From contig NZ_JAFKDE010000010.1 in NCBI RefSeq assembly GCF_017255295.1, forward strand, positions 124,001 through 188,000: a stretch of 64,000 nt of DNA, read 5' to 3'. Under the pieces are notes generated by a model. The model was not told the origin of the DNA. It was given only the letters and a program-made list of their open reading frames with translations, and made no database searches. This DNA is from Nitratireductor aquimarinus. Its GTDB lineage: Bacteria; Pseudomonadota; Alphaproteobacteria; Rhizobiales; Rhizobiaceae. The translations under genes and the position numbers were made by a program. Of this stretch, positions 1 to 64,000 are shown one piece after another (positions within the stretch are counted from its first letter, which is position 1; each line of letters starts with the position of its first letter).

Positions 1-773
1 ATCAGGCGGGGCCGGCCGAGTTTCTGACCGGGCAGGGGATTGATGTCAGGCCGCATCCGCATATCGGCCTGGGGACGGTCACCTATCTCTTCCGCGGCGA
101 TTTTCATCACCGGGACAGTATCGGCTCGGACCAGGTCATTCATCCGGGCGCGCTCAACTGGATGGTTGCCGGGCGTGGCGTCTCGCATTCGGAGCGCACC
201 AGCGAGGCAGCCCGCAAGGGGCCGCACAGCCTGTTTGGCATCCAGACCTGGGTGGCGCTGCCCAAAGCGATGGAAGACGCTGCCCCGGCATTCGAGCATC
301 ATGAGAAGGAGACGCTGCCGGAGATCGTCGATGACGGCATCGCGCTGCGTCTGATTCTGGGACGGGCTTATGGCGAGACTGCGCCGGCGACGGTGTATTC
401 GGACATGTTCTATGCGGATGTGATGCTGGAGCCGGGTGCGCGTTTCCCTTTGCCGGACGATCATGAGGACAGGGGTATCTATGTGACGGACGGGGCGATC
501 TCCGTTGCGGGCCAGGTTTTCGGGGCCGGGCGGATGATGGTGTTTCGTCCGGGCGATTCGATCACCGTGGCGGCGGGAAGCGAAGGGGCACGGATGATGC
601 TTCTCGGCGGTGCAACGATGAACGGCCCGCGCTATATCTGGTGGAACTTCGTCGCCTCTTCGAAAGACAGGATCGAAGCGGCGAAAGAAGACTGGAAGCG
701 TGCGCGCTGGGGTGCGGGACTGTTCGATTTGCCCACGGGAGACGATCAGGAGTTCATTCCGCTGCCCGGGTGA
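1..773 (+). CDS. Pirin family protein (5' end outside window)
   Basis: The reading frame is open from the first bases of the window, so the start lies upstream and only the C-terminal ~256 residues are seen. The early part holds the pirin metal-binding cupin signature HPHIGLGTVTYLF, followed by FHHRD and the downstream GVSHSER block, as in bacterial pirins and YhhW-type quercetinases. A second, more divergent cupin half follows and ends at a TGA. Pirins are cytoplasmic Fe-binding bicupins; some act as quercetin dioxygenases and others as redox-linked regulators, so the substrate cannot be stated. An ATG at 162 lies inside the fold and is not the true start. Confidence 0.9.
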   Translation, partial: QAGPAEFLTGQGIDVRPHPHIGLGTVTYLFRGDFHHRDSIGSDQVIHPGALNWMVAGRGVSHSERTSEAARKGPHSLFGIQTWVALPKAMEDAAPAFEHHEKETLPEIVDDGIALRLILGRAYGETAPATVYSDMFYADVMLEPGARFPLPDDHEDRGIYVTDGAISVAGQVFGAGRMMVFRPGDSITVAAGSEGARMMLLGGATMNGPRYIWWNFVASSKDRIEAAKEDWKRARWGAGLFDLPTGDDQEFIPLPG

Positions 774-974
774 AGGGGTATCCGGCCTTTGACACAATTG
801 GCGCCGGGAATTCGGGGGCGCCGGGGCGCTATCAACCGCCAATATGCCGCAGCGGGGCGGAGTAATTGACAGGGGCGGCGGCAGCCGCTAGCAAACCCGT
901 GAAATCGTTGTTTTCGCCGCGTTGGGAACACAGTCCCGAGGGCGGCGCGAAAACAGGCATCGGGAACCAGACGC

Positions 975-1649
975 ATGACAATCGATTTTTCCCAGCAGCG
1001 CGCCAATATGGTTGAGGGACAGTTGCGCACGTCGGACGTGACGGCGAGCGCTCTTCTGGACGCCATGGGTGACATTCCGCGCGAGGCGTTCGTGCCCGGC
1101 CGCAAGCAGGCTCTCGCCTATCTTGACGAGGATCTTGAGATCGCGCCGGCAACGGATGAGAGCGCGGCGCGCTATCTCATGGAACCGGCAGCGTTTGGCA
1201 AGCTGGTGCAGCTCGCCGACGTGCGCTCCAGCGACGTGGTGCTCAATGTGGGCGCGGGCTCGGGCTATTCGGCTGCGGTTCTGTCGCGTCTTGCAAGCTT
1301 TGTGGTTGCGCTGGAGAGCGATGAGGATCTGGCCGCCAAGGCAACGGATGCGCTCAGCGAACTCGGTTGCGTGAATGTTGCCGTGGTCAGCGGACCTCTG
1401 CAGGGCGGCTATGCCGACGATGCGCCTTATGACGTGATCTTCATCGGCGGCGCGGTGGATTCTGTGCCGCAGACGCTGATCGATCAGCTGCGCGACGGCG
1501 GGCGACTCGTCGCCGTGATCGGTGAAGGCAACGCTGCGCAGGCGCTGCTTTATGTTAAGGATGACGGCATTGTTTCGAGCCGCGTTGCATTCAATCTTGC
1601 CGTGAAGCCGCTTCCCGGCTTCCAGAATGCACCGGAATTTGTCTTTTGA
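975..1649 (+). CDS. Protein-L-isoaspartate O-methyltransferase family protein (PCMT)
   Basis: This 224-residue protein has the class I SAM-binding motif VLNVGAGSGYSA near residues 90-101 and an acidic residue after the next strand (ALESD). The N-terminal MVEGQLRTSDVT block is typical of PCMT proteins, which repair or methylate isoaspartyl residues in damaged proteins. The usual catalytic TISxP segment is not obvious; the equivalent region reads LEIAPATDESAARY, so activity on isoaspartate is less certain than the fold. A second PCMT homologue lies at 32160-32813. The gene sits 205 nt upstream of tolC on the same strand, an arrangement common in rhizobia. The ATG at 975 begins the conserved N-terminus. 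Confidence 0.85.
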   Translation: MTIDFSQQRANMVEGQLRTSDVTASALLDAMGDIPREAFVPGRKQALAYLDEDLEIAPATDESAARYLMEPAAFGKLVQLADVRSSDVVLNVGAGSGYSAAVLSRLASFVVALESDEDLAAKATDALSELGCVNVAVVSGPLQGGYADDAPYDVIFIGGAVDSVPQTLIDQLRDGGRLVAVIGEGNAAQALLYVKDDGIVSSRVAFNLAVKPLPGFQNAPEFVF

Positions 1650-1854
1650 TCAGTGACTTGTTGCTTTCCTGCAACGGAATTGATCAAGAGTTTGATGTAA
1701 TGTCTATATAAAGAGCGCCTGGATTTGGGGGTGGGGGACAGGCTAACCGTTTGATCTCCCGGGCGTGGACGCCGGTCGAAAGGCCGGAATTGATATTAGA
1801 GGTGGTGGTGTCGATTCGGCGCGGCTGCCGAAAACAGTCCGAGGTTGGCAGATC

Positions 1855-3219
1855 GTGTCCTTTTACCGTCGTTTCCTGATCCCTCTGGTGGCATCGTCCG
1901 CGCTTATTGCCGCGCCGGCCATTGCTTCCGCCGAAACCATTCTCGGCGCTCTGGCGAAAGCCTATCAGAACAACTCCACCCTGAACTCGGAACGCGCCGG
2001 CGTGCGGGTGACGGATGAAGACGTTGCGATTGCCAAGTCCGGCATGCGCCCGCGCATTCAGGGCACGGCGTCCTTCGCGCTTACCCACAATGACGGCACG
2101 GATATCAGGACCGGTGAGTTTGGCGTTTCGCTGACGCAGCCGATCTTCGACGGTTTCCAGACGCGCAACAATGTGCGTGCGGCCGAGGCTGGCGTGCGCG
2201 CCGCGAATGAAGGGCTGCGCAACCAGGAGCTCAACACGCTGTTTAACGCTGCCAGCGCCTATATGGACGTGATTCGTGATCGTCAGATCGCGGCGCTGCG
2301 CGCGCAAAACCTCGAATTCCTGGAAGAGCAGGTGCGCTCCGCACGTTCGCGCTTCGATGTGGGCGAGGGCACGCGCACCGACGTGGCACAGGCGGAAGCG
2401 CGCCGTCAGGCGGCTCTGGCGCAGCTAAGCGCCGCGCGCGCTTCGGTGACGTCGAGCTCTGCCGTCTATCGTCAGCTCATCGGCGATGCGCCGGACAATC
2501 TGAAAACCGCCAACCCGCTGGTCAAGCTTCTGCCGAAGAACCTCGACAGCGCACTGGCAACCGGGCTTGCAGCCCACCCGGCCATCAAGGGCCGTCAGCA
2601 TCAGATCGATGCGGCTTCGTTCCGTGTGAAGTCTGCCGAAGGCACTTTCCTGCCGCAGGTGAATGGCTCGGTCGGGCTCTCGCACAGCTATCAGGACACG
2701 TCGCCTGGCATTCCCAGCGACGGTTCGCGCGACAGCGCGCGTGTCGGCATCAATCTGACCGTGCCGATCTACCAGGGTGGTCAGGCTTCTGCGCAGGTGC
2801 GCAAGAACAAGGAATCGCTCGGCCAGGCGCGCATCAATCTTGATGTGGCGCGTGACCAGGTTCGCGCTGCCGTGGTTTCCGCATGGAGCCAGTATCAGGC
2901 CGCGCAGGGCGTTCTTTCCGCCAACCATGAACTGGTGCGGGCTGCACAGCTGGCGCTGAACGGCGTGATCGAAGAGCGCAATGTTGGGCAGCGCACCACG
3001 CTGGACGTGCTCAACGCACAGGCCGACGTGATTGCTGCGAAGGTGGACCGTGTCAGCGCCGAGCGCGACATCGTGGTCGCCAGCTACGCCATTCTTTCTG
3101 CCACGGGCAATCTGTCCGCGAACCGTCTCGGTCTGCAGGTTGCCGAATACCGGCCACAGGAACACTACGAGGCCGTCAAGGACAAGTGGTACGGACTGCG
3201 CACGCCGGACGGTCGCTGA
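1855..3219 (+). CDS. tolC: TolC family outer membrane efflux protein
   Basis: TolC forms the trimeric outer-membrane channel used by type I secretion systems and tripartite efflux pumps. The protein (about 454 residues) has a clear signal peptide ending ASA|ETIL, then two homologous halves rich in long helices, with the AYxNNSTL and ARSRFDVGEGTRTDVAQAEAR blocks diagnostic of TolC. I chose the GTG at 1855 because a GAGG motif lies 10 nt upstream and the signal peptide starts directly there. An in-frame ATG at 1765 would add 30 polar residues before the signal peptide. A hairpin terminator follows at 3288-3322. No pump partner genes are adjacent, so it probably serves several systems. Confidence 0.93.
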   Translation: MSFYRRFLIPLVASSALIAAPAIASAETILGALAKAYQNNSTLNSERAGVRVTDEDVAIAKSGMRPRIQGTASFALTHNDGTDIRTGEFGVSLTQPIFDGFQTRNNVRAAEAGVRAANEGLRNQELNTLFNAASAYMDVIRDRQIAALRAQNLEFLEEQVRSARSRFDVGEGTRTDVAQAEARRQAALAQLSAARASVTSSSAVYRQLIGDAPDNLKTANPLVKLLPKNLDSALATGLAAHPAIKGRQHQIDAASFRVKSAEGTFLPQVNGSVGLSHSYQDTSPGIPSDGSRDSARVGINLTVPIYQGGQASAQVRKNKESLGQARINLDVARDQVRAAVVSAWSQYQAAQGVLSANHELVRAAQLALNGVIEERNVGQRTTLDVLNAQADVIAAKVDRVSAERDIVVASYAILSATGNLSANRLGLQVAEYRPQEHYEAVKDKWYGLRTPDGR

Positions 3220-3287
3220 AACCGCAAGCGTATCCAGCGCCGGTCCCGCTGGGCGGCGTGTTTAACGCATTTTTCATAAAGTCTCGT

Positions 3288-3322
3288 ATGCCGGGTTTGC
3301 TTTTGCGCCCGGCATTCTTGTG
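3288..3322 (+). terminator. Probable rho-independent terminator after tolC
   Basis: The arms ATGCCGGG (3288-3295) and CCCGGCAT (3308-3315) form an 8-bp perfect stem around a T-rich loop and are followed by TCTTGTGT. The tail is only moderately T-rich. Confidence 0.6.
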
Positions 3323-3486
3323 TGCAACCTGAAACAGGTGCTGTGCGGGGATTCTCATACCGCAGACGCTGCGTTACCCTTTTTTAGTGATTCGACCGTC
3401 TGCACTGGCGCCCGGACTTGGAATGGGAATGTCGCTCCGGACAAAGTCGGTGAAACGGACACAGGCTAGAGGCGGCTAATTTGACT

Positions 3487-4326
3487 ATGTCACAGGGTTT
3501 CGGTGCGCACAAAATGGAAGCAGCGGTAGAAGCGCTGACTTCGAATGGAAGCCAGCGCGAGCCTTCCATGGAAGAGATTCTCGCTTCGATCCGACGGATC
3601 ATTGAAGACAATGATGCGCCTGTGGCGCGCGCGGCAGATGCGGTTGGCGCCGTGACCAACGGTGCTTCTGCGGATGAGCGCTCGCAGGAGCGCGCTGCGC
3701 AGCCCGTGGAGGCGCAGCAGCCTGACGCCGCGCCGGCCGCAGCCGTTGAAGAGCGCGCCGCGCCATTTCAGCCTGCGCCTGACGTCGAGAGTTTCCGTGC
3801 AGGATTGCGCGAGGAGCCTTTCCGGCCATCCGTGAGCGAAAAGCGCGACGAGGGGCGGGCTGCAAACGGTTTTGACTCCAAGTCTGTCGAGCCTGAGCCG
3901 GCCGTGGATCACGGTCTCATGCAGCGCCTTGCCGAGGCGCGGCCCGCTGCTGCTCCTGTCGTTGAGGATGTGGCTGACGTCGATGATGCGTCGGATGTCT
4001 ATTCCTACCGCAGCGTTGAGGAGCAGGAGCCCGAAGCGGCATCTCATGAAGATGTTCGTACGGAGGAACTTCCCCAGGTGAAGGCCTCTGCAGATGAGGG
4101 CGAGGGCGCGAAACAGGGCATCCTCTCCGAGTACACCGGACGCAAGGTTGCGGCGGCCTTTGGCGAACTGAACGAGGCCTTCGAGGCCAGCCGTCGTCGT
4201 CAGCTTGACCAGATGGCCGAGGAAATGCTGCGGCCCATGCTGCAGGACTGGCTCGACAACAATCTGCCCACGATTGTCGAGCGCCTGGTGCGCGAAGAGA
4301 TCGAACGGATCGCGCGCGGCGGATAA
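3487..4326 (+). CDS. popZ: DUF2497 / PopZ-type polar organizing protein
   Basis: The N-terminal segment REPSMEEILASIRRIIEDND and the C-terminal block LRPMLQDWLDNNLPTIVERL are the two conserved regions of the PopZ (DUF2497) family. They flank about 180 residues of acidic, Pro/Glu/Ala-rich disordered linker. In Caulobacter and Agrobacterium, PopZ assembles a polar scaffold through the C-terminal region and recruits client proteins through the N-terminal helix. The gene lies between tolC and valS, its usual place in Rhizobiales. The first ATG (3487) is taken as start; an in-frame TTG six bases earlier is possible. No transmembrane segment is visible, in keeping with a cytosolic hub. Confidence 0.88.
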   Translation: MSQGFGAHKMEAAVEALTSNGSQREPSMEEILASIRRIIEDNDAPVARAADAVGAVTNGASADERSQERAAQPVEAQQPDAAPAAAVEERAAPFQPAPDVESFRAGLREEPFRPSVSEKRDEGRAANGFDSKSVEPEPAVDHGLMQRLAEARPAAAPVVEDVADVDDASDVYSYRSVEEQEPEAASHEDVRTEELPQVKASADEGEGAKQGILSEYTGRKVAAAFGELNEAFEASRRRQLDQMAEEMLRPMLQDWLDNNLPTIVERLVREEIERIARGG

Positions 4327-4468
4327 GCCGCGCCGACTGCCGGTTGACTTGATCTGACCCTTCGGCTTTACACCCTGCTGTGAACGGACCAGATTTCTGG
4401 TTTACTGTCTCGACAGTGCGTTTCTCCGTTTCATGAAGCGGTGGGGCGGGCTGACCATTTGACTCCAT

Positions 4469-4517
4469 GCAATTCCGGGCGAAAATCCGGTTTCCAATTT
4501 TTCCGGAATTGCTCTAG
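4469..4517. repeat. RIME-like palindromic intergenic repeat in the valS leader
   Basis: The arms GCAATTCCGG (4469-4478) and CCGGAATTGC (4503-4512) are perfect inverted repeats, followed by TCTAG. The arrangement matches the short palindromic intergenic elements (RIME/Bru-RS-like) scattered in Rhizobiales genomes. It ends 14 nt before the valS start and would form a strong hairpin in its 5' leader. Confidence 0.65.
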
Positions 4518-4530
4518 CGCGGAAACCCTC

Positions 4531-7383
4531 ATGCTTGAAAAGACTTACGACGCAGCAAGCGTCGAGCCCAAAATCGCCGCACGCTGGGAAGAGGCCGAGG
4601 CCTTCAAGGCCGGCGCCGGTGCAGAACCTGGCGCGGATCCCTTCACCATCGTCATTCCGCCGCCGAACGTGACCGGTTCGCTGCACATGGGCCACGCGCT
4701 CAACAACACGCTGCAGGACATCATGGTGCGCTTTGAGCGCATGCGCGGCAAGGACGTGCTCTGGCAGCCGGGCATGGACCATGCGGGCATCGCCACGCAG
4801 ATGGTGGTCGAGCGCCAGCTCATGGAAAAGCAGCAGCACCGCCGCGACATGGGCCGCGAGAAGTTCGTCGACAAGATCTGGGAATGGAAGGCGGAGTCCG
4901 GCGGGGCGATCATGAACCAGCTCAAGCGGCTGGGCGCGTCCTGCGACTGGTCGCGTGAGCGTTTCACCATGGATGAGGGCCTGTCGAAGGCCGTGGTCGA
5001 GGTGTTCGTCTCGCTCTACAAGCAGGAGCTGATCTACAAGGACAAGCGCCTCGTCAACTGGGATCCGAAGCTTCTGACGGCGATTTCGGACCTTGAAGTC
5101 GAGCAGATCGAGACCAACGGCAATCTCTGGCATTTCCGTTATCCGCTCGCCGACGGGCTGACCTATGAGCATCCCTACAGGCTGGATGACGAGGGCAACC
5201 GCGTCATCTGGCGGCCGTCCGATGGGCAGCCGGATGGCTATGAGACGCGCGACTATGTGGTGGTCGCCACGACGCGTCCGGAAACGATGCTGGGCGATTC
5301 CGGTGTTGCGGTTCACCCCGACGATCCGCGCTACAGGGATCTGATCGGCAAGAACGTGCTCCTGCCGCTGGTCGGCCGCCGCATTCCGATTGTTGGCGAC
5401 GAATATCCGGACCCGGAAGCGGGCACCGGCGCGGTGAAGATGACGCCTGCGCACGACTTCAACGATTTTGAGGTCGGCAAGCGGCATGATCTGGCGCAGA
5501 TCAACGTGATGGCGACGGACGCAACGATCACGCTGAAAGGCAATGAGGCGTTTCTCGAGGGGCTGGAGGGCGCTGATGCGCCGCTCGCCCGCACGATCGC
5601 CGAGCTTGACGGCGTCGACCGCTTCGACGCGCGCAAGATGATTGTCGCGATGATGGAAGAGGCCGGGCTTCTGGAGAAGATCGAGCCGCACAAGCACATG
5701 GTGCCGCATGGCGACCGTGGCGGCGTGCCGATCGAGCCGTTCCTGACCGACCAGTGGTATGTCGACGCGAAAACGCTGGCGAAGCCGGCGATTGCATCGG
5801 TGCGCGAGGGCCGCACGAAGTTCGTGCCGAAGAACTGGGAAAAGACCTATTTCGAGTGGATGGAGAACATCCAGCCCTGGTGTGTTTCCCGTCAGCTCTG
5901 GTGGGGCCATCAGATCCCGGCCTGGTACGGCCCGGACGGGCAGGTCTTCGTCGAGAAGGACGAGGAGACGGCGCTCGAGGCCGCGATCCAGCACTACATC
6001 TCGCATGAAGGCCCCTGGAAGGCCTGGGTTGAGGACAAGCTGGAGAACTTCAAGCCGGGCGAGATCCTGACCCGCGACGAGGACGTGCTCGACACGTGGT
6101 TCTCTTCGGCGCTGTGGCCGTTCTCGACGCTTGGCTGGCCGGACAAGACGCCGGAGCTCGCACGCTACTATCCGACTTCGGTTCTGGTGACCGGTTTCGA
6201 CATCATTTTCTTCTGGGTTGCCCGGATGATGATGATGGGCATGCACTTCATGGAAGAAGAGCCGTTCCACACGGTCTATGTCCATGCGCTGGTGCGCGAC
6301 AAGTCGGGCGCGAAGATGTCGAAGTCGAAAGGCAACGTCATCGACCCGCTCGAGCTGATCGAGGAATATGGTGCGGACGCGCTGCGCTTCACGCTGACCA
6401 TCATGGCCGCACAGGGCCGTGACGTGAAGCTCGACCCGGCGCGCGTGGCGGGCTACCGCAATTTCGGCACCAAGCTCTGGAACGCGACGCGTTTTGCCGA
6501 GATGAACGGCGTCAAGCGGGACGAGAACTTCCGTCCCGAAAACGCGAAGCTTGCCATCAACCGCTGGATCCTGACGGAGCTGACGCGGGCGGCAAAGGGC
6601 ATCACGGAAGGCATTGAGGCCTACCGCTTCAATGAGGCGGCAGGCACGGCTTATCGCTTCGTGTGGAGCCTGTTCTGCGACTGGTATCTGGAGCTTCTGA
6701 AGCCGGTGTTCGCCGGTGAGGATGAGGAGGCCAAGGCCGAGGCCCGCGCCTGTGCGGCCTATGTGCTCGACGAGACCTACAAGCTTCTGCATCCGATGAT
6801 GCCCTACATGACGGAAGAGCTGTGGGCGCATACCGGCGGCGACGCCGGGCGCGACGCCGTTCTGGCGCTGACCCGCTGGCCGGCTCCCGATTTCGTGGAT
6901 GAGGATGCGGCAGCCGACATCAACTGGCTTGTCGACCTCGTTTCGGGCATCCGTTCGGTGCGCGCAGAGATGAACGTGCCGCCGTCTGCGACGGCTCCGC
7001 TCGTTGCGGTCGGTGCGGATGAGGCCATGCGTGCGCGCATCGCCCGCCATGATCCGGCCATTCGCCGTCTGGCGCGGGTCGGCGAGCTTGGCTTTGCCGG
7101 TGAAGCGCCGAAGGGCTCGGCGCAGATCGTGCTTGGCGATACCACTTTCTGCCTGCCGCTGGGCGACCTGATCGACCTGTCGGCGGAAGCCGCGCGGCTT
7201 GAGAAGGAGATCGCCAAGACGTCCTCCGAGATGCAGCGGCTTGAAAAGAAGCTGGGCAATGAGAAGTTCGTGGCCAATGCGCCGCAGGAGATCGTTGCCG
7301 CCGAGCGCGAAAAGCTCACCGAGTTCGCCGATGCGAAGGGCAGGCTGGAAGTGGCGCTCGCCCGCGTGAAGGAAGCCGGGTGA
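4531..7383 (+). CDS. valS: Valyl-tRNA synthetase
   Basis: This class I aminoacyl-tRNA synthetase charges tRNA-Val and edits mischarged threonine. In the ~950-residue product the HIGH signature appears as LHMGH at residues 51-55 and KMSKS at residues 595-599, with the editing (CP1) domain between. The C-terminus carries the family's coiled-coil arm (SAEAARLEKEIAKTSSEMQRL region). The ATG at 4531 begins the canonical MLEKTYD N-terminus; in-frame upstream extension to 4441 crosses a palindromic repeat and is rejected. Length and motifs are normal. A terminator-like hairpin follows at 7437-7468. Confidence 0.98.
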   Translation: MLEKTYDAASVEPKIAARWEEAEAFKAGAGAEPGADPFTIVIPPPNVTGSLHMGHALNNTLQDIMVRFERMRGKDVLWQPGMDHAGIATQMVVERQLMEKQQHRRDMGREKFVDKIWEWKAESGGAIMNQLKRLGASCDWSRERFTMDEGLSKAVVEVFVSLYKQELIYKDKRLVNWDPKLLTAISDLEVEQIETNGNLWHFRYPLADGLTYEHPYRLDDEGNRVIWRPSDGQPDGYETRDYVVVATTRPETMLGDSGVAVHPDDPRYRDLIGKNVLLPLVGRRIPIVGDEYPDPEAGTGAVKMTPAHDFNDFEVGKRHDLAQINVMATDATITLKGNEAFLEGLEGADAPLARTIAELDGVDRFDARKMIVAMMEEAGLLEKIEPHKHMVPHGDRGGVPIEPFLTDQWYVDAKTLAKPAIASVREGRTKFVPKNWEKTYFEWMENIQPWCVSRQLWWGHQIPAWYGPDGQVFVEKDEETALEAAIQHYISHEGPWKAWVEDKLENFKPGEILTRDEDVLDTWFSSALWPFSTLGWPDKTPELARYYPTSVLVTGFDIIFFWVARMMMMGMHFMEEEPFHTVYVHALVRDKSGAKMSKSKGNVIDPLELIEEYGADALRFTLTIMAAQGRDVKLDPARVAGYRNFGTKLWNATRFAEMNGVKRDENFRPENAKLAINRWILTELTRAAKGITEGIEAYRFNEAAGTAYRFVWSLFCDWYLELLKPVFAGEDEEAKAEARACAAYVLDETYKLLHPMMPYMTEELWAHTGGDAGRDAVLALTRWPAPDFVDEDAAADINWLVDLVSGIRSVRAEMNVPPSATAPLVAVGADEAMRARIARHDPAIRRLARVGELGFAGEAPKGSAQIVLGDTTFCLPLGDLIDLSAEAARLEKEIAKTSSEMQRLEKKLGNEKFVANAPQEIVAAEREKLTEFADAKGRLEVALARVKEAG

Positions 7384-7436
7384 CGAAACTGCGCCAGTCT
7401 CTCTAAAGGGCTGGCGTCAGCGTGAAGGCAATCAGG

Positions 7437-7468
7437 GCCGCGTCCGCCGAAAGGTGGGCGCGGCTTTT
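7437..7468 (+). terminator. Rho-independent terminator after valS
   Basis: A 12-bp GC-rich stem with two G-T pairs (7437-7448 with 7453-7464) closes a GAAA tetraloop and is followed by TTTT. It lies 54 nt past the valS stop. Confidence 0.75.
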
Positions 7469-7810
7469 GTATGTCCGCTTGCGATTCGCCTGAATGGGAA
7501 GTCCACAAGGAGAAGCGCGACGCTTTCAACAAGCGGATCGTGACAGTTTCTTGAAGAACTCAAGGTTGTGTTGCGCCTGTGCAACACTGGCGTCATTTGT
7601 GATGCTCACCATGTCAGAATGTGTCAGATTCAGGGGTTTTTTAAGGCATGGGCGGCAAGACTCAGGCTAACCGCAACCGCTGTCGCCTGCCTATTCAATA
7701 GGCGTATTACGTTGACGTAAGCGTGAGGTGCGACAAACTGTACAAAGGCCAATTGTGGTGGGGCATGGCGCTGCTATCCTCCCATCGGACAATTGGAGGA
7801 GAGGGTTCTC
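7469..7810 (+). other. Leader region of the outer-membrane protein gene; no gene seen
   Basis: With the valS terminator, the valS to porin gap is about 427 nt and has no credible coding sequence. It contains an inverted repeat GTGTTGC-N6-GCAACAC (7568-7587) and a tandem TGTCAGA (within 7613-7630), either of which could be a regulator site. A strong Shine-Dalgarno, GGAGGAGAGG, lies just before 7811. Confidence 0.5.
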
Positions 7811-9043
7811 ATGGGTTTTGTTCGCTTTGTTTCGGCAGCGTTGTTGTCTTCGGCTGCGGTGGGCGCCGCTCAGGCCGGCGGGCTGGAGCGCGGTGGTTAC
7901 AATGTTGATCTACTGTTCAATTCGGCACCGTTCGCTGCGGAGGCGACCGGCACCTATGTGATGCCTCAGCGTAAACTCGACAATGTTGTCGATACGAATC
8001 CGCTGGATGGCACGCCGGCGGGGCCGTCGCAGGGGGTGAAGGATACGGAGAGCTACTTCTCCCCGCGCCTTGGCCTCAAGGTTGGCATTGGCGAGCAGGT
8101 AGACTGTCTGGTCGACTATTCGGAGCCATGGGGCGTGCACACCAATCCCGGTGCGAACTGGGCAGGCGCAAATCACAACATCGAGACCAAGGTCAACAGC
8201 CATAGCTTTGGCGGAACCTGCTCATACAAGATGCAGGCAGGGAAGGGCGAATTCCGCGTACTCGGTGGTGTGTTCTACCAGCAGCTCAAGGGTTTCAAGG
8301 AACGTCTTGTTACGCCCGCAACACCGTTCGGAAACGGTGTTGGGCGTCTTAACCTAGAGGGCAGCGGTGTGGGCTGGCGTGTCGGTGCGGCCTACGAAAT
8401 TCCGGAAATCGCCTTCCGTGCTAGCCTGGTTTATAACTCTCGGGTCAAGCTGGACGACGTGACCGGTACGCTGGATCTCTCCCGGAATCCCCCCATTGGG
8501 CCGCTTCTCGGTCAGGTGACCCCGGTATATGGCTCGGCTGAAATGCCAGAGGTCGTGGAGCTCAAGCTTCAGTCCGGTATCGCGCCCAACTGGCTGGCCT
8601 TCGGCTCTGTCAAATGGGTGAACTGGAGCATTCTTCAGTCCATCCCGTTTTGCCCGGAATCCACGCGCGGCTCGCCTTGCACCACCACAAGCAACAGGGC
8701 GACGTCGCTTGATCTTCTGTACCGGGATGGCTGGACGGTTTCTGGCGGTGTTGGTCACAAGTTCAATGAGCAGTGGAGCGCTGCGGCGAGCCTGACCTGG
8801 GATCGCGGCACCTCGAAGGGCTTTGGTCATCAGGCCGATTCCTGGACGCTTGGCGGCGGTGTTGCCTATACGCCCAACGAGAATGTGGAGATGCGCCTGA
8901 GCGGAGCGCTCGGCATTCTGACCTCTGGCGAATCCGGCGCCATTGTGGGCGATGACGGTCGGATCTACGGCAACGACGTCTCCTACACCTTCGGCAATGA
9001 TCTGGTTGGCGCGCTCTCTGCCTCCATGAAGGTGCGCTGGTAA
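7811..9043 (+). CDS. FadL/OmpP1/TodX-type outer membrane transport protein
   Basis: The product (410 residues) has a clean signal peptide ending AAQA|GG. The mature protein opens GLERGGYNVDLLFN and is rich in alternating strands, with a C-terminal aromatic/arginine end (SMKVRW) as expected for an outer-membrane beta-barrel. The pattern matches FadL-type 14-strand barrels that admit hydrophobic compounds such as long-chain fatty acids or aromatics; the actual substrate is unknown. The ATG at 7811 follows a GGAGGAGAGG ribosome site; a TTG at 7793 is in frame but unlikely. It appears monocistronic, with its own terminator at 9067-9092. Confidence 0.85.
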   Translation: MGFVRFVSAALLSSAAVGAAQAGGLERGGYNVDLLFNSAPFAAEATGTYVMPQRKLDNVVDTNPLDGTPAGPSQGVKDTESYFSPRLGLKVGIGEQVDCLVDYSEPWGVHTNPGANWAGANHNIETKVNSHSFGGTCSYKMQAGKGEFRVLGGVFYQQLKGFKERLVTPATPFGNGVGRLNLEGSGVGWRVGAAYEIPEIAFRASLVYNSRVKLDDVTGTLDLSRNPPIGPLLGQVTPVYGSAEMPEVVELKLQSGIAPNWLAFGSVKWVNWSILQSIPFCPESTRGSPCTTTSNRATSLDLLYRDGWTVSGGVGHKFNEQWSAAASLTWDRGTSKGFGHQADSWTLGGGVAYTPNENVEMRLSGALGILTSGESGAIVGDDGRIYGNDVSYTFGNDLVGALSASMKVRW

Positions 9044-9066
9044 CGCGTCGCGCAGACTGTTTTTCG

Positions 9067-9092
9067 AGACCCGGCTTCGGCCGGGTCTTTTT
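9067..9092 (+). terminator. Rho-independent terminator after the FadL-type gene
   Basis: AGACCCGGC-TTCG-GCCGGGTCT forms a 9-bp perfect stem with a stable tetraloop, followed by TTTT. Confidence 0.9.
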
Positions 9093-9113
9093 GTTTGGGG
9101 AAGGGGTGAAAAT

Positions 9114-9133
9114 GCCATGCATTTTTGCATGGC
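9114..9133. repeat. Perfect inverted repeat GCCATGCA-N4-TGCATGGC
   Basis: An 8-bp inverted repeat around TTTT lies between the porin terminator and the terC-like gene. A related sequence with the core ATGCATTTYTGCATGSCTTG is found near 53552. Function unknown; operator or promoter element are possibilities. Confidence 0.45.
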
Positions 9134-9292
9134 TTGGGCAGTTCGGCGGATCCGAAGGCTTGTACTGCGCCGGATTTTGCAGCACATAAGAGGCAGTCAC
9201 CCGGTCCGGGCCCCTCTGGCAGGCAAGGCGTTGCCTGTGATGTCGGATCGAACGACAACGCGCAAACGCGGCGCAAACCTCGTATCCTTCCA

Positions 9293-10225
9293 ATGACAAC
9301 CCATGATTGGCTCTGGCCCGGCTTTCTAGCTTTTGTGGCCGTTATTCTCTTTTTCGACCTTTTTGTCCTGCATCGCCGCGATCACGTGATCACCACGCGT
9401 GAGGCGATGAAAACCGTTGCCGGCTATGTGGCGCTCGCCATGGTCTTTGCAGCAGGCGTGTTCTACTTCGGCGGCAAGGACCGCGGCGCCGAATTTCTGA
9501 CCGGCTATCTGGTCGAGCAGGCGCTTTCCCTCGACAACATTTTCGTCATCGCGCTCATCTTCACCTATTTCAAAGTGCCGTCGGAGGCCCAGTACCGGGT
9601 TCTCTTCTACGGCATTCTTGGCGCGATCGTGATGCGTCTCTCGCTGATCGTGCCGGGCGTGAAGCTCGTTGATCAGTTCATGGTGATCGGCATGGCGCTT
9701 GGCGCGCTGCTGGTTTTCTCCGGCTTCAAGATGATGACGTCCGACGACGAAATGGTGGACCCCGGCGAAAGCCGGATCGTGAAGCTGTTGATGCGCACCG
9801 GACGCGTGACGGAAGAGTATGAAGGCTCGCGCTTCCTGACGCGGCGCAACGGCCTTCTCTACATGACCCCGCTTTTCGTGGTTCTGGTCACGGTGGAGTT
9901 CACCGATCTCATCTTCGCGGTGGATTCGATCCCTGCGGTGCTGGCGATCTCGAACGATCCCTTCATCGTTTTCTCGTCCAACGTCTTTGCGGTGATGGGG
10001 CTGCGCGCCATGTTCTTCGTGCTTTCGGGCATGATGCGCAATTTCAAATACCTTCAGACGGGCCTGTCGCTCGTGCTGATGTTCATCGGCTTCAAGATGC
10101 TGATCGCGCACTGGATCAAGATCCCGTCGCCGGTGGCACTCTCTGTCACGGCGCTCCTGATCGGCGGGTCGGTCGTGATCTCCATCCTTGCGCGCAAGCG
10201 CGAAGAACAACGGGCTCGGTCCTGA
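9293..10225 (+). CDS. TerC/Alx family integral membrane protein
   Basis: This ~310-residue polytopic protein has at least seven hydrophobic segments and the TerC family signatures: FFDLFVLHR near the N-terminus, EQALSLDNIFVIALIF, and the second-half repeat TVEFTDLIFAVDSIPAVLAIS with conserved acidic residues inside the membrane. TerC/Alx proteins have been tied to tellurite resistance, pH response and manganese export. Here there are no ter genes alongside, so a general metal-ion (Mn) role is more likely, by inference. The ATG at 9293 starts the hydrophobic N-terminus; longer in-frame readings upstream are polar and unlike the family. A hairpin lies just after the stop (10238-10263). Confidence 0.9.
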   Translation: MTTHDWLWPGFLAFVAVILFFDLFVLHRRDHVITTREAMKTVAGYVALAMVFAAGVFYFGGKDRGAEFLTGYLVEQALSLDNIFVIALIFTYFKVPSEAQYRVLFYGILGAIVMRLSLIVPGVKLVDQFMVIGMALGALLVFSGFKMMTSDDEMVDPGESRIVKLLMRTGRVTEEYEGSRFLTRRNGLLYMTPLFVVLVTVEFTDLIFAVDSIPAVLAISNDPFIVFSSNVFAVMGLRAMFFVLSGMMRNFKYLQTGLSLVLMFIGFKMLIAHWIKIPSPVALSVTALLIGGSVVISILARKREEQRARS

Positions 10226-10237
10226 TTTGATGCTCCG

Positions 10238-10263
10238 GGGCAGGGCGTGTTTTCGCCCTGTCC
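10238..10263 (+). terminator. Hairpin after terC-like gene, weak terminator
   Basis: GGGCAGGGCG and CGCCCTGTCC pair around TGTTTT. There is no T-run after the stem, so it may act as a 3'-end stabiliser instead of an intrinsic terminator. Confidence 0.4.
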
Positions 10264-10372
10264 GACACTCCGAAGTCTACGCACAGACTTCTGTGCCCAT
10301 TTGGCAACAGTTTCTCAATAAGCATTCGGCTAAGACTAGCGTGGGACGGAACGTCAATTTCCCGCCATAAAC

Positions 10373-10414
10373 CCGGCGCATCGAAAATGCTCGATGGCGC
10401 TCGGGATACAACCG
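10373..10414 (+). promoter_or_regulatory. Hairpin in the ilvD leader
   Basis: GCGCATCGA and TCGATGGCGC (with one bulge, about 10377-10400) form a stem about 55 nt before the ilvD start. No leader peptide rich in branched-chain codons was seen, so classical attenuation is not supported. Confidence 0.3.
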
Positions 10415-10454
10415 AATGTTCAGGAGAATGCCGCGCGCTGCGGATGGGGTAGTT

Positions 10455-12179
10455 ATGGACGCTAAAGCAATTTCGAAAGACAAACTTCCAAGCCGATACG
10501 TGACGGTGGGCCCGGCAAAGGCGCCGCATCGCTCCTATCTTTACGCCATGGGGCTTTCGGAGGACGAGATCGCGCAGCCGCTCGTGGGTGTTGCCACCTG
10601 CTGGAACGAGGCAGCGCCGTGCAACATTTCGCTTATGCGTCAGGCGCAGGTGGTCAAGAAGGGCGTTGCAGCCGCCCATGGCACGCCGCGCGAATTCACC
10701 ACCATCACCGTGACCGACGGCATCGCCATGGGCCACCAGGGCATGAAGTCGTCGCTGGTGTCGCGTGAGGTCATCGCCGACTCGGTTGAGCTGACCATGC
10801 GCGGCCATTGCTATGACGCGATCGTGGGCCTCGCCGGTTGCGACAAGTCGCTGCCCGGCATGATGATGGCGATGGTGCGCCTCAACGTGCCGTCCGTCTT
10901 CATCTATGGCGGTTCGATCCTTCCCGGCAATTACCGTGGTCGCCAGATCACCGTTCAGGACGTGTTCGAGGCCGTGGGCCAGCACTCCGTCGGCTCGATC
11001 TCCGACGCCGACCTGACCGAAATCGAGCAGGCGGCCTGCCCGTCGGCCGGTTCCTGTGGCGCGCAGTTCACCGCCAATACGATGGCGACGGTTGCCGAGG
11101 CCATCGGCCTTGCGCTGCCTTATTCCTGCGGCGCGCCGGCTCCCTACGAGATGCGTGACCGGTTCAACTACGCCGCCGGCGAAAAGGTGATGGAACTCAT
11201 CGCCAAGCAGATCCGCCCGCGCGACATCGTTACCCGCAAGGCGCTGGAGAACGCCGCTGCCGTGGTTGCCGCTTCGGGCGGTTCGACCAACGCCGCGCTT
11301 CACCTGCCAGCGATTGCCAACGAGGTCGGCATCGACTTTACGCTGTTTGACGTTGCCGAGATCTTCAAGAAGACCCCGTACATTGCCGACCTGAAGCCGG
11401 GCGGCAAATATGTGGCCAAGGACATGTTCGAGGCCGGCGGTATTCCGCTCCTTATGAAGACGCTTCTGGAGCATGGCTTCTTACACGGTGATTGCATGAC
11501 GGTGACTGGCCGCACAATTGCCGAAAACATGGAGCATGTTCCGTGGAATGAAGAACAGGACGTCGTTCGTTCGGCGGATAACCCCATCACGAAGACCGGC
11601 GGTGTGGTTGGCCTCAGGGGCAATCTGGCTCCGGAAGGTGCAATCGTGAAGGTCGCCGGCATGAAGAATCTGGAGTTCACGGGCCCGGCGCGCTGCTTCG
11701 ATTCCGAAGAGGAATGCTTCGCAGCCGTTCAGAACCGGAACTACAAGGAAGGCGAAGTGCTCGTCATCCGTTATGAAGGCCCGAAGGGCGGACCCGGCAT
11801 GCGCGAGATGCTTGCCACCACGGCCGCACTTTACGGTCAGGGCATGGGCGACAAGGTTGCGCTCATCACCGATGGCCGTTTCTCCGGCGCAACGCGCGGC
11901 TTCTGCATCGGCCATGTCGGGCCTGAGGCTGCGGTCGGTGGACCGATCGGTCTGCTGAAGGATGGCGACATGATCACGATCAATGCCGTTGACGGCACGA
12001 TCGACGTGGCGCTCAGCGATGAAGAACTCGCAGAGCGCGCCAAGGATTGGAAACCGCGTGAGACAGACTATCAGTCGGGCGCGATCTGGAAGTATGCCCA
12101 GACGGTTGGTCCGGCTCGCGATGGCGCGGTGACCCATCCCGGGGCTAAGAAAGAAACGCACTGTTATGCGGATATTTGA
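10455..12179 (+). CDS. ilvD: Dihydroxy-acid dehydratase
   Basis: IlvD dehydrates 2,3-dihydroxy-isovalerate and -methylvalerate, the third common step of valine and isoleucine synthesis. The 574-residue protein has the iron-sulfur and active-site segments [21 protein letters not shown] and [17 protein letters not shown]. The length is that of the shorter group typified by [2Fe-2S] plant/cyanobacterial enzymes, not the ~612-616-residue E. coli type; this subtype call is inference. The ATG at 10455 gives the usual MDA N-terminus. Its last 14 bases overlap the start of the exoR-like gene, suggesting translational coupling. Confidence 0.96.
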
Positions 12180-12969
12180 AGCAGGGAAAACAGCTGTTCT
12201 TGCCGGCCTGGTAGCGTCCTTCGTGGCGCTACCGGGAGCCGCTTACGCGCTCGACGAGAACGCCGTGATCCAGGAGCCGGAGAAGCGCAGCCCGTGGGCC
12301 GTGTTCCGCTTCGGCTTCTCTGCCTACAAGCGCGGCGAAAAGCAGGAAGCCGTCGAGGCCTATCGCTACGCCGCTGAAAACGGTCAGGTCGGCGCGCGCT
12401 GGAAACTGGCGCGCATGTATGCCGAAGGCGATGGCGTTGCGCGCAACGACTACGAAGCCTTCAAGTTCTTCTCTGCGGTTGCGCAGCAGGAAGTGCGTCC
12501 GGGCAGCCCTGACGAGACCTACATTTCCGATGCGCTTGTGGCGCTTGGCAAATATCTCAAGGCAGGCATTCCCGACAGCCCGATCCGCGCCAATCCGCTG
12601 GCCGCGCAGGAACATTTCATGCGTGCGGCAGCGACCTATCGCAATTCCGAGGCGCAGTATCAGGTCGGCCGAATGTTCCTGAACGGCGAGGGCGTTGCAC
12701 AGAGCGTGCAGCAGGCCGCCCGCTGGTTCCAGCTGGCTGCTGAAAAGGGCCATTCCGGCGCGCAGGCGATGCTCGGACACATCCTGTTCGAGAGCGGGCG
12801 CGTGGTGAAGGGGCTGGCGATGATGACCGCTGCGCTCGACCATGCCGCACCAAACGATGTGGGCTGGATCCGCGGTATGCAGGAGCAGGCCTTTGCGCTG
12901 GCCGGCGAATCGGATCGCCGCACGGCAATCGCACTGGCGCATGATCTGCGCGAAAACGGCTTCGACTGA
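12166..12969 (+). CDS. exoR: ExoR-like periplasmic Sel1-repeat regulator
   Basis: The 267-residue protein has a signal peptide ending AYA|LDEN, followed by Sel1/TPR-like repeats: [40 protein letters not shown] and [20 protein letters not shown]. The C-terminal [12 protein letters not shown] and [17 protein letters not shown] blocks closely follow rhizobial ExoR, which is ~268 residues. In Sinorhizobium, ExoR binds the sensor kinase ExoS (ChvG) in the periplasm and restrains the ChvI regulon for exopolysaccharide and motility. No exoS/chvI genes are in this window. The start overlaps ilvD by 14 nt. The alternative is another periplasmic Sel1 protein, but length and C-terminal motifs favour ExoR. 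Confidence 0.8.
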
Positions 12970-12988
12970 AGCATGAAACCCGGCGGGG

Positions 12989-13282
12989 CTATTTCCCGCT
13001 GGTGGCGGCGCTGAGCCGCGTGACTGTCGGATCAGACAGTTTCTCTGGAAGCCTTGCCGTCTCAACGCAGGGGCGATCCAGAACCTTCCATGAAGAATTG
13101 TTGAGCACCATCTCGCAGCGCGCGAGGCGCGGGCCGTCCGGCATTGCCAGACAGGCCGTTTCGCCCTGCGCGAAGGTCTTGCCATTGGCGCGGCACTGAC
13201 ACTCCGGCGCAGCAGATGCCGCGACCGGCAGGCAGAGTGTTGTCGCCAGTGCGACGACCGGGAAATACCGGAACATGCCCAT
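12989..13282 (-). CDS. Small secreted Cys-containing protein, unknown function
   Basis: The 97-residue product starts MGMFRYFP and has a signal peptide ending ASA|APEC. The mature ~75 residues contain a CQC pair, a TACLAMPDGPRLARCEM stretch and a later Cys, consistent with disulfides in the periplasm. I do not recognise a named family; small proteins of this type occur in many rhizobia. A longer in-frame start (13324) adds 14 residues before the signal peptide and is less likely. It converges with the exoR-like gene, 19 nt apart. Confidence 0.7.
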   Translation of the reverse strand: MGMFRYFPVVALATTLCLPVAASAAPECQCRANGKTFAQGETACLAMPDGPRLARCEMVLNNSSWKVLDRPCVETARLPEKLSDPTVTRLSAATSGK

Positions 13283-13373
13283 AACCCGCAAATGATAGCA
13301 CGCACGCGCGGCGCGGGCCATCAAGCGGCTTTGAGGGGCTGGACCCCAAGGGGCAGAATGCGGGGCGTTTGCC

Positions 13374-14165
13374 TCAGGCGGGGTTGAGCTTCAGATCGAC
13401 AACGACCGGCACGTGATCGGAGGGCTTCTCCCAGCCGCGCGTGTGCTTTTCCACCGTGACGGACCCCAGATGGTCTGCGGCCTCCGGCGACAACATCAGG
13501 TGATCGATGCGGATGCCGTTGTTCTTCTGCCAGGAGCCACCCTGATAATCCCAGAATGTGTAGATGCCGGCTTGATCATTGACGGCGCGCAGTGCGTCCG
13601 TGAAGCCGAGTGCGCCGAGACGACGGAAGGCCTGGCGGCTTTCGGGCCTGAACAGGGCGTCACCCACCCAGGCGTCCGGGTTTTTCGCATCTTCGGGCTC
13701 GGGAATGACGTTGTAGTCGCCGGCAAGAACGAGCGGCTCTTCGAGTTTCAGGCGCTCTGCGCTCCAGCGCTCGAGCCGCTCCATCCAGCCAAGTTTGTAG
13801 GGGAATTTCTCGGTGTCGACGGGGTTGCCGTTTGGCAGGTAGAGCGACACGACCCTGAGAACGCCCTTGTCGGTGGAGAAGACGCCTTCGATGAAGCGGG
13901 CCTGTTCGTCGCTGTCATCGCCGGGCAGGCGGCGGTTGACCTCGTCGAAAGGCAGTTTGGAAAGAATGGCGACGCCGTTAAAGCCCTTCTGGCCATGGGT
14001 CTCGACATTGTAGCCGAGCGCCTCGATGGCCTCGCGCGGGAACAGTTCGTCGACGGATTTGATCTCCTGCAGGCAGGCGATGTCCGGGCTGGACTCGCTG
14101 AGCCAGTGCAGCAGATTGTCGATGCGCGCCTTGACGCCGTTGATGTTCCAGGTAGCGATCTTCAT
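13374..14165 (-). CDS. xthA: Exodeoxyribonuclease III / AP endonuclease
   Basis: This 263-residue member of the EEP phosphohydrolase fold opens MKIATWNINGVKARID and carries the catalytic motifs LQEIK (metal-binding Glu), LAGDYNVIPEPED (catalytic Asp and Asn), RIDHLMLS and the terminal SDHVPVVVDL. It cleaves DNA at abasic sites and trims 3' ends in base excision repair. The chosen ATG fits the family N-terminus; an upstream extension to 14219 is polar and non-conserved. It lies downstream of the deacetylase gene on the same strand. Confidence 0.96.
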   Translation of the reverse strand: MKIATWNINGVKARIDNLLHWLSESSPDIACLQEIKSVDELFPREAIEALGYNVETHGQKGFNGVAILSKLPFDEVNRRLPGDDSDEQARFIEGVFSTDKGVLRVVSLYLPNGNPVDTEKFPYKLGWMERLERWSAERLKLEEPLVLAGDYNVIPEPEDAKNPDAWVGDALFRPESRQAFRRLGALGFTDALRAVNDQAGIYTFWDYQGGSWQKNNGIRIDHLMLSPEAADHLGSVTVEKHTRGWEKPSDHVPVVVDLKLNPA

Positions 14166-14260
14166 GGGGGCCCTTCCACAGCTCAACCTCTTCTTAGGTT
14201 GGACGGGAAGGGGCCGCAACCGCCTTGTGCAGGATACTGACAGCCCATGCCTTGCGCGCC

Positions 14261-15388
14261 CTATTGCGCGGCCGGGCTGCCTCGCAGGCGGAAGGGCAGA
14301 CCGGAGAGAAGCGCCTCGACATAGCGGCGGCGCTGATAGAACCCGTTGAGCGAGACGCGGGGCAGGGCTGCGAGCGCGTCGCGTGCGCCGGGCAAGAGCA
14401 GACCGGGTTGGGTGGTGACCGCAGCGGCAAAGCCCGCCTGTTCCACGGCGGCGATTTCGCGTGCGCCGACGGCGGACGGATAGCCATAGGGATAGGCGAA
14501 GGTCGTGGGAGAAACGCCCACATAGCCGCGAAGCTTCGAGGCGGAGGCGGAAAGCTCCTGATGGAGGCGGGCGTCATCGACCTTGCGCAGATTGGCGTGA
14601 GTCAGCGTGTGTGCGCCGAAACGGGCAAGCGGATCGCCTGCAAGATCGGCAAGCTCTTCCGCGCTCATGGTGAGGCGTTCGGTGATCTCCAGCGGATTGA
14701 CGCCATGGGCCAGCGCAAGATCGTCCAGCAGCGCGATTGCCGCGTCTTCGTCCTGCGCATCCGTCACGAGATCCGACAGCCGGTCGAACAGGGCGATCTT
14801 GGCCATGCGGGTGCCGGCGCTCACGCGCCCATCGATGCCGATGCGTGCGAGGTCGACCGTTTCGCAGCACATGGTGATTTCCTGCGCCGTCTTCCACCAG
14901 ATCGAGCGGCTGCGCTCGACGAAGCCCGAGGTGATGAAGATCGTGTAGGGAATGCCGTGACGCTGGAACACGGGCGCGGCAAAGCGGGCATTGTCGCGGT
15001 AGCCGTCATCGAGCGTGAAAGAAACATAGCGGCGTGTGTCGCTCTCGTCGGCCAGGCGTTCGGGCAGGTCCTCGAGCGCGATGGGGGTGAGCCCCTGTGC
15101 GCGCGCGGCGTTGATCGCTTCTTCAAGAAAAGCGGGCGTGATGCTGAGCCACGCATTGGGCGTCCAGCCTGGCGGCGTCTGCGGATCCACGTGATGCAGG
15201 GCGAAGATGACGCCGCGTGCCGGCGTTTTCGATGGCAGGCCTGTCCTTAGGGCAATGGCTGAACCTTCCAGGCCAGCCCGGATCAACGCGTAGCGAGCGG
15301 ATCTCTTGAGGGCTTGGAGTGGCAGCATCAGGCGTTCGGCGTCTTTCCGCGGGCTGGCATTGATTTTGAACGGTGGGACCGGGCTCAT
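14261..15388 (-). CDS. Polysaccharide deacetylase family protein (NodB-like, CE4)
   Basis: The 375-residue protein has the NodB homology domain. Motif 1, FTLDDGYRDN, carries the catalytic and metal-binding Asp pair, and motif 2, GAHTLTHANL, gives the two metal-binding histidines. IFALHHVDP precedes them and PYGYPSAVG follows. Such enzymes remove acetyl groups from N-acetylglucosamine-containing polymers at the cell surface. No signal peptide or strong membrane anchor is evident, so localisation is uncertain. It is transcribed away from the NCS2 permease gene; the substrate cannot be inferred from the neighbours. Confidence 0.88.
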   Translation of the reverse strand: MSPVPPFKINASPRKDAERLMLPLQALKRSARYALIRAGLEGSAIALRTGLPSKTPARGVIFALHHVDPQTPPGWTPNAWLSITPAFLEEAINAARAQGLTPIALEDLPERLADESDTRRYVSFTLDDGYRDNARFAAPVFQRHGIPYTIFITSGFVERSRSIWWKTAQEITMCCETVDLARIGIDGRVSAGTRMAKIALFDRLSDLVTDAQDEDAAIALLDDLALAHGVNPLEITERLTMSAEELADLAGDPLARFGAHTLTHANLRKVDDARLHQELSASASKLRGYVGVSPTTFAYPYGYPSAVGAREIAAVEQAGFAAAVTTQPGLLLPGARDALAALPRVSLNGFYQRRRYVEALLSGLPFRLRGSPAAQ

Positions 15389-15550
15389 GTGAGCCCGGTC
15401 CGGTCAGGGCTGGGAACAAGGCGATCCAAACAGAAAAAGCTGAAGAATTTCCTTCGCGAAAAGCTTCAATGCTGCGGACGCTTACTGTTTGAATCCGTGT
15501 CTGTCTTTCAAAAAATTATAGATAGTTGCGCGCCCCATTGTGCCCGATGA

Positions 15551-15580
15551 TTTCAAGAAAAGATTTCAGAAAATCTGAAA
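15551..15580. promoter_or_regulatory. Tandem palindromes before the NCS2 permease
   Basis: TTTCAAGAAA (15551-15560) is a perfect palindrome, and directly after it TTTCAGA-AAA-TCTGAAA (15564-15580) is a second one. They end 17 nt before the start codon, overlapping the probable leader, and are well placed for a repressor. Confidence 0.45.
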
Positions 15581-15597
15581 CACAACCGGGGAACGAA

Positions 15598-16977
15598 ATG
15601 ACACAGACAATGGAGCGCGCCGGCGATGCTTTATCGCGGGCTGATTTGAGCAATCCAGATTATACGCCGCCGCTGATGCAGGCGGTGCCGCTGGGCATTC
15701 AGCATGTGCTGGCGATGTTCGTTTCGAACGTCACGCCGGCCATTATCGTGGCGGGAGCGGCCGGTTTCGGTTTTGGCTCCAACTCGCCCGACTTTCCGAA
15801 TTTGATCTACATGATCCAGATGGCGATGCTGTTTGCGGGCATCGCGACGCTGTTTCAGACAATTGGCATGGGCCCGGTGGGCGCAAGGCTGCCGATCGTG
15901 CAGGGCACGAGCTTCGCCTTTCTGCCGGTGATGATCCCGGTCGTGGCCGGGCAGGGCGTGGCCGCCATGGGCGCACTGATGGGCGGTGTCGTGATCGGTG
16001 GCATTTTCCACTTCTTCCTGGGCAGCTTTGTCGGACGCCTGCGCTTTGCGCTGCCGCCGCTGGTGACCGGTCTGATCGTTCTCATGATCGGCCTGTCGCT
16101 CATTCAGGTGGGCATCCAGTATTCGGCAGGCGGTGTGCCGCTGATCGGCAAGCCGGAATATGGCAGCCTTCAGAACTGGAGCGTGGCGCTGGTCGTGGTT
16201 GTCGTGACGCTTCTGCTAAAATTCTTCGCGCGCGGCATGTGGTCGATTGCAGCCGTGCTTCTGGGCCTCATCGCCGGCTATGTGGTCGCGCTCGCCATGG
16301 GGATGGTGAGCTTCTCCAATGTTGGCAATGCATCCTGGGTGGCAGTTCCCGTTCCCTTCAAATGGGGCTTTGAACTGGCTGCGCCCGCAATCATCGGCAT
16401 GTGCTTCATGGCGGTCATCTCGGCCATCGAGACCGTGGGCGACGTGTCGGGCATCACCAAGGGTGGTGCGGGCCGAGAGGCGACGGAGAAGGAAATCTCC
16501 GGTGCGACCTATGCGGATGGTCTTGGAACGGCCATTGGCGGCATTTTCGGCGGTCTGCCGAACACCTCGTTCAGCCAGAATGTCGGCCTGATCTCGATGA
16601 CGGGCGTGATGAGCCGGCATGTGGTGACCTGCGGCGCGGTCTTCCTGATTGTCTGCGGTCTGATCCCCAAGGTGGGCGCAATCATCTCGACCGTGCCGAT
16701 CACGGTGCTGGGTGGTGGCGTGATCGTGATGTTCGGCATGGTTGCTGCAGCGGGCATCAACATGCTTTCGGAAGTGAACTGGAACCGCCGCAACATGGTG
16801 ATCTTCGCCGTGTCGCTTTCGGTCGGGCTCGGGCTTCAGATGGAGCCGGCAGCACTCCAGCACCTGCCGAAGACGGCGCAGATCCTGCTGACCTCCGGCC
16901 TGTTGCCGGCGGCATTCCTGGCCATCGTCCTTAACCTGATCCTGCCTGAAGAGGTCGGGGGCGAGAACGAAGCGTAA
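15598..16977 (+). CDS. NCS2 nucleobase:cation symporter (uracil-xanthine permease family)
   Basis: This 459-residue polytopic inner-membrane protein carries NCS2 hallmarks: AVPLGIQHVLAMFVSNVTPA in the first helix, GMGPVGARLPIVQGTSFAFLP, and the signature region NTSFSQNVGLISMTGVMSRHV. The NVGLI pattern and the Q-rich binding motif fit the xanthine/uric acid branch better than the uracil branch, but substrate is unproven. The ATG at 15598 follows a GGGGAACG-type ribosome site. It stands alone, divergent from the deacetylase and convergent with the cupin gene. Palindromes just upstream suggest regulated expression. Confidence 0.92.
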   Translation: MTQTMERAGDALSRADLSNPDYTPPLMQAVPLGIQHVLAMFVSNVTPAIIVAGAAGFGFGSNSPDFPNLIYMIQMAMLFAGIATLFQTIGMGPVGARLPIVQGTSFAFLPVMIPVVAGQGVAAMGALMGGVVIGGIFHFFLGSFVGRLRFALPPLVTGLIVLMIGLSLIQVGIQYSAGGVPLIGKPEYGSLQNWSVALVVVVVTLLLKFFARGMWSIAAVLLGLIAGYVVALAMGMVSFSNVGNASWVAVPVPFKWGFELAAPAIIGMCFMAVISAIETVGDVSGITKGGAGREATEKEISGATYADGLGTAIGGIFGGLPNTSFSQNVGLISMTGVMSRHVVTCGAVFLIVCGLIPKVGAIISTVPITVLGGGVIVMFGMVAAAGINMLSEVNWNRRNMVIFAVSLSVGLGLQMEPAALQHLPKTAQILLTSGLLPAAFLAIVLNLILPEEVGGENEA

Positions 16978-16984
16978 GCCGCAC

Positions 16985-17014
16985 GCGTCTTCGGGGGCTT
17001 GCTCCCGAAGACGC
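16985..17014. terminator. Bidirectional hairpin between convergent genes
   Basis: GCGTCTTCGGG and CCCGAAGACGC form an 11-bp perfect stem in the 60-nt gap between the permease and cupin genes. Neither strand has a T-run, so intrinsic termination would be weak. Confidence 0.5.
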
Positions 17015-17037
17015 AAAATGGTCGGGGCCGCGCGCCG

Positions 17038-17478
17038 TCAGGGGCGGATGACGGGCGGCGTTTCTGCGTTGCCGATGAAGACGGCGAGAATGCGGGCCGG
17101 CTTGTCGCCCACCACGCGGCCATTGTGCCAGGTGTTGAGCGCCTCGATGAAGCTGTCGCCGGCCTTGAAGGTCTTCTCTTCCTCGCCTTCGTACTGGATG
17201 GCGAGTTCACCTTCCAGAATGTGACCGAACAGGGGAACCGTGTGCATGTGACGCCCGGTTTCCTCGCCCGGCATCAGCGTGACCACGACCGCCTTCAGCT
17301 CGGCCTCGCCATTCGGGTAGATGAGCTTCTGATCAAGGATGGTGCTCTTCGTGTCGAGGAGCGGCTGAACCCGCTGATAATCGGCCTTCGGAGCCTGATC
17401 GTCGGCGCGGGCGGGCGTGTGCATTGACGCCAGCAATGCGGGGAGCACGAGAAGCCCCGCCATATCTCGTCTGTTCAT
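17038..17478 (-). CDS. Secreted cupin-domain protein
   Basis: The 146-residue protein has a signal peptide (LLVLPALLASMHTPARA|DD), so the cupin acts in the periplasm. Cupin motif 1 is represented by PGEETGRHMHTVPLFGHILEGELAI, and motif 2 by FKAGDSFIEALNTWHNG; histidines in each could bind a metal. Substrate and reaction are unknown. The start at 17478 is chosen because it begins the signal peptide and AAGG lies upstream; the in-frame extension to 17565 adds a second, unlikely hydrophobic stretch. It converges with the NCS2 permease. Confidence 0.8.
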   Translation of the reverse strand: MNRRDMAGLLVLPALLASMHTPARADDQAPKADYQRVQPLLDTKSTILDQKLIYPNGEAELKAVVVTLMPGEETGRHMHTVPLFGHILEGELAIQYEGEEEKTFKAGDSFIEALNTWHNGRVVGDKPARILAVFIGNAETPPVIRP

Positions 17479-17621
17479 GAAATAACCTTTTAAAACAAAT
17501 ATATAGTTGAATAAAAATACCCATTGAGGCGGTCGCCCTTGTAACGGGTTCAGCCGCTGCGTCAATCGGGTTCTGGCTGTGACAGAGCGCCCACGGAAAG
17601 AATGCGCCGGAAAATGCGCAC

Positions 17622-17655
17622 GAAAAAAAAGCGCCGCGCAGGGGGCACGACGCTT
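17622..17655 (-). terminator. Rho-independent terminator after erpA
   Basis: On the minus strand AAGCGTCG and CGGCGCTT pair (8 bp, one G-U) and are followed by a run of eight T. Confidence 0.8.
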
Positions 17656-17677
17656 ATGTCTGAAAAGGATTTTTGGA

Positions 17678-18028
17678 TCAGATGGAGAAACTGGTTCCGC
17701 AGCCGCAGGAGGCGACGGCGTTCGGGTTTCTGATCTGGAAGGACTGGCCGATCAGGTCGTCGACAAAATCGATCACCGAGCCGCCCATATAGACCAGCGA
17801 GAGATCGTCGATCAGGACGGTGGCTCCGTCCCGCTCGATGGCGTGGTCGTCCTCATTGCGCTCACCGACCAGGTCGAATGCATAGGAGAAACCGGAGCAG
17901 CCGCCGCCCTCGACGGACACGCGCAGGGCGATCTTGCCCGGCTCGTCCTTGAGGATGCTGGTAATGCGCCGGGCCGCAGCCTCGGTCAGTTCAACGCTCT
18001 TCATTTCCGTTCCCGCGTCCATGCCCAT
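17678..18028 (-). CDS. erpA: Iron-sulfur cluster insertion protein (ErpA/IscA-type)
   Basis: The 116-residue A-type carrier has the three invariant cysteines: one in GGGCSGFSYAF (C44) and two in the C-terminal CGCGTSF (C108 and C110). It delivers Fe-S clusters to apoproteins in the cytoplasm. The ATG at 18028 is used; an alternative at 18004 (MKSVELTEAA) would match the core family N-terminus and is equally possible. It is divergent from dgt, and the erpA/dgt/xth vicinity is common in rhizobia. No isc or suf operon is present here. Confidence 0.92.
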   Translation of the reverse strand: MGMDAGTEMKSVELTEAAARRITSILKDEPGKIALRVSVEGGGCSGFSYAFDLVGERNEDDHAIERDGATVLIDDLSLVYMGGSVIDFVDDLIGQSFQIRNPNAVASCGCGTSFSI

Positions 18029-18198
18029 GGTGGTTGTCCTGACGGTCACCTTGCGTTCGTGTTCATTGAATAGGTATGAAGCCGCAGGCGGCAAGTCAAC
18101 CTGAGCAACGCAGTCGGGTTTGTCCGAGTGGTGCGGTTGGGGTTGAAACAGCAACAGCGGCAGGCCTGAAACGGTCTGCCCCAACGGTGTGGCGGATC

Positions 18199-19419
18199 AT
18201 GAACAGTGAACAGGGTTTGCGGGACATCGGCTTCGGGTATCGGCCAAGGGCGGTTTACGCCACGGACCCGGCAGCCTCGCGCGGGCGGCTTTTTGCAGAA
18301 CCGGAAAGCCCGACACGAACGCCTTTCCAGCGTGACCGCGACAGGATCATCCATTCGACCGCTTTTCGCCGGCTGAAGCACAAGACGCAGGTTTTCATCG
18401 CCCATGAGGGCGACCATTACCGCACGCGGCTGACCCATTCCATCGAGGTGGCGCAGATCGCCCGCGCTCTGGCGCGGGCGTTGTGTTGCGACGAGGATCT
18501 GGCGGAAGCCATCGCGCTGGTTCACGATTTCGGCCACACGCCATTCGGCCATACGGGCGAAGATGCGCTCGACGAATGCATGGCGCGCTGGGGCGGGTTT
18601 GATCACAACGCCCAGTCGCTGCGGATCGTGACGGAACTTGAGAACCGCTATGCCGAGTTCGACGGGCTGAACCTTTCCTGGGAAACGCTGGAAGGGCTGG
18701 TGAAGCACAATGGCCCGCTGATGGATGCACAGGGCAGGGGGCTCGAAGGGCCGGTGCCGCAGCCCATTCTGGATTATGTGGCGCGGCACGATCTGGAGCT
18801 GGCGCGCTATGCGGGCATCGAGGCCCAGTGCGCGGCCATTGCCGACGACATTGCCTATAACGCCCATGACATCGATGACGGTCTGCGCTCGGGCCTGCTC
18901 ACGCTCGACATGATGGCGGGCGTTGGCCTGCCGGGAAGAATTCTGAGCGCGGTTGAGGAACGCTATCCCGATCTCGATCCGGTGCGGCGCGGGCATGAGC
19001 TGATGCGCCGGCAGATCACGGTGATGGTCGAGGATGTGATCGTGGCGTCAAGGCAGCGTCTGGAAAAACTGAAGCCCGCGAATGCGGACGATGTGCACGA
19101 TGCGGGACAGACAATTGTGGCCTTCTCCGACGGCATGGCGGCTGATGAAAAGGAACTGAAGCGCTTCCTTTACGCCAATCTCTACCGGCATGAGACGGTT
19201 GTGGCGGTGCGGGCCAATGCCGACCGCATCGTGAAGGACCTGTTCGACGCCTATTTCGACAATCCACGCCAAATGCCGGAGGGCTGGCGCGAGGGGCTGG
19301 ATGTGGCGCAAGACGCTGAAAAGGCGCGGCATGTGGCCGATTTTCTGGCCGGCATGACCGACACCTACGCGGTGAAGGAGCATCGACGTCTGTTTGACCA
19401 GACTCCTGAATTGAGCTAG
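18199..19419 (+). CDS. dgt: Deoxyguanosinetriphosphate triphosphohydrolase-like protein
   Basis: This 406-residue HD-domain protein has the metal ligands expected of dNTP triphosphohydrolases: RLTHSIE (H80), [12 protein letters not shown] (H109-D110) and the later [10 protein letters not shown] Asp. Family members hydrolyse dNTPs to the nucleoside and tripolyphosphate and influence dNTP pools. The length fits the shorter alphaproteobacterial type, not the 505-residue E. coli enzyme. The ATG at 18199 gives the conserved N-terminus; earlier in-frame sequence overlaps the divergent promoter region with erpA. argS follows after 67 nt on the same strand. Confidence 0.94.
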
Positions 19420-19486
19420 TGCCAACCGCAATTCCGCCACCGGGCGGACGGTACCTTTCAACCGAACCTTTTTCAGGACATCGTCC

Positions 19487-21244
19487 ATGAACATTTTCGC
19501 CGATTTTTCGGATCGGGTCGCAAAGACCATTGAAGCCCTTGGCCTGCAGGCCAGCAACGGTGAGCCGCTTGACCTTTCGCGCGTCGCCGTGGAGCCGCCG
19601 CGAGACGCCAGCCATGGCGATGTGGCGACCAATGCAGCCATGGTGCTGGCGAAGGCCGTTGGCGACAATCCGCGCGCGCTGGGCGAGAAGATCGCCAAGG
19701 CGTTCGAGGCCGATCCGGATGTGGCGGTTGCCTCCGTGGCCGGTCCCGGCTTCGTGAACCTGAAGCTGAGCGACAGCTTCTGGCAGGCGCGGCTTGGCGA
19801 AATGCTCGACCTGGGCACGAATTATGGCCGTTCGCAGCTCGGCAGGGGCGAGAAGGTGAACGTGGAATATGTGTCGGCCAACCCGACCGGCCCGATGCAT
19901 GTGGGCCATTGCCGCGGCGCGGTGGTTGGCGATGCGCTGGCCAATCTGCTCGATTTCGCCGGTTATGACGTGGTGCGCGAGTACTACATCAACGATGCGG
20001 GCGTGCAGATCGACGTCCTCGGCCAGTCGGTCATGGTGCGCTACCGCGAGGCCCTTGGCGAGAACATCGGCGAAATCCCCGCAGGTCTCTATCCGGGCGA
20101 TTACCTGAAGCCGGTCGGCAAGGCGCTGGCGGACGAATATGGCACCCGGCTCCTGGAAATGCCGTCCGCCGACGCGATGGCGATCGTCAAGGACAGGACG
20201 GTCGAGAGCATGATGCAGATGATCCGCGACGATCTCGCCGCGCTGAACATCCGCCACGACGTGTTCTTCTCCGAGCGTTCGCTGCATGAGGGCAATGGCG
20301 GGGCGATCCGTTCCGCGATCAACGATCTGACCATGAAGGGCCATGTCTACAAGGGCAAGCTGCCGCCGCCGAAGGGGCAGAAGCCGGAAGACTGGGAAGA
20401 CCGCGAGCAGACCCTGTTCCGCTCCACCGAAGTGGGCGATGACATCGACCGTCCGTTGATGAAGTCGGATGGCAGCTTCACCTATTTTGCCGCCGACGTG
20501 GCCTATATGAAGGACAAGCTGGATCGTGGCTTCGAGCATATGATCTATGTGCTGGGCGCTGATCACAGCGGTTATGTGAAGCGGCTTCAGGCCGTGGCGC
20601 GGGCGCTGGCCGAAGACAGGGTCGAGCTGACGGTGCTGCTTTGCCAGCTCGTGAAGCTGTTCCGTGGCGGTGAGCCGGTGCGCATGTCCAAGCGGGCAGG
20701 CGAGTTCGTGACCCTGCGCGAGGCGGTGGACGAGGTCGGGCGTGATCCGATCCGTTTCATGATGCTCTATCGCAAGAACGATGCGCCGCTCGACTTTGAT
20801 TTCCAGAAGGTGACCGAGCAGTCCAAGGACAATCCGGTCTTCTACGTGCAGTATGCATCGGCGCGCAGTCACTCGGCTTTCCGCCAGGCGAGCGAGCAGC
20901 TGGGCATTGCGGAATTCGGCCGTGAGGAGATGAAGGCGCAGCTTTCAAAGCTCTCCGACGAGGGCGAAATGGCGCTTGTGCGCAAGCTCGCCGAGTACCC
21001 GCGTCTGGTCGAAAGTGCAGCCCAGGCGATGGAGCCGCACAGGCTGGCATTCTACCTCTACGACCTGGCGAGCCTCTTCCACGCTCAGTGGAATCGCGGC
21101 AGCGAGACAGACGACTTACGTTTTGTTAAGGTTAACGATCCAGAATTGACCTACGCCAGACTGGGTCTGGTGCAGGCAGTTCGTGATGTACTCACATCCG
21201 GACTTGCGTTGATCGGGGCCGAGGCGCCTTCAGAGATGCGCTAA
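19487..21244 (+). CDS. argS: Arginyl-tRNA synthetase
   Basis: The 585-residue class I synthetase charges tRNA-Arg. It has the N-terminal Arg-tRNA recognition domain, the HIGH motif as [16 protein letters not shown], the REYYINDAG segment, a KMSKS-region variant [13 protein letters not shown] and the DALR anticodon-binding domain at the C-terminus. Start at the ATG 19487. It heads a long co-directional block; the SPOR-domain gene starts about 110 nt downstream, the usual arrangement in Rhizobiales. Confidence 0.98.
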
Positions 21245-21355
21245 TCTCATCCCGAAAGGGGTGCGATCGTCTGTCACCTTTTGCCCACATTGCGCTGGTA
21301 CCCGACAATTGTATGACGTCGCGGGCGTCTACCGAGTGTGAGTGCGGAAAAAGGT

Positions 21356-24300
21356 ATGGCAGATCATAGCCCGAACCAACGTGCGGATAGCGCCGTTTTT
21401 GCTGATGATGACCCGTTTGCGGAACTGACCCGCATCATGGGGCATGATCCACGGCGCGCCGAGGATTCTGGCAATGCAGCAGGGCAGGAGGGCGATGATC
21501 TCGCCCTCGAGCTTGAGAACGAGCTGCTGGGCGACCTGGCGGAGTTTTCCGACGAGGTTCGCGAAGAACCGGCCGAAGACCACAGCCGTCCGGAAATGCA
21601 GACGCAGGACTGGCGCTTCGAAGCGCCGCCAGCGGCTGAAGAGCCCGGAGCGATGGAGCAGGAGCCCGAAGTGGATCTTGCCTCCGACATGGCAAATGAA
21701 CTCGACGAGACCTTTGCGGCGAGCTTTGAGAGCGAAATGCGCCTCGAGCCCGTGGAGGAAGCCGTGTCGGCAGACATTTCCGCTTCCTCGGCCGCTTCCC
21801 CGGCCGCTTCCATGGCAGAGCCTGAACCGTCGTTTGAGCCTTCCATGGAGCGTGCGTCGGCAGCCGCTGCTCCGGAGCCGCAACAGGTTTCGCAGCACGA
21901 TGCGTTTGCAGCGCCTGAGGCTCCCGAGGCCCGTCAGGGCCATGAAGCGCCTCCGGCTTTTGACCCGCACGATATCGAACAGCATTTTTCCGAGTTCGAC
22001 ATTGATGCGAGCGCCCGTGAGTTTGCGTCCTTCGCTGCGGAAGAGCAGCAGCCCATCGAGGAAAGCGCGCCGGAGCCAGCCGAGGAGCCGGTCGTAACGT
22101 TCGATGAGAGCGATTTTGCCCAGCTCGACAATGATCTTGAAGCTTCGCTTGCAGCCGACGACTGGCAGGTGAGCGACGTATCCGCTCAGCCGGTCGAATC
22201 AGACGCGGCCGATACGCGTTACGTGCACGCACAGCCCCTGCACACACAGTCCATGCGCTCCCAGCCCATGGTCACGCAACCCATGGACGTGCAGCCAGAG
22301 CAGACGGTCGAGACCGACATCACGTCTTCCGCCACTCCCACTGGAGCGGGCGTTGAGGACGAGGACATGTTCCCGGAGCCCGACGCCTGGGCAAGCATGC
22401 CTTCTGAGGACACGGATACGGCGGATGCCGTTGCCGGGGATGTTGCATCGACATTCTCCGAAATCGACGTGCCGCCATCCACCGACATTTCGGCGGCTCT
22501 TGCCGACGCCGTTCGGGTTTCGGGCGGTGCGGATCCCTATCTTTCGCCTCAGGCCTTCGCAAATTCCGTTGCGCAGGGGGCTGAAAAGTCTGGTACTGTC
22601 GATGCAGACATGGCCGGCGATGACCATGATTTTGCGGCCAGTCTCGAACAGCAACTGACTGCGGGGGCTCTTGCGGAAGAGGAGGTGGCGGAACCCGTCA
22701 TGGAGCCGCAGAGAGAACCGACCCCCGAAACGAGCTTCGACTGGGGCGATCTTGATTTTGGAGCGCCCGAGGCCCTCCAGTCTGTCGAGACGCATGAGCC
22801 AGTCGCGCCCGAGGCAACCGAGACCACACCGGCATCGTCCATTCCGTTCTGGCAGCAGCCTGAAGAGTCGCAGCCGAATGTGAGCTATGGTGGCGGCAGC
22901 GAAGCCAGCACGCCGTTCATCGATACGGTCGATGTTCCCGGCAATGAGCGCGTTCCCGTTACCGATTCCGCCCACATCCCGGAATTCGTGAGCGAGCCGG
23001 AGCATGCGCCGGCAGCCGACGCGGATGATCTGGAACTGGCGCTGGCGCGTGCTTTCGGCGATAGCGAAAGCCTGCCCGAGCGTGCAGAGACCAGAAGCGC
23101 GGTCGAGGAAACGCCGGCATCGTCCATTCCCAGAGACGCCTATGCCGCAGCTGCCCTTGAGGGCGATGAGCCGCGGCGTCCGCAGGACGATTTCGACTTC
23201 GAGACGGCCTTTGCCGACAGCTTTGCCGAAACCGGCGAGTTCGACGATGATTTCGCTGCGGGCAGGGATGCCGGTGCGGCGGTTTCCGGTCGTGCGGAAG
23301 CTGCGGATGGATTTGCCCCGGCCATGACGCCCTGGGACGAGCCCATCGACGAGTTTACGCCGGCAGAACAGGCGGCAGCGCCCGCAGCGGCAGCTGCTGC
23401 GGCTGCGGCCTCGCGCTCCAACCCGCTCAAGAGCCGTCGCAACACGCTGATCGCGGCTGCGGTTGGTGGTGTCGCCGTGGTTGGCGCGATTGCCTTCTTC
23501 GCACTGGGATCCGGTGGCGGCGATGACAACACGGCCCCGGCGGTCGTTCGCGCGGACAATGATCCGGTCAAGGTGAAGCCTGAAAACCCGGGCGGCCAGC
23601 AGGTCCCCAATCAGGACAATCAGGTCTATCAGCGCGTGACCGGTGGTGAGACGGACAGCGATCCCGCGCAGGAGCGCCTGGTGTCCACGGCAGAGGAGCC
23701 CGTCGAGGTTCCGCTTGCCGCACCGAAGTCGGAAGAACGTCTTGATCCGAATGCAGGCGACACCGCAGCGCCGACCAGTGAGCCGGTGACGGCAATGACC
23801 CCGCGCCGCGTGCGCACCATGGTGGTTCGTCCCGACGGAACGATTGTTCCGCGCGAGCCGGAAGCTCCGGTGCAGACGGCGACGGAAACGGCGGGCGCGC
23901 CTGCTGCGACCGGCAATGCACAAGAGGTTGCGCCTGACGCAAGGCTGGCGGCAGCCGGTGAGAATGCGCCTGTTTCCGGCACAGCCCAGACGGGTGCCGG
24001 CGAAACGGCCGCCGCCCCGAATGTGCAGGCGCCGGTGCCGACATCGCGGCCTGCAGCGCCGGCGGCGCCGCAGCAGCCAGCTGCACAGCAGCAGTCTTCG
24101 CAAGTGGCCGCAGCCCCGAGCCAGCCGACGCAGCCTGTCGCACAGGCTCCGGCTCCCGCACCGGTAACCACCGGTACGGATGGCTGGTCGGTGCAGATTT
24201 CTTCGCAGCCGACCGTGGAAGCGGCGCAAAAATCCTATCAGGACATGGCGCAGCGCTACGGGAACCTGCTGACCGGCAAGGGCGTGAACATCGTCAAGGC

Positions 24301-24421
24301 GGAGATCGCAGGGAAGGGCACTTACTATCGTGTGCGCATTCCTTCTTCTTCGAAGGACGATGCAATCCGTCTCTGCTCGCAGCTGAAATCGGCTGGCGGA
24401 AGCTGCTTCGTCTCGAAGTAG
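21356..24421 (+). CDS. Large SPOR-domain cell envelope protein
   Basis: The 1021-residue product has about 690 residues of strongly acidic, Pro/Glu/Ala-rich cytoplasmic sequence. One transmembrane helix follows (about residues 697-720, preceded by LKSRRN), then a Pro/Ala-rich periplasmic linker and a C-terminal SPOR domain (about 940-1021, GWSVQISSQPTVEAAQKSYQ onward). SPOR domains bind denuded septal peptidoglycan, so a role in division or septal wall remodelling is likely. The ATG at 21356 gives the MAD N-terminus seen in rhizobial relatives, where DDPFAELTRIMG follows; a GTG at 21338 is possible. The placement between argS and nagZ is conserved. Confidence 0.88.
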   Translation: MADHSPNQRADSAVFADDDPFAELTRIMGHDPRRAEDSGNAAGQEGDDLALELENELLGDLAEFSDEVREEPAEDHSRPEMQTQDWRFEAPPAAEEPGAMEQEPEVDLASDMANELDETFAASFESEMRLEPVEEAVSADISASSAASPAASMAEPEPSFEPSMERASAAAAPEPQQVSQHDAFAAPEAPEARQGHEAPPAFDPHDIEQHFSEFDIDASAREFASFAAEEQQPIEESAPEPAEEPVVTFDESDFAQLDNDLEASLAADDWQVSDVSAQPVESDAADTRYVHAQPLHTQSMRSQPMVTQPMDVQPEQTVETDITSSATPTGAGVEDEDMFPEPDAWASMPSEDTDTADAVAGDVASTFSEIDVPPSTDISAALADAVRVSGGADPYLSPQAFANSVAQGAEKSGTVDADMAGDDHDFAASLEQQLTAGALAEEEVAEPVMEPQREPTPETSFDWGDLDFGAPEALQSVETHEPVAPEATETTPASSIPFWQQPEESQPNVSYGGGSEASTPFIDTVDVPGNERVPVTDSAHIPEFVSEPEHAPAADADDLELALARAFGDSESLPERAETRSAVEETPASSIPRDAYAAAALEGDEPRRPQDDFDFETAFADSFAETGEFDDDFAAGRDAGAAVSGRAEAADGFAPAMTPWDEPIDEFTPAEQAAAPAAAAAAAAASRSNPLKSRRNTLIAAAVGGVAVVGAIAFFALGSGGGDDNTAPAVVRADNDPVKVKPENPGGQQVPNQDNQVYQRVTGGETDSDPAQERLVSTAEEPVEVPLAAPKSEERLDPNAGDTAAPTSEPVTAMTPRRVRTMVVRPDGTIVPREPEAPVQTATETAGAPAATGNAQEVAPDARLAAAGENAPVSGTAQTGAGETAAAPNVQAPVPTSRPAAPAAPQQPAAQQQSSQVAAAPSQPTQPVAQAPAPAPVTTGTDGWSVQISSQPTVEAAQKSYQDMAQRYGNLLTGKGVNIVKAEIAGKGTYYRVRIPSSSKDDAIRLCSQLKSAGGSCFVSK

Positions 24422-24441
24422 GTTTCGCAGACACTCCAGTC

Positions 24442-24473
24442 AAAACCGCCGCCATTGCGCGGCGGTTTTTTGT
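24442..24473 (+). terminator. Rho-independent terminator after the SPOR gene
   Basis: AAAACCGCCGC and GCGGCGGTTTT form an 11-bp perfect stem around CATTGC, followed by T residues. It may partially separate nagZ from the upstream genes. Confidence 0.85.
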
Positions 24474-24512
24474 TTTCTTTTCCAGATTCCTGCGCCCGGC
24501 TATCCTGTGTGC

Positions 24513-25532
24513 ATGAGCGAATCAAAATCCATGATCCTCGGTGCGACCGGGACCAAGCTGACGGCGGACGAAATCGCCTTCTATCGAAACGAGCGTCCCT
24601 GGGGGTTCATCCTCTTCGCGCGCAATATCGCGGAGGCCGGGCAGCTGAGTGACCTTGTCGCCTCCATGCGCGACAGCGTCGGGCGGCCGGATGCGCCGGT
24701 TTTCATCGATCAGGAAGGCGGAAGGGTGCAGCGGCTGCGACCGCCCATGGCCGCCAATTATCCGACGGCTTCGGAGCTTGGCAGGATTTACGACAAGGAT
24801 CCCGAGGCCGGCGTGCGCGCTGCCTGGCTGATGTCGCGTCTGCACGCGATGGACCTTAAGCGCTACGGCATTACCGCTGACTGTCTGCCGGTTCTCGATG
24901 TGCCGATTGCCGGCGCGCATGACGTGATCGGCGACCGCGCCTATGCGCATGATCCAGAGGCTGTGATTGCGCTCGGACGCGCGGCCAGTGACGGCCTGAT
25001 GGCCGGTGGCGTGCTGCCGGTGATGAAGCATGTGCCCGGTCACGGGCGCGCGTTCTGCGACAGCCACAAGGCGCTGCCGGAGGTGACGGCCTCGCTGGAC
25101 GAGCTGCGCGCGCATGATTTCGTGCCGTTCAAGGCGCTTGCCGATCTACCCATGGCCATGACCGCGCATATCGTTTTCCACGCCATCGATGCGGAGCGTC
25201 CGGCGACCACTTCCGAGAAGGTGGTGCAGGAGATCATTCGCGGCGAAATCGGCTTTGACGGGCTTTTGATGAGCGATGACGTCTCGATGCACGCACTTTC
25301 TGGGGATTTCTCGGATCGTGCGGAAGCAATCCTTGCGGCAGGCTGCGATCTCGTCCTTCACTGTCACGGCATCATGCCGGAAATGAAGGCCGTCGCCGAA
25401 AAAGCGCCGGAATTGTCGGGCAAGAGCCTGGAGCGTGCGAACCGCGCCATGGCGTACCTGACACCGGGTGACGACACTGAAGAATTGGCCGCGCGGGCGG
25501 AATTCGAGCAATGCTTCGCGGCGGTCGCCTGA
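24513..25532 (+). CDS. nagZ: Beta-N-acetylhexosaminidase
   Basis: This 339-residue GH3 enzyme removes N-acetylglucosamine from cytoplasmic muropeptides during peptidoglycan recycling. FIDQEGGRVQRLRPP, KHVPGHGRAFCDSHKALP (the His-containing flexible catalytic loop of NagZ) and LLMSDDVSMHAL (nucleophile Asp) are all present. The ATG at 24513 is chosen; GTG at 24507 is in frame and adds only two residues. scpA starts 18 nt after the stop, so nagZ-scpA-scpB are probably co-transcribed. Confidence 0.95.
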   Translation: MSESKSMILGATGTKLTADEIAFYRNERPWGFILFARNIAEAGQLSDLVASMRDSVGRPDAPVFIDQEGGRVQRLRPPMAANYPTASELGRIYDKDPEAGVRAAWLMSRLHAMDLKRYGITADCLPVLDVPIAGAHDVIGDRAYAHDPEAVIALGRAASDGLMAGGVLPVMKHVPGHGRAFCDSHKALPEVTASLDELRAHDFVPFKALADLPMAMTAHIVFHAIDAERPATTSEKVVQEIIRGEIGFDGLLMSDDVSMHALSGDFSDRAEAILAAGCDLVLHCHGIMPEMKAVAEKAPELSGKSLERANRAMAYLTPGDDTEELAARAEFEQCFAAVA

Positions 25533-25550
25533 TGATAGGAACCACAACGC

Positions 25551-26399
25551 TTGGCGCAGAGTGCTGAAAAGACAGCCGTCAAACCGGCTCCCATGGAGAA
25601 GCTGTGGGACGACAAACCCGATGATCACGGGGTGTCGGAGCCTGCGCTGACGGTCGATGTGGCGGGCTTTGAAGGCCCGCTCGATCTGTTGCTGCATCTG
25701 GCGCGTACACAGAAGGTGGATCTGGCGCGCATTTCCGTTCTGGCGCTCGCCGAGCAGTACATCGCCTTCATCGAACAGGTGCGCAAGATGCGCCTGGAGT
25801 TGGCCGCCGACTATCTGGTGATGGCGGCCTGGCTTGCCTATCTGAAATCGCGCCTGCTGATCCCCAAGAAGCCCGAGGACGAAGAACCGACGGGTGAGGA
25901 GATGGCGGCCCTTCTGCAGTTTCGCCTGAAACGGCTTGAGGCGATGCGTGATGCGGCGGCGCGGCTCGTGAACCGCAACCGGCTTGGCCGGGATGTGTTT
26001 GCGCGCGGCATGCCCGAGCCGGTGATCGTGCAGAAGCAGAGCGCTTTCTCCGCTTCGCTCTATGATCTTCTGACCGCTTATGCTGCGCAGCGCCAGCGGC
26101 GCGCGGTGACCAATGTGCGGATCGCCAAGCGCGGCGTCTGGTCCCTGAAGCAGGCGCGCGACATTCTGGTGCGGATGATCGGCGATTTTGGCGACTGGAC
26201 GGCGCTCGATCATTTTCTGATCCGTTACATGACCAATGCCGAGGAGCGGGCGACCGCGACGGCCAGTTCGTTTGCCGCTTCGCTGGAGCTGGTGCGCGAA
26301 GGCGCACTGGAAATCCGGCAGCAGGAGGCTTTTGCGCCCATCTATATGCGCACGGGCAAGAAGGCTCCCGCCAGCCTGTTCGAGGGCTATGATGACTGA
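25551..26399 (+). CDS. scpA: Segregation and condensation protein A
   Basis: ScpA is the kleisin subunit that bridges SMC heads in bacterial condensin. The 282-residue product shows the N-terminal motif FEGPLDLLLHLARTQKVDL, the helical YLVMAAWLAYLKSRLLIP segment and a winged-helix C-terminus. The start is uncertain: the TTG at 25551 has AGGA upstream and an 18-nt gap from nagZ, while an ATG at 25593 (MEKLWDD) resembles the N-terminus of some rhizobial ScpA but lacks a clear ribosome site. The last bases overlap scpB, indicating translational coupling. Confidence 0.93.
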   Translation: MAQSAEKTAVKPAPMEKLWDDKPDDHGVSEPALTVDVAGFEGPLDLLLHLARTQKVDLARISVLALAEQYIAFIEQVRKMRLELAADYLVMAAWLAYLKSRLLIPKKPEDEEPTGEEMAALLQFRLKRLEAMRDAAARLVNRNRLGRDVFARGMPEPVIVQKQSAFSASLYDLLTAYAAQRQRRAVTNVRIAKRGVWSLKQARDILVRMIGDFGDWTALDHFLIRYMTNAEERATATASSFAASLELVREGALEIRQQEAFAPIYMRTGKKAPASLFEGYDD

Positions 26400-27123
26400 A
26401 AACAGCAATGTGGTTCCGTTTGTCGCCAATGACGGCGATGAGGAAAGGGAAGAGAGCAAGTCTGTTTCGCCGCATCTGGTGGAAGCCAAGCGCATGGTCG
26501 AAGCGATCATCTTTGCCAGCGCCGAACCGGTGCCCGAGCGGGCGCTGGTCGAGCGGCTTCCACAGGGTACGGATGTTGCCGAGGCGCTGGAAGCACTGCG
26601 CAGCGACTATGAAAAGCGCGGCATCAATCTGGTTCGCGTGGAAGATTGCTGGGTGTTTCGCACGGCGAGCGATCTTTCCTTCCTGATGAGCCGGAACGCG
26701 GTTCAGCAGCGCAAATTGTCGCGCGCCGCGCTCGAGATGCTTGCGGTCATCGCCTACCACCAGCCGGTGACGCGGGCGGAGATCGAAGAAATCCGTGGTG
26801 TCGAGACCTCCAAGGGCACGCTCGACATTCTGCTGGAGACGGGCTGGGTGAAGATGCGCGGTCGCCGCCGCACGCCCGGACGGCCGGTAACCTACGGAAC
26901 CAGCACGGAATTTCTCGACCATTTCGGTCTGGCGGAACTGCGTGATCTGCCGGGGATCGAAGAGTTGAAGGGCGCGGGGCTGCTTTCTGCCCGCATGCCG
27001 GCCAATTTTGCCGTTCCCCAGCCCATGACAGATCCCGATGAACTCACAGAAGATGAAGATCCGTTGACGGATATCGATCTGGAAGAGCTCGGTCTGTTGA
27101 CACCGCTCGCAGAGGATGATTGA
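26392..27123 (+). CDS. scpB: Segregation and condensation protein B
   Basis: The 243-residue ScpB partner has tandem winged-helix domains with the signature ALEMLAVIAYHQPVTRAEIE and IRGVETSKGTLDILLETGWV, followed by an acidic tail. It binds ScpA as a dimer within the SMC complex. The start overlaps the end of scpA (scpA stops at 26399); ATG codons at 26389 and 26392 are both possible and GAGGG lies just upstream. An ABC ATPase gene follows directly. Confidence 0.94.
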   Translation: MTENSNVVPFVANDGDEEREESKSVSPHLVEAKRMVEAIIFASAEPVPERALVERLPQGTDVAEALEALRSDYEKRGINLVRVEDCWVFRTASDLSFLMSRNAVQQRKLSRAALEMLAVIAYHQPVTRAEIEEIRGVETSKGTLDILLETGWVKMRGRRRTPGRPVTYGTSTEFLDHFGLAELRDLPGIEELKGAGLLSARMPANFAVPQPMTDPDELTEDEDPLTDIDLEELGLLTPLAEDD

Positions 27124-27176
27124 CGGAAGGTCCGCGGGACAGGGGCCGCCTGCGATCCATCCAGGGATACCGGTGC

Positions 27177-28295
27177 ATGGACAGTAAGAAGCAAAGTTCG
27201 GCGCGCAGGACAGCCGGCGTCAGCTTTGCGGCGCGTCTCTCCTTCAAGAACATCAGCCACTCCTACGCTTCGGGCGGGCAGACGCTGCGCGATGTTTCGC
27301 TTTCGGCCGAGCCGGGCGAGGTGCTGTGCCTTCTGGGGCCTTCCGGCTCCGGCAAGACGACGCTTCTGCGCATTGCCGCCGGCATCGAGGCGCAGCGCGC
27401 CGGGCAGGTATTCCTCAATGAGCGGGAGATTGCGGGGCCGGATGTCTTCCTGCCGCCGGAGAAACGCTCCATCGGCCTGGTGTTCCAGGATTTCGCGCTG
27501 TTTCCGCATCTGACGATTCTCGACAATGTGCGCTTTGGCCTGACAGCCCTGTCGGGCGGCGAGGCGCGGCAGGAGGCGATGAACGCGTTGGAGCGTGTCG
27601 GGCTCGACGGCTATGCCGACGCCTATCCACATGTGCTGTCGGGCGGTGAGCAGCAGCGTGTTGCGCTGGCGCGCGCGCTTGCGCCGCGTCCGGCGGTTCT
27701 CCTGATGGACGAGCCATTTTCCGGGCTCGATTCGCGCCTGAAGGACAATGTGCGCGCCGAAACGCTTGCGATCCTGCGCCAGAGCCGCGCCACGGCGGTT
27801 GTGGTGACGCATGACGCCGAGGAAGCCATGCGCATGGGCGACCGGATCGCCCTGCTCAAGGATGGCGGGCTGGTGCAGGTGGGCACTGCCGAAGAACTCT
27901 ATCATCGTCCTGCCGATCTTTTCGTTGCGGGTTTCTTCTCCGAGATCAACGAATTCGAGGGGCGGGTTCATGCAGGCGCGGTGGAAACGCCGCTTGGACG
28001 TTTTCCCGCCGATGGGCTGGAAGAGGGGGCTGCGGCAACGGTCGCGGTGCGCCTTTCCGGCTTCCAGGTGGACCAGACGGGCGGGGCCGTGCCTGCCCGC
28101 ATCATCTCGCGCCGGTTCCTCGGCGTGGTGGAATTTCTCGAACTCGCCATTCCCGGCGCGGATCATCATGTCCGGGCGCGTGTGCGCTGTGGACATCTGG
28201 AGCCGGGCGTGCGCGATATATGGCTGAATGTCGTCCCGAGCGATGTGCTTGTGTTTGCGAGACAATCGTTTGAACAATCGGGCGAAAGCGCATAA
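27177..28295 (+). CDS. Orphan ABC transporter ATP-binding protein (FbpC/PotA-like)
   Basis: The 372-residue ATPase has Walker A GPSGSGKTT (about 54-62), signature LSGGEQQR (154-161), Walker B VLLMDEP (174-180) and a C-terminal ~130-residue TOBE-type regulatory domain, as in Fe(III), polyamine or molybdate importers. KRSIGLVFQDFALFPHLTI is typical of the FbpC/PotA group. No permease or binding-protein gene lies nearby, so the transporter it energises is unknown. The ATG at 27177 follows AGGGA; a TTG at 27120 would overlap the scpB stop. It sits between scpB and tatA, in the same direction. Confidence 0.85.
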   Translation: MDSKKQSSARRTAGVSFAARLSFKNISHSYASGGQTLRDVSLSAEPGEVLCLLGPSGSGKTTLLRIAAGIEAQRAGQVFLNEREIAGPDVFLPPEKRSIGLVFQDFALFPHLTILDNVRFGLTALSGGEARQEAMNALERVGLDGYADAYPHVLSGGEQQRVALARALAPRPAVLLMDEPFSGLDSRLKDNVRAETLAILRQSRATAVVVTHDAEEAMRMGDRIALLKDGGLVQVGTAEELYHRPADLFVAGFFSEINEFEGRVHAGAVETPLGRFPADGLEEGAAATVAVRLSGFQVDQTGGAVPARIISRRFLGVVEFLELAIPGADHHVRARVRCGHLEPGVRDIWLNVVPSDVLVFARQSFEQSGESA

Positions 28296-28330
28296 ATCAA
28301 ATCAATGGCAATTGGTGAAAGAGACTGATC

Positions 28331-28555
28331 ATGGGTTCCTTTTCAATCTGGCACTGGCTCATCGTGCTCGTCGTGGTGCTGCTCCTCTTTGGTCGCGGCA
28401 AGATCCCCGAGCTGATGGGTGACATGGCCAAGGGCATCAAAAGCTTCAAGAAGGGCATGTCCGACGATGACGAGGACACGACCAAGACGGTCGAGCATCA
28501 GGCTGACGAGCCGGTGAAGGACGCAAGCAAGCCGAACAAGAAGAAGTCCGGCTGA
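28331..28555 (+). CDS. tatA: Sec-independent protein translocase subunit TatA
   Basis: The 74-residue protein has the short N-terminal membrane helix ([17 protein letters not shown]) followed by the [23 protein letters not shown] hinge and amphipathic helix diagnostic of TatA, and a charged C-terminal tail. TatA forms the variable-sized pore that passes folded twin-arginine substrates across the inner membrane. It is first in a tatABC operon. Likely substrates in this window are TtrB and TtrA. Confidence 0.96.
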
Positions 28556-28607
28556 TTCGGCGCTGATGCGCTGCGGATAAACTTCCTGCCCCTCTTTCCG
28601 GTGACTT

Positions 28608-29210
28608 ATGTTTGATCTTGGCTGGCCCGAAATCATGGTGATCGCCATCGTCCTGATCGTCGTGGTCGGGCCGAAGGACTTGCCGCGTATGCTGCGCTCA
28701 TTCGGGCGCACGACGTCCAAATTGCGCAGCATGGCTGGCGATTTCCGCAAGCAGTTCGATGAAGCGCTGCAGGAAGCCGAGCTTGATGACGTGAAGTCTA
28801 TCGTGGACGACGCGCGCAAGCTCGATCCGCGCAACGAGATCAAGAAGCACCTGAACCCTCTGGAGCAGGTGGGACGTGATATTCGTTCCGGGCTGGATGA
28901 GGCCATGAAGCCGCAGGCGGCGAAGTCAGGGCCTCCGGCCTCGACCGAGACGCATGCGGCGGAACCGGCCAAGGCCGGGGCAACCCGCATGCCGGGCGAG
29001 GGGAAGGCTGGAGCCGCCAAGGCTCCGGCGAAGTCCACGTCTGCCAAGACGTCGCCGAAGGCTACTTCAACAAAGGCGGCGTCGACGAAGGCTGCTTCGA
29101 CAAAGAGCACGGCAGCCAAAAGCACGGCAGCCAAGCCGAAGGCCGCCAGCAAGACCACTGCGGCTGGCGCGGCGAAGCGTCCGGCCACCAAGAAGACCAG
29201 CGGAGCCTAA
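28608..29210 (+). CDS. tatB: Sec-independent protein translocase subunit TatB
   Basis: The 200-residue TatB opens MFDLGWPEIMVIAIV, with the conserved Glu in its membrane helix and the GPKDLPRMLR hinge, then an amphipathic helix. The last ~60 residues are a Lys/Ala/Ser/Thr tail with repeated KAAST units resembling histone-H1-like tails, longer than in E. coli TatB (171 residues). TatB and TatC form the receptor for twin-arginine signal peptides. tatC starts 4 nt after its stop. Confidence 0.96.
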   Translation: MFDLGWPEIMVIAIVLIVVVGPKDLPRMLRSFGRTTSKLRSMAGDFRKQFDEALQEAELDDVKSIVDDARKLDPRNEIKKHLNPLEQVGRDIRSGLDEAMKPQAAKSGPPASTETHAAEPAKAGATRMPGEGKAGAAKAPAKSTSAKTSPKATSTKAASTKAASTKSTAAKSTAAKPKAASKTTAAGAAKRPATKKTSGA

Positions 29211-29214
29211 TGTC

Positions 29215-30048
29215 GTGAACGCCGAACGAGACGACGACATCGATCAGTCTTCCGCCCCGCTGATGGATCACCTGATCGAGCTGCGTTCGCGGCTCATCTG
29301 GGCGATCGGAGGGTTCTTCGTGGCCTTTCTGGTCTGCTTCTTCTTCGCCAAGCAGATCTTCAACCTGCTGGTGATTCCGTTCCAGTGGGCGACCCTGTGG
29401 GCCGGTCTCGACGCGGACAAGGTGGACCTGATCTACACCGCGCCGCAGGAATTCTTCTTTACCCAGATCAAGCTGGCCATGTTTGGCGGCCTGGTGATCG
29501 CCTTCCCGGTGATCGCCATGCAGATCTACAAGTTTGTCGCGCCGGGGCTTTACCGCAACGAGCGCCGCGCGTTCATTCCGTTCCTGATTGCCTCGCCGAT
29601 CCTGTTCCTGATCGGCGCTGCGCTCGTCTATTTCTTCTTTACGCCGATGGTGATGTGGTTCTTCTTGTCCATGCAGCAGGTGGGGCCTGACAACACGGTG
29701 CAGATCTCTCTGCTGCCCAAGGTTTCGGAGTATCTCGGCCTGATCATGACGCTGATCCTGTCGTTCGGCCTCGTGTTCCAGCTTCCGGTCGTGACGACGC
29801 TCATGGCGCGGGTGGGGCTTCTGACCTCGACCGGGCTTGCCGACAAGCGCAAATACGCCATCGTGGCGGCTTTCGTGGCTGCGGCGATCCTCACGCCGCC
29901 GGATCCGGTGAGCCAGATCGGCCTTGCGCTTCCGACCATCCTTCTCTACGAAATTGCCATCTGGGCCGCCCGCATGGTCGAGCGCCAGCGCGAGAAGGAA
30001 GCGAACGCGCAGGACGACACCGGCGAGACGGACCAGCCGACCGCCTAG
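29215..30048 (+). CDS. tatC: Sec-independent protein translocase subunit TatC
   Basis: The 277-residue protein has six membrane segments and the family blocks [25 protein letters not shown] and the conserved TPPDPVSQ loop. TatC recognises the twin-arginine motif. The start is a GTG at 29215, with GGAG nine bases upstream and a 4-nt gap from tatB; ATG at 29210 is out of frame. serS follows after about 68 nt. Confidence 0.96.
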
Positions 30049-30116
30049 ATCAGCAGGTCATTTCCTGTCTGTCCCGGGGCGGTTCACTGCAATCTCTCCG
30101 CGATTGGAAATCAGAC

Positions 30117-31400
30117 ATGCTCGACATCAAATGGATTCGCGAGAACCCGCAGGCGCTGGACGAAGCGCTCAAAAAGCGCGGCGCGGACCCTGAAAGTGGG
30201 AAGCTCCTGGCGCTTGATGAAGCGCGCCGCCAGCACCTGACGAAGCTTCAGGAGGCGCAGGAGCGCCGCAATGCCGCCTCCAAGGAAATCGGCAAGGCCA
30301 TGGCATCCGGCGACAAGGACCTCGCCGAGAAGCTGAAGGCCGAAGTGTCTGAGCTGAAGAGTTTCGTTCAGGATGGCGAGGCTGAAGAGCGCCGCCACGA
30401 CGCCGCGCTCAACGATGCGCTGGCGCGTGTTCCCAACATCCCGCTCGAAGATGTGCCGGTTGGCGCGGACGAAAACGACAATGTCGAAGTGCGCAGGCAT
30501 GGCGAGCCGAAGCACGCCAACTGGTCGAAAGAGCATTTTGAGATCGGCGAGGCGCTCGGCCTGATGGATTTCGAGCGCGCGGCAAAGCTTTCGGGCTCGC
30601 GCTTCACGGTGCTATCCGGCCAGCTTGCCCGCCTTGAGCGCGCGCTTGGCCAGTTCATGCTCGACCTGCACACGCAGGAGCATGGCTACACGGAAGTGCA
30701 GCCGCCGCTTCTGGTGCGTGACGATGCAATGTTCGGCACCGGGCAGTTGCCGAAGTTCACCGAGGACCTGTTCCGCGCCGGTGACGATCACTGGCTGATC
30801 CCGACGGCGGAAGTGTCGCTCACCAACCTCGTGCGCGAGGAAATTCTGGAAGGCGACAAGCTGCCGCTGCGCTTTACCGCGCTGACGCCGTGCTTCCGTT
30901 CGGAAGCGGGTTCTGCGGGACGCGACACGCGCGGCATGCTGCGCCAGCACCAGTTCTACAAGGTCGAGCTGGTTTCCATCACCGATGCCGAAACATCGAT
31001 TGACGAGCATGAGCGCATGACGGCCTGTGCCGAGACCGTGCTGAAGAAGCTCGACCTGCCTTACCGGACCATGGTTCTGTGCACGGGTGATATGGGCTTC
31101 GGTGCACGCAAGACCTACGATCTGGAAGTCTGGCTGCCGGGGCAGAACGCCTATCGTGAAATCTCGTCCTGCTCGGTCTGTGGCGATTTCCAGGGGCGTC
31201 GCATGAATGCGCGCTACCGTGCGGCCGGCAAGAAGCAGACCCGCTTCGTGCACACGCTCAACGGTTCGGGAACGGCTGTTGGCCGTGCGCTGATCGCGGT
31301 TCTGGAAAATTACCAGAATGAGGACGGCAGTGTCACGATACCGTCAGCCCTCAAACCCTATATGGGCGGCCTGGAGAAAATCGAAGCATCGAAGGATTGA
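30117..31400 (+). CDS. serS: Seryl-tRNA synthetase
   Basis: The 427-residue class II synthetase begins [11 protein letters not shown] and has the long N-terminal coiled-coil arm (about residues 30-100) that grips tRNA-Ser. The class II motifs include [21 protein letters not shown] (motif 2) and [22 protein letters not shown] (motif 3). Start at the ATG 30117. surE begins 4 nt after its stop. Confidence 0.98.
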
Positions 31401-31404
31401 GACT

Positions 31405-32163
31405 TTGCGCATTCTGTTGACCAATGACGATGGCATTCACGCAGAAGGACTGGCGACGCTGGAGCGTATCGCCCGCACTTTGAGCGATGATGTCTGGGTT
31501 GTGGCGCCCGAAACCGACCAGTCGGGCTTTGCCCATTCGCTGTCATTGTCGGAGCCGCTCAGGATGCGCAAGATCGATGACAGGCATTTTGCCTTACGCG
31601 GCACGCCCACCGATTGCGTTATCATGGGCGTGCGGCATGTGATGGACACGCCGCCGGACCTGATCCTGTCCGGCGTCAACAACGGCACCAACATTGCCGA
31701 TGACGTGACCTATTCGGGAACCGTGGCCGGTGCGATGGAAGGGACGCTTCTGGGCATTCCGTCCTTTGCGCTGAGCCAGGCCTACGACTTCACCGACGAA
31801 AGCCGCTACATTCCCTTCGGCACCGCCGAGGCGCTTGCGCCGCCGCTTCTGAAGAAGCTGATCGACCGGCCCATGCCCGAAGGCGTTCTGATCAACATCA
31901 ACTTCCCCAATTGTGCGCCGGAAGACGCCAAGGGCACTCTGGTGACCGCACAGGGCAAGATGGTGCACGGGCTGAACGTGGAAGAGCGCCGCGACGGGCG
32001 CAACTATCCCTATTACTGGCTGCGTTTCGGCCGCAAGCAGGCCGATATTCGCCAGGGCAGCGATCAGGCAGCGATCCGTGACGGCTATGTTTCGGTGACG
32101 CCGCTGCATCTCGATCTGACGGCGCATGAAGTGCGTGACCAGCTTTCCAAGGCTCTGGCATGA
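31405..32163 (+). CDS. surE: 5'/3'-nucleotidase SurE
   Basis: This 252-residue survival protein opens [16 protein letters not shown], where NDDG provides the metal-binding acidic pair, and continues with [25 protein letters not shown]. SurE is a stationary-phase nucleotidase. The start is a TTG at 31405 with AAGGA upstream; reading from ATG at 31318 would overlap serS by ~80 nt. The stop shares ATGA with the pcm start, so the two are translationally coupled. The surE-pcm-nlpD order matches that of enterobacteria. Confidence 0.96.
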
Positions 32164-32813
32164 ACGAAGCGGGGCAGGAGCGCGAGAGCTTTGCCGCGTT
32201 CATGCTGCGCATGCGCGCACGCGGAATTGGCGGCAAGGAACTCTTTGCCGCCATGGAAGCGACACCGCGCGCGGGCTTTCTTCCATCGGAATGGTATGCG
32301 GCGGCGTGGTCGCAGCGCATGGTGCCTATTGCCTGTGGCGAGGCCATTGAAGGCTGCGACCTGCAGGCAAGGGCCATCGATGCGCTGGAACTCTCTTCCG
32401 GGCACCGCGTGCTGGAGATCGGCACGGGGTCGGGCTTCACCGCTGCGGTGATCGCGAGGCTGGCGGGCCGGGTCCTCACGCTCGACCGTTACAAGACGCT
32501 TGGTGTGGAAGCACAATTGCGCTGGGAGAATCTGGGCCTCACCAATGTGTCGGCCCGGCATGCAGACGGTTCAGAAGGCGCACCCTCCGACGGGCCGTTC
32601 GACCGAATCATCGTGTGGGCCGCTTTCGATGAATTGCCGCGCCGTTTCGTCGACCAGCTTGCCACCGGCGGCATTATGGTCGCGCCAATCGGACCGGGCG
32701 ACGATGTGCAGATGATGACGAAACTGGCCAAGGTTGGCAGTCGTTTCGAGCGCACAGACCTTGAAAACGTGCGGTTACAGCCTCTTTTCAAAAGCGCTGC
32801 CGAGGCCATCTGA
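32160..32813 (+). CDS. pcm: Protein-L-isoaspartate O-methyltransferase
   Basis: The 217-residue protein contains the SAM-binding motif [20 protein letters not shown] and the PCMT-specific [12 protein letters not shown] segment, where isoaspartate enzymes normally have the QTISQPY loop. It repairs isoaspartyl residues in ageing proteins, consistent with the stationary-phase partner surE. Start ATG overlaps the surE stop (ATGA). A small hairpin (32813-32832) lies over its stop codon. Confidence 0.92.
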
Positions 32814-32923
32814 CGCCCCTGGCGAGGGGCGTTCATCTCAAAATCTCCCCGCAGCTTAACCGCTGAGTAACATTAACGCGATTTAATTGCCCGTGTTCAG
32901 GTATTGGGTACGCGGGTAGTCAC

Positions 32924-34501
32924 ATGCGTTGCATTACACGGAGTTTCGATCGCGCTATGTTGCGCGGAGCCGCTGTCATTTTGATGGGCGGCGTTGCGGC
33001 AGGATGCAGTTCCGATGTGTCCCGCTTCAAGTCCAGCGATTTTGCAGATGCACGGTCGACCAACCGGGCGGTGGCCATGGCCCCTGCCAGCCAGCCCTAT
33101 CCGGGCGATGTCGGCGGTGTTGACACCACCTACACGGGTTCGATCAGCCGTCAGGGCTCCAGCCCGCGGCCGAACGGTCTCGTGGGCGGTGCCGTCAGCC
33201 AGCCTCTGCCCGCGCCGACCAACACACCGGTTCGCGCAGCGACCAGGCCGGTTGACCTGACCAATCAGACCGCTTCCAACGTACAGCGCCAGGCGCTTCC
33301 CGCGCCGTCGCAGCCGCAGCCGGCACGCGTTGCCGCAGCGCCCGTACCGGCGCAGCCGCAGCTTGACCGCACGTCGACCGGATCGGTGACGCGCCAGCCT
33401 GCGCAGACCGGGCAGGGCGCTGGCCAGAAGATTACGGTGCGCGAAGGCGAGACGGTGTTCAACCTGTCGCGCCGGTTCGGTGTGCCGGTTGCCGCCATTC
33501 TGGGCGCAAACAATCTTTCCAGCGCATCGCAGCTGCGCACGGGACAGACGCTGATGATCCCGAGCTATGCCTATTCGGGCAATGCACCGGCTGCCGCATC
33601 TGACAATGGTGCGGCCACGCAGCGTCAGGCCGCTGCGCCGCAGCCTGTTCCCAAGGAGCCGACGCCTCAGAGAGAGCCGCAGGAGCGCCTTGCGGTTCTG
33701 CGCGAGACGCCGCGACCCAAGCCGCGCCCGCAGGGTTCTGAAACGAACAATACCGCGAGCAACGCCAATACGACCAGCCAGCCGGCGCCGGTGCAGGCCA
33801 AGACGGCTTCTGCCGGTTCCTACACCGTGGTTTCGGGCGACACGCTTTACGGCATTGCCCGCAAGACGGGGGCGAGCGTCGCGAACATCAAGGCGGCCAA
33901 TGGTCTTGCCGATGGTTATCTGAAGGTCGGTCAGATTCTGACCATCCCGTCCGGCAATGTGAGCCAGCCGACGCAGGTTGCAGCGGCTCCGAAGACGGTT
34001 GACCGCACGACGACCAGCGCCACGACCCGCGATCCTGCACCGGTGGTGAAAACCTCGACGCAGGCTCAGACACAGGTTGCCGCCGTGGCGAAGCAGAGCA
34101 ATGAAGTTGCGCCGGACTCGACCGGCATCGGCAAGCTGCGCTGGCCGGCGCGTGGTCGAATCATCTCGGACTTCGGCAGCACCTCGGGTTCCGTGCGCAA
34201 TGACGGCATCGACATTGCCGTTCCGGCAGGCACGCCGGTCAAGGCAGCCGAAAACGGCGTCGTGATCTATGCCGGCGACGGGCTGAAGGAGTTCGGCAAC
34301 ACGGTTCTGGTGCGCCATGACAACGGCATGGTGACGGTTTACGGCCACGCCAGCGCGCTTCGGGTGAAGCGTGGCGAGAAGGTCCGGCGCGGTCAGGAAA
34401 TCGCCCTTTCGGGCATGAGCGGCAGCGCCGAGCGCCCGAAACTGCACTTCGAAGTGCGCAAGGACGCCACGCCGGTCAATCCGACCGGTTATCTGGAATA
34501 G
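32924..34501 (+). CDS. nlpD: NlpD/DipM-like LysM and LytM (M23) domain lipoprotein
   Basis: The 525-residue product has a lipobox (MGGVAAG|C) giving an N-terminal lipoprotein anchor, two LysM peptidoglycan-binding domains (about residues 165-211 and 301-346) separated by Pro/Gln-rich linkers, and a C-terminal LytM domain. The LytM zinc-site motifs are degenerate: the usual HxxxD reads NDGID, and the HxH motif reads KLH. It is therefore probably not a hydrolase but an activator of cell-wall amidases, like NlpD, EnvC and DipM in division. It follows surE-pcm as in E. coli surE-pcm-nlpD. An internal ATG at 32957 is an alternative start. Confidence 0.9.
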   Translation: MRCITRSFDRAMLRGAAVILMGGVAAGCSSDVSRFKSSDFADARSTNRAVAMAPASQPYPGDVGGVDTTYTGSISRQGSSPRPNGLVGGAVSQPLPAPTNTPVRAATRPVDLTNQTASNVQRQALPAPSQPQPARVAAAPVPAQPQLDRTSTGSVTRQPAQTGQGAGQKITVREGETVFNLSRRFGVPVAAILGANNLSSASQLRTGQTLMIPSYAYSGNAPAAASDNGAATQRQAAAPQPVPKEPTPQREPQERLAVLRETPRPKPRPQGSETNNTASNANTTSQPAPVQAKTASAGSYTVVSGDTLYGIARKTGASVANIKAANGLADGYLKVGQILTIPSGNVSQPTQVAAAPKTVDRTTTSATTRDPAPVVKTSTQAQTQVAAVAKQSNEVAPDSTGIGKLRWPARGRIISDFGSTSGSVRNDGIDIAVPAGTPVKAAENGVVIYAGDGLKEFGNTVLVRHDNGMVTVYGHASALRVKRGEKVRRGQEIALSGMSGSAERPKLHFEVRKDATPVNPTGYLE

Positions 34502-34563
34502 ACGTTCCCTGAATAACGAGAAAAAAGCTGCGGCCTGCCAGACCTCCGGTCAGGCTGCCTCTT

Positions 34564-34591
34564 TGACCCGCCCGAAAGGGCGGGTTTTTTA
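34564..34591 (+). terminator. Rho-independent terminator after nlpD
   Basis: ACCCGCCC-GAAA-GGGCGGGT is a perfect 8-bp stem with a tetraloop followed by five T. It lies between convergent nlpD and the DUF815 gene. Confidence 0.92.
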
Positions 34592-34624
34592 TTGAGGCGA
34601 AGCGTTGGGTCGGGGGGATACGCC

Positions 34625-35503
34625 TTAGGCGTCGAGACGCTTGCCGAGGCGGCCGGCGAGATCCTGAATGAACTGCCAGGCGACGCGGCCCGAACGGCTG
34701 CCGCGCGTGGTGGCCCATTCGAGTGCTTCGGCGCGCAGGCGCTCCGAATCGATCTCGAGGCCGTAATGGGCGACATAGCCGTCGATCATCGCCAGATATT
34801 CGTCCTGCGAGCATTTGTGGAAGCCGAGCCAGAGGCCGAAACGGTCTGACAGGGAAACCTTTTCTTCGACGGCTTCCGACGGGTTGATGGCCGTCGAGCG
34901 CTCATTCTCGATCATGTCGCGTGGCAAGAGGTGCCGCCGGTTGGAGGTGGCGTAGAGAATGACATTGGCGGGCCTGCCTTCAACGCCGCCTTCCAATGCT
35001 GCCTTGAGCGATTTGTAGGAGGCGTCATTCTGGTCGAAGGACAGATCGTCGCAGAAAAGGATGAAGCGGAACGGCGCGGCTTTCAGGAAAGCCATGAGCT
35101 GCGGCAGCGTTTCGATATCCTCGCGATGGATCTCCACCAGCTTCAGCGGCGGCTGGCCGGCAGGGGCGGCGCGGTTGATCTCGGCATGGACGGCTTTGAC
35201 CAGCGACGACTTGCCCATGCCGCGCGCGCCCCACAGAAGCACGTTGTTGGCGGGTAGGTCGCGGGCAAAGCGCTCGGTGTTGTCGGCCAGGATATCGCGC
35301 ACGCGGTCGACGCCGCGAATCAGCGAAAGTTCCACGCGATTGACCTTTTCGACGGGATCCAGCGTCCGGCGCTCCGCATTCCAGACAAAACAGTCGGCTT
35401 GCTCGAAGCGCGGCGGCTCGGGCTGCTGCGGGGTGAGGCGGGCGATCGTATCGATCAGCCGGTCGAGTTTCTCGGACAGCGCTTCGATGGTGTTTTCGGA
35501 CAT
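34625..35503 (-). CDS. DUF815 family AAA ATPase
   Basis: The 292-residue P-loop protein has Walker A GARGMGKSS (about 92-100), Walker B FILFCDDLSF (about 147-156) and an arginine-finger-like ATSNRRHLLPRDMIEN block, the hallmarks of DUF815, a conserved alphaproteobacterial ATPase of unknown function. MSENTIEALSEKLDRLID suggests a short N-terminal coiled coil. The ATG at 35503 follows GAGGAAA. It is divergent from yajC; a 16-bp palindrome lies 35 nt upstream. No function should be claimed. Confidence 0.85.
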   Translation of the reverse strand: MSENTIEALSEKLDRLIDTIARLTPQQPEPPRFEQADCFVWNAERRTLDPVEKVNRVELSLIRGVDRVRDILADNTERFARDLPANNVLLWGARGMGKSSLVKAVHAEINRAAPAGQPPLKLVEIHREDIETLPQLMAFLKAAPFRFILFCDDLSFDQNDASYKSLKAALEGGVEGRPANVILYATSNRRHLLPRDMIENERSTAINPSEAVEEKVSLSDRFGLWLGFHKCSQDEYLAMIDGYVAHYGLEIDSERLRAEALEWATTRGSRSGRVAWQFIQDLAGRLGKRLDA

Positions 35504-35537
35504 GATTTCCTCGCAAAGCTCATGCGCAGACGGGTTG

Positions 35538-35553
35538 CGTACCGTACGGTACG
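35538..35553. promoter_or_regulatory. 16-bp perfect palindrome, possible TetR-type operator
   Basis: CGTACCGTACGGTACG is fully self-complementary and lies 35 nt upstream of the DUF815 gene within the divergent DUF815/yajC region. Operators of this ACCGTACGGT type are common for TetR-family repressors. No TetR gene is in the window. Confidence 0.5.
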
Positions 35554-35756
35554 GTTCTTCCATAAGGGGGCGGGATTTGCAAGTGCGGGAGGCGGCGCGG
35601 GGGAGTGTATTGCCGGACGCAGCGTCAGATGTCTGCGCATAAGCGGCCTTGCGGGCCTGTGCACACTGCGCCAACAGTTGCAATGAAGGGGTGAAAGTCT
35701 ATATTCCGGCCACATTTATGACCAGCCGGACGTCCGGCAGATATCAGGAGTTTTCG

Positions 35757-36104
35757 ATGTTCATCACCCCGGCATACGCACAGGCTGGCGCAGGCGGAGC
35801 GCCCGACATCTTTGTCAGCATTCTGCCGTTCGTTCTGATCTTCGTGATCATGTATTTCCTCATCATCCGTCCGCAGCGCCAGCAGATGAAGAAGCGCGCC
35901 GAGATGCTGTCGGCTGTTCGTCGTGGCGACACGGTGGTGACGGGCGGCGGCCTGGTCGGCAAGGTGAGCAAGGTCATCAATGACAGCGAGCTCGAAATCG
36001 ACCTGGGCGGCGGCAACAAGGTTACGGCCGTGCGCTCCATGCTCGCAGAGGTTCGCGTGAAGGGTGAGCCGGTTGCAGACAACAAGCAGCCCGCCAAGAA
36101 ATAA
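35757..36104 (+). CDS. yajC: Preprotein translocase subunit YajC
   Basis: The 115-residue protein opens MFITPAYAQAG, followed by one membrane helix (IFVSILPFVLIFVIMYFLIIRPQ) and the RRGDTVVTGGGLVGKV block of YajC. It is an accessory of SecDF in the inner membrane. An AGGAG ribosome site precedes the ATG at 35757; the upstream in-frame extension is not conserved. secDF follows after 70 nt, with a strong hairpin between. Confidence 0.95.
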   Translation: MFITPAYAQAGAGGAPDIFVSILPFVLIFVIMYFLIIRPQRQQMKKRAEMLSAVRRGDTVVTGGGLVGKVSKVINDSELEIDLGGGNKVTAVRSMLAEVRVKGEPVADNKQPAKK

Positions 36105-36125
36105 CCGCAATATGACGTGATTGCC

Positions 36126-36153
36126 GGGAAGGGCCGGCAAAAACGGCCCTCCC
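36126..36153 (+). promoter_or_regulatory. Intercistronic hairpin between yajC and secDF
   Basis: GGG-A-AGGGCCG (36126-36136) pairs with CGGCCCTCCC (36144-36153), ten base pairs with one bulged A and a GCAAAAA loop. There is no T-run, so it may modulate stability or coupling between the two messages more than end transcription. Confidence 0.5.
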
Positions 36154-36174
36154 AACCTGAACAGACGAGGCCCC

Positions 36175-38745
36175 ATGCTACACTTCTCGCGCTGGCAAAC
36201 GATACTTATCTGGCTGGCCGTGGCGCTTGGCGTCGCCTACGCGGCGCCGAACATCATTCCGGCATCCTATTTGTCCTCCATGCCGAGCTGGGCGCCTTCG
36301 CGGCCAATGACGCTGGGCCTCGACCTTCAGGGCGGTTCGCACATTCTTCTCCAGATCGAGAAGAAGGAACTGATCGAGGAGCGCATCGTTACGACGCGCG
36401 ACGACATCCGCCGTACGCTGCGTGACAAGCGGATCGGCTATACCGGTCTCACCGGTTCGGGCCAGAGCGTGCAGGTTCGCATTCGCGACGCCGCTCAGAT
36501 ACCCGAAGCCAAGGAGGCTCTGCGCGAGCTGACACAGCCGGTGAATTCCGGCCTGTTCAGTGGCGGCACGGTGACCGAGCTTGCGCTCACCGAACCGGAG
36601 CCGGGCCTTCTGCGCTTCACGCTGACGGAAGACGGTATCAACTACCGTGTGTCCTCCGCGCTTTCGCAGTCCATTGAAGTGGTCTCCCGCCGCGTCAACG
36701 AGCTCGGCACCACCGAGCCGGTGATCCAGCGGCAGGGCGAAGACCGCATTCTCGTTCAGGTGCCGGGCCTTCAGGACCCGCAGCGCCTGAAAGACATTCT
36801 TGGCCAGACCGCCAAGCTGAGCTTCCAGATGGTCGACCAGTCGGTGCCCGTGCAGGAGGCCATCAACAGCCGCCCGCCCATCGGCACGACCATCAAATAC
36901 TCGGTGGACGATCCGCCCGTTCCCTACCTGATCGAAGACCGCGTCATCGTTTCGGGTGAGAACCTCGTGGATGCGCAGGCGACCTTCGACCAGCGCACCA
37001 ACGAACCGGTGGTGAGCTTCCGCTTCGACACGAAGGGCGCGACGCGCTTCGGTCAGGCGACGCAGGAGAATGTCGGTCGCCTGTTCGCCATCATTCTCGA
37101 CGACCAGGTGATTTCGGCTCCGCAGATCCGCGAGCCCATCCTCGGCGGCACCGGCCAGATTTCGGGCAATTTCAACGTCCAGTCGGCCAATGATCTTGCC
37201 GTTCTTCTGCGCGCGGGCGCTCTGCCGGCGACGCTGACAATCATTGAAGAGCGCACGGTCGGACCGGGCCTTGGTCAGGACTCCATCGACGCCGGCAAGA
37301 TCGCCTCGTTGATCGGCGCGGCTCTTGTCGTTGTGTTCATGATTGCCGCTTACGGGCTTCTCGGCGTGTTCGCCGTGATTGCGCTTGCCGCCAATGTGAC
37401 GATGATCATCGCGATCCTCTCGGCGCTCGGTGCAACGCTGACGCTGCCGGGCATTGCCGGTATCGTGCTGACCATCGGCATGGCGGTGGACTCCAGCGTG
37501 CTTATCTTCGAGCGCATTCGCGAGGAGAGGGCTGGCGGGCGTTCGCTCATTCAGGCGGTCGACACGGGCTTCTCCAAGGCGCTGGCAACCATTGTCGACG
37601 CCAATGTGACGACGCTGATCGCCGCCGTGATCCTGTTCTATCTGGGTTCGGGTCCGATCCGCGGCTTTGCCGTCACGCTTGCCATCGGTATCGCGACGAC
37701 GGTCTTCACCGCCTATTCGCTGACGCGCTGGATCGTCGCCGAGTGGGTGCGCCGCCGGCGTCCCCGTGAGCTGCCGCGCACGCCGCTGCGTTTCGTGCCT
37801 GACAACACGAAGATTGGCTTCATGAAGCTGCGCCGCGTGACCTTCACGCTTTCGGCTCTGGCTTCCATCGCGGCTGTGGCGCTGTTCATGACCGTCAACA
37901 TGAACTACGGCATCGACTTCAAGGGCGGCTCCTCCATCGAGGTGCAGTCCCGCGAAGGACCGGCTGACATCGGCGATATCCGCGCGCGTCTGTCGGAACT
38001 CAATCTGGGCGACGTTCAGGTGCAGGAGTTCGGCGATCCGCGTGAGGTGCTGATCCGCGTTCAGGCGCAGGACGGCGGCGAGAATGCCGAACAGACCGTC
38101 ATCGCCAAGGTGCGGGGCGAGCTTGAGGACGCCTATGAGTTCCGCCGCGTCGAAGTGGTGGGGCCGACCGTCTCCGGTGAGCTTGCGCGTGCCGGCACGA
38201 TTGCGGTTCTGGTCTCGCTCCTGGCGATCCTGATTTACATCTGGCTGCGCTTCGAGTGGCAGTTTGCCGTGGGTGCAATTCTTGCCACACTGCACGATGT
38301 GATCATGACCGTCGGCTTCTTCGTGATAACCGGCATCGAGTTCAATCTGACGAGTATCGCGGCGATCCTGACAATCGTGGGTTACTCATTGAACGATACG
38401 GTCGTGGTTTATGACCGCGTGCGCGAGAACCTGCGACGGTTCAAGAAGATGCCGCTTCCGGAGCTTCTGAACCTGTCGATGAACCAGACGCTGTCGCGCA
38501 CCATCATGACCTCGGTGACGACGCTTCTGGCGCTCGGTGCACTGTTCGTCTTCGGTGGCGAGGTGATCCGTTCCTTCACGGCCGCGATGATCTTCGGTGT
38601 GGTGATCGGCACCTACTCGTCGATCTTCATCGCCGGTCCGCTGCTGATCCTGTTCCGCATGCGCTCCACCGGGGCGCTGGGCGCAGAGCAGAAGGACGAT
38701 GATGCGACCGGTTCGGACACGACCGGACAGATGCCGGCCAAGTGA
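36175..38745 (+). CDS. secDF: Fused protein translocase subunit SecDF
   Basis: The 856-residue protein combines SecD (N-terminal, with TLGLDLQGGSHILLQIE, the P1 periplasmic domain and six membrane helices) and SecF (from about residue 545, FMKLRRVTFTLSALASIAA onward, with GIDFKGGSSIEVQ) in one chain. It uses proton motive force to pull preproteins out of SecYEG. The fusion is typical of many Rhizobiales. The ATG at 36175 is preceded by GAGG. The next gene overlaps its stop (TGATG). Confidence 0.97.
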   Translation: MLHFSRWQTILIWLAVALGVAYAAPNIIPASYLSSMPSWAPSRPMTLGLDLQGGSHILLQIEKKELIEERIVTTRDDIRRTLRDKRIGYTGLTGSGQSVQVRIRDAAQIPEAKEALRELTQPVNSGLFSGGTVTELALTEPEPGLLRFTLTEDGINYRVSSALSQSIEVVSRRVNELGTTEPVIQRQGEDRILVQVPGLQDPQRLKDILGQTAKLSFQMVDQSVPVQEAINSRPPIGTTIKYSVDDPPVPYLIEDRVIVSGENLVDAQATFDQRTNEPVVSFRFDTKGATRFGQATQENVGRLFAIILDDQVISAPQIREPILGGTGQISGNFNVQSANDLAVLLRAGALPATLTIIEERTVGPGLGQDSIDAGKIASLIGAALVVVFMIAAYGLLGVFAVIALAANVTMIIAILSALGATLTLPGIAGIVLTIGMAVDSSVLIFERIREERAGGRSLIQAVDTGFSKALATIVDANVTTLIAAVILFYLGSGPIRGFAVTLAIGIATTVFTAYSLTRWIVAEWVRRRRPRELPRTPLRFVPDNTKIGFMKLRRVTFTLSALASIAAVALFMTVNMNYGIDFKGGSSIEVQSREGPADIGDIRARLSELNLGDVQVQEFGDPREVLIRVQAQDGGENAEQTVIAKVRGELEDAYEFRRVEVVGPTVSGELARAGTIAVLVSLLAILIYIWLRFEWQFAVGAILATLHDVIMTVGFFVITGIEFNLTSIAAILTIVGYSLNDTVVVYDRVRENLRRFKKMPLPELLNLSMNQTLSRTIMTSVTTLLALGALFVFGGEVIRSFTAAMIFGVVIGTYSSIFIAGPLLILFRMRSTGALGAEQKDDDATGSDTTGQMPAK

Positions 38746-39134
38746 TGGCGGGCGGCATTGAAATACGCGCGGCCCATTTCCCGGGCCGCGCTCCCATCGA
38801 CGCTTACGGCAATGGCGGTTTTCGCTTTGCCGACATGTCGCATCGCGGTTCCATCCTGTGCATGCCTTCGGGCATTCACGGGTGGGACGTGGCGGCTTTC
38901 GAAGGGCTGGGCGAGGGCGACTTCACCAGGCTGTTCGACGAAGCCGCCGACTTCGACATTCTGCTTCTTGGCACCGGAAAGACCCTGATCCCTGTGCCAG
39001 CTGAACTGCGCAAGCGCTTCCGGGCGGCCGGCGTGGCGGTCGAGCCCATGGCGACGGGCGCCGCGGTACGCACCTACAATGTGCTGCTTGCGGAAGACCG
39101 CACGGTTGCAGCAGCGCTGATCGCTGTCGACTGA
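38745..39134 (+). CDS. Mth938-like domain protein (DUF498, NDUFAF3 homologue)
   Basis: The 129-residue protein shows the Mth938/DUF498 pattern: NGGFRFADMSHRGSILCMPSG, a central FDILLLGTGKTLIPVPAELR and a C-terminal MATGAAVRTYNVLLAEDRTVAAALIA. Human NDUFAF3 belongs to this family and helps assemble respiratory complex I; bacterial function is unproven. The start codon overlaps the secDF stop, so translation is probably coupled to secDF, and the next gene begins 1 nt after its stop. Confidence 0.88.
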   Translation: MAGGIEIRAAHFPGRAPIDAYGNGGFRFADMSHRGSILCMPSGIHGWDVAAFEGLGEGDFTRLFDEAADFDILLLGTGKTLIPVPAELRKRFRAAGVAVEPMATGAAVRTYNVLLAEDRTVAAALIAVD

Positions 39135-39135
39135 G

Positions 39136-39984
39136 ATGGCCGAAACGCAGCCTTTTGTCATGTCGGTGGTGCGCGACGCCGATCCGGACCGCTATCTCTC
39201 CGTGCTGTACGCACCCGAGGAAAAGCGCCCGGCGCTGTTTGCGCTTTATGCATTCAATTCGGAAGTTGCGGGCATTCGTGACCGGGTGAGCGAGCCGCTT
39301 CCCGGCGAGGTGCGGCTGCAGTTCTGGCGCGATGTGTTGACGGCGGAGGCTGCGCCGGAGAGTGCGGACGGTTCGCCGCTCGCGGTAGCTCTTCTGGAGG
39401 CAATCCGCACGCATGGGCTGCCCGTGCAGCCGCTGCTCGACCTTCTCGAAGCGCGCATCTTCGATCTCTATGACGACCCGATGCCAAGCCGCAACGATCT
39501 GGAAGGCTATTGCGGCGAGACCGCTTCGGCTCTGATCCAGCTTGCCGGACTGGTGCTCGACACGCCAGCCGCCATGCGCGCCTCGGAACTGGCAGGCCAT
39601 GCCGGCTGTGCACAGGCCATTGCCGGGCTTCTGCGCATGCTGCCGATCCACCGCCGGCGCGGGCAGTGCTACATTCCGGGCGATCTGTTACGGGCCGCCG
39701 GCACCACACGCGAAAATCTTCTGAGCGGCGAGGACCGTGACGCTGCGGCGCGCGCCGTGGCGGCAATGGTCGCCCTTGGCAAACATCATGCGGCGGCATT
39801 CGAGGCAGGCGCGAAGGCGCTGCCGGCTTCTCTGCGTCCGGCATTCCTGCCTGCGGGGCTTTCACAGGCCTATCTCAAGCGCCTTGAGGCCAGCGGGGCT
39901 GCGGCACTTGAAGACATCGTGACGCTGCCGCAATGGCGACGGCACTGGCTGATGTTCCGGCGCGCCACGAAGGGATGGGGATAA
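39136..39984 (+). CDS. Phytoene/squalene synthase family protein (NDUFAF6-like)
   Basis: This 282-residue protein has the all-helical fold of trans-isoprenyl synthases, with ALYAFNSEVAGIRDRVSEP and RLQFWRDVL. The Asp-rich substrate motifs (DxxxD) are replaced by NSEVAG at the first site and by GYCGETAS in the second region, so prenyl synthase activity is doubtful. The closest functional parallel is NDUFAF6, a mitochondrial complex I assembly factor of the same family. It lies directly after the NDUFAF3-like gene. The alternative is a true squalene/phytoene synthase, but no hpn or crt genes are adjacent. Confidence 0.82.
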   Translation: MAETQPFVMSVVRDADPDRYLSVLYAPEEKRPALFALYAFNSEVAGIRDRVSEPLPGEVRLQFWRDVLTAEAAPESADGSPLAVALLEAIRTHGLPVQPLLDLLEARIFDLYDDPMPSRNDLEGYCGETASALIQLAGLVLDTPAAMRASELAGHAGCAQAIAGLLRMLPIHRRRGQCYIPGDLLRAAGTTRENLLSGEDRDAAARAVAAMVALGKHHAAAFEAGAKALPASLRPAFLPAGLSQAYLKRLEASGAAALEDIVTLPQWRRHWLMFRRATKGWG

Positions 39985-40162
39985 CCCCAGGACCTGGACC
40001 TCAAAGCGCGATCCGTTTTTCGGTTGTTCCGACGCTTCATTTACAATCCGGATTGTCCCTGGTGCGCCCGAAGGGGCGCACGGCGATTGACGATGCCGTT
40101 GTCCAATTTACGCCGCGTCCGCATGGTCTCTGACTATCGGCTCATTGATCGGGGGAAGGTTT

Positions 40163-41920
40163 GTGGCTGAAAATCTGAACAGAAATCATGCGGCCACGGG
40201 GTGGCTCGCATCAGCGCTTGAGGCGCTTGTCGCCATGGGCGATGCCGTGGCGCGCTTTCCCGTCACCGTGTTTTTTCTTTTTTTGACCGCCACCTACGCC
40301 AACGCGCTTGTTGCGGATATCGATCTTGTGCCCGCCGCCCTTCTTGGTGCGGCCAACAAGGATGACCTCCTCTTTGCGCTGATCGCCGCCGTGATTGCCT
40401 CTTTTGCCGCAACCCTGTTTGCGCAGGCCCGGCAGCTTTCAGCGTTGATCAGCGTGGCATTGCCGGTGCTCGCCGGTGTTGCCGCCTTTGCCGTCATGTG
40501 GCCGGACATCACCGAGCGCACAGTGGAATGGGCGTTTGTGCTCTCCCTGATGGCGCTTGCGCCCATTGCGCCTTTCGCATGGCGGGGGACGGGCGATGCG
40601 TTCTGGATGTTCACGGCGCGGCTGGTATTTGCCGTGGGGCTCGGCCTGTTGGCGTTTGCGCTGTTCGGCGGCGGGATTTCGGCCATTCTGGCAAGTCTGA
40701 CCCATCTCTTCGGGATCGATGTTCCGAATGATCTCTATGAGCATATCTGGGCCTCGATCGGCCTGTTCGTCGCACCGCTGTTCGGGCTCGGGCAGACGCC
40801 GCGCACCTTCGATGAAGAGCCGGGCGGCCATGAGCATGCGCTGATGCAGAGCGGGATGCGCGCGCTGGGTGATTTCGCCGCCGTGCCCATGCTCATCATC
40901 TATGCGCTCATTCTGCACCTCTATGCGGCCAAGATCGCGATTACCGGAGAGGTTCCGCAGGGCCAGATCGGATGGCTGGTGCTCACATATGGCGTGTGCA
41001 TTGTCGCCGTTCTTCTTCTGACAAAGCCGTTTCTGGACACCGCCCGTGCGCCGACGCGCTTCTTCGTGCGTTTCTGGCCGCTGTTCCTTCTGGCGCCGCT
41101 GGGGCTTCTGTTCTACGCGCTCGCTCTGCGGGTGGGGGCGTTCGGCTGGACGCCGCAGCGCTATTTCCTCGGCCTGTTCGGTCTGGTGACGCTCGCGCTG
41201 GTCGGGATGCAGGCGCTGCCGCGTCTGCGGGGCGATATCCGCCTCATCGCCGGCATTCCGGTTCTGGCGCTGCTTTTGGGCAGTTTCGGGCCGCAGGGTG
41301 CGCTCGACTGGTCGGTGCGGTCGCAGACGGCGAGGTTTCTGGAACTCGTCAACGATACGCCGCTCAGCGTGGCAGCGAAATCCGAGGCGCTTTCGGTGCT
41401 GCGTTATCTCAACGGAGAGGACGCCGTTGGCGCTGTGGAGCCTGAAGGTTTTGCGCTGAGCCCGGACGGCAATGCATATCGCGAAGTGGCCATCGCCTGG
41501 GGGCTCGATCCCGACAATCCCGTCCATGTGGATCGAAACGGGGTTTTCTACAGCAATCCGTTGATTGTTGCGTTCAAGTCGGATGGGTTCGATGTCGTTG
41601 TCCAGAATGCGATCTTCCTGGACGGGGAGCCGGGTACTTTCGATATCGTTCTGCCGGATGGCGGAAAGATCGCGCTTCTGCTGAAGCAGAATGCGGTTTC
41701 GGTGAAAACCGCGAACGGGGTTGAAGGGCTGTTTCCCTTGGAGGAAGAACGCATCGCTTCTCTCGCCTCACAGGATGGGCAGACGGTGATGTTCTCTCTG
41801 GAGGCTGAGGGGCGAAAGATCCTCATCGTGCCATCTCATCTCCACGCCACGTTTGAGCCGGAGCTGGAGTTGCGCAACATGACCGGGACGCTGCTGCTAA
41901 GGCTTGAAGATTGGAAGTAG
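40163..41920 (+). CDS. DUF4153 family multi-spanning membrane protein
   Basis: The 585-residue protein has roughly ten to twelve hydrophobic segments in its first ~400 residues, then a soluble C-terminal domain of ~190 residues. The segments ALIAAVIASFAATLF, FALFGGGISAI and LDTARAPTRFFVRFWPLFL fit DUF4153, a bacterial membrane family of unknown function. A GTG at 40163 with GGGGGAAGG just upstream is taken as start; TTG at 40145 is also in frame. It is monocistronic and shares a bidirectional terminator with trmFO. Confidence 0.8.
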   Translation: MAENLNRNHAATGWLASALEALVAMGDAVARFPVTVFFLFLTATYANALVADIDLVPAALLGAANKDDLLFALIAAVIASFAATLFAQARQLSALISVALPVLAGVAAFAVMWPDITERTVEWAFVLSLMALAPIAPFAWRGTGDAFWMFTARLVFAVGLGLLAFALFGGGISAILASLTHLFGIDVPNDLYEHIWASIGLFVAPLFGLGQTPRTFDEEPGGHEHALMQSGMRALGDFAAVPMLIIYALILHLYAAKIAITGEVPQGQIGWLVLTYGVCIVAVLLLTKPFLDTARAPTRFFVRFWPLFLLAPLGLLFYALALRVGAFGWTPQRYFLGLFGLVTLALVGMQALPRLRGDIRLIAGIPVLALLLGSFGPQGALDWSVRSQTARFLELVNDTPLSVAAKSEALSVLRYLNGEDAVGAVEPEGFALSPDGNAYREVAIAWGLDPDNPVHVDRNGVFYSNPLIVAFKSDGFDVVVQNAIFLDGEPGTFDIVLPDGGKIALLLKQNAVSVKTANGVEGLFPLEEERIASLASQDGQTVMFSLEAEGRKILIVPSHLHATFEPELELRNMTGTLLLRLEDWK

Positions 41921-41939
41921 GGCGCAGCCAGGACTGAAT

Positions 41940-41980
41940 AAAAAAGGGGAAGCCGGCATTGCGGCTTCCCCTTTCTCTTT
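41940..41980. terminator. Bidirectional rho-independent terminator
   Basis: AAAGGGGAAGCCG (41943-41955) pairs perfectly with CGGCTTCCCCTTT (41962-41974) around GCATTG. A run of A before it and T/C after it give U-rich tails on both strands, serving the DUF4153 gene and trmFO. Confidence 0.92.
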
Positions 41981-42004
41981 GTGGGCTCTCGTTCGAGAAC
42001 CTGC

Positions 42005-43408
42005 CTATTCGGCGGCCTGGCTTGCCGGCTGTGCAGCGAGCCATTCCTTGAAGTCGACCAGCGCGCGCGCCGTCATCGCCTTCTTCTTGGCGACAGTCTT
42101 CTCCTTGCCGCGGAGGCGCTTGCCTTCGGGCTTCGGTACCTCGACGGGCGGGAACAGGCCGAAATTGACGTTCATTGGCTGGAAGGAGCGTTTGCCCGGC
42201 TCATCGTCGGAGATGAGATGCCCGCCGGTGATGTGGTTGAGCAGCGCGCCGAAGGCAGTGGTCCCGGGCGGCGTGGAGATCGGCTGACCCAGACGCTCGG
42301 ATGCGGCAAAGCGACCGGCGATCAGGCCCATGGCCGCACTTTCCACATAGCCCTCGCAGCCGGTGATCTGACCGGCAAAGCGCAGGCCGGGGCGGCTTTT
42401 CAGCTGAAGCCGGCCGTCGAGAAGCGCAGGCGAATTCAGATAGGTGTTGCGGTGCAGGCCGCCGAGCCGTGCGAATTCCGCATTTTCCAGACCGGGGATC
42501 ATGCGGAAGATGCGCGTCTGCTCGGCATATTTCAGCTTCGTCTGGAAGCCGACCATGTTGTAGAGCGTGCCAAGCGCGTTGTCCTGGCGCAACTGCACCA
42601 CCGCATAGGCCTTTACGTCGGGATTGTGCGCATTGGTGAGGCCCATCGGCTTCATCGGTCCGTGGCGCAGCGTCTCCGGTCCGCGTTCCGCCATCACCTC
42701 GATGGGCAGACAGCCATCGAAATAGGGCGTGCCTTCCCATTCCTTGAACTCGGTCTTGCCGCCGTCGAGCAGTGCCTGGATGAAGGCTTCATACTGCTCC
42801 TTGTCCATGGGGCAGTTGATGTAGTCCTTGCCGGTGCCGCCGGGGCCGACCTTGTCGTAACGCGACTGGAACCATGCGGTGCCTAGATCGATGGAATCGA
42901 AGTGGACAATTGGGGCGATCGCGTCGAAGAAGGCGAGCGACTGCGCGCCCGTGGCCTCCGAAATGGCTTCCGCCAGCGAGGGCGCGGTCAGCGGGCCGGT
43001 GGAGATGATTGCCTGATCCCACTCTTCCGGCGGCAGGCCGGTGACTTCCTCGCGCTCGATGGTGATGAGCGGATGCGCCTCAAGCTCTGCGGTGACGGCT
43101 TCGGAAAATCCGTCGCGGTCCACGGCCAGCGCGCCGCCGGCGGGCACCTGGTTGGCGTCGCCGCAGCGCATGATGAGGGAGTCTGCGAGCCGCATTTCCG
43201 CATGCAGCAGGCCGACCGCATTCGTTTCCGCATCGTCGGAGCGGAACGAGTTCGAGCAGACCAGCTCGGCAAGCCCGTCGGTCTTGTGCGCATCGGTGCC
43301 GCGCACCGGCCGCATCTCGTGGAGAATGACGGGAACACCCGCTTGTGCCGCCTGCCAGGCAGCTTCGGAACCGGCGAGACCGCCGCCAATGATGTGTATC
43401 GGTTTCAT
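42005..43408 (-). CDS. trmFO: Methylenetetrahydrofolate-tRNA-(uracil-5-)-methyltransferase TrmFO
   Basis: This 467-residue flavoenzyme makes ribothymidine-54 in tRNAs using methylenetetrahydrofolate. The FAD-binding [15 protein letters not shown] opens the protein, followed by LHEMRP and [11 protein letters not shown], with the family Cys in the latter, and the [26 protein letters not shown] block. The ATG at 43408 begins at the Rossmann strand, as in the family; upstream codons are non-conserved. A Lys/Ala-rich tail follows the catalytic part. Divergent from the next hypothetical gene. Confidence 0.97.
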
Positions 43409-43531
43409 GGGGGAGGAGATAAGCCGCCGGACCATGGAATGCAACGGTGGATGGCGTGTGGCGCTAACCAATTATAGAGGCGGCTCTGACATCCGGTTTC
43501 GCAATCAACAGGGGCGTTTTATACTGTGCGA

Positions 43532-44113
43532 ATGGAATTTGGAGCATCACGGGCGGGGCTGCTTGCAGCGGCGCTGTGTTTGGCATGTGTGACCGGGCCG
43601 GCGGCGGCGAAGGCGGAGCGCATCTATCTGTGCAGCGGCTATGGCTGTGTCTACAAGAAGAGCATGAACCTGGGGGCGGCTGCGAAGCAGCGGCTGGCCG
43701 CAATCATGGCGGGCGGCAGGTCTTCCGCAAGCGCCGAACGGGCGGCCATCAGCAAGGCGGTCCGCTATTTCGAGACGCTGGCGACACAGACCATGGGCGT
43801 GCGCGATAGCGCGAAGTCCGGACCGGGCGGCGCGCGGGTCTATGGCCAGATGGACTGCATCGACGAGTCGCGCAACACGCGGACGCTCCTGACCTATCTG
43901 CAGCGCCACGGGCTGCTGCATCATCACACCGTGCGCAGGAACGCCGCACGCGGCTTCTTCATCGACATCCGCTACCCGCACGCCACTGCCGTGGTGCGCG
44001 CGAAGGATGGCCGGGACTGGGCTATCGACAGCTGGTACGAGCCGGCTGGCGGTGCGCCGGACATCATGCAGCTTTCTGAGTGGAAGAAGCGCGGCGTGCG
44101 CGGCGAGCGCTAG
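43532..44113 (+). CDS. Secreted protein with possible Cys-His-Asp (transglutaminase-like) triad
   Basis: The 193-residue product has a signal peptide (AGLLAAALCLACVTGPAAA|KA) and then YLCSGYGCVY, a cysteine pair. Later come GQMDCIDESRNT, RYPHATAVV and WAIDSWYEP, whose order and spacing (Cys ~109, His ~150, Asp ~166) resemble the DCxD...HA...LD layout of bacterial transglutaminase-like cysteine peptidases. This is inference; no named family is assigned. The ATG at 43532 is used; a GTG at 43526 is in frame. It is divergent from trmFO and its 3' end faces the small-RNA array. Confidence 0.7.
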   Translation: MEFGASRAGLLAAALCLACVTGPAAAKAERIYLCSGYGCVYKKSMNLGAAAKQRLAAIMAGGRSSASAERAAISKAVRYFETLATQTMGVRDSAKSGPGGARVYGQMDCIDESRNTRTLLTYLQRHGLLHHHTVRRNAARGFFIDIRYPHATAVVRAKDGRDWAIDSWYEPAGGAPDIMQLSEWKKRGVRGER

Positions 44114-44148
44114 CGCATCCGGCGCGCGTGCATGGAAGCGGAGGGGAT

Positions 44149-44270
44149 AAAAAAACGACACCCGCCGAGGGAGGAGGTTCGGCGGGTGTCGTTATAGGGT
44201 GACCGGCAATTTTGGGAGGAGGAGGTTGCCGGTCTATTCGTCAGGGTTGGGAGGAGGTAACCCGGACGAA
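44149..44270 (-). ncRNA. Anti-Shine-Dalgarno small RNA, copy 1 (alpha-r14/CcsR-like), with terminator
   Basis: Reading the minus strand, three hairpins follow each other. The first is a 12-nt-arm stem with one mismatch (44237-44248 with 44259-44270). The second is a 9-bp stem GACCGGCAA/TTGCCGGTC (44201-44209 with 44226-44234), and the third a 14-bp perfect stem (44155-44168 with 44179-44192). Each loop contains CCTCCTCCC. The last stem runs into seven T on the minus strand, a textbook terminator. This layout matches rhizobial alpha-r14 (NfeR1) RNAs, which silence mRNAs by pairing with Shine-Dalgarno sequences. A TTGTTT-N17-TATATG promoter candidate lies upstream. Confidence 0.82.
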
Positions 44271-44323
44271 ATCTATGAAACTCAAATCCTGACAGCGCCC
44301 ATATAGGAAGGCTTCTGCCCGGA
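44271..44323 (-). promoter_or_regulatory. Spacer with possible promoter for small RNA copy 1
   Basis: On the minus strand TTGTTT is followed 17 nt later by TATATG, a plausible sigma-70 pair; the -35 element begins at the foot of the preceding hairpin. The downstream leader (GGATTTGAGTTTCATAGATT) resembles the spacer before copy 2, which shares GAGTTTTAGAGATT but has a poorer -10. Confidence 0.4.
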
Positions 44324-44440
44324 AACAACACCCGCCGAGGGAGGAGGTTCGGCGGGTGTCGTTATAGGGTGACCGGCAATTGGGAGGAGGAGATGCCGGT
44401 CGTTTCCTTCGAAGTTGGGAGGAGGATAACTCCGAAGGAA
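44324..44440 (-). ncRNA. Anti-Shine-Dalgarno small RNA, copy 2 (alpha-r14/CcsR-like)
   Basis: The unit repeats the three-hairpin plan on the minus strand: stems 44404-44416 with 44428-44440 (one G-U pair as minus-strand RNA), 44371-44378 with 44394-44401, and 44328-44338 with 44349-44359. All three loops carry CCTCCTCCC. A 54-nt block (44328-44381) is identical to 44158-44211 of copy 1, showing a recent duplication or conversion. The final stem is followed by TTGTTTCC on the minus strand, a poor U-run, so this copy may be released by processing or end inefficiently. Confidence 0.8.
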
Positions 44441-44489
44441 TCTCTAAAACTCTGTCTGGCGGGCTCTTACGAGGCTTACCGCCCTTTTT

Positions 44490-44601
44490 ACAACCCCTGC
44501 CGAGGGAGGAGGTTCGGCAGGGGTTGTTTTGGGTGACCGACAATTGGGAGGAGGAGTTTGTCGGTCATATCCGTCAGGATTGGGAGGAGGTAATCCTGGC
44601 G
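44490..44601 (-). ncRNA. Anti-Shine-Dalgarno small RNA, copy 3 (alpha-r14/CcsR-like)
   Basis: This copy is nearest DUF1127 and starts just after its stop codon. Its stems are 44572-44581 with 44592-44601, 44535-44543 with 44558-44566, and 44490-44503 with 44514-44527 (14 bp); each loop carries CCTCCTCCC. Relative to copies 1 and 2, the second and third stems differ at paired positions on both sides (GACCGACAA/TTGTCGGTC, and a CCCCTGCC stem for CCCGCC), so base-pairing is conserved while sequence changes. No T-run follows on the minus strand, which favours read-through and processing from the DUF1127 transcript. Confidence 0.8.
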
Positions 44602-44622
44602 AAACTGAATTAGCTGCTGTCC

Positions 44623-44763
44623 TTAGACAGACTTGCGTGCAACGAACGGGATGTCGCCGCGGGAGATGCCCAGATCGTTCAGTTCACGGTTGGACAGGCG
44701 GCTCAGCTCGTTGACGGTCTGACGGTAACGGCGCCAGTTGCGGTAGTTGCGAATGATGTTCAT
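44623..44763 (-). CDS. DUF1127 small protein
   Basis: The 46-residue protein MNIIRNYRNWRRYRQTVNEL... is Arg-rich and has the DUF1127 core LSRLSNRELNDLGISRGDI. Small DUF1127 proteins are widespread in Alphaproteobacteria. In Rhodobacter sphaeroides one (CcaF1) is an RNA-binding protein co-transcribed with CcsR small RNAs, and in Agrobacterium others affect phosphate and carbon metabolism. Here three anti-Shine-Dalgarno RNAs follow on the same strand. A CTGTC-CTTA-GACAG hairpin sits over its stop codon. The ATG at 44763 is chosen because upstream codons (to 44862) lie in a promoter-like region with an inverted repeat. Confidence 0.9.
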   Translation of the reverse strand: MNIIRNYRNWRRYRQTVNELSRLSNRELNDLGISRGDIPFVARKSV

Positions 44764-44811
44764 CTTGCTGCTCGCTTCGTTCGAATATTCTGTGTTCGTC
44801 TTGTGAGCAGG

Positions 44812-44840
44812 AGATAGTCCCAAGCCGCCCGGCTTTGAAG
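44812..44840 (-). promoter_or_regulatory. Possible RpoH-type promoter of the DUF1127/sRNA locus
   Basis: On the minus strand CTTCAA is followed after 17 nt by CTATCT, close to alphaproteobacterial RpoH elements (CTTGAA and CCTATAT/CCATAT). It would start transcription about 40 nt before the DUF1127 ATG. In Rhodobacter, the equivalent locus is RpoHI/HII dependent. Confidence 0.4.
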
Positions 44841-44845
44841 TGACA

Positions 44846-44884
44846 ATGTTGCATGACAGCAATGCGATTTGTGCAATGCAACAT
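44846..44884. promoter_or_regulatory. Inverted repeat upstream of DUF1127
   Basis: ATGTTGCAT (44846-44854) and ATGCAACAT (44876-44884) are perfect 9-bp arms 21 nt apart, centred just upstream of the putative promoter. The spacing of about three helical turns between half-site centres suits a dimeric regulator. Confidence 0.5.
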
Positions 44885-45027
44885 GGCCTTTTTGCGGCTG
44901 CTGCATGGCTCGGGTTTGGCGCGGTTCTAATCGGTTTATAAAAAGCACGGTGGGAGCGGGGGATGCAGCCGGTATGCGCAAGGGGGCCGAAGCGATCAAA
45001 AAAGCCCTGAATCTTGCCAATTTTGCT

Positions 45028-45055
45028 TTGATAGACTAGGTGCAGGTGATATAGA
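45028..45055 (+). promoter_or_regulatory. Probable promoter of tRNA-Leu
   Basis: TTGATA and TATAGA are separated by 16 nt and placed ~45 nt before the mature tRNA 5' end. Confidence 0.55.
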
Positions 45056-45099
45056 ACCCGCGCTTTCGGAAGCTTAAGGCGTTCCTTGGGTCTTTCGAA

Positions 45100-45184
45100 G
45101 CGGGTGTGGTGGAATTGGTAGACACGCAGGATTTAGGTTCCTGTGGCGCAAGCCGTGGGGGTTCAAGTCCCTCCACCCGCACCA
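45100..45184 (+). tRNA. tRNA-Leu (anticodon UAG)
   Basis: The sequence folds as a long-variable-arm tRNA. The acceptor GCGGGTG pairs with CACCCGC, the anticodon stem CAGGA/TCCTG encloses TTTAGGT (anticodon TAG at its centre), the variable stem is present, the T-loop is GTTCAAGTC, and CCA is encoded. It reads CUA leucine codons. Confidence 0.97.
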
Positions 45185-45272
45185 GAAGGGCCATTCCCGG
45201 TAAGTATCCCCGACAGGAAGAGCGGTGGGCGCCGTGAACGCGGCGGCAAAAGCGAATACAAAGGTATGATGG

Positions 45273-46709
45273 ATGCAGGTAACCGAAACTCTCAATTCAG
45301 GGCTCAAGCGCGAACTTAAGGTCGTTGTTCCTGCCAAGGACATGGAGGCGCGCCTCGCTGAGCGTCTCAACGACGCAAAGGACAAGGTGAACCTCAAGGG
45401 TTTCCGCCCCGGTAAAGTGCCCGCGCAGCACCTGCGCCGCGTCTACGGCAAGTCTTTCATGGCTGAAGTCGTGAACGAGATCCTCGCAGGCACGCAGAGC
45501 ATCCTGACCGAGCGCGGTGAGAAGCCGGCCATTCAGCCGGAAATCTCGATGACCGAGGACGAGAAGGAAGCCGACAAGGTTCTCTCCGGCGATGCCGACT
45601 TCGAATTCTCCATGTCCTATGAAGTCATTCCGCCGATCGAGCTGAAGGATTTCTCCGACATCAAGATCACGCGTCAGGTCTATGACGTGACGGATGAGGA
45701 AGTCGAAGAGCAGGTCAAGCGCGTTGCCGACTCCGCCCGCACCTACGAGGTGAAGAAGGGCAAGGCGGCTGACGGCGACAAGGTCAAGATCGACTATCTC
45801 GGCAAGATCGACGGCGAAGCCTTTGATGGCGGCGCTGCCGAGGATTCCGAGGTCGTGATCGGCATGAACCAGTTCATCGCCGGTTTCGAAGAGCAGCTCG
45901 TGGGCCTGAAGGCCGGCGACGAGAGCACGATCAAGGTCACGTTCCCGGAAGAGTATGCGGCAGCGCATCTCGCCGGCAAGGAAGCCGAGTTCGACATCAA
46001 GGTCAAAGAAGTCTCCAAGCCCAACGAGATGGAGATCAACGACGAGACCGCACAGCAGCTCGGCCTTGAATCGGCTGACAAGCTGCGCGAGATCGTTCGT
46101 GGCCAGCTCGAGAACCAGTTCGGCCAGGTGACCCGCCAGAAGGCGAAGCGTCAGATCCTCGACGCGCTGGATGAGGCTTACAAGTTCGAAGCGCCGTCCA
46201 AGCTCGTGGAAGCCGAGTTCGAGAACATCTGGAACCAGGTGACCCGCGATCTCGAGGCTGCCGGCCGCTCCTTCGAAGACGAAGAGACGACCGAGGAAGA
46301 GGCTCGCGAAGAGTATCAGCGTCTTGCTGAGCGCCGCGTACGTCTGGGCCTGGTTCTCTCCGAGATCGGTGAGAAGGCAGAGGTCAAGGTTGGCGACGAA
46401 GAGATGCAGCGCGCGCTCATCGAATCGATCCGCCGCTACCCGCCGCACCAGCAGCAGGAAATCTACGAGTTCTATCGTCAGAACCCGCAGGCCATGGCCA
46501 ACATCCGTGCGCCGCTCTTCGAGGAGAAGGTCATCGACCATCTGCTCGCTGAAATCGCGGTCACCGACGAGAAGGTCTCCCGCGACGAGCTGATGGCTGA
46601 CGACGAGGACGAGACCGAGGCGAAGCCGGCGAAGAAGGAGAAGGCTGCTCCGAAGAAGAAAGCCGCTCCGAAGAAGGCTGCTGCCAAGAAGAAGGAAGAG
46701 GGCGAATAA
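45273..46709 (+). CDS. tig: Trigger factor (ribosome-associated chaperone and prolyl isomerase)
   Basis: The 478-residue protein opens [20 protein letters not shown], and the ribosome-binding signature GFRPGKVP lies near residues 45-52. A central FKBP-type PPIase domain follows ([20 protein letters not shown] onward), then the helical substrate-binding C-domain. The tail is Lys/Ala-rich ([10 protein letters not shown]), a common alphaproteobacterial extension beyond the E. coli length of 432. It has its own terminator at 46734-46762 and follows the tRNA-Leu gene by about 90 nt. Confidence 0.98.
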
Positions 46710-46733
46710 GCCTCTCCTTTTTGAAAGTTCGAG

Positions 46734-46762
46734 AAAGGCCGTCCTTTGGGGCGGCCTTTTTC
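46734..46762 (+). terminator. Rho-independent terminator after tig
   Basis: AAAGGCCGTCC pairs with GGGCGGCCTTT (one G-T) around TTTG, followed by TT and C. Confidence 0.85.
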
Positions 46763-46893
46763 TTTATGCGCTGTCTGGCTTGTGGGCCGGTGCGACGGTG
46801 TGGACATTGCCGCTCTTAAACGGGCATGCGAAGAACCTGCCTGATTTCCGAATATGACACTTGCGGTATTCGGACGAGCCCGGAGAGACTGTG

Positions 46894-47706
46894 ATGTTCG
46901 AGCCGTATCTGCGCCTTTGGAAGCTCGCCATTGATGGTGAGCCGATCGTTACCCCGGCAGCGAACCTTCTGCCGGTGCTTCGAGGGGACGAGCCGGCAAT
47001 GCTCAAACTGTTCTCCAGCGCGGATCAGAAGCGCGGGGCGAGCCTTATGACATGGTGGAGCGGGGACGGGGCGGCAGAGGTTCTGGCGTGCACTGAAGGC
47101 GCTCTGCTTCTTGAGCGCGCCACCGGCGCTCGCTCTCTGGCGGACATGGCGCGTGGCAAAGATGATGATGAGGCCTGCCGTATTCTCTGCGCCACCGCCA
47201 ACCGCCTGCATCGCAGCAGGCCCGGCCCCATGCCTGAACTCGTTCCTTTAAAGCGCTGGTTCCGGTGCCTCGAACCGGCGGCGGCCAGGCATGGCGGTAT
47301 CCTGATTCACTCGCTTGAGACAGCGCAAAAGCTTCTTGCCGAGCCAAAAGAGCAGGTCGTCCTTCACGGCGACTTGCACCACGGCAATGTGCTTGATTTC
47401 GGCAAGCGGGGCTGGCTGGCCATCGATCCGCATGGCCTGACGGGTGATCGCGGCTTCGACTTTGCGAACATTTTCACCAACCCCGATTTGAGCGATTCCA
47501 GCCGACCGGTCGCAACGCAGCCCGGCCGCTTTCAGCGACGCCTGGCGGTCGTTTCCGAGGCGGCGAAGGTGGAGTGCCGCACCCTGCTTCAGTGGATTCT
47601 CGCATGGACCGGCTTGTCGGCGGCGTGGTTTCTCGAGGATGAGAACCCATTGGCGGAAGTGGATCTGAAGATTGCCGCTCTGGCGGCTGCGGAGCTTTCG
47701 CGGTGA
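46894..47706 (+). CDS. APH(6)/hydroxyurea-type phosphotransferase
   Basis: The 270-residue kinase contains the Brenner motif VLHGDLHHGNVLDF (H158, D160, N165) and the metal-binding AIDPHGLTGDRGFDFANIF segment (D178), typical of the aminoglycoside/hydroxyurea kinase family (streptomycin 6-kinases). The N-terminal nucleotide-binding lobe is recognisable but divergent (MLKLFSSADQKRGA). Resistance is possible but unproven; many chromosomal homologues have unknown substrates. GGAGAG precedes the ATG at 46894. A GNAT gene follows on the same strand. Confidence 0.82.
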   Translation: MFEPYLRLWKLAIDGEPIVTPAANLLPVLRGDEPAMLKLFSSADQKRGASLMTWWSGDGAAEVLACTEGALLLERATGARSLADMARGKDDDEACRILCATANRLHRSRPGPMPELVPLKRWFRCLEPAAARHGGILIHSLETAQKLLAEPKEQVVLHGDLHHGNVLDFGKRGWLAIDPHGLTGDRGFDFANIFTNPDLSDSSRPVATQPGRFQRRLAVVSEAAKVECRTLLQWILAWTGLSAAWFLEDENPLAEVDLKIAALAAAELSR

Positions 47707-47782
47707 GACGTCGCTTGCGGCATGTTGAGGCGAATTTTCTCCCTGTGAGAGGGGAGCGGAGGCTCGTGCTTGTGAGAAGGCC

Positions 47783-48280
47783 ATGCAGATGAATATCAGA
47801 CGGCTTGGAGCCGAAGACGCGCGCGCGTTCAGAGAACTGAGGCTAGAGGGGCTAAAGATGCATCCCGAGGCGTTCGGCGCTTCGTTTGATGATGAGCTTG
47901 CCCAGCCGCTCGAACGGGCAGCCGCACGTTTGGCGGAGAATGTCGTTTTGGGTGGATTTGACGCTGCTGGAGCCTTGCAGGGGATCATCGGCCTCCGCAG
48001 GGAAAAGGCGGCCAAGATCAGACACAGGGCCGGCATCTGGGGGATGTATGTGGCTCCTTCTGGTCGCGGCACCGGTCTGGCGAAAAACCTGCTGCAGGCA
48101 GCCATCAACGAAGCCATGGTTGATTGCCAGTCAGTCCTGCTTTCCGTGACCGCTTCAAACGAAGCGGCAAAAAGGCTGTATCAGCGCGCGGGTTTCAGGG
48201 AATGGGCGGTTGATCGGAAGGCGCTCTGCGTTGAGGGGGCATTTGTTGACGAAGTGCTGATGCGTCTCGACTTTGCCTGA
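47783..48280 (+). CDS. GNAT family N-acetyltransferase
   Basis: The 165-residue acetyltransferase has the acetyl-CoA binding motif A as MYVAPSGRGTGLAKNLLQAAI (R/Q-x-x-G-x-G/A) and the motif B region SVTASNEAAKRLYQRAGFREWAV. The substrate cannot be predicted. It lies 76 nt after the phosphotransferase gene and may be co-transcribed with it; both are modification enzymes. Two start ATGs (47783 and 47789) are nearly equivalent. Confidence 0.85.
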   Translation: MQMNIRRLGAEDARAFRELRLEGLKMHPEAFGASFDDELAQPLERAAARLAENVVLGGFDAAGALQGIIGLRREKAAKIRHRAGIWGMYVAPSGRGTGLAKNLLQAAINEAMVDCQSVLLSVTASNEAAKRLYQRAGFREWAVDRKALCVEGAFVDEVLMRLDFA

Positions 48281-48360
48281 CAGCTGAGCCGACAGAGCCG
48301 CCCCGTCGCCGAGCGCGACTGCTTCCATCGCTCAAATCAGGGCGCATGCCGCGTTTTCAA

Positions 48361-48391
48361 GAGAAAGCCCCCGCGCATGGCGCGAGGGCTT
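48361..48391 (-). terminator. Rho-independent terminator of the ttrBCA operon
   Basis: On the minus strand AAGCCCTCGCGC and GCGCGGGGGCTT pair (one mismatch) around CAT and are followed by TCTCTT. It sits 22 nt past the ttrA stop. Confidence 0.75.
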
Positions 48392-48412
48392 GAGACCGTC
48401 GTCGGGCTTTGA

Positions 48413-51400
48413 TCAGGCAGCGCGGACCCGGATCGGCAGGCCCTGGCGCACGGATGCGCCTGATACGGGCTCCAGCCAGGTGCCCAGCGTCTGCCGTGTC
48501 GGGTCGGCAAAGCCCAGATCGTTGATGTTGACGCCGGCCGCAATCCACGGATTGCCGGCCATGGTCCTGTCGTCGATCAGATGATCGCGCGCGCCCAGCT
48601 CCGTATGGCCGAAACTGTGCTCGATGCCGATCGTGCCGGGCATCACGCCATTGGTGACGATCGCCAGTCCGCGAATGGCGCCACCGGGGCTTTCCACCAC
48701 GATCTCGTCACCATGGGCGACGCCGAGCGCCGCCGCATCCTCGCTGTTCACGAGCATGGGGTTGTAGGGCTTGATCATGCGCAGCCGCTCAAGCCCGATG
48801 GCATAGCTGTTCATCACGTTCGACTTGTAGGAGAAGGCGAGCATCGGCCATTCCTCCTCGGTGAAGTGATCGCGCATGGGGGAACCATCGGCCATGACCG
48901 GAGGCTGCAGCTTTGCCGTGCCGAACAGGCGCTTGCCGGTCATGCTGTCGACGCAGGTGCCCACATCCTCGTTCCAGACGCAGAGCTGGCGCTTCCACAG
49001 ATTGCCGAGCGTATCCCCCTTGCGCGCGTCGGCGAAAGTCTGGAACCGGCCGCCACGCGAATAAAGATGCGCCACGGGGCCGCGCTCTTCTGCCGGCAGG
49101 GTGGCCTCGATGGCCGGCAGAAGGCGTTCTAGGCCCGAGAAGCGGATGTCTTCTTCGCTGGCGTCGGGAAGCGTCTCGCCGGTGAAGGCGATGTTGGCCG
49201 CCGCACGCAGGTAGAAGTCTTCCGCCCGGTTGAGCGGATGCTTGCCGCCATTGGCGTCGGTGATGGCTGCATCGCCAAAGCCCTTGAGGCCGAGACGCTT
49301 GGACAGTGCGATGAAGAAACTGTCCATGCTCACGGGCTCGCCGTCCTGCGTCTTCGCCTGACGTGGCTCGACGATGGGCCAGCAGGCCGTGGTCATCTTG
49401 GTCAAATTGCCCGACCAAGCGCCCGTGAAGCCCCAGACTTCATACATGACCGAATCCGGCACGATGTAGTCGGCATAGGTGTTGGTCTCGTTGATGAAAC
49501 CATCCACGGCCACATAGAGCGGCAGCACTTTGGGATCGGCAAGCTTGTCGCGCAGCACGGCCTTGAGACCGGCCTGGCCGTACATCGGATTACACATGAC
49601 GCCGATCATCGCCTTGATCGGGTAGGGATATCCTTCCACGGCTGCGGTGATGTGGTCGGTCAGGACCGGCGGCGCCAGCCGACGCCAGGGCGCACGGGCC
49701 GGGTAGGGGTTCTTGCCCTCGGCCTTGAGACGCTTGAACTCGCTCGTCTTCTCATAGGGGAAGCGCGAGCGCGACAGGAACACGCCCTTTGGCTTGCGCG
49801 CGCCTTCGAAGCCCGCGAGGTCATAGCGGGGGCCTCCGGCAGTGCCGTTGAAATTGCCGCCGCCATGGGCGTTGCCGCCGGTGTGGTTGATGTTGCCGAG
49901 AAGCACGTTGAGCAATTGCAGCGAGAAGGCTGCATAGAAACCGGCACCCGACATCATGCCGCCATGGCAGTCGACCACGGCGGTGCGGCCATGCTCGGCC
50001 AGCTTGTCGGCCATCTCCTGCATGCGCGCGACGGGGATGCCGCAGGTCTCGGACATTTCGTCCAGCGTGTGCGCTTCTGCCTCGTCACGAAGCAGACGCA
50101 GGCCGGTGCGCACCTCAATGGTGTTGCCATCCGCCAGCGTGACGGTCTCAGCGGCAAAGAGCGCTGCCTGATCGACGGCGTTGGCCGGCACGATCTGGCC
50201 ATTGGCATCCACGACCATGGGCGCATCGTCCTCGCTACCGGCTTCCTTGAGGCCGAGATCGGACTCGCGCAGGAAAGCGCCGGCGCGCGGATGGTTCTCG
50301 TCGATGATAACCAGATGCGTCGCATTGCTGTTGGAAGGCTCACCGGCGGCTCTGGCGGCATCCGGGTTGGGGATCGCCAGATAGTCGGCCGCATAGCCTT
50401 CATTGTCGAACAGGAGCTTGATGAGCGCCATGCCGAGCGCGGCATCGGTGCCCGGCTTGACCGGCACCCAGTTGGCGCGTTTGCCGGCGGCGCGCGCGAC
50501 CGAGGCGTTCAGCGCCGGATCCACGACCATGTATTCGAGCGAACCGTCGACACGCGCCTTGGACAGAAGCCGTCCCTGCCGCTTGAACGGGTTGCCTGCC
50601 TGCGATGGCGCGGTGCCGACGAACAGGCCGAACGTGGCCTTTTCATAGTCGGGTTTCACATGGGCGTTCTTGGCGAGATCGTTCATCATTGCGCCCGCAC
50701 CCATGCGGAAGGCGAGGCCGCAATAGGAGCCGTGATGGCCATAATTGCGGGTGCCGAACGCCTTGTCGGAGAAACGGCGCAGAAGGGCTGAACGTCCATA
50801 GTCGGTGGCTTCCATGACCAGAAGCTGGTTGGTCATGGGGCCGTATTCGGGGTTTTCCGGGTCGAGCGGCGTCTCATAGTCGTTGATCGCGGCAAGTCCG
50901 TCCACCTGGCCTTCGCCGAACAGATCGCCGCCCTCGACGATTTCCTCGATGAGCTGCTCGAAGCTGATCGTCTCCCACTTTCCTTCGCCGCGCTTGCCGC
51001 TGCGCTTCAGACACGCGGTGACGCGCTGCGGGCTGGTCATCTGTGCGATCATGGCATTGCCGCGCGCGCAGGTGGTGGAGCGGTTGGCCCAGCCCTGATC
51101 GGCATAGGCGGTGGTGCGCAGGAGCGCATCCTTGACCGGCATGGTCTCGTCGGTGTGCACCTCCGAGGACAGCGGGTTGAACGGGTTGCCGATCGAGCGC
51201 AGCACCTCCTCGGTGTTGTTGTCGATGCGCACCCGCACGCCGCATTTGGTGGTGCAGCCATAGCAGACGGTGAAGGCGACGCGCTGGTCGGGATTGAGCT
51301 CCATCGCGCCGGTTTCAAGATCGACCCTGTATTCGGGATCGAGCGCATTGCCGTAGACGGGGTGGCGGGGTTTTTCGCCCGAGCTGCCGGTCAGGCCCTT

Positions 51401-51499
51401 GGCCATTCGGGTCAGCGGCTCGGAATAGCCGGCGACGAAAGTGGCTGCGCCGGCGGCGGCAACGCCACCCTTGAGCAGGTTGCGGCGGTTCTTATCCAT
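48413..51499 (-). CDS. ttrA: Tetrathionate reductase subunit A (molybdopterin catalytic subunit)
   Basis: The ~1028-residue protein has an N-terminal twin-arginine signal (KNRRNLLKGGVAAAGAATF), an iron-sulfur site CYGCTTKCG with the fourth Cys in TTCARG, and TtrA-type blocks such as GKRGEGKW, EGGDLFGEG, HGSYCGLAFR (probable molybdenum-ligand Cys), LNRAEDFYLR and NLNDLGFADPTR-like GVNINDLGFADPTR. It reduces tetrathionate to thiosulfate in the periplasm. It matches what I recall of Salmonella TtrA along its whole length. It overlaps ttrC by 8 nt and ends the ttrB-ttrC-ttrA operon. Confidence 0.93.
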   Translation of the reverse strand: MDKNRRNLLKGGVAAAGAATFVAGYSEPLTRMAKGLTGSSGEKPRHPVYGNALDPEYRVDLETGAMELNPDQRVAFTVCYGCTTKCGVRVRIDNNTEEVLRSIGNPFNPLSSEVHTDETMPVKDALLRTTAYADQGWANRSTTCARGNAMIAQMTSPQRVTACLKRSGKRGEGKWETISFEQLIEEIVEGGDLFGEGQVDGLAAINDYETPLDPENPEYGPMTNQLLVMEATDYGRSALLRRFSDKAFGTRNYGHHGSYCGLAFRMGAGAMMNDLAKNAHVKPDYEKATFGLFVGTAPSQAGNPFKRQGRLLSKARVDGSLEYMVVDPALNASVARAAGKRANWVPVKPGTDAALGMALIKLLFDNEGYAADYLAIPNPDAARAAGEPSNSNATHLVIIDENHPRAGAFLRESDLGLKEAGSEDDAPMVVDANGQIVPANAVDQAALFAAETVTLADGNTIEVRTGLRLLRDEAEAHTLDEMSETCGIPVARMQEMADKLAEHGRTAVVDCHGGMMSGAGFYAAFSLQLLNVLLGNINHTGGNAHGGGNFNGTAGGPRYDLAGFEGARKPKGVFLSRSRFPYEKTSEFKRLKAEGKNPYPARAPWRRLAPPVLTDHITAAVEGYPYPIKAMIGVMCNPMYGQAGLKAVLRDKLADPKVLPLYVAVDGFINETNTYADYIVPDSVMYEVWGFTGAWSGNLTKMTTACWPIVEPRQAKTQDGEPVSMDSFFIALSKRLGLKGFGDAAITDANGGKHPLNRAEDFYLRAAANIAFTGETLPDASEEDIRFSGLERLLPAIEATLPAEERGPVAHLYSRGGRFQTFADARKGDTLGNLWKRQLCVWNEDVGTCVDSMTGKRLFGTAKLQPPVMADGSPMRDHFTEEEWPMLAFSYKSNVMNSYAIGLERLRMIKPYNPMLVNSEDAAALGVAHGDEIVVESPGGAIRGLAIVTNGVMPGTIGIEHSFGHTELGARDHLIDDRTMAGNPWIAAGVNINDLGFADPTRQTLGTWLEPVSGASVRQGLPIRVRAA

Positions 51500-52649
51500 G
51501 GCTGGGAACTCCCTTGGCGGAGATGTCGGTCTTTTCTGCGGGCGCATCGGCGGGGCCGTCGAGCGCCTGTTTCCACGGTACGAACATGTCGATGACGAGC
51601 AGGAGGGCGATCCAGAGCCCGAAGGTTCCGATCACGCCGAGCCAGCCGCTGGACCCCCAGCCAACCACATATTCGAGATAGCCGGCGGTCTGCTTTTGCA
51701 CCGTCTGCACGTCCATCAGCACGTTCCAGCGGGCCATCCAGGCGAGATGCAGCGCCACCAGCCCGATGATCCAGCCCCAGATGCGCGCGCCGTTGCGCCA
51801 TACGAGCAGGAAGCTGACAAGCGTCATGGATGCGCCGATGGAGAGGCTCCAGATGGCCGTGGATCGCCATTCGGCGCTGTGGCGCACCGACTGGATGGCG
51901 GCTGCGACGGAGCTGTCTTCCACGAAGATTCCCTCAAGCGCCCAGGCAAGGGCCACAAGCGCCGTCACCACCGCAGCGGCGACAACCACCATCAGCATGT
52001 TGCGGTCGGTGTCGGCGTCGCGCGCGCCGGTGAAACGGTTGAGAACGAGCACCAGACCGGCAGCGCCGATGAAGCCGGTGGCTGCGAAGAAGGGCAGGAG
52101 CCATTGCGTGTTCCACAGCGGACGACCTTTGAGGATGGCGACTTCGCTGCCGGTATAAATGGCAATGGCGAACGACATCACGGCGGCGAACAGCGCAAGT
52201 GCAACGACTGCGAAGCGCGGGGTCTGCCAGCCGCCAAGCGTGGCGATGCGGGCGATGAGGCCGGTCATGTCGTCACGCGTGCGCCAGGCCAGCATGGGCT
52301 CGCGCCAGACAAGCCAGGCGAGCGCTATGATCGCGAAGACGAAGGGCGGCAGCATGAGGCTGCCGATGGACATCCACGACCACGGCGTGAAGTAGGCATA
52401 AAAATGCCAGAACCGCAGCGGCTGATGCAGATCGGCCAGAAGCGCGATTGGGGCAACGATGGCGGTTGTCATCGCGCCAAGGAGCGCATAGCGCGCCGTC
52501 GCCTTCCAGCGGCGTGCGCCGAGAAGACCCGGTAGGGCCAGCCAGAGCGAGGCATAGGCCAGCGCAATCATGAAAAAGTACTGCACGGCCCATGGGTACC
52601 AGGCGATCTGGTAGCGTGGCGCGAGGATCTCAATGACCGCTGAATTCAT
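51492..52649 (-). CDS. ttrC: Tetrathionate reductase subunit C (NrfD-type quinol-oxidising membrane subunit)
   Basis: The 385-residue protein has about nine membrane helices and NrfD/PsrC family features, starting MNSAVIEILAPRYQIAWYPWAVQYFF. It is expected to anchor TtrA and TtrB on the periplasmic side and pass quinol electrons to them. The ATG at 52649 lies 20 nt inside the end of ttrB, and its own end overlaps ttrA, so the three are translationally coupled. The length is slightly above that of Salmonella TtrC (about 340). Confidence 0.9.
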   Translation of the reverse strand: MNSAVIEILAPRYQIAWYPWAVQYFFMIALAYASLWLALPGLLGARRWKATARYALLGAMTTAIVAPIALLADLHQPLRFWHFYAYFTPWSWMSIGSLMLPPFVFAIIALAWLVWREPMLAWRTRDDMTGLIARIATLGGWQTPRFAVVALALFAAVMSFAIAIYTGSEVAILKGRPLWNTQWLLPFFAATGFIGAAGLVLVLNRFTGARDADTDRNMLMVVVAAAVVTALVALAWALEGIFVEDSSVAAAIQSVRHSAEWRSTAIWSLSIGASMTLVSFLLVWRNGARIWGWIIGLVALHLAWMARWNVLMDVQTVQKQTAGYLEYVVGWGSSGWLGVIGTFGLWIALLLVIDMFVPWKQALDGPADAPAEKTDISAKGVPSHG

Positions 52650-53409
52650 AGTGCAACTCCTCATTGTCCGTGCCACGGATTTCCCAGATCGAGGCGAAGG
52701 CCTCGGGGCGGTCGACGAAGCGTTCATCCATGCCGAGATAGAAGACGTGCGGCAGCGTTCCCTTTTCGGGCTGCAGAACCTGCAATTCGTCCCGGTGCTC
52801 GGCGATCATGCGGGCAATGGTGCTTTCGGGATCGTTCAGATCGCCGATGATGCGCGCGCCGCCGACGCAGCTTTCAACACAGGCCGGCAGAAGACCGGCT
52901 TCCAGCCGGTGGGTGCAGAATGTGCACTTGTCGGCGGTCTGCGTCTTGTCGTTGATGAAGCGCGCATCATAGGGGCAGGCCTGTACGCAATAGGCGCAGC
53001 CGACGCAGCGTTCCGCATCGACGACGACGATGCCGTCTTCCTGCTGATAGGTGGCCTGCACCGGGCAGACCGGCACGCAGGGCGGGTTGTCGCAGTGATT
53101 GCACAGCCGTGGCAGGAAGAAGGTCGACATGTCGCCCGTCTCCGGATCGTCGACCTCATATTGAGACACGATGGTGCGGAACTTGCCCAGCGGCGCATCG
53201 TTTTCCAGATGGCACGAGACCGTGCAGGCCTGGCAACCGATGCAGCGGCGCAGGTCGATCAGCATGGCGTAGCGCTTTGTGGGATCACCGCCGCGACGCG
53301 GCGGCTGGTCGTTGATGGCGGCTTCCGCCACCGTGGCCAGTGGCACGAGGCTGGCGCCCGCGGCAAGCCGCGCGAGCTGCCCCATGAACATCCGTCTTGC
53401 AAGATCCAT
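52630..53409 (-). CDS. ttrB: Tetrathionate reductase subunit B (4 x [4Fe-4S] ferredoxin)
   Basis: The 259-residue electron-transfer subunit begins MDLARRMFMGQLARLAAGAS, a twin-arginine-type signal ending AEA. Four cysteine clusters follow: CIGCQACTVSC, CNHCDNPPCVPVCP, CVGCAYCVQACP and CTFC with ESC. The run RYAMLIDLRRCIGCQ and LEAGLLPACVESCVGGARI are nearly those I recall for Salmonella TtrB. GGAGGT lies before the ATG at 53409. It is the first gene of the operon; an FNR-type box lies 86-99 nt upstream. Confidence 0.95.
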   Translation of the reverse strand: MDLARRMFMGQLARLAAGASLVPLATVAEAAINDQPPRRGGDPTKRYAMLIDLRRCIGCQACTVSCHLENDAPLGKFRTIVSQYEVDDPETGDMSTFFLPRLCNHCDNPPCVPVCPVQATYQQEDGIVVVDAERCVGCAYCVQACPYDARFINDKTQTADKCTFCTHRLEAGLLPACVESCVGGARIIGDLNDPESTIARMIAEHRDELQVLQPEKGTLPHVFYLGMDERFVDRPEAFASIWEIRGTDNEELHYEFSGH

Positions 53410-53457
53410 GTGACCTCCAATGAGTTTGGCTAGCCCGCGAATCTGCAGGCAGGCATT

Positions 53458-53474
53458 GCTACGAAAGTCGTAGC
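53458..53474. promoter_or_regulatory. Hairpin in the ttrB leader
   Basis: GCTACGA-AAG-TCGTAGC is a perfect 7-bp inverted repeat between the FNR-type box and the ttrB start. It could be an operator or a 5'-leader hairpin. Confidence 0.4.
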
Positions 53475-53494
53475 CCGGAGGTGCGAGGTGGAAT

Positions 53495-53508
53495 TTGACC
53501 AGAGTCAA
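53495..53508. promoter_or_regulatory. FNR/CRP-superfamily box upstream of ttrBCA
   Basis: TTGAC-N4-GTCAA is a perfect palindrome with the geometry of FNR/FixK/Nnr sites (consensus TTGAT-N4-ATCAA), inside a longer near-palindrome GGAATTTGAC...GTCAAAATTCC. It suits oxygen or nitrogen-oxide control of an anaerobic respiratory operon. Confidence 0.65.
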
Positions 53509-53657
53509 AATTCCAAAAATATCAATGAGTTATGCTTTTTAGCATGGGTGCGATGCATTTCTGCATGCCTTGCCGGCAATGGGAGCCGCGTAGCAGCGCT
53601 GCCCTGCCATTGCTGTCCGGCGGGGCTTCCCGTTTCGCGCGTGCCGGAGCGCGCAGG

Positions 53658-53760
53658 TTAGAGCATCGGCCTGAAAATCGGAATCGATTTTCGGAAAGCA
53701 CGATGCGCAGATTCAATAGGTTAGAGCGTCCTTTGTGCATCCGAATGCACGGCGCTTTAG
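53658..53760. repeat. RIME-like two-palindrome repeat overlapping the radC stop
   Basis: The element starts TTAGAGCATCGG and contains two palindromes. The first pairs GCATCG with CGATGC and GAAAATCG with CGATTTTC; the second, after TTAGAGCG, is built on GTGCAT/ATGCAC. It ends GGCGCTTTAG. The ~100-bp size and the AGAGC modules match Rhizobiales intergenic mosaic elements (RIME/Bru-RS). Its last TTA is the complement of the radC stop codon. Confidence 0.8.
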
Positions 53761-54512
53761 AAGAGCTGCAACCCCTTGAAGCTCACATGGCCGTTCTTGC
53801 CGATGATGATGTGATCATGCACGGCGATGCCGAGCGGCGTCGCGGTTTGCACGATGGTTTTGGTCATCTCGATATCGGCGCGTGACGGCGTCGGGTCGCC
53901 CGATGGGTGGTTGTGCACCAGCACCACGGCGCTCGCCGACAGTTCCAGCGCGCGCCGAACGAGTTCGCGCGGATAAACCGGCGTGTGATCGACCGTGCCG
54001 GTCTGCTGCACTTCGTCGGCAATGAGCTGATTCTTCTTGTCGAGGAACAGGACGCGAAACTGTTCTATCTGCTCATGCGCCATGGAGGCCATGCAATAGT
54101 CGATGACCTGTGACCAGGAGGTCAGCAGGTGGCGGCCGCGCAGTTCGGCTTTCAGCATGCGTCGGGCGAGGGTGGCGGCAATCTTGAGATCGCGCGCGGC
54201 AGCCTCGCCAATGCCTTCCACTTCCTGCAGAAGGCGCTCTGGCGCGCCGAGCACTTCGGGAAGCGAGCCGAAGCGCTCCAGAAGGGCCTTTGCCGGCCCC
54301 TTGGTGTCTGCGCGGGGAATGGAGCGGAAGAGGAAGAGTTCGAGAAGCTCGTAATCCAGAAGCGCTTCGCTTCCATTGTCGGCGAAGCGCTGCCGTAACC
54401 TGTCTCGATGGCCATGATAGTGCGGTTTTCGCGCTGGCTTTGCGCGTTCTATCTTTGTAGTCGGTCCGACTGGCCCTTCAGCAAAGAATGTGTGCTCGTC
54501 CTGCCTGCCCAT
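53757..54512 (-). CDS. radC: RadC family JAB-domain protein
   Basis: The 251-residue protein has a helix-hairpin-helix-like region ([13 protein letters not shown]) and the MPN+/JAMM zinc motif [17 protein letters not shown] (H200, H202, D213). RadC's historic role in DNA repair is doubted; the JAMM site suggests hydrolase activity. GGGGAGG precedes the ATG at 54512, a strong ribosome site, and an extension to 54671 is rejected. The stop codon comes from the adjacent RIME-like element, so the native C-terminus may have been altered slightly. Confidence 0.93.
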
Positions 54513-54582
54513 AAGTGCCTCCCCCTTGCACCGCTCAAACAGGCGTGAGTCCGCAACGGACTGCACGCACCGGTAGAGCAGT

Positions 54583-55410
54583 TTAGGCGGAGAGGCCGGG
54601 GCGGTCGAGCCCTGCAGGCGAAAGGGTGAAGATTTCACAACCGGTTTCGGTGACGCCGATCGAGTGCTCATACTGAGCCGAAAGTGAGCGGTCGCGCGTC
54701 ACAGCCGTCCAGCCATCCGAGAGCACCTTCACATGCGGACGACCCAGATTGATCATCGGCTCGATGGTGAAGATCATGCCCGGCCGCATCTCGACGCCTT
54801 CGCTCGGAGTGCCATAGTGCAGAATGTTCGGCGCGTCGTGGAACAGCTGTCCGAGGCCATGGCCGCAGAAATCGCGCACCACGGAGCAGCGCTCGCCTTC
54901 CGCATAGGACTGGATGGCGGCGCCGATTGCGCCGGTGCGTGCGCCAGGCTTTACGGCGGCGATGCCGCGCATGAGGCATTCATGCGTGACTTCGAGTAGC
55001 CGTTCGGCCGCGCGCTTGATCGTGCCGACCGGATACATGCGGCTCGAATCACCGTGCCAGCCGTCGAGAATGTAGGTGACGTCGATGTTCACGATGTCGC
55101 CTTCGCGCAGCGGCTTGTTGTCTGGAATGCCGTGGCAGACCACATGGTTGATCGAGGTGCAGGTGGACTTTGTGTAGCCGCGATAGTTGAGCGTCGCGGG
55201 AATGGCGCCATGGTCCATGCCGAACTCGAAGACGAAACGGTCGATCTCGTTGGTCGTCACGCCCGGCGCGACGCGATCCGCCAGCTCATCAAGGCAGCGC
55301 GCCGTGAGGTTGCAGGCCTTGCGCATGCCTTCAAAGCCCTCTTCGCCGTAAAGGCGGATCTGGCCGGTATTACGCATGGGGGCGGAGTCTGCTTCGAGAT
55401 AGGTGACCAT
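54583..55410 (-). CDS. map: Methionine aminopeptidase type I
   Basis: The 275-residue enzyme removes initiator methionine. Metal ligands are visible in order: [16 protein letters not shown] (two Asp), [11 protein letters not shown] (His), TIEPMI (Glu) and YEHSIGVTE (Glu). The ATG at 55410 begins [16 protein letters not shown], the rhizobial form; a TTG at 55440 adds ten residues. It is 70 nt upstream of radC on the same strand and is preceded by sfsA. Confidence 0.96.
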
Positions 55411-55467
55411 GGGGCTTTGGTTCGCTTGCGCTTTGTTCAATAATCGTTGTGCCGGATTTTGCGGCTT

Positions 55468-56169
55468 TTATCGCACGATGTCTATCAGACGATCCGGGCG
55501 GATGGCTTCAGGAGTGATTTGGCATTTGATGGCGTAAGCTTCAACCCCGGCGGCGCTGGCCTGCGCAAAAGCCGCAGCATAGGCGGGGTCCAGATCGCCA
55601 CAGAGGCGGAAGCGGTCGCAGTCGCCGCGCTGCACCAGATAGATCATGATTGCGCGGTGGCCGGCGGCGCGCATGCCGATGAGCTCATGCAGGTGCCGCG
55701 CGCCGCGCTCCGTGACCGTGTCGGGGAACTCGGCCAGCCCCGGCTCGCGCATGAAGTGGACGTTCTTGACCTCCACATAGGCGCAGGCGCGGTCTGCGGC
55801 CTCCAGAAGCATGTCGATGCGCGAGCGCTCTCCGTAGCGTTGCTCGCGCTTCAGGACGGGGTAGGCGGCAAGATCGGAAACGAGGCCGGCGTGGATTGCT
55901 TCTTCGGCGAGCCTGTTGGGCAGGCCGGTGTTGATTCCGACCAGCGTGTCGTCCGCCTCCACGATCTCCAGGCGATGGGCGTATTTGCGCTTGGGGTCGT
56001 CGGAGCGGGAGAGAAAGACGCGTGACCCTTCAGCGGTCAGGCCCAGCATGGAGCCGGTGTTGGGCACCGAAACCGTTATCTGTGTCCCGTCCTCTAGGAT
56101 GACATCGGCCAGGAAACGCTTGTAGCGGCGGATCAGCCGGGCTTCTATCAGGGGCTCTGGAAACTGCAT
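55468..56169 (-). CDS. sfsA: SfsA family DNA/RNA nuclease
   Basis: The 233-residue protein has SfsA features: [39 protein letters not shown] and [26 protein letters not shown]. The family was named for sugar fermentation stimulation in E. coli; its fold contains an OB-like part and a nuclease-like part with the ExK motif (EVK). The start ATG at 56169 gives the family N-terminus. It is followed by map on the same strand, a frequent rhizobial pair. Confidence 0.94.
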
Positions 56170-56230
56170 TGCGGTCTTTCCGAAGGGAGAGTCTTTTCAG
56201 CGGGTTGCGTGGGCTTCTGCAAGCGCTGAT

Positions 56231-57205
56231 TCAGGTGGACGGCTGGCCGTGGGCACTGATCGCTGCGCGCTTGCGGTAATAACGGCCGAGCACGAGCGGC
56301 GTCAGATACATGGGGATCTGATAGCAGCCGATAAAGAGCAGAAGTGAATCGGTGACGCTCGCAGGAAGCGCAGTGAGGAAGAGGCCGATATTGCGGTTGC
56401 CGGCGGCAATGCCCAGAGGCGCTGCAATGGCTTTGGAGCCGGAGCGTTCCAGCAGCGTGGTCACGGCGAGCTGGAGAAGAAAGTTCGCCGCGAAGGCAAT
56501 GGCGAGGTTGAGGCCTACAAGAGCGGGGTCGATCAGCAGGGTTTCGCCAACGGCGGACATGAGCCCCACAACGACCACACCCATGAGAATCGCGGAAAGA
56601 CCGTCGATCGAGCGTATGGCGCCGGGGCCGGGACTGCGTAACGCGAATCGGCGCAGCAGGAAGGCAGCAGAGACCGCCAGCGCGATAACGGCCAGCAGAC
56701 GGCCTGCGGCCGCCAGAATCACGTCAGCGCTCCCCAGCGCGGGTGTGAGCCAGAATACGGGCAGAACGGTGAGCGGCAGGAGCGCGGTGCCGAGCGTCAT
56801 GACCCGCATGACCGGTGCAGGATCGTTTCCCGTCATGATCGCCAGATGCGGGCTGCCGGAAACGGGCGCGGCTGCGGCCATGAGCACCAGAGCGGTGGGC
56901 AGGACGCCGGTCCAGCCGATGGCGAGGAAGAGGAGGGCGAAAACGAGCGGAAGCGCCAGCTGAAAGGCGAGCGTGGCGACGAGGGACTGCCGCAGGTCGC
57001 TCAATGCGCCGATGAGGGCTCTGGGGCCGACGCGCAGCGCTGCAAGAAAGAGCAGGCCGGCGATCATTTCCGCAATCCATGGCTTTGCGGCGTGTGCTGC
57101 TGCCGGAGAAGCGATTCCCGCCACAAGCCCGGCTATCAGAAAGAATCGCGCATGCGAGGCTGCAAAGCCGAGCGTATTCGAAATGGCGGTCAGTACGCCC
57201 TGCAT
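56231..57205 (-). CDS. BASS-family (bile acid:sodium symporter-like) membrane transporter
   Basis: The 324-residue protein has about nine to ten hydrophobic segments. SGSPHLAIMTGNDPAPVMRVMTLGTALLPLTVLPV resembles the cross-over region of the BASS/arsenite permease superfamily, and a second repeat appears at AAGNRNIGLFLTALP. The substrate is unknown. GGGGAG precedes the ATG at 57205; the longer in-frame start (57313) overlaps a region close to the tRNA-Glu gene and is not supported. Confidence 0.75.
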   Translation of the reverse strand: MQGVLTAISNTLGFAASHARFFLIAGLVAGIASPAAAHAAKPWIAEMIAGLLFLAALRVGPRALIGALSDLRQSLVATLAFQLALPLVFALLFLAIGWTGVLPTALVLMAAAAPVSGSPHLAIMTGNDPAPVMRVMTLGTALLPLTVLPVFWLTPALGSADVILAAAGRLLAVIALAVSAAFLLRRFALRSPGPGAIRSIDGLSAILMGVVVVGLMSAVGETLLIDPALVGLNLAIAFAANFLLQLAVTTLLERSGSKAIAAPLGIAAGNRNIGLFLTALPASVTDSLLLFIGCYQIPMYLTPLVLGRYYRKRAAISAHGQPST

Positions 57206-57353
57206 TCTCCCCGCCTTTCTCCCAAGGTCTCGACGGTAGGCGACTGGCCATGTGTCGAAGACATCTGCATCCGACAAGTACGCGGACTGCGAGAGCGGGT
57301 CAAACCGAAGCATTCGGCTGACGTTTTACTATGTGCAATTTCGGGAAAGAAAC

Positions 57354-57429
57354 TGGCACGCCCAACGGGACTCGAACCCGTGTTTCCGCCGTGAAAGGGC
57401 GGCGTCCTAGACCGCTAGACGATGGGCGC
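57354..57429 (-). tRNA. tRNA-Glu (anticodon UUC)
   Basis: On the minus strand the gene opens GCGCCCATCGTCTAGCGG. It has the anticodon arm CCGCC-CTTTCAC-GGCGG (TTC at the loop centre), the T arm ACGGG-TTCGAGT-CCCGT, and encoded CCA. The 3' acceptor strand TGGGCGT gives one G-U closing pair. Confidence 0.97.
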
Positions 57430-57510
57430 GCTCGAGAACGAGACGGCTTATAGTAAGCTTCGCTGCATGGGGCAACCCATCAATTGATGGAACATGCATT
57501 TTTTTCAAAA

Positions 57511-58659
57511 TTATTTTCTGCGGCGGCAGCGCCAGTTCCAATCGCGCTCCGGACCGACGTCCACATGCACGGATTTCGTGTGGCAATAGGTGCCTACACC
57601 ACCACGGCCCGGCATGGAGCGAACGAACTTGGCCAGCTCCCATTTGCTGACGCCGGAAATCTGGATGTCGGCTGCCGCGCAATACATATGCAGCGACTTG
57701 CGGGCGCCGCGGACGCGACGGTTGTAGTTGGGGCTGCGATAGCCGGAGGTGACGACGATTCGCTTGCCATAGTGGCGCTCAATGGCCTTGAGCATGCCAA
57801 CGAGCGCTGGCTTCAGGCAGGCAGTGTCGACGCTTTCGCGCTGCTTGAGGAGGCCATTGGGCGCAAGGCGCGCCATGCCGGCCGCAGAGGCGACCTGATA
57901 GGCAGGCTCTTCTTCGTAGATATCTGCATCTGCATCATCGTCCGCGCCGGACTTGCTCGAGAATTCGAACAGGCTGTCACCCTGGCGCACGCCGGGAAGG
58001 GCCGCGCCGGTGCCGAGGGATGCCGTTACGGGCCGGCTCTCGGAGGTGGCGGCGAGAACCACTTTGGGTTTCTCTTCGGCCTTCTTTTGCGTCTTCTTCG
58101 GGTCGATGAGAGGGCGGGCCGCTCTTTCCGCAGCCTGGGCGGCCTTCGGTTCGCGAGCCGAGAAGAAGGCGGCAAGGAAAGTCTGTTTCTTGGCGGATGC
58201 TTCCGCCTCGGCTGCTGCGACGGCTTCTGCCTCCGCAGTTTCTGTTTCCGCCGGGCGCGCTGCAGGCTGGGGAACCTCTGCGGCGGCTGTCTGTGTCGTG
58301 GTTTCGGCAGCCTGTTGCGCTGCGGTCTCTACCGGCGCTGTCTCGCCGGCAGGGGGCTGCTCATTCGTCTGAGCGGTCTGTGTCTGGGGTCCCGGGGTAG
58401 AGGCTGCTGCCGTTTCTGAGCCGGGGCGCGCTGCCGGGAGTGGAACACTGCTGCCTTCAGCGGCATTCTCTTCGCCAGGTGCAGCGGCAATAAGGTCGCT
58501 GTCGCTGGCCTCAAACCCGTCTTCGCCGGCGCTCGCCTGCAAATCTGTCGGTGTCAGGCCGAACTGCGTTACCGGATCTGATGTGGTGGAGCATGAAGCA
58601 AGAAAAAGAGCGCAAAGAACGCTGGCAAGGCTCGCACGCCCGCAACTCATCAACTTCAT
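57511..58659 (-). CDS. DUF882 / M15-type D,D-carboxypeptidase-like lipoprotein
   Basis: The 382-residue product has a lipobox (ALFLAS|C), a ~230-residue Ala/Pro/Glu-rich low-complexity linker, and a C-terminal DUF882 (peptidase M15_3) domain. The metal-site motifs are SGYRSPNYNRRVRGARKSLHMYCAAADI (His and Asp) and HTKSVHVDVG. The family cleaves or binds peptidoglycan peptides. The usual Gly after the His (HxxG) is Cys here. The ATG at 58659 gives the lipoprotein signal. A promoter candidate lies at 58800-58829. Confidence 0.87.
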   Translation of the reverse strand: MKLMSCGRASLASVLCALFLASCSTTSDPVTQFGLTPTDLQASAGEDGFEASDSDLIAAAPGEENAAEGSSVPLPAARPGSETAAASTPGPQTQTAQTNEQPPAGETAPVETAAQQAAETTTQTAAAEVPQPAARPAETETAEAEAVAAAEAEASAKKQTFLAAFFSAREPKAAQAAERAARPLIDPKKTQKKAEEKPKVVLAATSESRPVTASLGTGAALPGVRQGDSLFEFSSKSGADDDADADIYEEEPAYQVASAAGMARLAPNGLLKQRESVDTACLKPALVGMLKAIERHYGKRIVVTSGYRSPNYNRRVRGARKSLHMYCAAADIQISGVSKWELAKFVRSMPGRGGVGTYCHTKSVHVDVGPERDWNWRCRRRK

Positions 58660-58939
58660 ACAGCGCTTTCCGCTCTCGTCCCCCAGCAACAGAAGTCTGC
58701 CCCCTCATATGAATTCACGAACCAAACAACCCATGCCCGGTTACGGGCATGCAGCCACCGTTTGTCTGCTAACGAATCTTGGTCCCCATGTGGATAACTA
58801 TCATAGGCGTTAGAAAACAATTAAGGCAACAACATGTTAGCTTTTAAGCATAGGCCAGAGACCCGGCTCGGTGCGTAAAAGCTTCTTTCGTTCGGTTACA
58901 ACGCGTGATCAAGGTTTTGGTCCTGATCCAAGGGCGTGA
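58660..58939 (-). promoter_or_regulatory. Leader and promoter region of the DUF882 lipoprotein
   Basis: On the minus strand TTGCCT-N18-TATGAT (58800-58829) is a plausible sigma-70 promoter. A perfect inverted repeat CATGCCCG-GTTA-CGGGCATG (58733-58752) lies in the leader. GCGTGATCA is repeated directly near 58913 and 58934. No gene is seen. Confidence 0.45.
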
Positions 58940-60769
58940 TCAGGCGCGGGTGCGAACATAATCTCCGGGGGCGTCGGCCAGAGCTTTCTTGCCTTTTGCG
59001 GGTTTGCGCGCCTTTACCTCTTCATTGTCGAGGCCGGTGATCCATTCGTGCCATCTGGGCCACCAGGAGCCCGCGTTCTCCTTCGCCTGCGCCATCCAGT
59101 CGTCCAGTTCGCCTTCAGGCTTCGGTCCGCTCCAGAACTGGTATTTCTTCATCTCGGGCGGGTTGATCACGCCGGCGATGTGGCCGGACCCCGCGAGCAC
59201 GAACTCCACCGGTCCGCCGAAGAAACGGCTTCCCAAAAAGACGGATTTCGCAGGCGCGATGTGATCCTCGCGGGTGGCGAGGTTGAAGATCGGTATGTCG
59301 ACATCTTCCAGATGCAGCGTCCTGCCGCGCAGCACCGCGCGACCCTGCGAGAGATTGTTCTCCAGATAGCAGTTGCGCAGGTAATAGGAGTGGTTCGCCG
59401 CTGCGAGCCGGGTGGAATCGGAGTTCCAGTAGAGAAGGTCAAAGGGCAGGGGCGCCTGACCGCGCAGGTAGTTGTTAACCACATAGGGCCAGATCAGGTC
59501 GCCCGCGCGCAGCATGTTGAAGGCGGTGGCCATGCGTGTGGCGTCCAGAAAGCCGCGTTCACGCATTGCCGCGTCCAGAGCCTTTATCTGCTCTTCATCG
59601 ACAAAGACCTTGAGATCGCCGGCAAAGGTGAAGTCCACCTGCGTCGTCAGGAAGGTTGCAGACGCGATGCGTTGCTCACCCTCTGCCGCCATCAGCGCGA
59701 GGCCTGCGGCAAGCAGCGTGCCGCCCACGCAATAGCCCATTGCGTTGACCTGCTTCTCGCCCGTTGCCTGTTCGATCGTGTCGAGCGCGAAGCGAATGCC
59801 CTCATCAATGTAATCACCCCAGTCCAGACAGGCGTGGCGCTCATCCGGGTTGATCCACGAGATGACAAACACCGTGTGGCCCTGTTCCACCGCCCAGCGG
59901 ATGAAGGAGCGCTTGGGGTTGAGGTCGAGAATGTAGAACTTGTTGATCCATGGCGGCACGATGAGCAAGGGCCGCTTGAACGCTTTCTTGGTGGTCGGCT
60001 CGTATTGCAGCACTTCCACAAGCCGGTTGCGGGCGATGACCTTGCCCGGCGTGGTGGCGATGTTCTCGCCCACCTTGAACTTGGAGGCGTCGGACTGGCG
60101 CAGTTTCAGGTCGCCCTTGCCAGCGGCGATGTCCTCGGCGAGCATGCGCATGCCGCGCACGAGATTTTCGCCGTCGCTCGCCATGGTTTCACGGTAAAGC
60201 TCGGGATTGGTGAGCAGGAAGTTTGACGGCGAGAGGGCCTGGCTCATCTGCTCGACATAGAAGCGAGCCTTGTGGCGCGTCGCCTCATCCAGATTGTCGG
60301 CTCCATCAACCAGGTCGGCCGCCCAGCGCGCGGTAACCAGATAGGCCTGTTTCAGGAAGCTGAAAAAGGCGTTGCGGCCCCATTCGGGGTCCTGAAACCG
60401 CTTGTCCCTGTCGGATGCCGGCGCATAGTCGGCGATATTGTCTTCGCTCATGCGGCGGATCGCATTCGCCCAGATGCCCATGAACTCGCCAAAGAGCCGC
60501 GTCTGCGCCTCCAGTGCGCGCGCCGGATCGCTCAGCCAGTATTCACTGACGCGGGAGAACGTTTTGACCATGTCGGCGAGGGGCGCTGCGGAAATGTCGG
60601 TCGATTCGCCACTTTCGCGGGCCTGCCTCCAGGAGGCGGCCGCCTTGCCGAGCTCTTCGAGCGCCTGCGCCAGATTCTGCGCAAAACGCTGCGGATCTTT
60701 TGCGAAATACTGCTCTACCGTGCTGTCTGCTTGGTTTTCTGCGCCATTGGTCTGCTTTTCATGAGCCAT
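58940..60769 (-). CDS. phaC: Class I poly(3-hydroxyalkanoate) polymerase PhaC
   Basis: The 609-residue synthase joins hydroxyacyl-CoA units into polyhydroxyalkanoate granules. The lipase-like box GYCVGG contains the catalytic Cys (about C347); the catalytic Asp lies in REDHIAP and the His in GSGHIAGVINPP. The PPWINKFYILDL and WNSDSTRLA blocks are class I features. The ATG at 60769 is consistent with the family. phaA, phaB and phaR are not in the window. It is divergent from a small lipoprotein gene. Confidence 0.96.
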   Translation of the reverse strand: MAHEKQTNGAENQADSTVEQYFAKDPQRFAQNLAQALEELGKAAASWRQARESGESTDISAAPLADMVKTFSRVSEYWLSDPARALEAQTRLFGEFMGIWANAIRRMSEDNIADYAPASDRDKRFQDPEWGRNAFFSFLKQAYLVTARWAADLVDGADNLDEATRHKARFYVEQMSQALSPSNFLLTNPELYRETMASDGENLVRGMRMLAEDIAAGKGDLKLRQSDASKFKVGENIATTPGKVIARNRLVEVLQYEPTTKKAFKRPLLIVPPWINKFYILDLNPKRSFIRWAVEQGHTVFVISWINPDERHACLDWGDYIDEGIRFALDTIEQATGEKQVNAMGYCVGGTLLAAGLALMAAEGEQRIASATFLTTQVDFTFAGDLKVFVDEEQIKALDAAMRERGFLDATRMATAFNMLRAGDLIWPYVVNNYLRGQAPLPFDLLYWNSDSTRLAAANHSYYLRNCYLENNLSQGRAVLRGRTLHLEDVDIPIFNLATREDHIAPAKSVFLGSRFFGGPVEFVLAGSGHIAGVINPPEMKKYQFWSGPKPEGELDDWMAQAKENAGSWWPRWHEWITGLDNEEVKARKPAKGKKALADAPGDYVRTRA

Positions 60770-60882
60770 GTTCTGCGCCTACAACCTAAACGCGCCTTTC
60801 AACGGGCGCGGTGTTAACATAATCTGACGGGAGGCTCCCCCTCTGCCATCATGCATGGTAGTGGCTTGAATCGGAAGAGAAT

Positions 60883-61326
60883 ATGAAAATCAAATCTCAC
60901 GGCGGTTTTTTTCGCGCAGTCGCGCTTCTCGCTCCGGTGGTTGCGTTGCCGCCGATTCTGGGGGGGTGCATGAGCGCAAGCCTGGAGGATGCAGCGCCCG
61001 CCGCCGCCCTCCGCACGCCGCCAGTGGTTCCACAACCCGCCCCGCGCACGGCGGCAACGCCGTCGCAGAAGCCGACACCAGGTGCGCCCACACCGGGTGC
61101 AAATGTGACCGGCGCTTATCCTGACCTGAATGTGCCGCCGGCCTCGGCGACAGCGCCCATCGCGCCTTCGGAAAAGGATGCGCTGATGCGCGACCTGACA
61201 GCGACGCGGCAAAGGCTGGAGAACAGTGCGCCGGCAAATAATGCGGATACCGAGGCGCGCCGTCTGCGCAATCTGGCGAAAACCCATGCCGAGCGGCAGC
61301 TTCAGGAAATCGAAAAGACCGAGTAG
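60883..61326 (+). CDS. Small Pro/Ala-rich lipoprotein, unknown function
   Basis: The 147-residue product has a signal sequence and lipobox (PPILGG|C), then a Pro/Ala/Thr-rich spacer and a charged helical C-terminus (KDALMRDLTATRQRLEN... and LAKTHAERQLQEIEK). The pattern fits an anchored envelope protein with a possible coiled coil. I do not recognise a named family. It lies between phaC (divergent) and the aminotransferase gene, in the same direction as the latter. Confidence 0.75.
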   Translation: MKIKSHGGFFRAVALLAPVVALPPILGGCMSASLEDAAPAAALRTPPVVPQPAPRTAATPSQKPTPGAPTPGANVTGAYPDLNVPPASATAPIAPSEKDALMRDLTATRQRLENSAPANNADTEARRLRNLAKTHAERQLQEIEKTE

Positions 61327-61410
61327 GGACGGGGTTCCTGCTCTCGACCGTTGACGGGATTGGGTATATGAGGACCGGGCGCGGCATCGCGCATCCCGTT
61401 TTGAGGTACG

Positions 61411-62631
61411 ATGATGGAAGAATTCCATAAGATCCGCCGGCTTCCGCCTTATGTTTTCGAACAGGTAAACCGCCTGAAAGCCAGCGCGCGAGCGCGCGGC
61501 GCGGACATCATCGATCTCGGAATGGGCAATCCCGACCTGCCGACGCCGCAGGCCATTGTCGACAAGCTGTGCGACGTGGTGCGCGATCCGCGCACGCATC
61601 GCTATTCTTCTTCGCGGGGCATTCCGGGATTGCGCCGTGCGCAGGCGGCTTATTATGAGCGCCGCTTTGGTGTGAAGCTTGATCCCGAGACCCAGATTGT
61701 CGCGACGCTTGGCTCGAAGGAAGGTTTTGCCAACATGGCCCAGGCGATCACCGCGCCGGGCGATGTGGTTCTTTGTCCGAACCCGACCTATCCGATCCAT
61801 ACATTCGGCTTCATCATGTCGGGCGGCGTCGTGCGCGCCATTCCCGCCGAGCCGGATGAGAATTTCATTCCCGCGCTTGAACGCGCGGTGCGCTATTCGA
61901 CGCCAAAGCCGCTGGCGCTGATCCTCAACTATCCGTCAAATCCGACGGCCTGTATGGCGTCGCTCGATTTCTACAGGGACGTCGTTGCGTTCGCCCGCAA
62001 GAATGACCTCATCATTCTGTCGGATCTCGCCTATTCGGAAATCTATTTCGACGGCAACCCGCCGCCCTCCGTTCTCGAGGTTCCGGGGGCAATGGATGTG
62101 ACGGTGGAGTTCACCTCCATGTCGAAGACCTTCTCCATGCCCGGCTGGCGCATGGGGTTTGCGGTCGGCAATGAGCGTCTGATCGCAGCGCTCTCGCGGG
62201 TGAAGTCCTATCTGGACTATGGCGCGTTCACGCCGATCCAGGTGGCTGCTGCCGCCGCGCTCAATTCCGATGGCTCCGAGATCGAAGAGGTGCGCGAGGT
62301 CTATCACCGCCGCCGCGATGTGCTCGTCGAGTCTTTTGGTCGCGCAGGCTGGGAGGTTCCGCCTCCGCCGGCCACCATGTTTGCCTGGGTGCCGATCCCC
62401 GAAGCCTATCGCGCGCTTGGCTCGCTTGAGTTTTCCAAGCTGCTGGTCGAGAAGGCGGAGGTGGCGGTCGCGCCGGGCATCGGTTTCGGCGAGTTTGGCG
62501 ATCAGCATGTGCGCATTGCACTGGTGGAGAACGAGCACCGGATTCGCCAGGCGGCGCGCAGCATCAAGCGCTTCCTTGCAACGGCGCCCGAAAACACCGA
62601 CAACGTCATCCCGCTCGGCGCCCGTCGCTGA
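61411..62631 (+). CDS. Class I/II aminotransferase, AlaC-like
   Basis: The 406-residue PLP enzyme begins HKIRRLPPYVFEQVN and has DIIDLGMGNPDLPTP, the YSSSRGIPGLRRA segment, the PLP lysine in SMSKTFSMPGWRMGF, and the C-terminal PGIGFGEFGDQHVRIALVEN. These match the AlaC glutamate-pyruvate aminotransferase group; many databases label such genes LL-diaminopimelate or aspartate aminotransferase, so the substrate is not certain. ATG codons at 61411 and 61414 are adjacent; GAGG spacing favours the second. The gene is 40 nt upstream of hom, suggesting an amino-acid synthesis operon. Confidence 0.88.
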   Translation: MMEEFHKIRRLPPYVFEQVNRLKASARARGADIIDLGMGNPDLPTPQAIVDKLCDVVRDPRTHRYSSSRGIPGLRRAQAAYYERRFGVKLDPETQIVATLGSKEGFANMAQAITAPGDVVLCPNPTYPIHTFGFIMSGGVVRAIPAEPDENFIPALERAVRYSTPKPLALILNYPSNPTACMASLDFYRDVVAFARKNDLIILSDLAYSEIYFDGNPPPSVLEVPGAMDVTVEFTSMSKTFSMPGWRMGFAVGNERLIAALSRVKSYLDYGAFTPIQVAAAAALNSDGSEIEEVREVYHRRRDVLVESFGRAGWEVPPPPATMFAWVPIPEAYRALGSLEFSKLLVEKAEVAVAPGIGFGEFGDQHVRIALVENEHRIRQAARSIKRFLATAPENTDNVIPLGARR

Positions 62632-62671
62632 GTCCCACTTACAGACTGTTCAAGAAGGAGCACGCCGCATC

Positions 62672-63985
62672 ATGTCCGAAGCGTTGCGTATTGGAATTGC
62701 GGGTTTGGGAACCGTAGGAGCTTCTGTCGTGCGCTGCATGACGGAGAAGGAAGCGGAACTGACCAGGCAATGCGGACGCATGATGACGCTCACGGCTGTC
62801 TCGGCGCGCGACCGAACCCGTGACCGTGGCGTCGATCTCGGCAATGCAAAGTGGTTCGATGATCCGGTGGAGCTCGCCCGTTCCTCTGATATCGACGTGT
62901 TCGTCGAACTGATCGGCGGCGACAGCGGCCCCGCCTATGACGCGGTGAAGGCAGCGCTTGAGGCCGGCCATCACGTGGTGACCGCCAACAAGGCGCTTCT
63001 GTCCAAACATGGCGTGGCGCTCGCGACGATTGCCGAGGAAAAGGGCGTTCTCCTCAACTATGAGGCGGCGGTCGCTGGCGGCATTCCGGTCATCAAGACC
63101 ATGCGCGAAGCGCTGGCCGGCAATGATGTGAGCCGCGTGTTCGGCATCATGAACGGAACGGCCAACTACATTCTGACGCGGATGGAAGAAGAGGGGCTTT
63201 CCTTTGAGGACTGCCTCGCAGAGGCTCAGCGTCTTGGTTATGCCGAAGCCGATCCGACCTTCGATATCGAGGGACACGACACGGCGCACAAGCTCTCGAT
63301 CCTCACGAGCCTTGCCTTCGGCTGCCAGATTTCGGCTGACGACATCTACATGGAAGGCATTTCCAACATCAGCCAGGCCGATATTCGCGCCGCCAGCGAA
63401 CTCGGCTACCGCATCAAGCTTCTGGGCGTCGCGCAGCGCACCGACAGCGGCATCGAGCAGCGCGTGCACCCGACCATGGTGCCCACGCAGTCCGTGATCG
63501 CTCAGGTGCACGGCGTCACCAATGCAGTGGCAATCGAGACCGATGTTCTGGGCGAGCTCCTGCTCTCCGGCCCCGGCGCCGGCGGCAATGCGACGGCCTC
63601 TGCCGTGATTGGCGACATGGCGGATATCGCCAAGAGCCGGCCCGGCTTCCAGCATGGCCCGGTCTTCGGGCGTCCGGCCGCGAAGCTGAAGCCTTACCAG
63701 CGTGCGCGCATGCGTGCGCATGAGGGCGGCTACTTCATCCGCATGACCGTGCATGACCGCGCCGGCGTGTTCGCAGCCATTGCCAAGCGTATGGCCGACA
63801 ACGAGATTTCGCTGGAATCCATCGTTCAGCACGCCGATGGCGGTCTGCCGGAGGATCAGAAGAACGTGATTCTCGTGACCCATGAGACCACCGAGGAAGC
63901 CGTGCGCAAGGCGGTGGATGGTGTGATTGCGGACGGTCACATGGTCGACAAGCCCCAGGTTATCCGCATCGAGCGGGCAGCCTGA
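62672..63985 (+). CDS. hom: Homoserine dehydrogenase
   Basis: The 437-residue enzyme reduces aspartate semialdehyde to homoserine for threonine and methionine synthesis. It has an N-terminal NAD(P) motif GIAGLGTVGASVV, the family blocks VVTANKALLS and NYEAAVAGGIPVIKTMREAL, GIMNGTANYILTRM, and a C-terminal ACT domain (about 350-437; FIRMTVHDRAGVFAAIAKRM) that usually senses threonine. AAGGAG lies upstream of the ATG at 62672; longer in-frame readings overlap the aminotransferase. It ends 15 nt before the window end. Confidence 0.97.
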   Translation: MSEALRIGIAGLGTVGASVVRCMTEKEAELTRQCGRMMTLTAVSARDRTRDRGVDLGNAKWFDDPVELARSSDIDVFVELIGGDSGPAYDAVKAALEAGHHVVTANKALLSKHGVALATIAEEKGVLLNYEAAVAGGIPVIKTMREALAGNDVSRVFGIMNGTANYILTRMEEEGLSFEDCLAEAQRLGYAEADPTFDIEGHDTAHKLSILTSLAFGCQISADDIYMEGISNISQADIRAASELGYRIKLLGVAQRTDSGIEQRVHPTMVPTQSVIAQVHGVTNAVAIETDVLGELLLSGPGAGGNATASAVIGDMADIAKSRPGFQHGPVFGRPAAKLKPYQRARMRAHEGGYFIRMTVHDRAGVFAAIAKRMADNEISLESIVQHADGGLPEDQKNVILVTHETTEEAVRKAVDGVIADGHMVDKPQVIRIERAA

Positions 63986-64000
63986 CGCAGGTTTGGCGTC

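Follow-up and report, generated by a model that had tools for sequence, protein, structure and literature searches.

A DUF1127 gene with three tandem alpha-r14 small RNAs in Nitratireductor aquimarinus: a CIN1-type locus behind a predicted LsrB/VtlR promoter

In alphaproteobacteria, a short DUF1127 gene is often accompanied by CcsR-like small RNAs (sRNAs), an arrangement termed the CIN1 locus (PMC10253847, citing Reinkensmeier and Giegerich 2015). The DUF1127 protein CcaF1 of Rhodobacter sphaeroides is reported to bind RNA and to affect CcsR maturation (PMC10253847, PMC12501420), and Salmonella YjiS and small DUF1127 proteins of Agrobacterium are reported to act via proteins (PMC12501420). The alpha-r14 RNA NfeR1 of Sinorhizobium meliloti requires LsrB for its expression (PMC10746234); it is reported to act through its loops, which pair with the ribosome-binding sites of mRNAs and so repress them, and its first two validated targets are described as encoding periplasmic substrate-binding proteins. 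VtlR is reported to activate three DUF1127 genes and AbcR2 in Brucella (PMC12595884), and for Agrobacterium direct activation by VtlR is described for abcR1, vrsA, and atu1667. The locus analysed here is from N. aquimarinus, whose genome sequence comprises 4.57 Mb in 28 contigs; the whole stretch of 64,000 bases that was analysed is referred to as the window. The locus fits the CIN1 definition, as given in one sentence of the source: a short DUF1127 gene is adjoined on the same strand by CcsR-like sRNAs.

A previous reading of this DNA made from the sequence alone, called the sequence-only reading below, had described nine GGGAGGAGG motifs lying opposite minus-strand hairpin loops, in three units of three hairpins behind a 46-residue DUF1127 gene and closed by a terminator. 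This anatomy was confirmed throughout (Table 1). The motifs are located at 44169, 44214, 44249, 44339, 44382, 44417, 44504, 44546, and 44582 (plus-strand coordinates), and a tenth copy is absent from both strands of the whole window. In dinucleotide shuffles, the mean count per window was 0.71 and the maximum three, nine being never reached. A chance or low-complexity origin of the motifs was ruled out by this difference, 9 vs 0.71, and by the presence of the exact pattern of three loops in 290 out of 394 genomes of the family, the reversed-pattern control giving 0 among the matches listed. Every copy of CCTCCTCCC is located in a minus-strand hairpin loop (-10.7 to -28.5 kcal/mol when the loop is constrained to stay open), in agreement with the Rfam structure, and the region from 44145 to 44800 folds far better than shuffled sequences (z -14.1, 20 shuffles). 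The array is co-directional with the DUF1127 gene and downstream of it, the reading frame ending at 44623 and unit 1 starting at 44608. Its last hairpin has a 14-bp stem and is followed by seven T, while no run of four T follows any of the other eight loops. A simple terminator scan reported none in the array, probably because loops of 3-8 are allowed by the scan and the loop at the array end has about 10. Upstream of the DUF1127 locus, a tRNA gene (45100-45181) and an open reading frame (45273-46709), which we take to be a trigger-factor-like gene, are both on the plus strand. Elsewhere in the window, a terC RNA (RF03067) was detected at 9198-9255 on the plus strand with 61.5 bits against a cut-off of 39.9.

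Table 1 Features of the DUF1127/alpha-r14 locus in the window
Feature	Position	Strand	Evidence or remark
DUF1127 small-protein gene, 46 aa + stop	44623..44763	-	PF06568, 3.2e-19
alpha-r14 unit 1	44488..44608	-	RF02344, 94.6 bits; hairpins 44572-44601, 44535-44566, 44490-44527
alpha-r14 unit 2	44323..44444	-	RF02344, 97.3 bits; hairpins 44404-44440, 44371-44401, 44325-44362
alpha-r14 unit 3	44153..44274	-	RF02344, 88.4 bits; hairpins 44237-44270, 44201-44234, 44155-44192
Intrinsic terminator: third hairpin of unit 3 + seven T	44149..44192	-	sequence
Conserved promoter element CATGTTGCATTGCACAAATCGCATTGCTGTCATGCAACATTG, 42 bp	44844..44885	-	conservation among relatives
TGCA-N6-GCAT (S. meliloti LsrB box, PMC10746234)	44862-44875	-	exact match
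CATTGCTGTCATGCA, 12/15 to Brucella VtlR motif (PMC12595884)	44850-44864	-	motif comparison
Predicted -35 CTTCAA	44835..44840	-	seen in many relatives
Predicted -10 CTATCT	44812..44817	-	17 nt after -35, 44 nt after box

The relation to alpha-r14 suggested by the sequence-only reading was borne out by an Rfam search, in which three minus-strand matches to the alpha-r14 model exceeded the cut-off of 58.8 bits. CCUCCUCCC is in the loop of all nine hairpins across the three units. The U-rich tail closing the Rfam model is represented by the seven T of unit 3; units 1 and 2 are without a run of four T. Conservation of the stems had been named beforehand as one of the points on which the reading could fail, and the stems were found to covary among relatives. 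From 136 units, a non-redundant set of 79 was obtained; omission of seven units from four-hairpin arrays left 72 for a flank-swap test, and unintended omission of the second units of L106 and L107 left 70 for an alignment. In the alignment, 27 of 29 pairs were altered on both sides with compensation, 89.2% of cells were paired, and the covariation score was 0.524 vs 0.234 after shuffling. None of 500 shuffles matched the real alignment on any of five measures, and partner sliding abolished the signal. Hairpin 1 was paired in only 67.4% of this alignment, which is ascribed to register shifts between groups. The alignment-free swap test agreed with covariation for all three hairpins: own flanks gave -15.7, -15.5, and -26.6 kcal/mol for hairpins 1, 2, and 3, and flanks swapped between units -6.5, -6.8, and -17.1. 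Hairpin 3 was weakest in this test, with 45 of 72 units beating at least 95% of the swaps.

Loop invariance in both sets arises by construction, because the units were chosen by the exact loop motif. Loop conservation was judged solely from a comparison of eight three-unit arrays of the Nitratireductor group, the window, L061, L062, and L064-L068, excluding N. indicus (L063, 13 loops) and N. aestuarii (L081, 3 loops). Nine copies of the 8-mer CTCCTCCC, by which the positions were located, are present in each of these arrays, and the full CCTCCTCCC is kept in 68 of 72 places. Mean unit identity was 0.876 at the same position across genomes, 0.804 at different positions, and 0.809 within a genome; for 21 of the 24 units the best match was at the same array position. 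Concerted evolution of the three units was not seen in these eight arrays, in which units at the same position are most alike. Since they are closest across genomes, the triplication probably predates the species compared. Recent expansion of arrays does occur, as indicated by two arrays from family genomes (G466 and G445) that are 97% alike internally.

At E 0.001, alpha-r14 was detected in 116 of 121 family genomes, in 109 of them above the cut-off. Across the class, RF02344 was found at E 0.001 in 17 of 289 genomes and above the cut-off only in the window's own; the reach of the model at this level is limited, and the result has no bearing on CcsR-type RNAs. At 18 of 30 high-scoring alpha-r14 loci (L011-L040), a co-directional DUF1127 gene was present no more than about 1.5 kb away. 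In Rhizobium-like loci, it is located behind the RNAs, not before. The named loci are the best 80 of 531 DUF1127 relatives, picked by similarity to the DUF1127 protein and headed by Nitratireductor species (N. pacificus, 100% identity). Among these best 80 of 531, exact loops per array numbered 0, 1, and 2 in seven loci each, 3 in 32, 4 in ten, 5 in four, 6 in three, 7 in one, 8 in three, 9 in five, and 13 in one. Nine loops per array are thus nothing out of the ordinary. The thirteen loops belong to N. indicus (L063, 6149-6840) and reflect a partial tandem duplication, apparently recent, that fused two units. The array of G466 (L305) has a period of 149, and its seven alpha-r14 units in tandem, all above the family cut-off, contain 21 exact loops; that of G445 (L306) contains 16 in six tandem units with a period of 162, without a clear T-run past the last loop. 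In both cases, the DUF1127 gene that precedes the array has a TGCA-N6-GCA box. The array with 21 loops is the largest among the matches listed, and longer ones may exist. For arrays with five or more loops, the last exact loop is followed by a T-run in 19 of 27 and not by a run of four T in the other 8; 4 of the 27 contain such runs, four or five T long, at inner positions.

Some further loci deserve mention. In Aurantimonas (L111), four loop pairs are found behind a DUF1127 gene, downstream of position 2039, and resemble the four two-hairpin CcsR RNAs of Rhodobacter. A locus in a record labelled Xylophilus sp. MAG (L103) resembles those of Brucella-labelled records; Xylophilus is a betaproteobacterium, and the contig is probably mis-binned. 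The window's own genome harbors a fourth, diverged alpha-r14 with two exact loops and 59.8 bits, just above the cut-off (L004 1501-1609; contig C2 220064-220172). It begins some 16 nt downstream of a phasin gene (PF09361) and has no LsrB-type box in its preceding 300 bases; possibly it is a 3'-end-derived RNA of this storage-granule gene. The three other DUF1127 genes of this genome showed no loop motif in their 3-kb loci.

The 42-bp element upstream of the DUF1127 gene contains, besides the exact LsrB box, a 15-mer that agrees with the VtlR motif CAATGCAGCCATGCA in 12 of 15 positions, with three mismatches. A sigma-70 scan based on the E. coli consensus found no promoter here. Counted from the predicted -10, the box is at about -57 to -70 from the predicted start; the LsrB site of NfeR1 is reported at -72 to -57 (PMC10746234). 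Among relatives, 68 of 81 loci have TGCA-N6-GCA no more than 400 bases upstream. In 54 of the 81, a hexamer resembling a -10 starts exactly 44 nt after the box; among spacings of 38-50, those of 43 and 45 nt are seen once each, and the exact spacing is missing in 27 loci. The exact TGCA-N6-GCAT is present within 600 bases upstream of 34 loci (best 80 of 531), with 0.009 expected per stretch, and 27 of the 34 matches lie at -145 to -80. Five exact boxes off this position (L087, L097, L098, L108, and L135, at -338 to -445) may be unrelated, and those of L119 and L134, at about -305 to -311, precede a second, upstream DUF1127 gene. The VtlR motif with up to three mismatches was found at 54 loci (best 80 of 531) vs 2 of 744 control stretches. 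For stand-alone alpha-r14 loci, 6 of 12 examined have TGCA-N6-GCA at -86 or -87 relative to the first loop. The window promoter is designated a predicted LsrB/VtlR promoter. By its sequence, a matching regulator gene of the LsrB/VtlR-like kind is carried by the host genome: a LysR-type gene adjoins trxB, and the gene beside it is presumably Lrp-like. Along its full length, the product of the LysR-type gene shares 67.2% identity with a protein of R. leguminosarum that is annotated VtlR, and its best PDB match is 9hh1_A (4.5e-139), labelled just 'LysR family'. Adjacency of trxB and vtlR is reported to be well conserved among Alphaproteobacteria (PMC7486931).

If the RNAs mask Shine-Dalgarno sequences, the DUF1127 leader may avoid the sequence that is masked. 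GGAGG is absent from 74 of 74 linked DUF1127 start regions and occurs in 67 of the 619 distinct regions used as background. Pairing of the DUF1127 start regions with the 16S tail exceeds that of the background, their pairing with the loop shows no special excess, and in 17 of 24 genus-like groups pairing with the loop is below that predicted from 16S-tail pairing (Wilcoxon p 0.011, binomial p 0.023), the groups being assigned by hand and the background starts called crudely. Seven of the 24 groups show the opposite, raw loop pairing equals background (p 0.96), and GGAGG is missing from most genes anyway, all of which counts against self-sparing; some second DUF1127 genes of Rhizobium-like loci do carry GAGGAG. 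Support for an avoiding leader is modest. By analogy to CcaF1 of R. sphaeroides, the DUF1127 protein might bind these RNAs in cis, and a role in processing would likewise extend to the present protein what is inferred from that single one.

Candidate targets were sought as ribosome sites complementary to the loops. GGAGGA-N4-9-ATG occurs 303 times in the genome vs 45 times for the reversed pattern and 47 times for GGAGGA-N4-9-GTA, and GGGAGGA-N4-9-ATG 89 times vs 11 for its reverse. From the 89 matches, 70 were fetched, the remaining 19 including the array's own antisense, and 60 open reading frames were scanned after nine short ones and one duplicate had been dropped. Transporter components were encoded by 27 of these 60 (11/26 and 16/34 by batch) vs 2 of 20 AAAGGAG controls (Fisher p 0.006), some of the 27 being clustered and hence not independent (e.g. 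L195, L196). They span ABC, TRAP, tripartite tricarboxylate, symporter, and AmiS/UreI types. The control is small, its 30 loci giving 22 reading frames with 80 aa or more, of which 20 were scanned, and one of its two transporters (L247) itself has GGAGGAG. AAAGGAG replaced another control pattern, GAAGGAA, which was dropped because 21 of its 30 reading frames were under 80 aa; two of the nine with at least 80 aa (L198, L201) look like ABC ATPases by eye, so this control would give less contrast. The result is an association of a ribosome-site class with a gene class and hence one of candidate regulation. Instead of regulation, it may mirror the strong ribosome sites that highly expressed genes have. 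A 2-oxoacid dehydrogenase acyltransferase is also among the candidates (L193). By its title, the CcsR paper reportedly concerns the pyruvate dehydrogenase complex.

The analysis establishes RNA family, structure, covariation, order, strand, and the single T-run terminator, together with the conservation of a promoter element, the presence of an activator-like gene, and the class to which the candidate targets belong. We consider it probable that the locus is an LsrB/VtlR-activated operon of CIN1 type whose precursor is cut into sRNAs masking the Shine-Dalgarno sites of uptake mRNAs. An LsrB/VtlR-like LysR activator would switch on the single promoter, and a transcript of about 650 nt, as suggested by the anatomy, would specify the 46-aa DUF1127 protein and three tandem alpha-r14 sRNAs up to the one intrinsic terminator. 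An endonuclease, by analogy RNase E aided by the DUF1127 protein, may cut it into three sRNAs. Through its three CCUCCUCCC loops, each sRNA would then base-pair with Shine-Dalgarno sites of the GGGAGG type and so prevent translation of many mRNAs, chiefly, as complementarity and NfeR1 suggest, those of solute-uptake systems. A broader proposal is possible and is put forward tentatively: redox-sensing LsrB/VtlR, short DUF1127 proteins, and alpha-r14 could form one conserved circuit of the Rhizobiaceae in the wide sense. One promoter would yield a small protein, its own start site spared, together with Shine-Dalgarno masks that shut down nutrient uptake, arranged in an array whose copy number is tunable, with one to seven units and as many as 21 loops.

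Other explanations have to be weighed against the probable operon. The predicted -35 CTTCAA is one base from CTTGAA, the heat-shock -35 consensus, and the same operon could be under a heat-shock sigma factor with the TGCA element being secondary. Such control is reported for ccaF1-CcsR of R. sphaeroides (PMC10253847), but we regard it as unlikely here: the distance between the TGCA-N6-GCA box and the -10 is constant in 54 of 81 loci, which is what an activator site beside polymerase should show, and the box agrees with the LsrB site of NfeR1 both in sequence and in predicted position (PMC10746234). Also quite unlikely is that the array works chiefly without being cut, as a single multivalent RNA with nine loops that increase the dosage or bring several mRNAs together at once. 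This would be in line with the T-run that follows the final loop in 19 of the 27 arrays of at least five loops, with arrays of up to 21 loops, and with loop numbers differing between relatives. However, the family model recognises every unit as a complete alpha-r14, stand-alone alpha-r14 RNAs are described as functioning alone, and the R. sphaeroides precursor is reported to be cut by RNase E (PMC10253847).

The loops might bind the DUF1127 protein or titrate another factor instead of pairing with ribosome-binding sites of mRNAs, a thought suggested by RNA binding of CcaF1 and its effect on CcsR maturation (PMC10253847, PMC12501420). This is improbable in view of stems that change in a compensated way around a loop retained at 68 of 72 places, of the complementarity to a ribosome-site class that is common in the genome (89 vs 11), and of NfeR1, for which action through the loops is described. 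The plus strand could also be the functional one, with GGA in nine hairpin loops acting as a sponge for a protein of the CsrA/RsmA type. GGGAGGAGG in the loops is typical of such sponges. Yet the DUF1127 gene, promoter element, seven-T terminator, and Rfam matches are all on the minus strand, and no T-run is present at the plus-strand end of the array (near 44600-44640); the sponge was rejected on this strand evidence and is given hardly any credence.

The preferred reading, an LsrB/VtlR-activated operon of protein and masking sRNAs, joins three literatures that, as far as they were accessible, are kept separate, on CIN1/CcsR sRNA operons, on the LsrB/VtlR regulon, and on small DUF1127 proteins of unsettled mechanism. 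If it is true, phenotypes of DUF1127 or LsrB mutants of non-pathogenic laboratory strains need splitting into protein and sRNA parts. If the broader circuit holds, VtlR-activated genes undecided between small protein and small RNA, such as atu1667 of Agrobacterium, would be both. The arrays of one to seven units would offer a natural dosage series relating the number of anti-Shine-Dalgarno loops to the strength of repression.

The sequence-only reading had proposed that the locus joins the alpha-r14 and the DUF1127/CcsR designs. As anatomy this holds; as a novelty it does not, the combination having already been named the CIN1 locus, where a DUF1127 gene is likewise beside anti-Shine-Dalgarno RNAs. 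No explicit statement of an operon of LsrB/VtlR control, alpha-r14, and DUF1127 was found in a search with subscription literature mostly outside it, a silence that is for this reason weak evidence of novelty; among the papers listed for Nitratireductor and sRNA, none addresses the subject by its title. NfeR1 of S. meliloti (RF02344) shares the three CCUCCUCCC hairpins and the upstream TGCA-N6-GCAT box. It is reported to have its own promoter (PMC10746234), whereas here three units follow a protein gene behind one shared predicted promoter. The ccaF1-CcsR1-4 operon of R. sphaeroides also combines a DUF1127 gene with several homologous RNAs, reported to be co-transcribed with it, and one terminator (PMC10253847). 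CcaF1 has 71 aa vs 46 aa in the window; four RNAs stand against three RNAs of three hairpins; and the reported RpoHI/RpoHII promoter (PMC10253847) contrasts with the predicted LsrB/VtlR promoter, CTTCAA-N17-CTATCT behind TGCA-N6-GCAT. In the VtlR/LsrB regulon of Brucella, Agrobacterium, and Sinorhizobium, DUF1127 genes and sRNAs are likewise described among the activated genes. The regulon literature, as far as it was accessible, treats the DUF1127 gene and the alpha-r14 RNA apart; in the window they share one predicted operon and one box. What the present comparison appears to add is the predicted LsrB/VtlR promoter with its fixed spacing, the transporter-rich candidate targets, and the copy-number range of the arrays.
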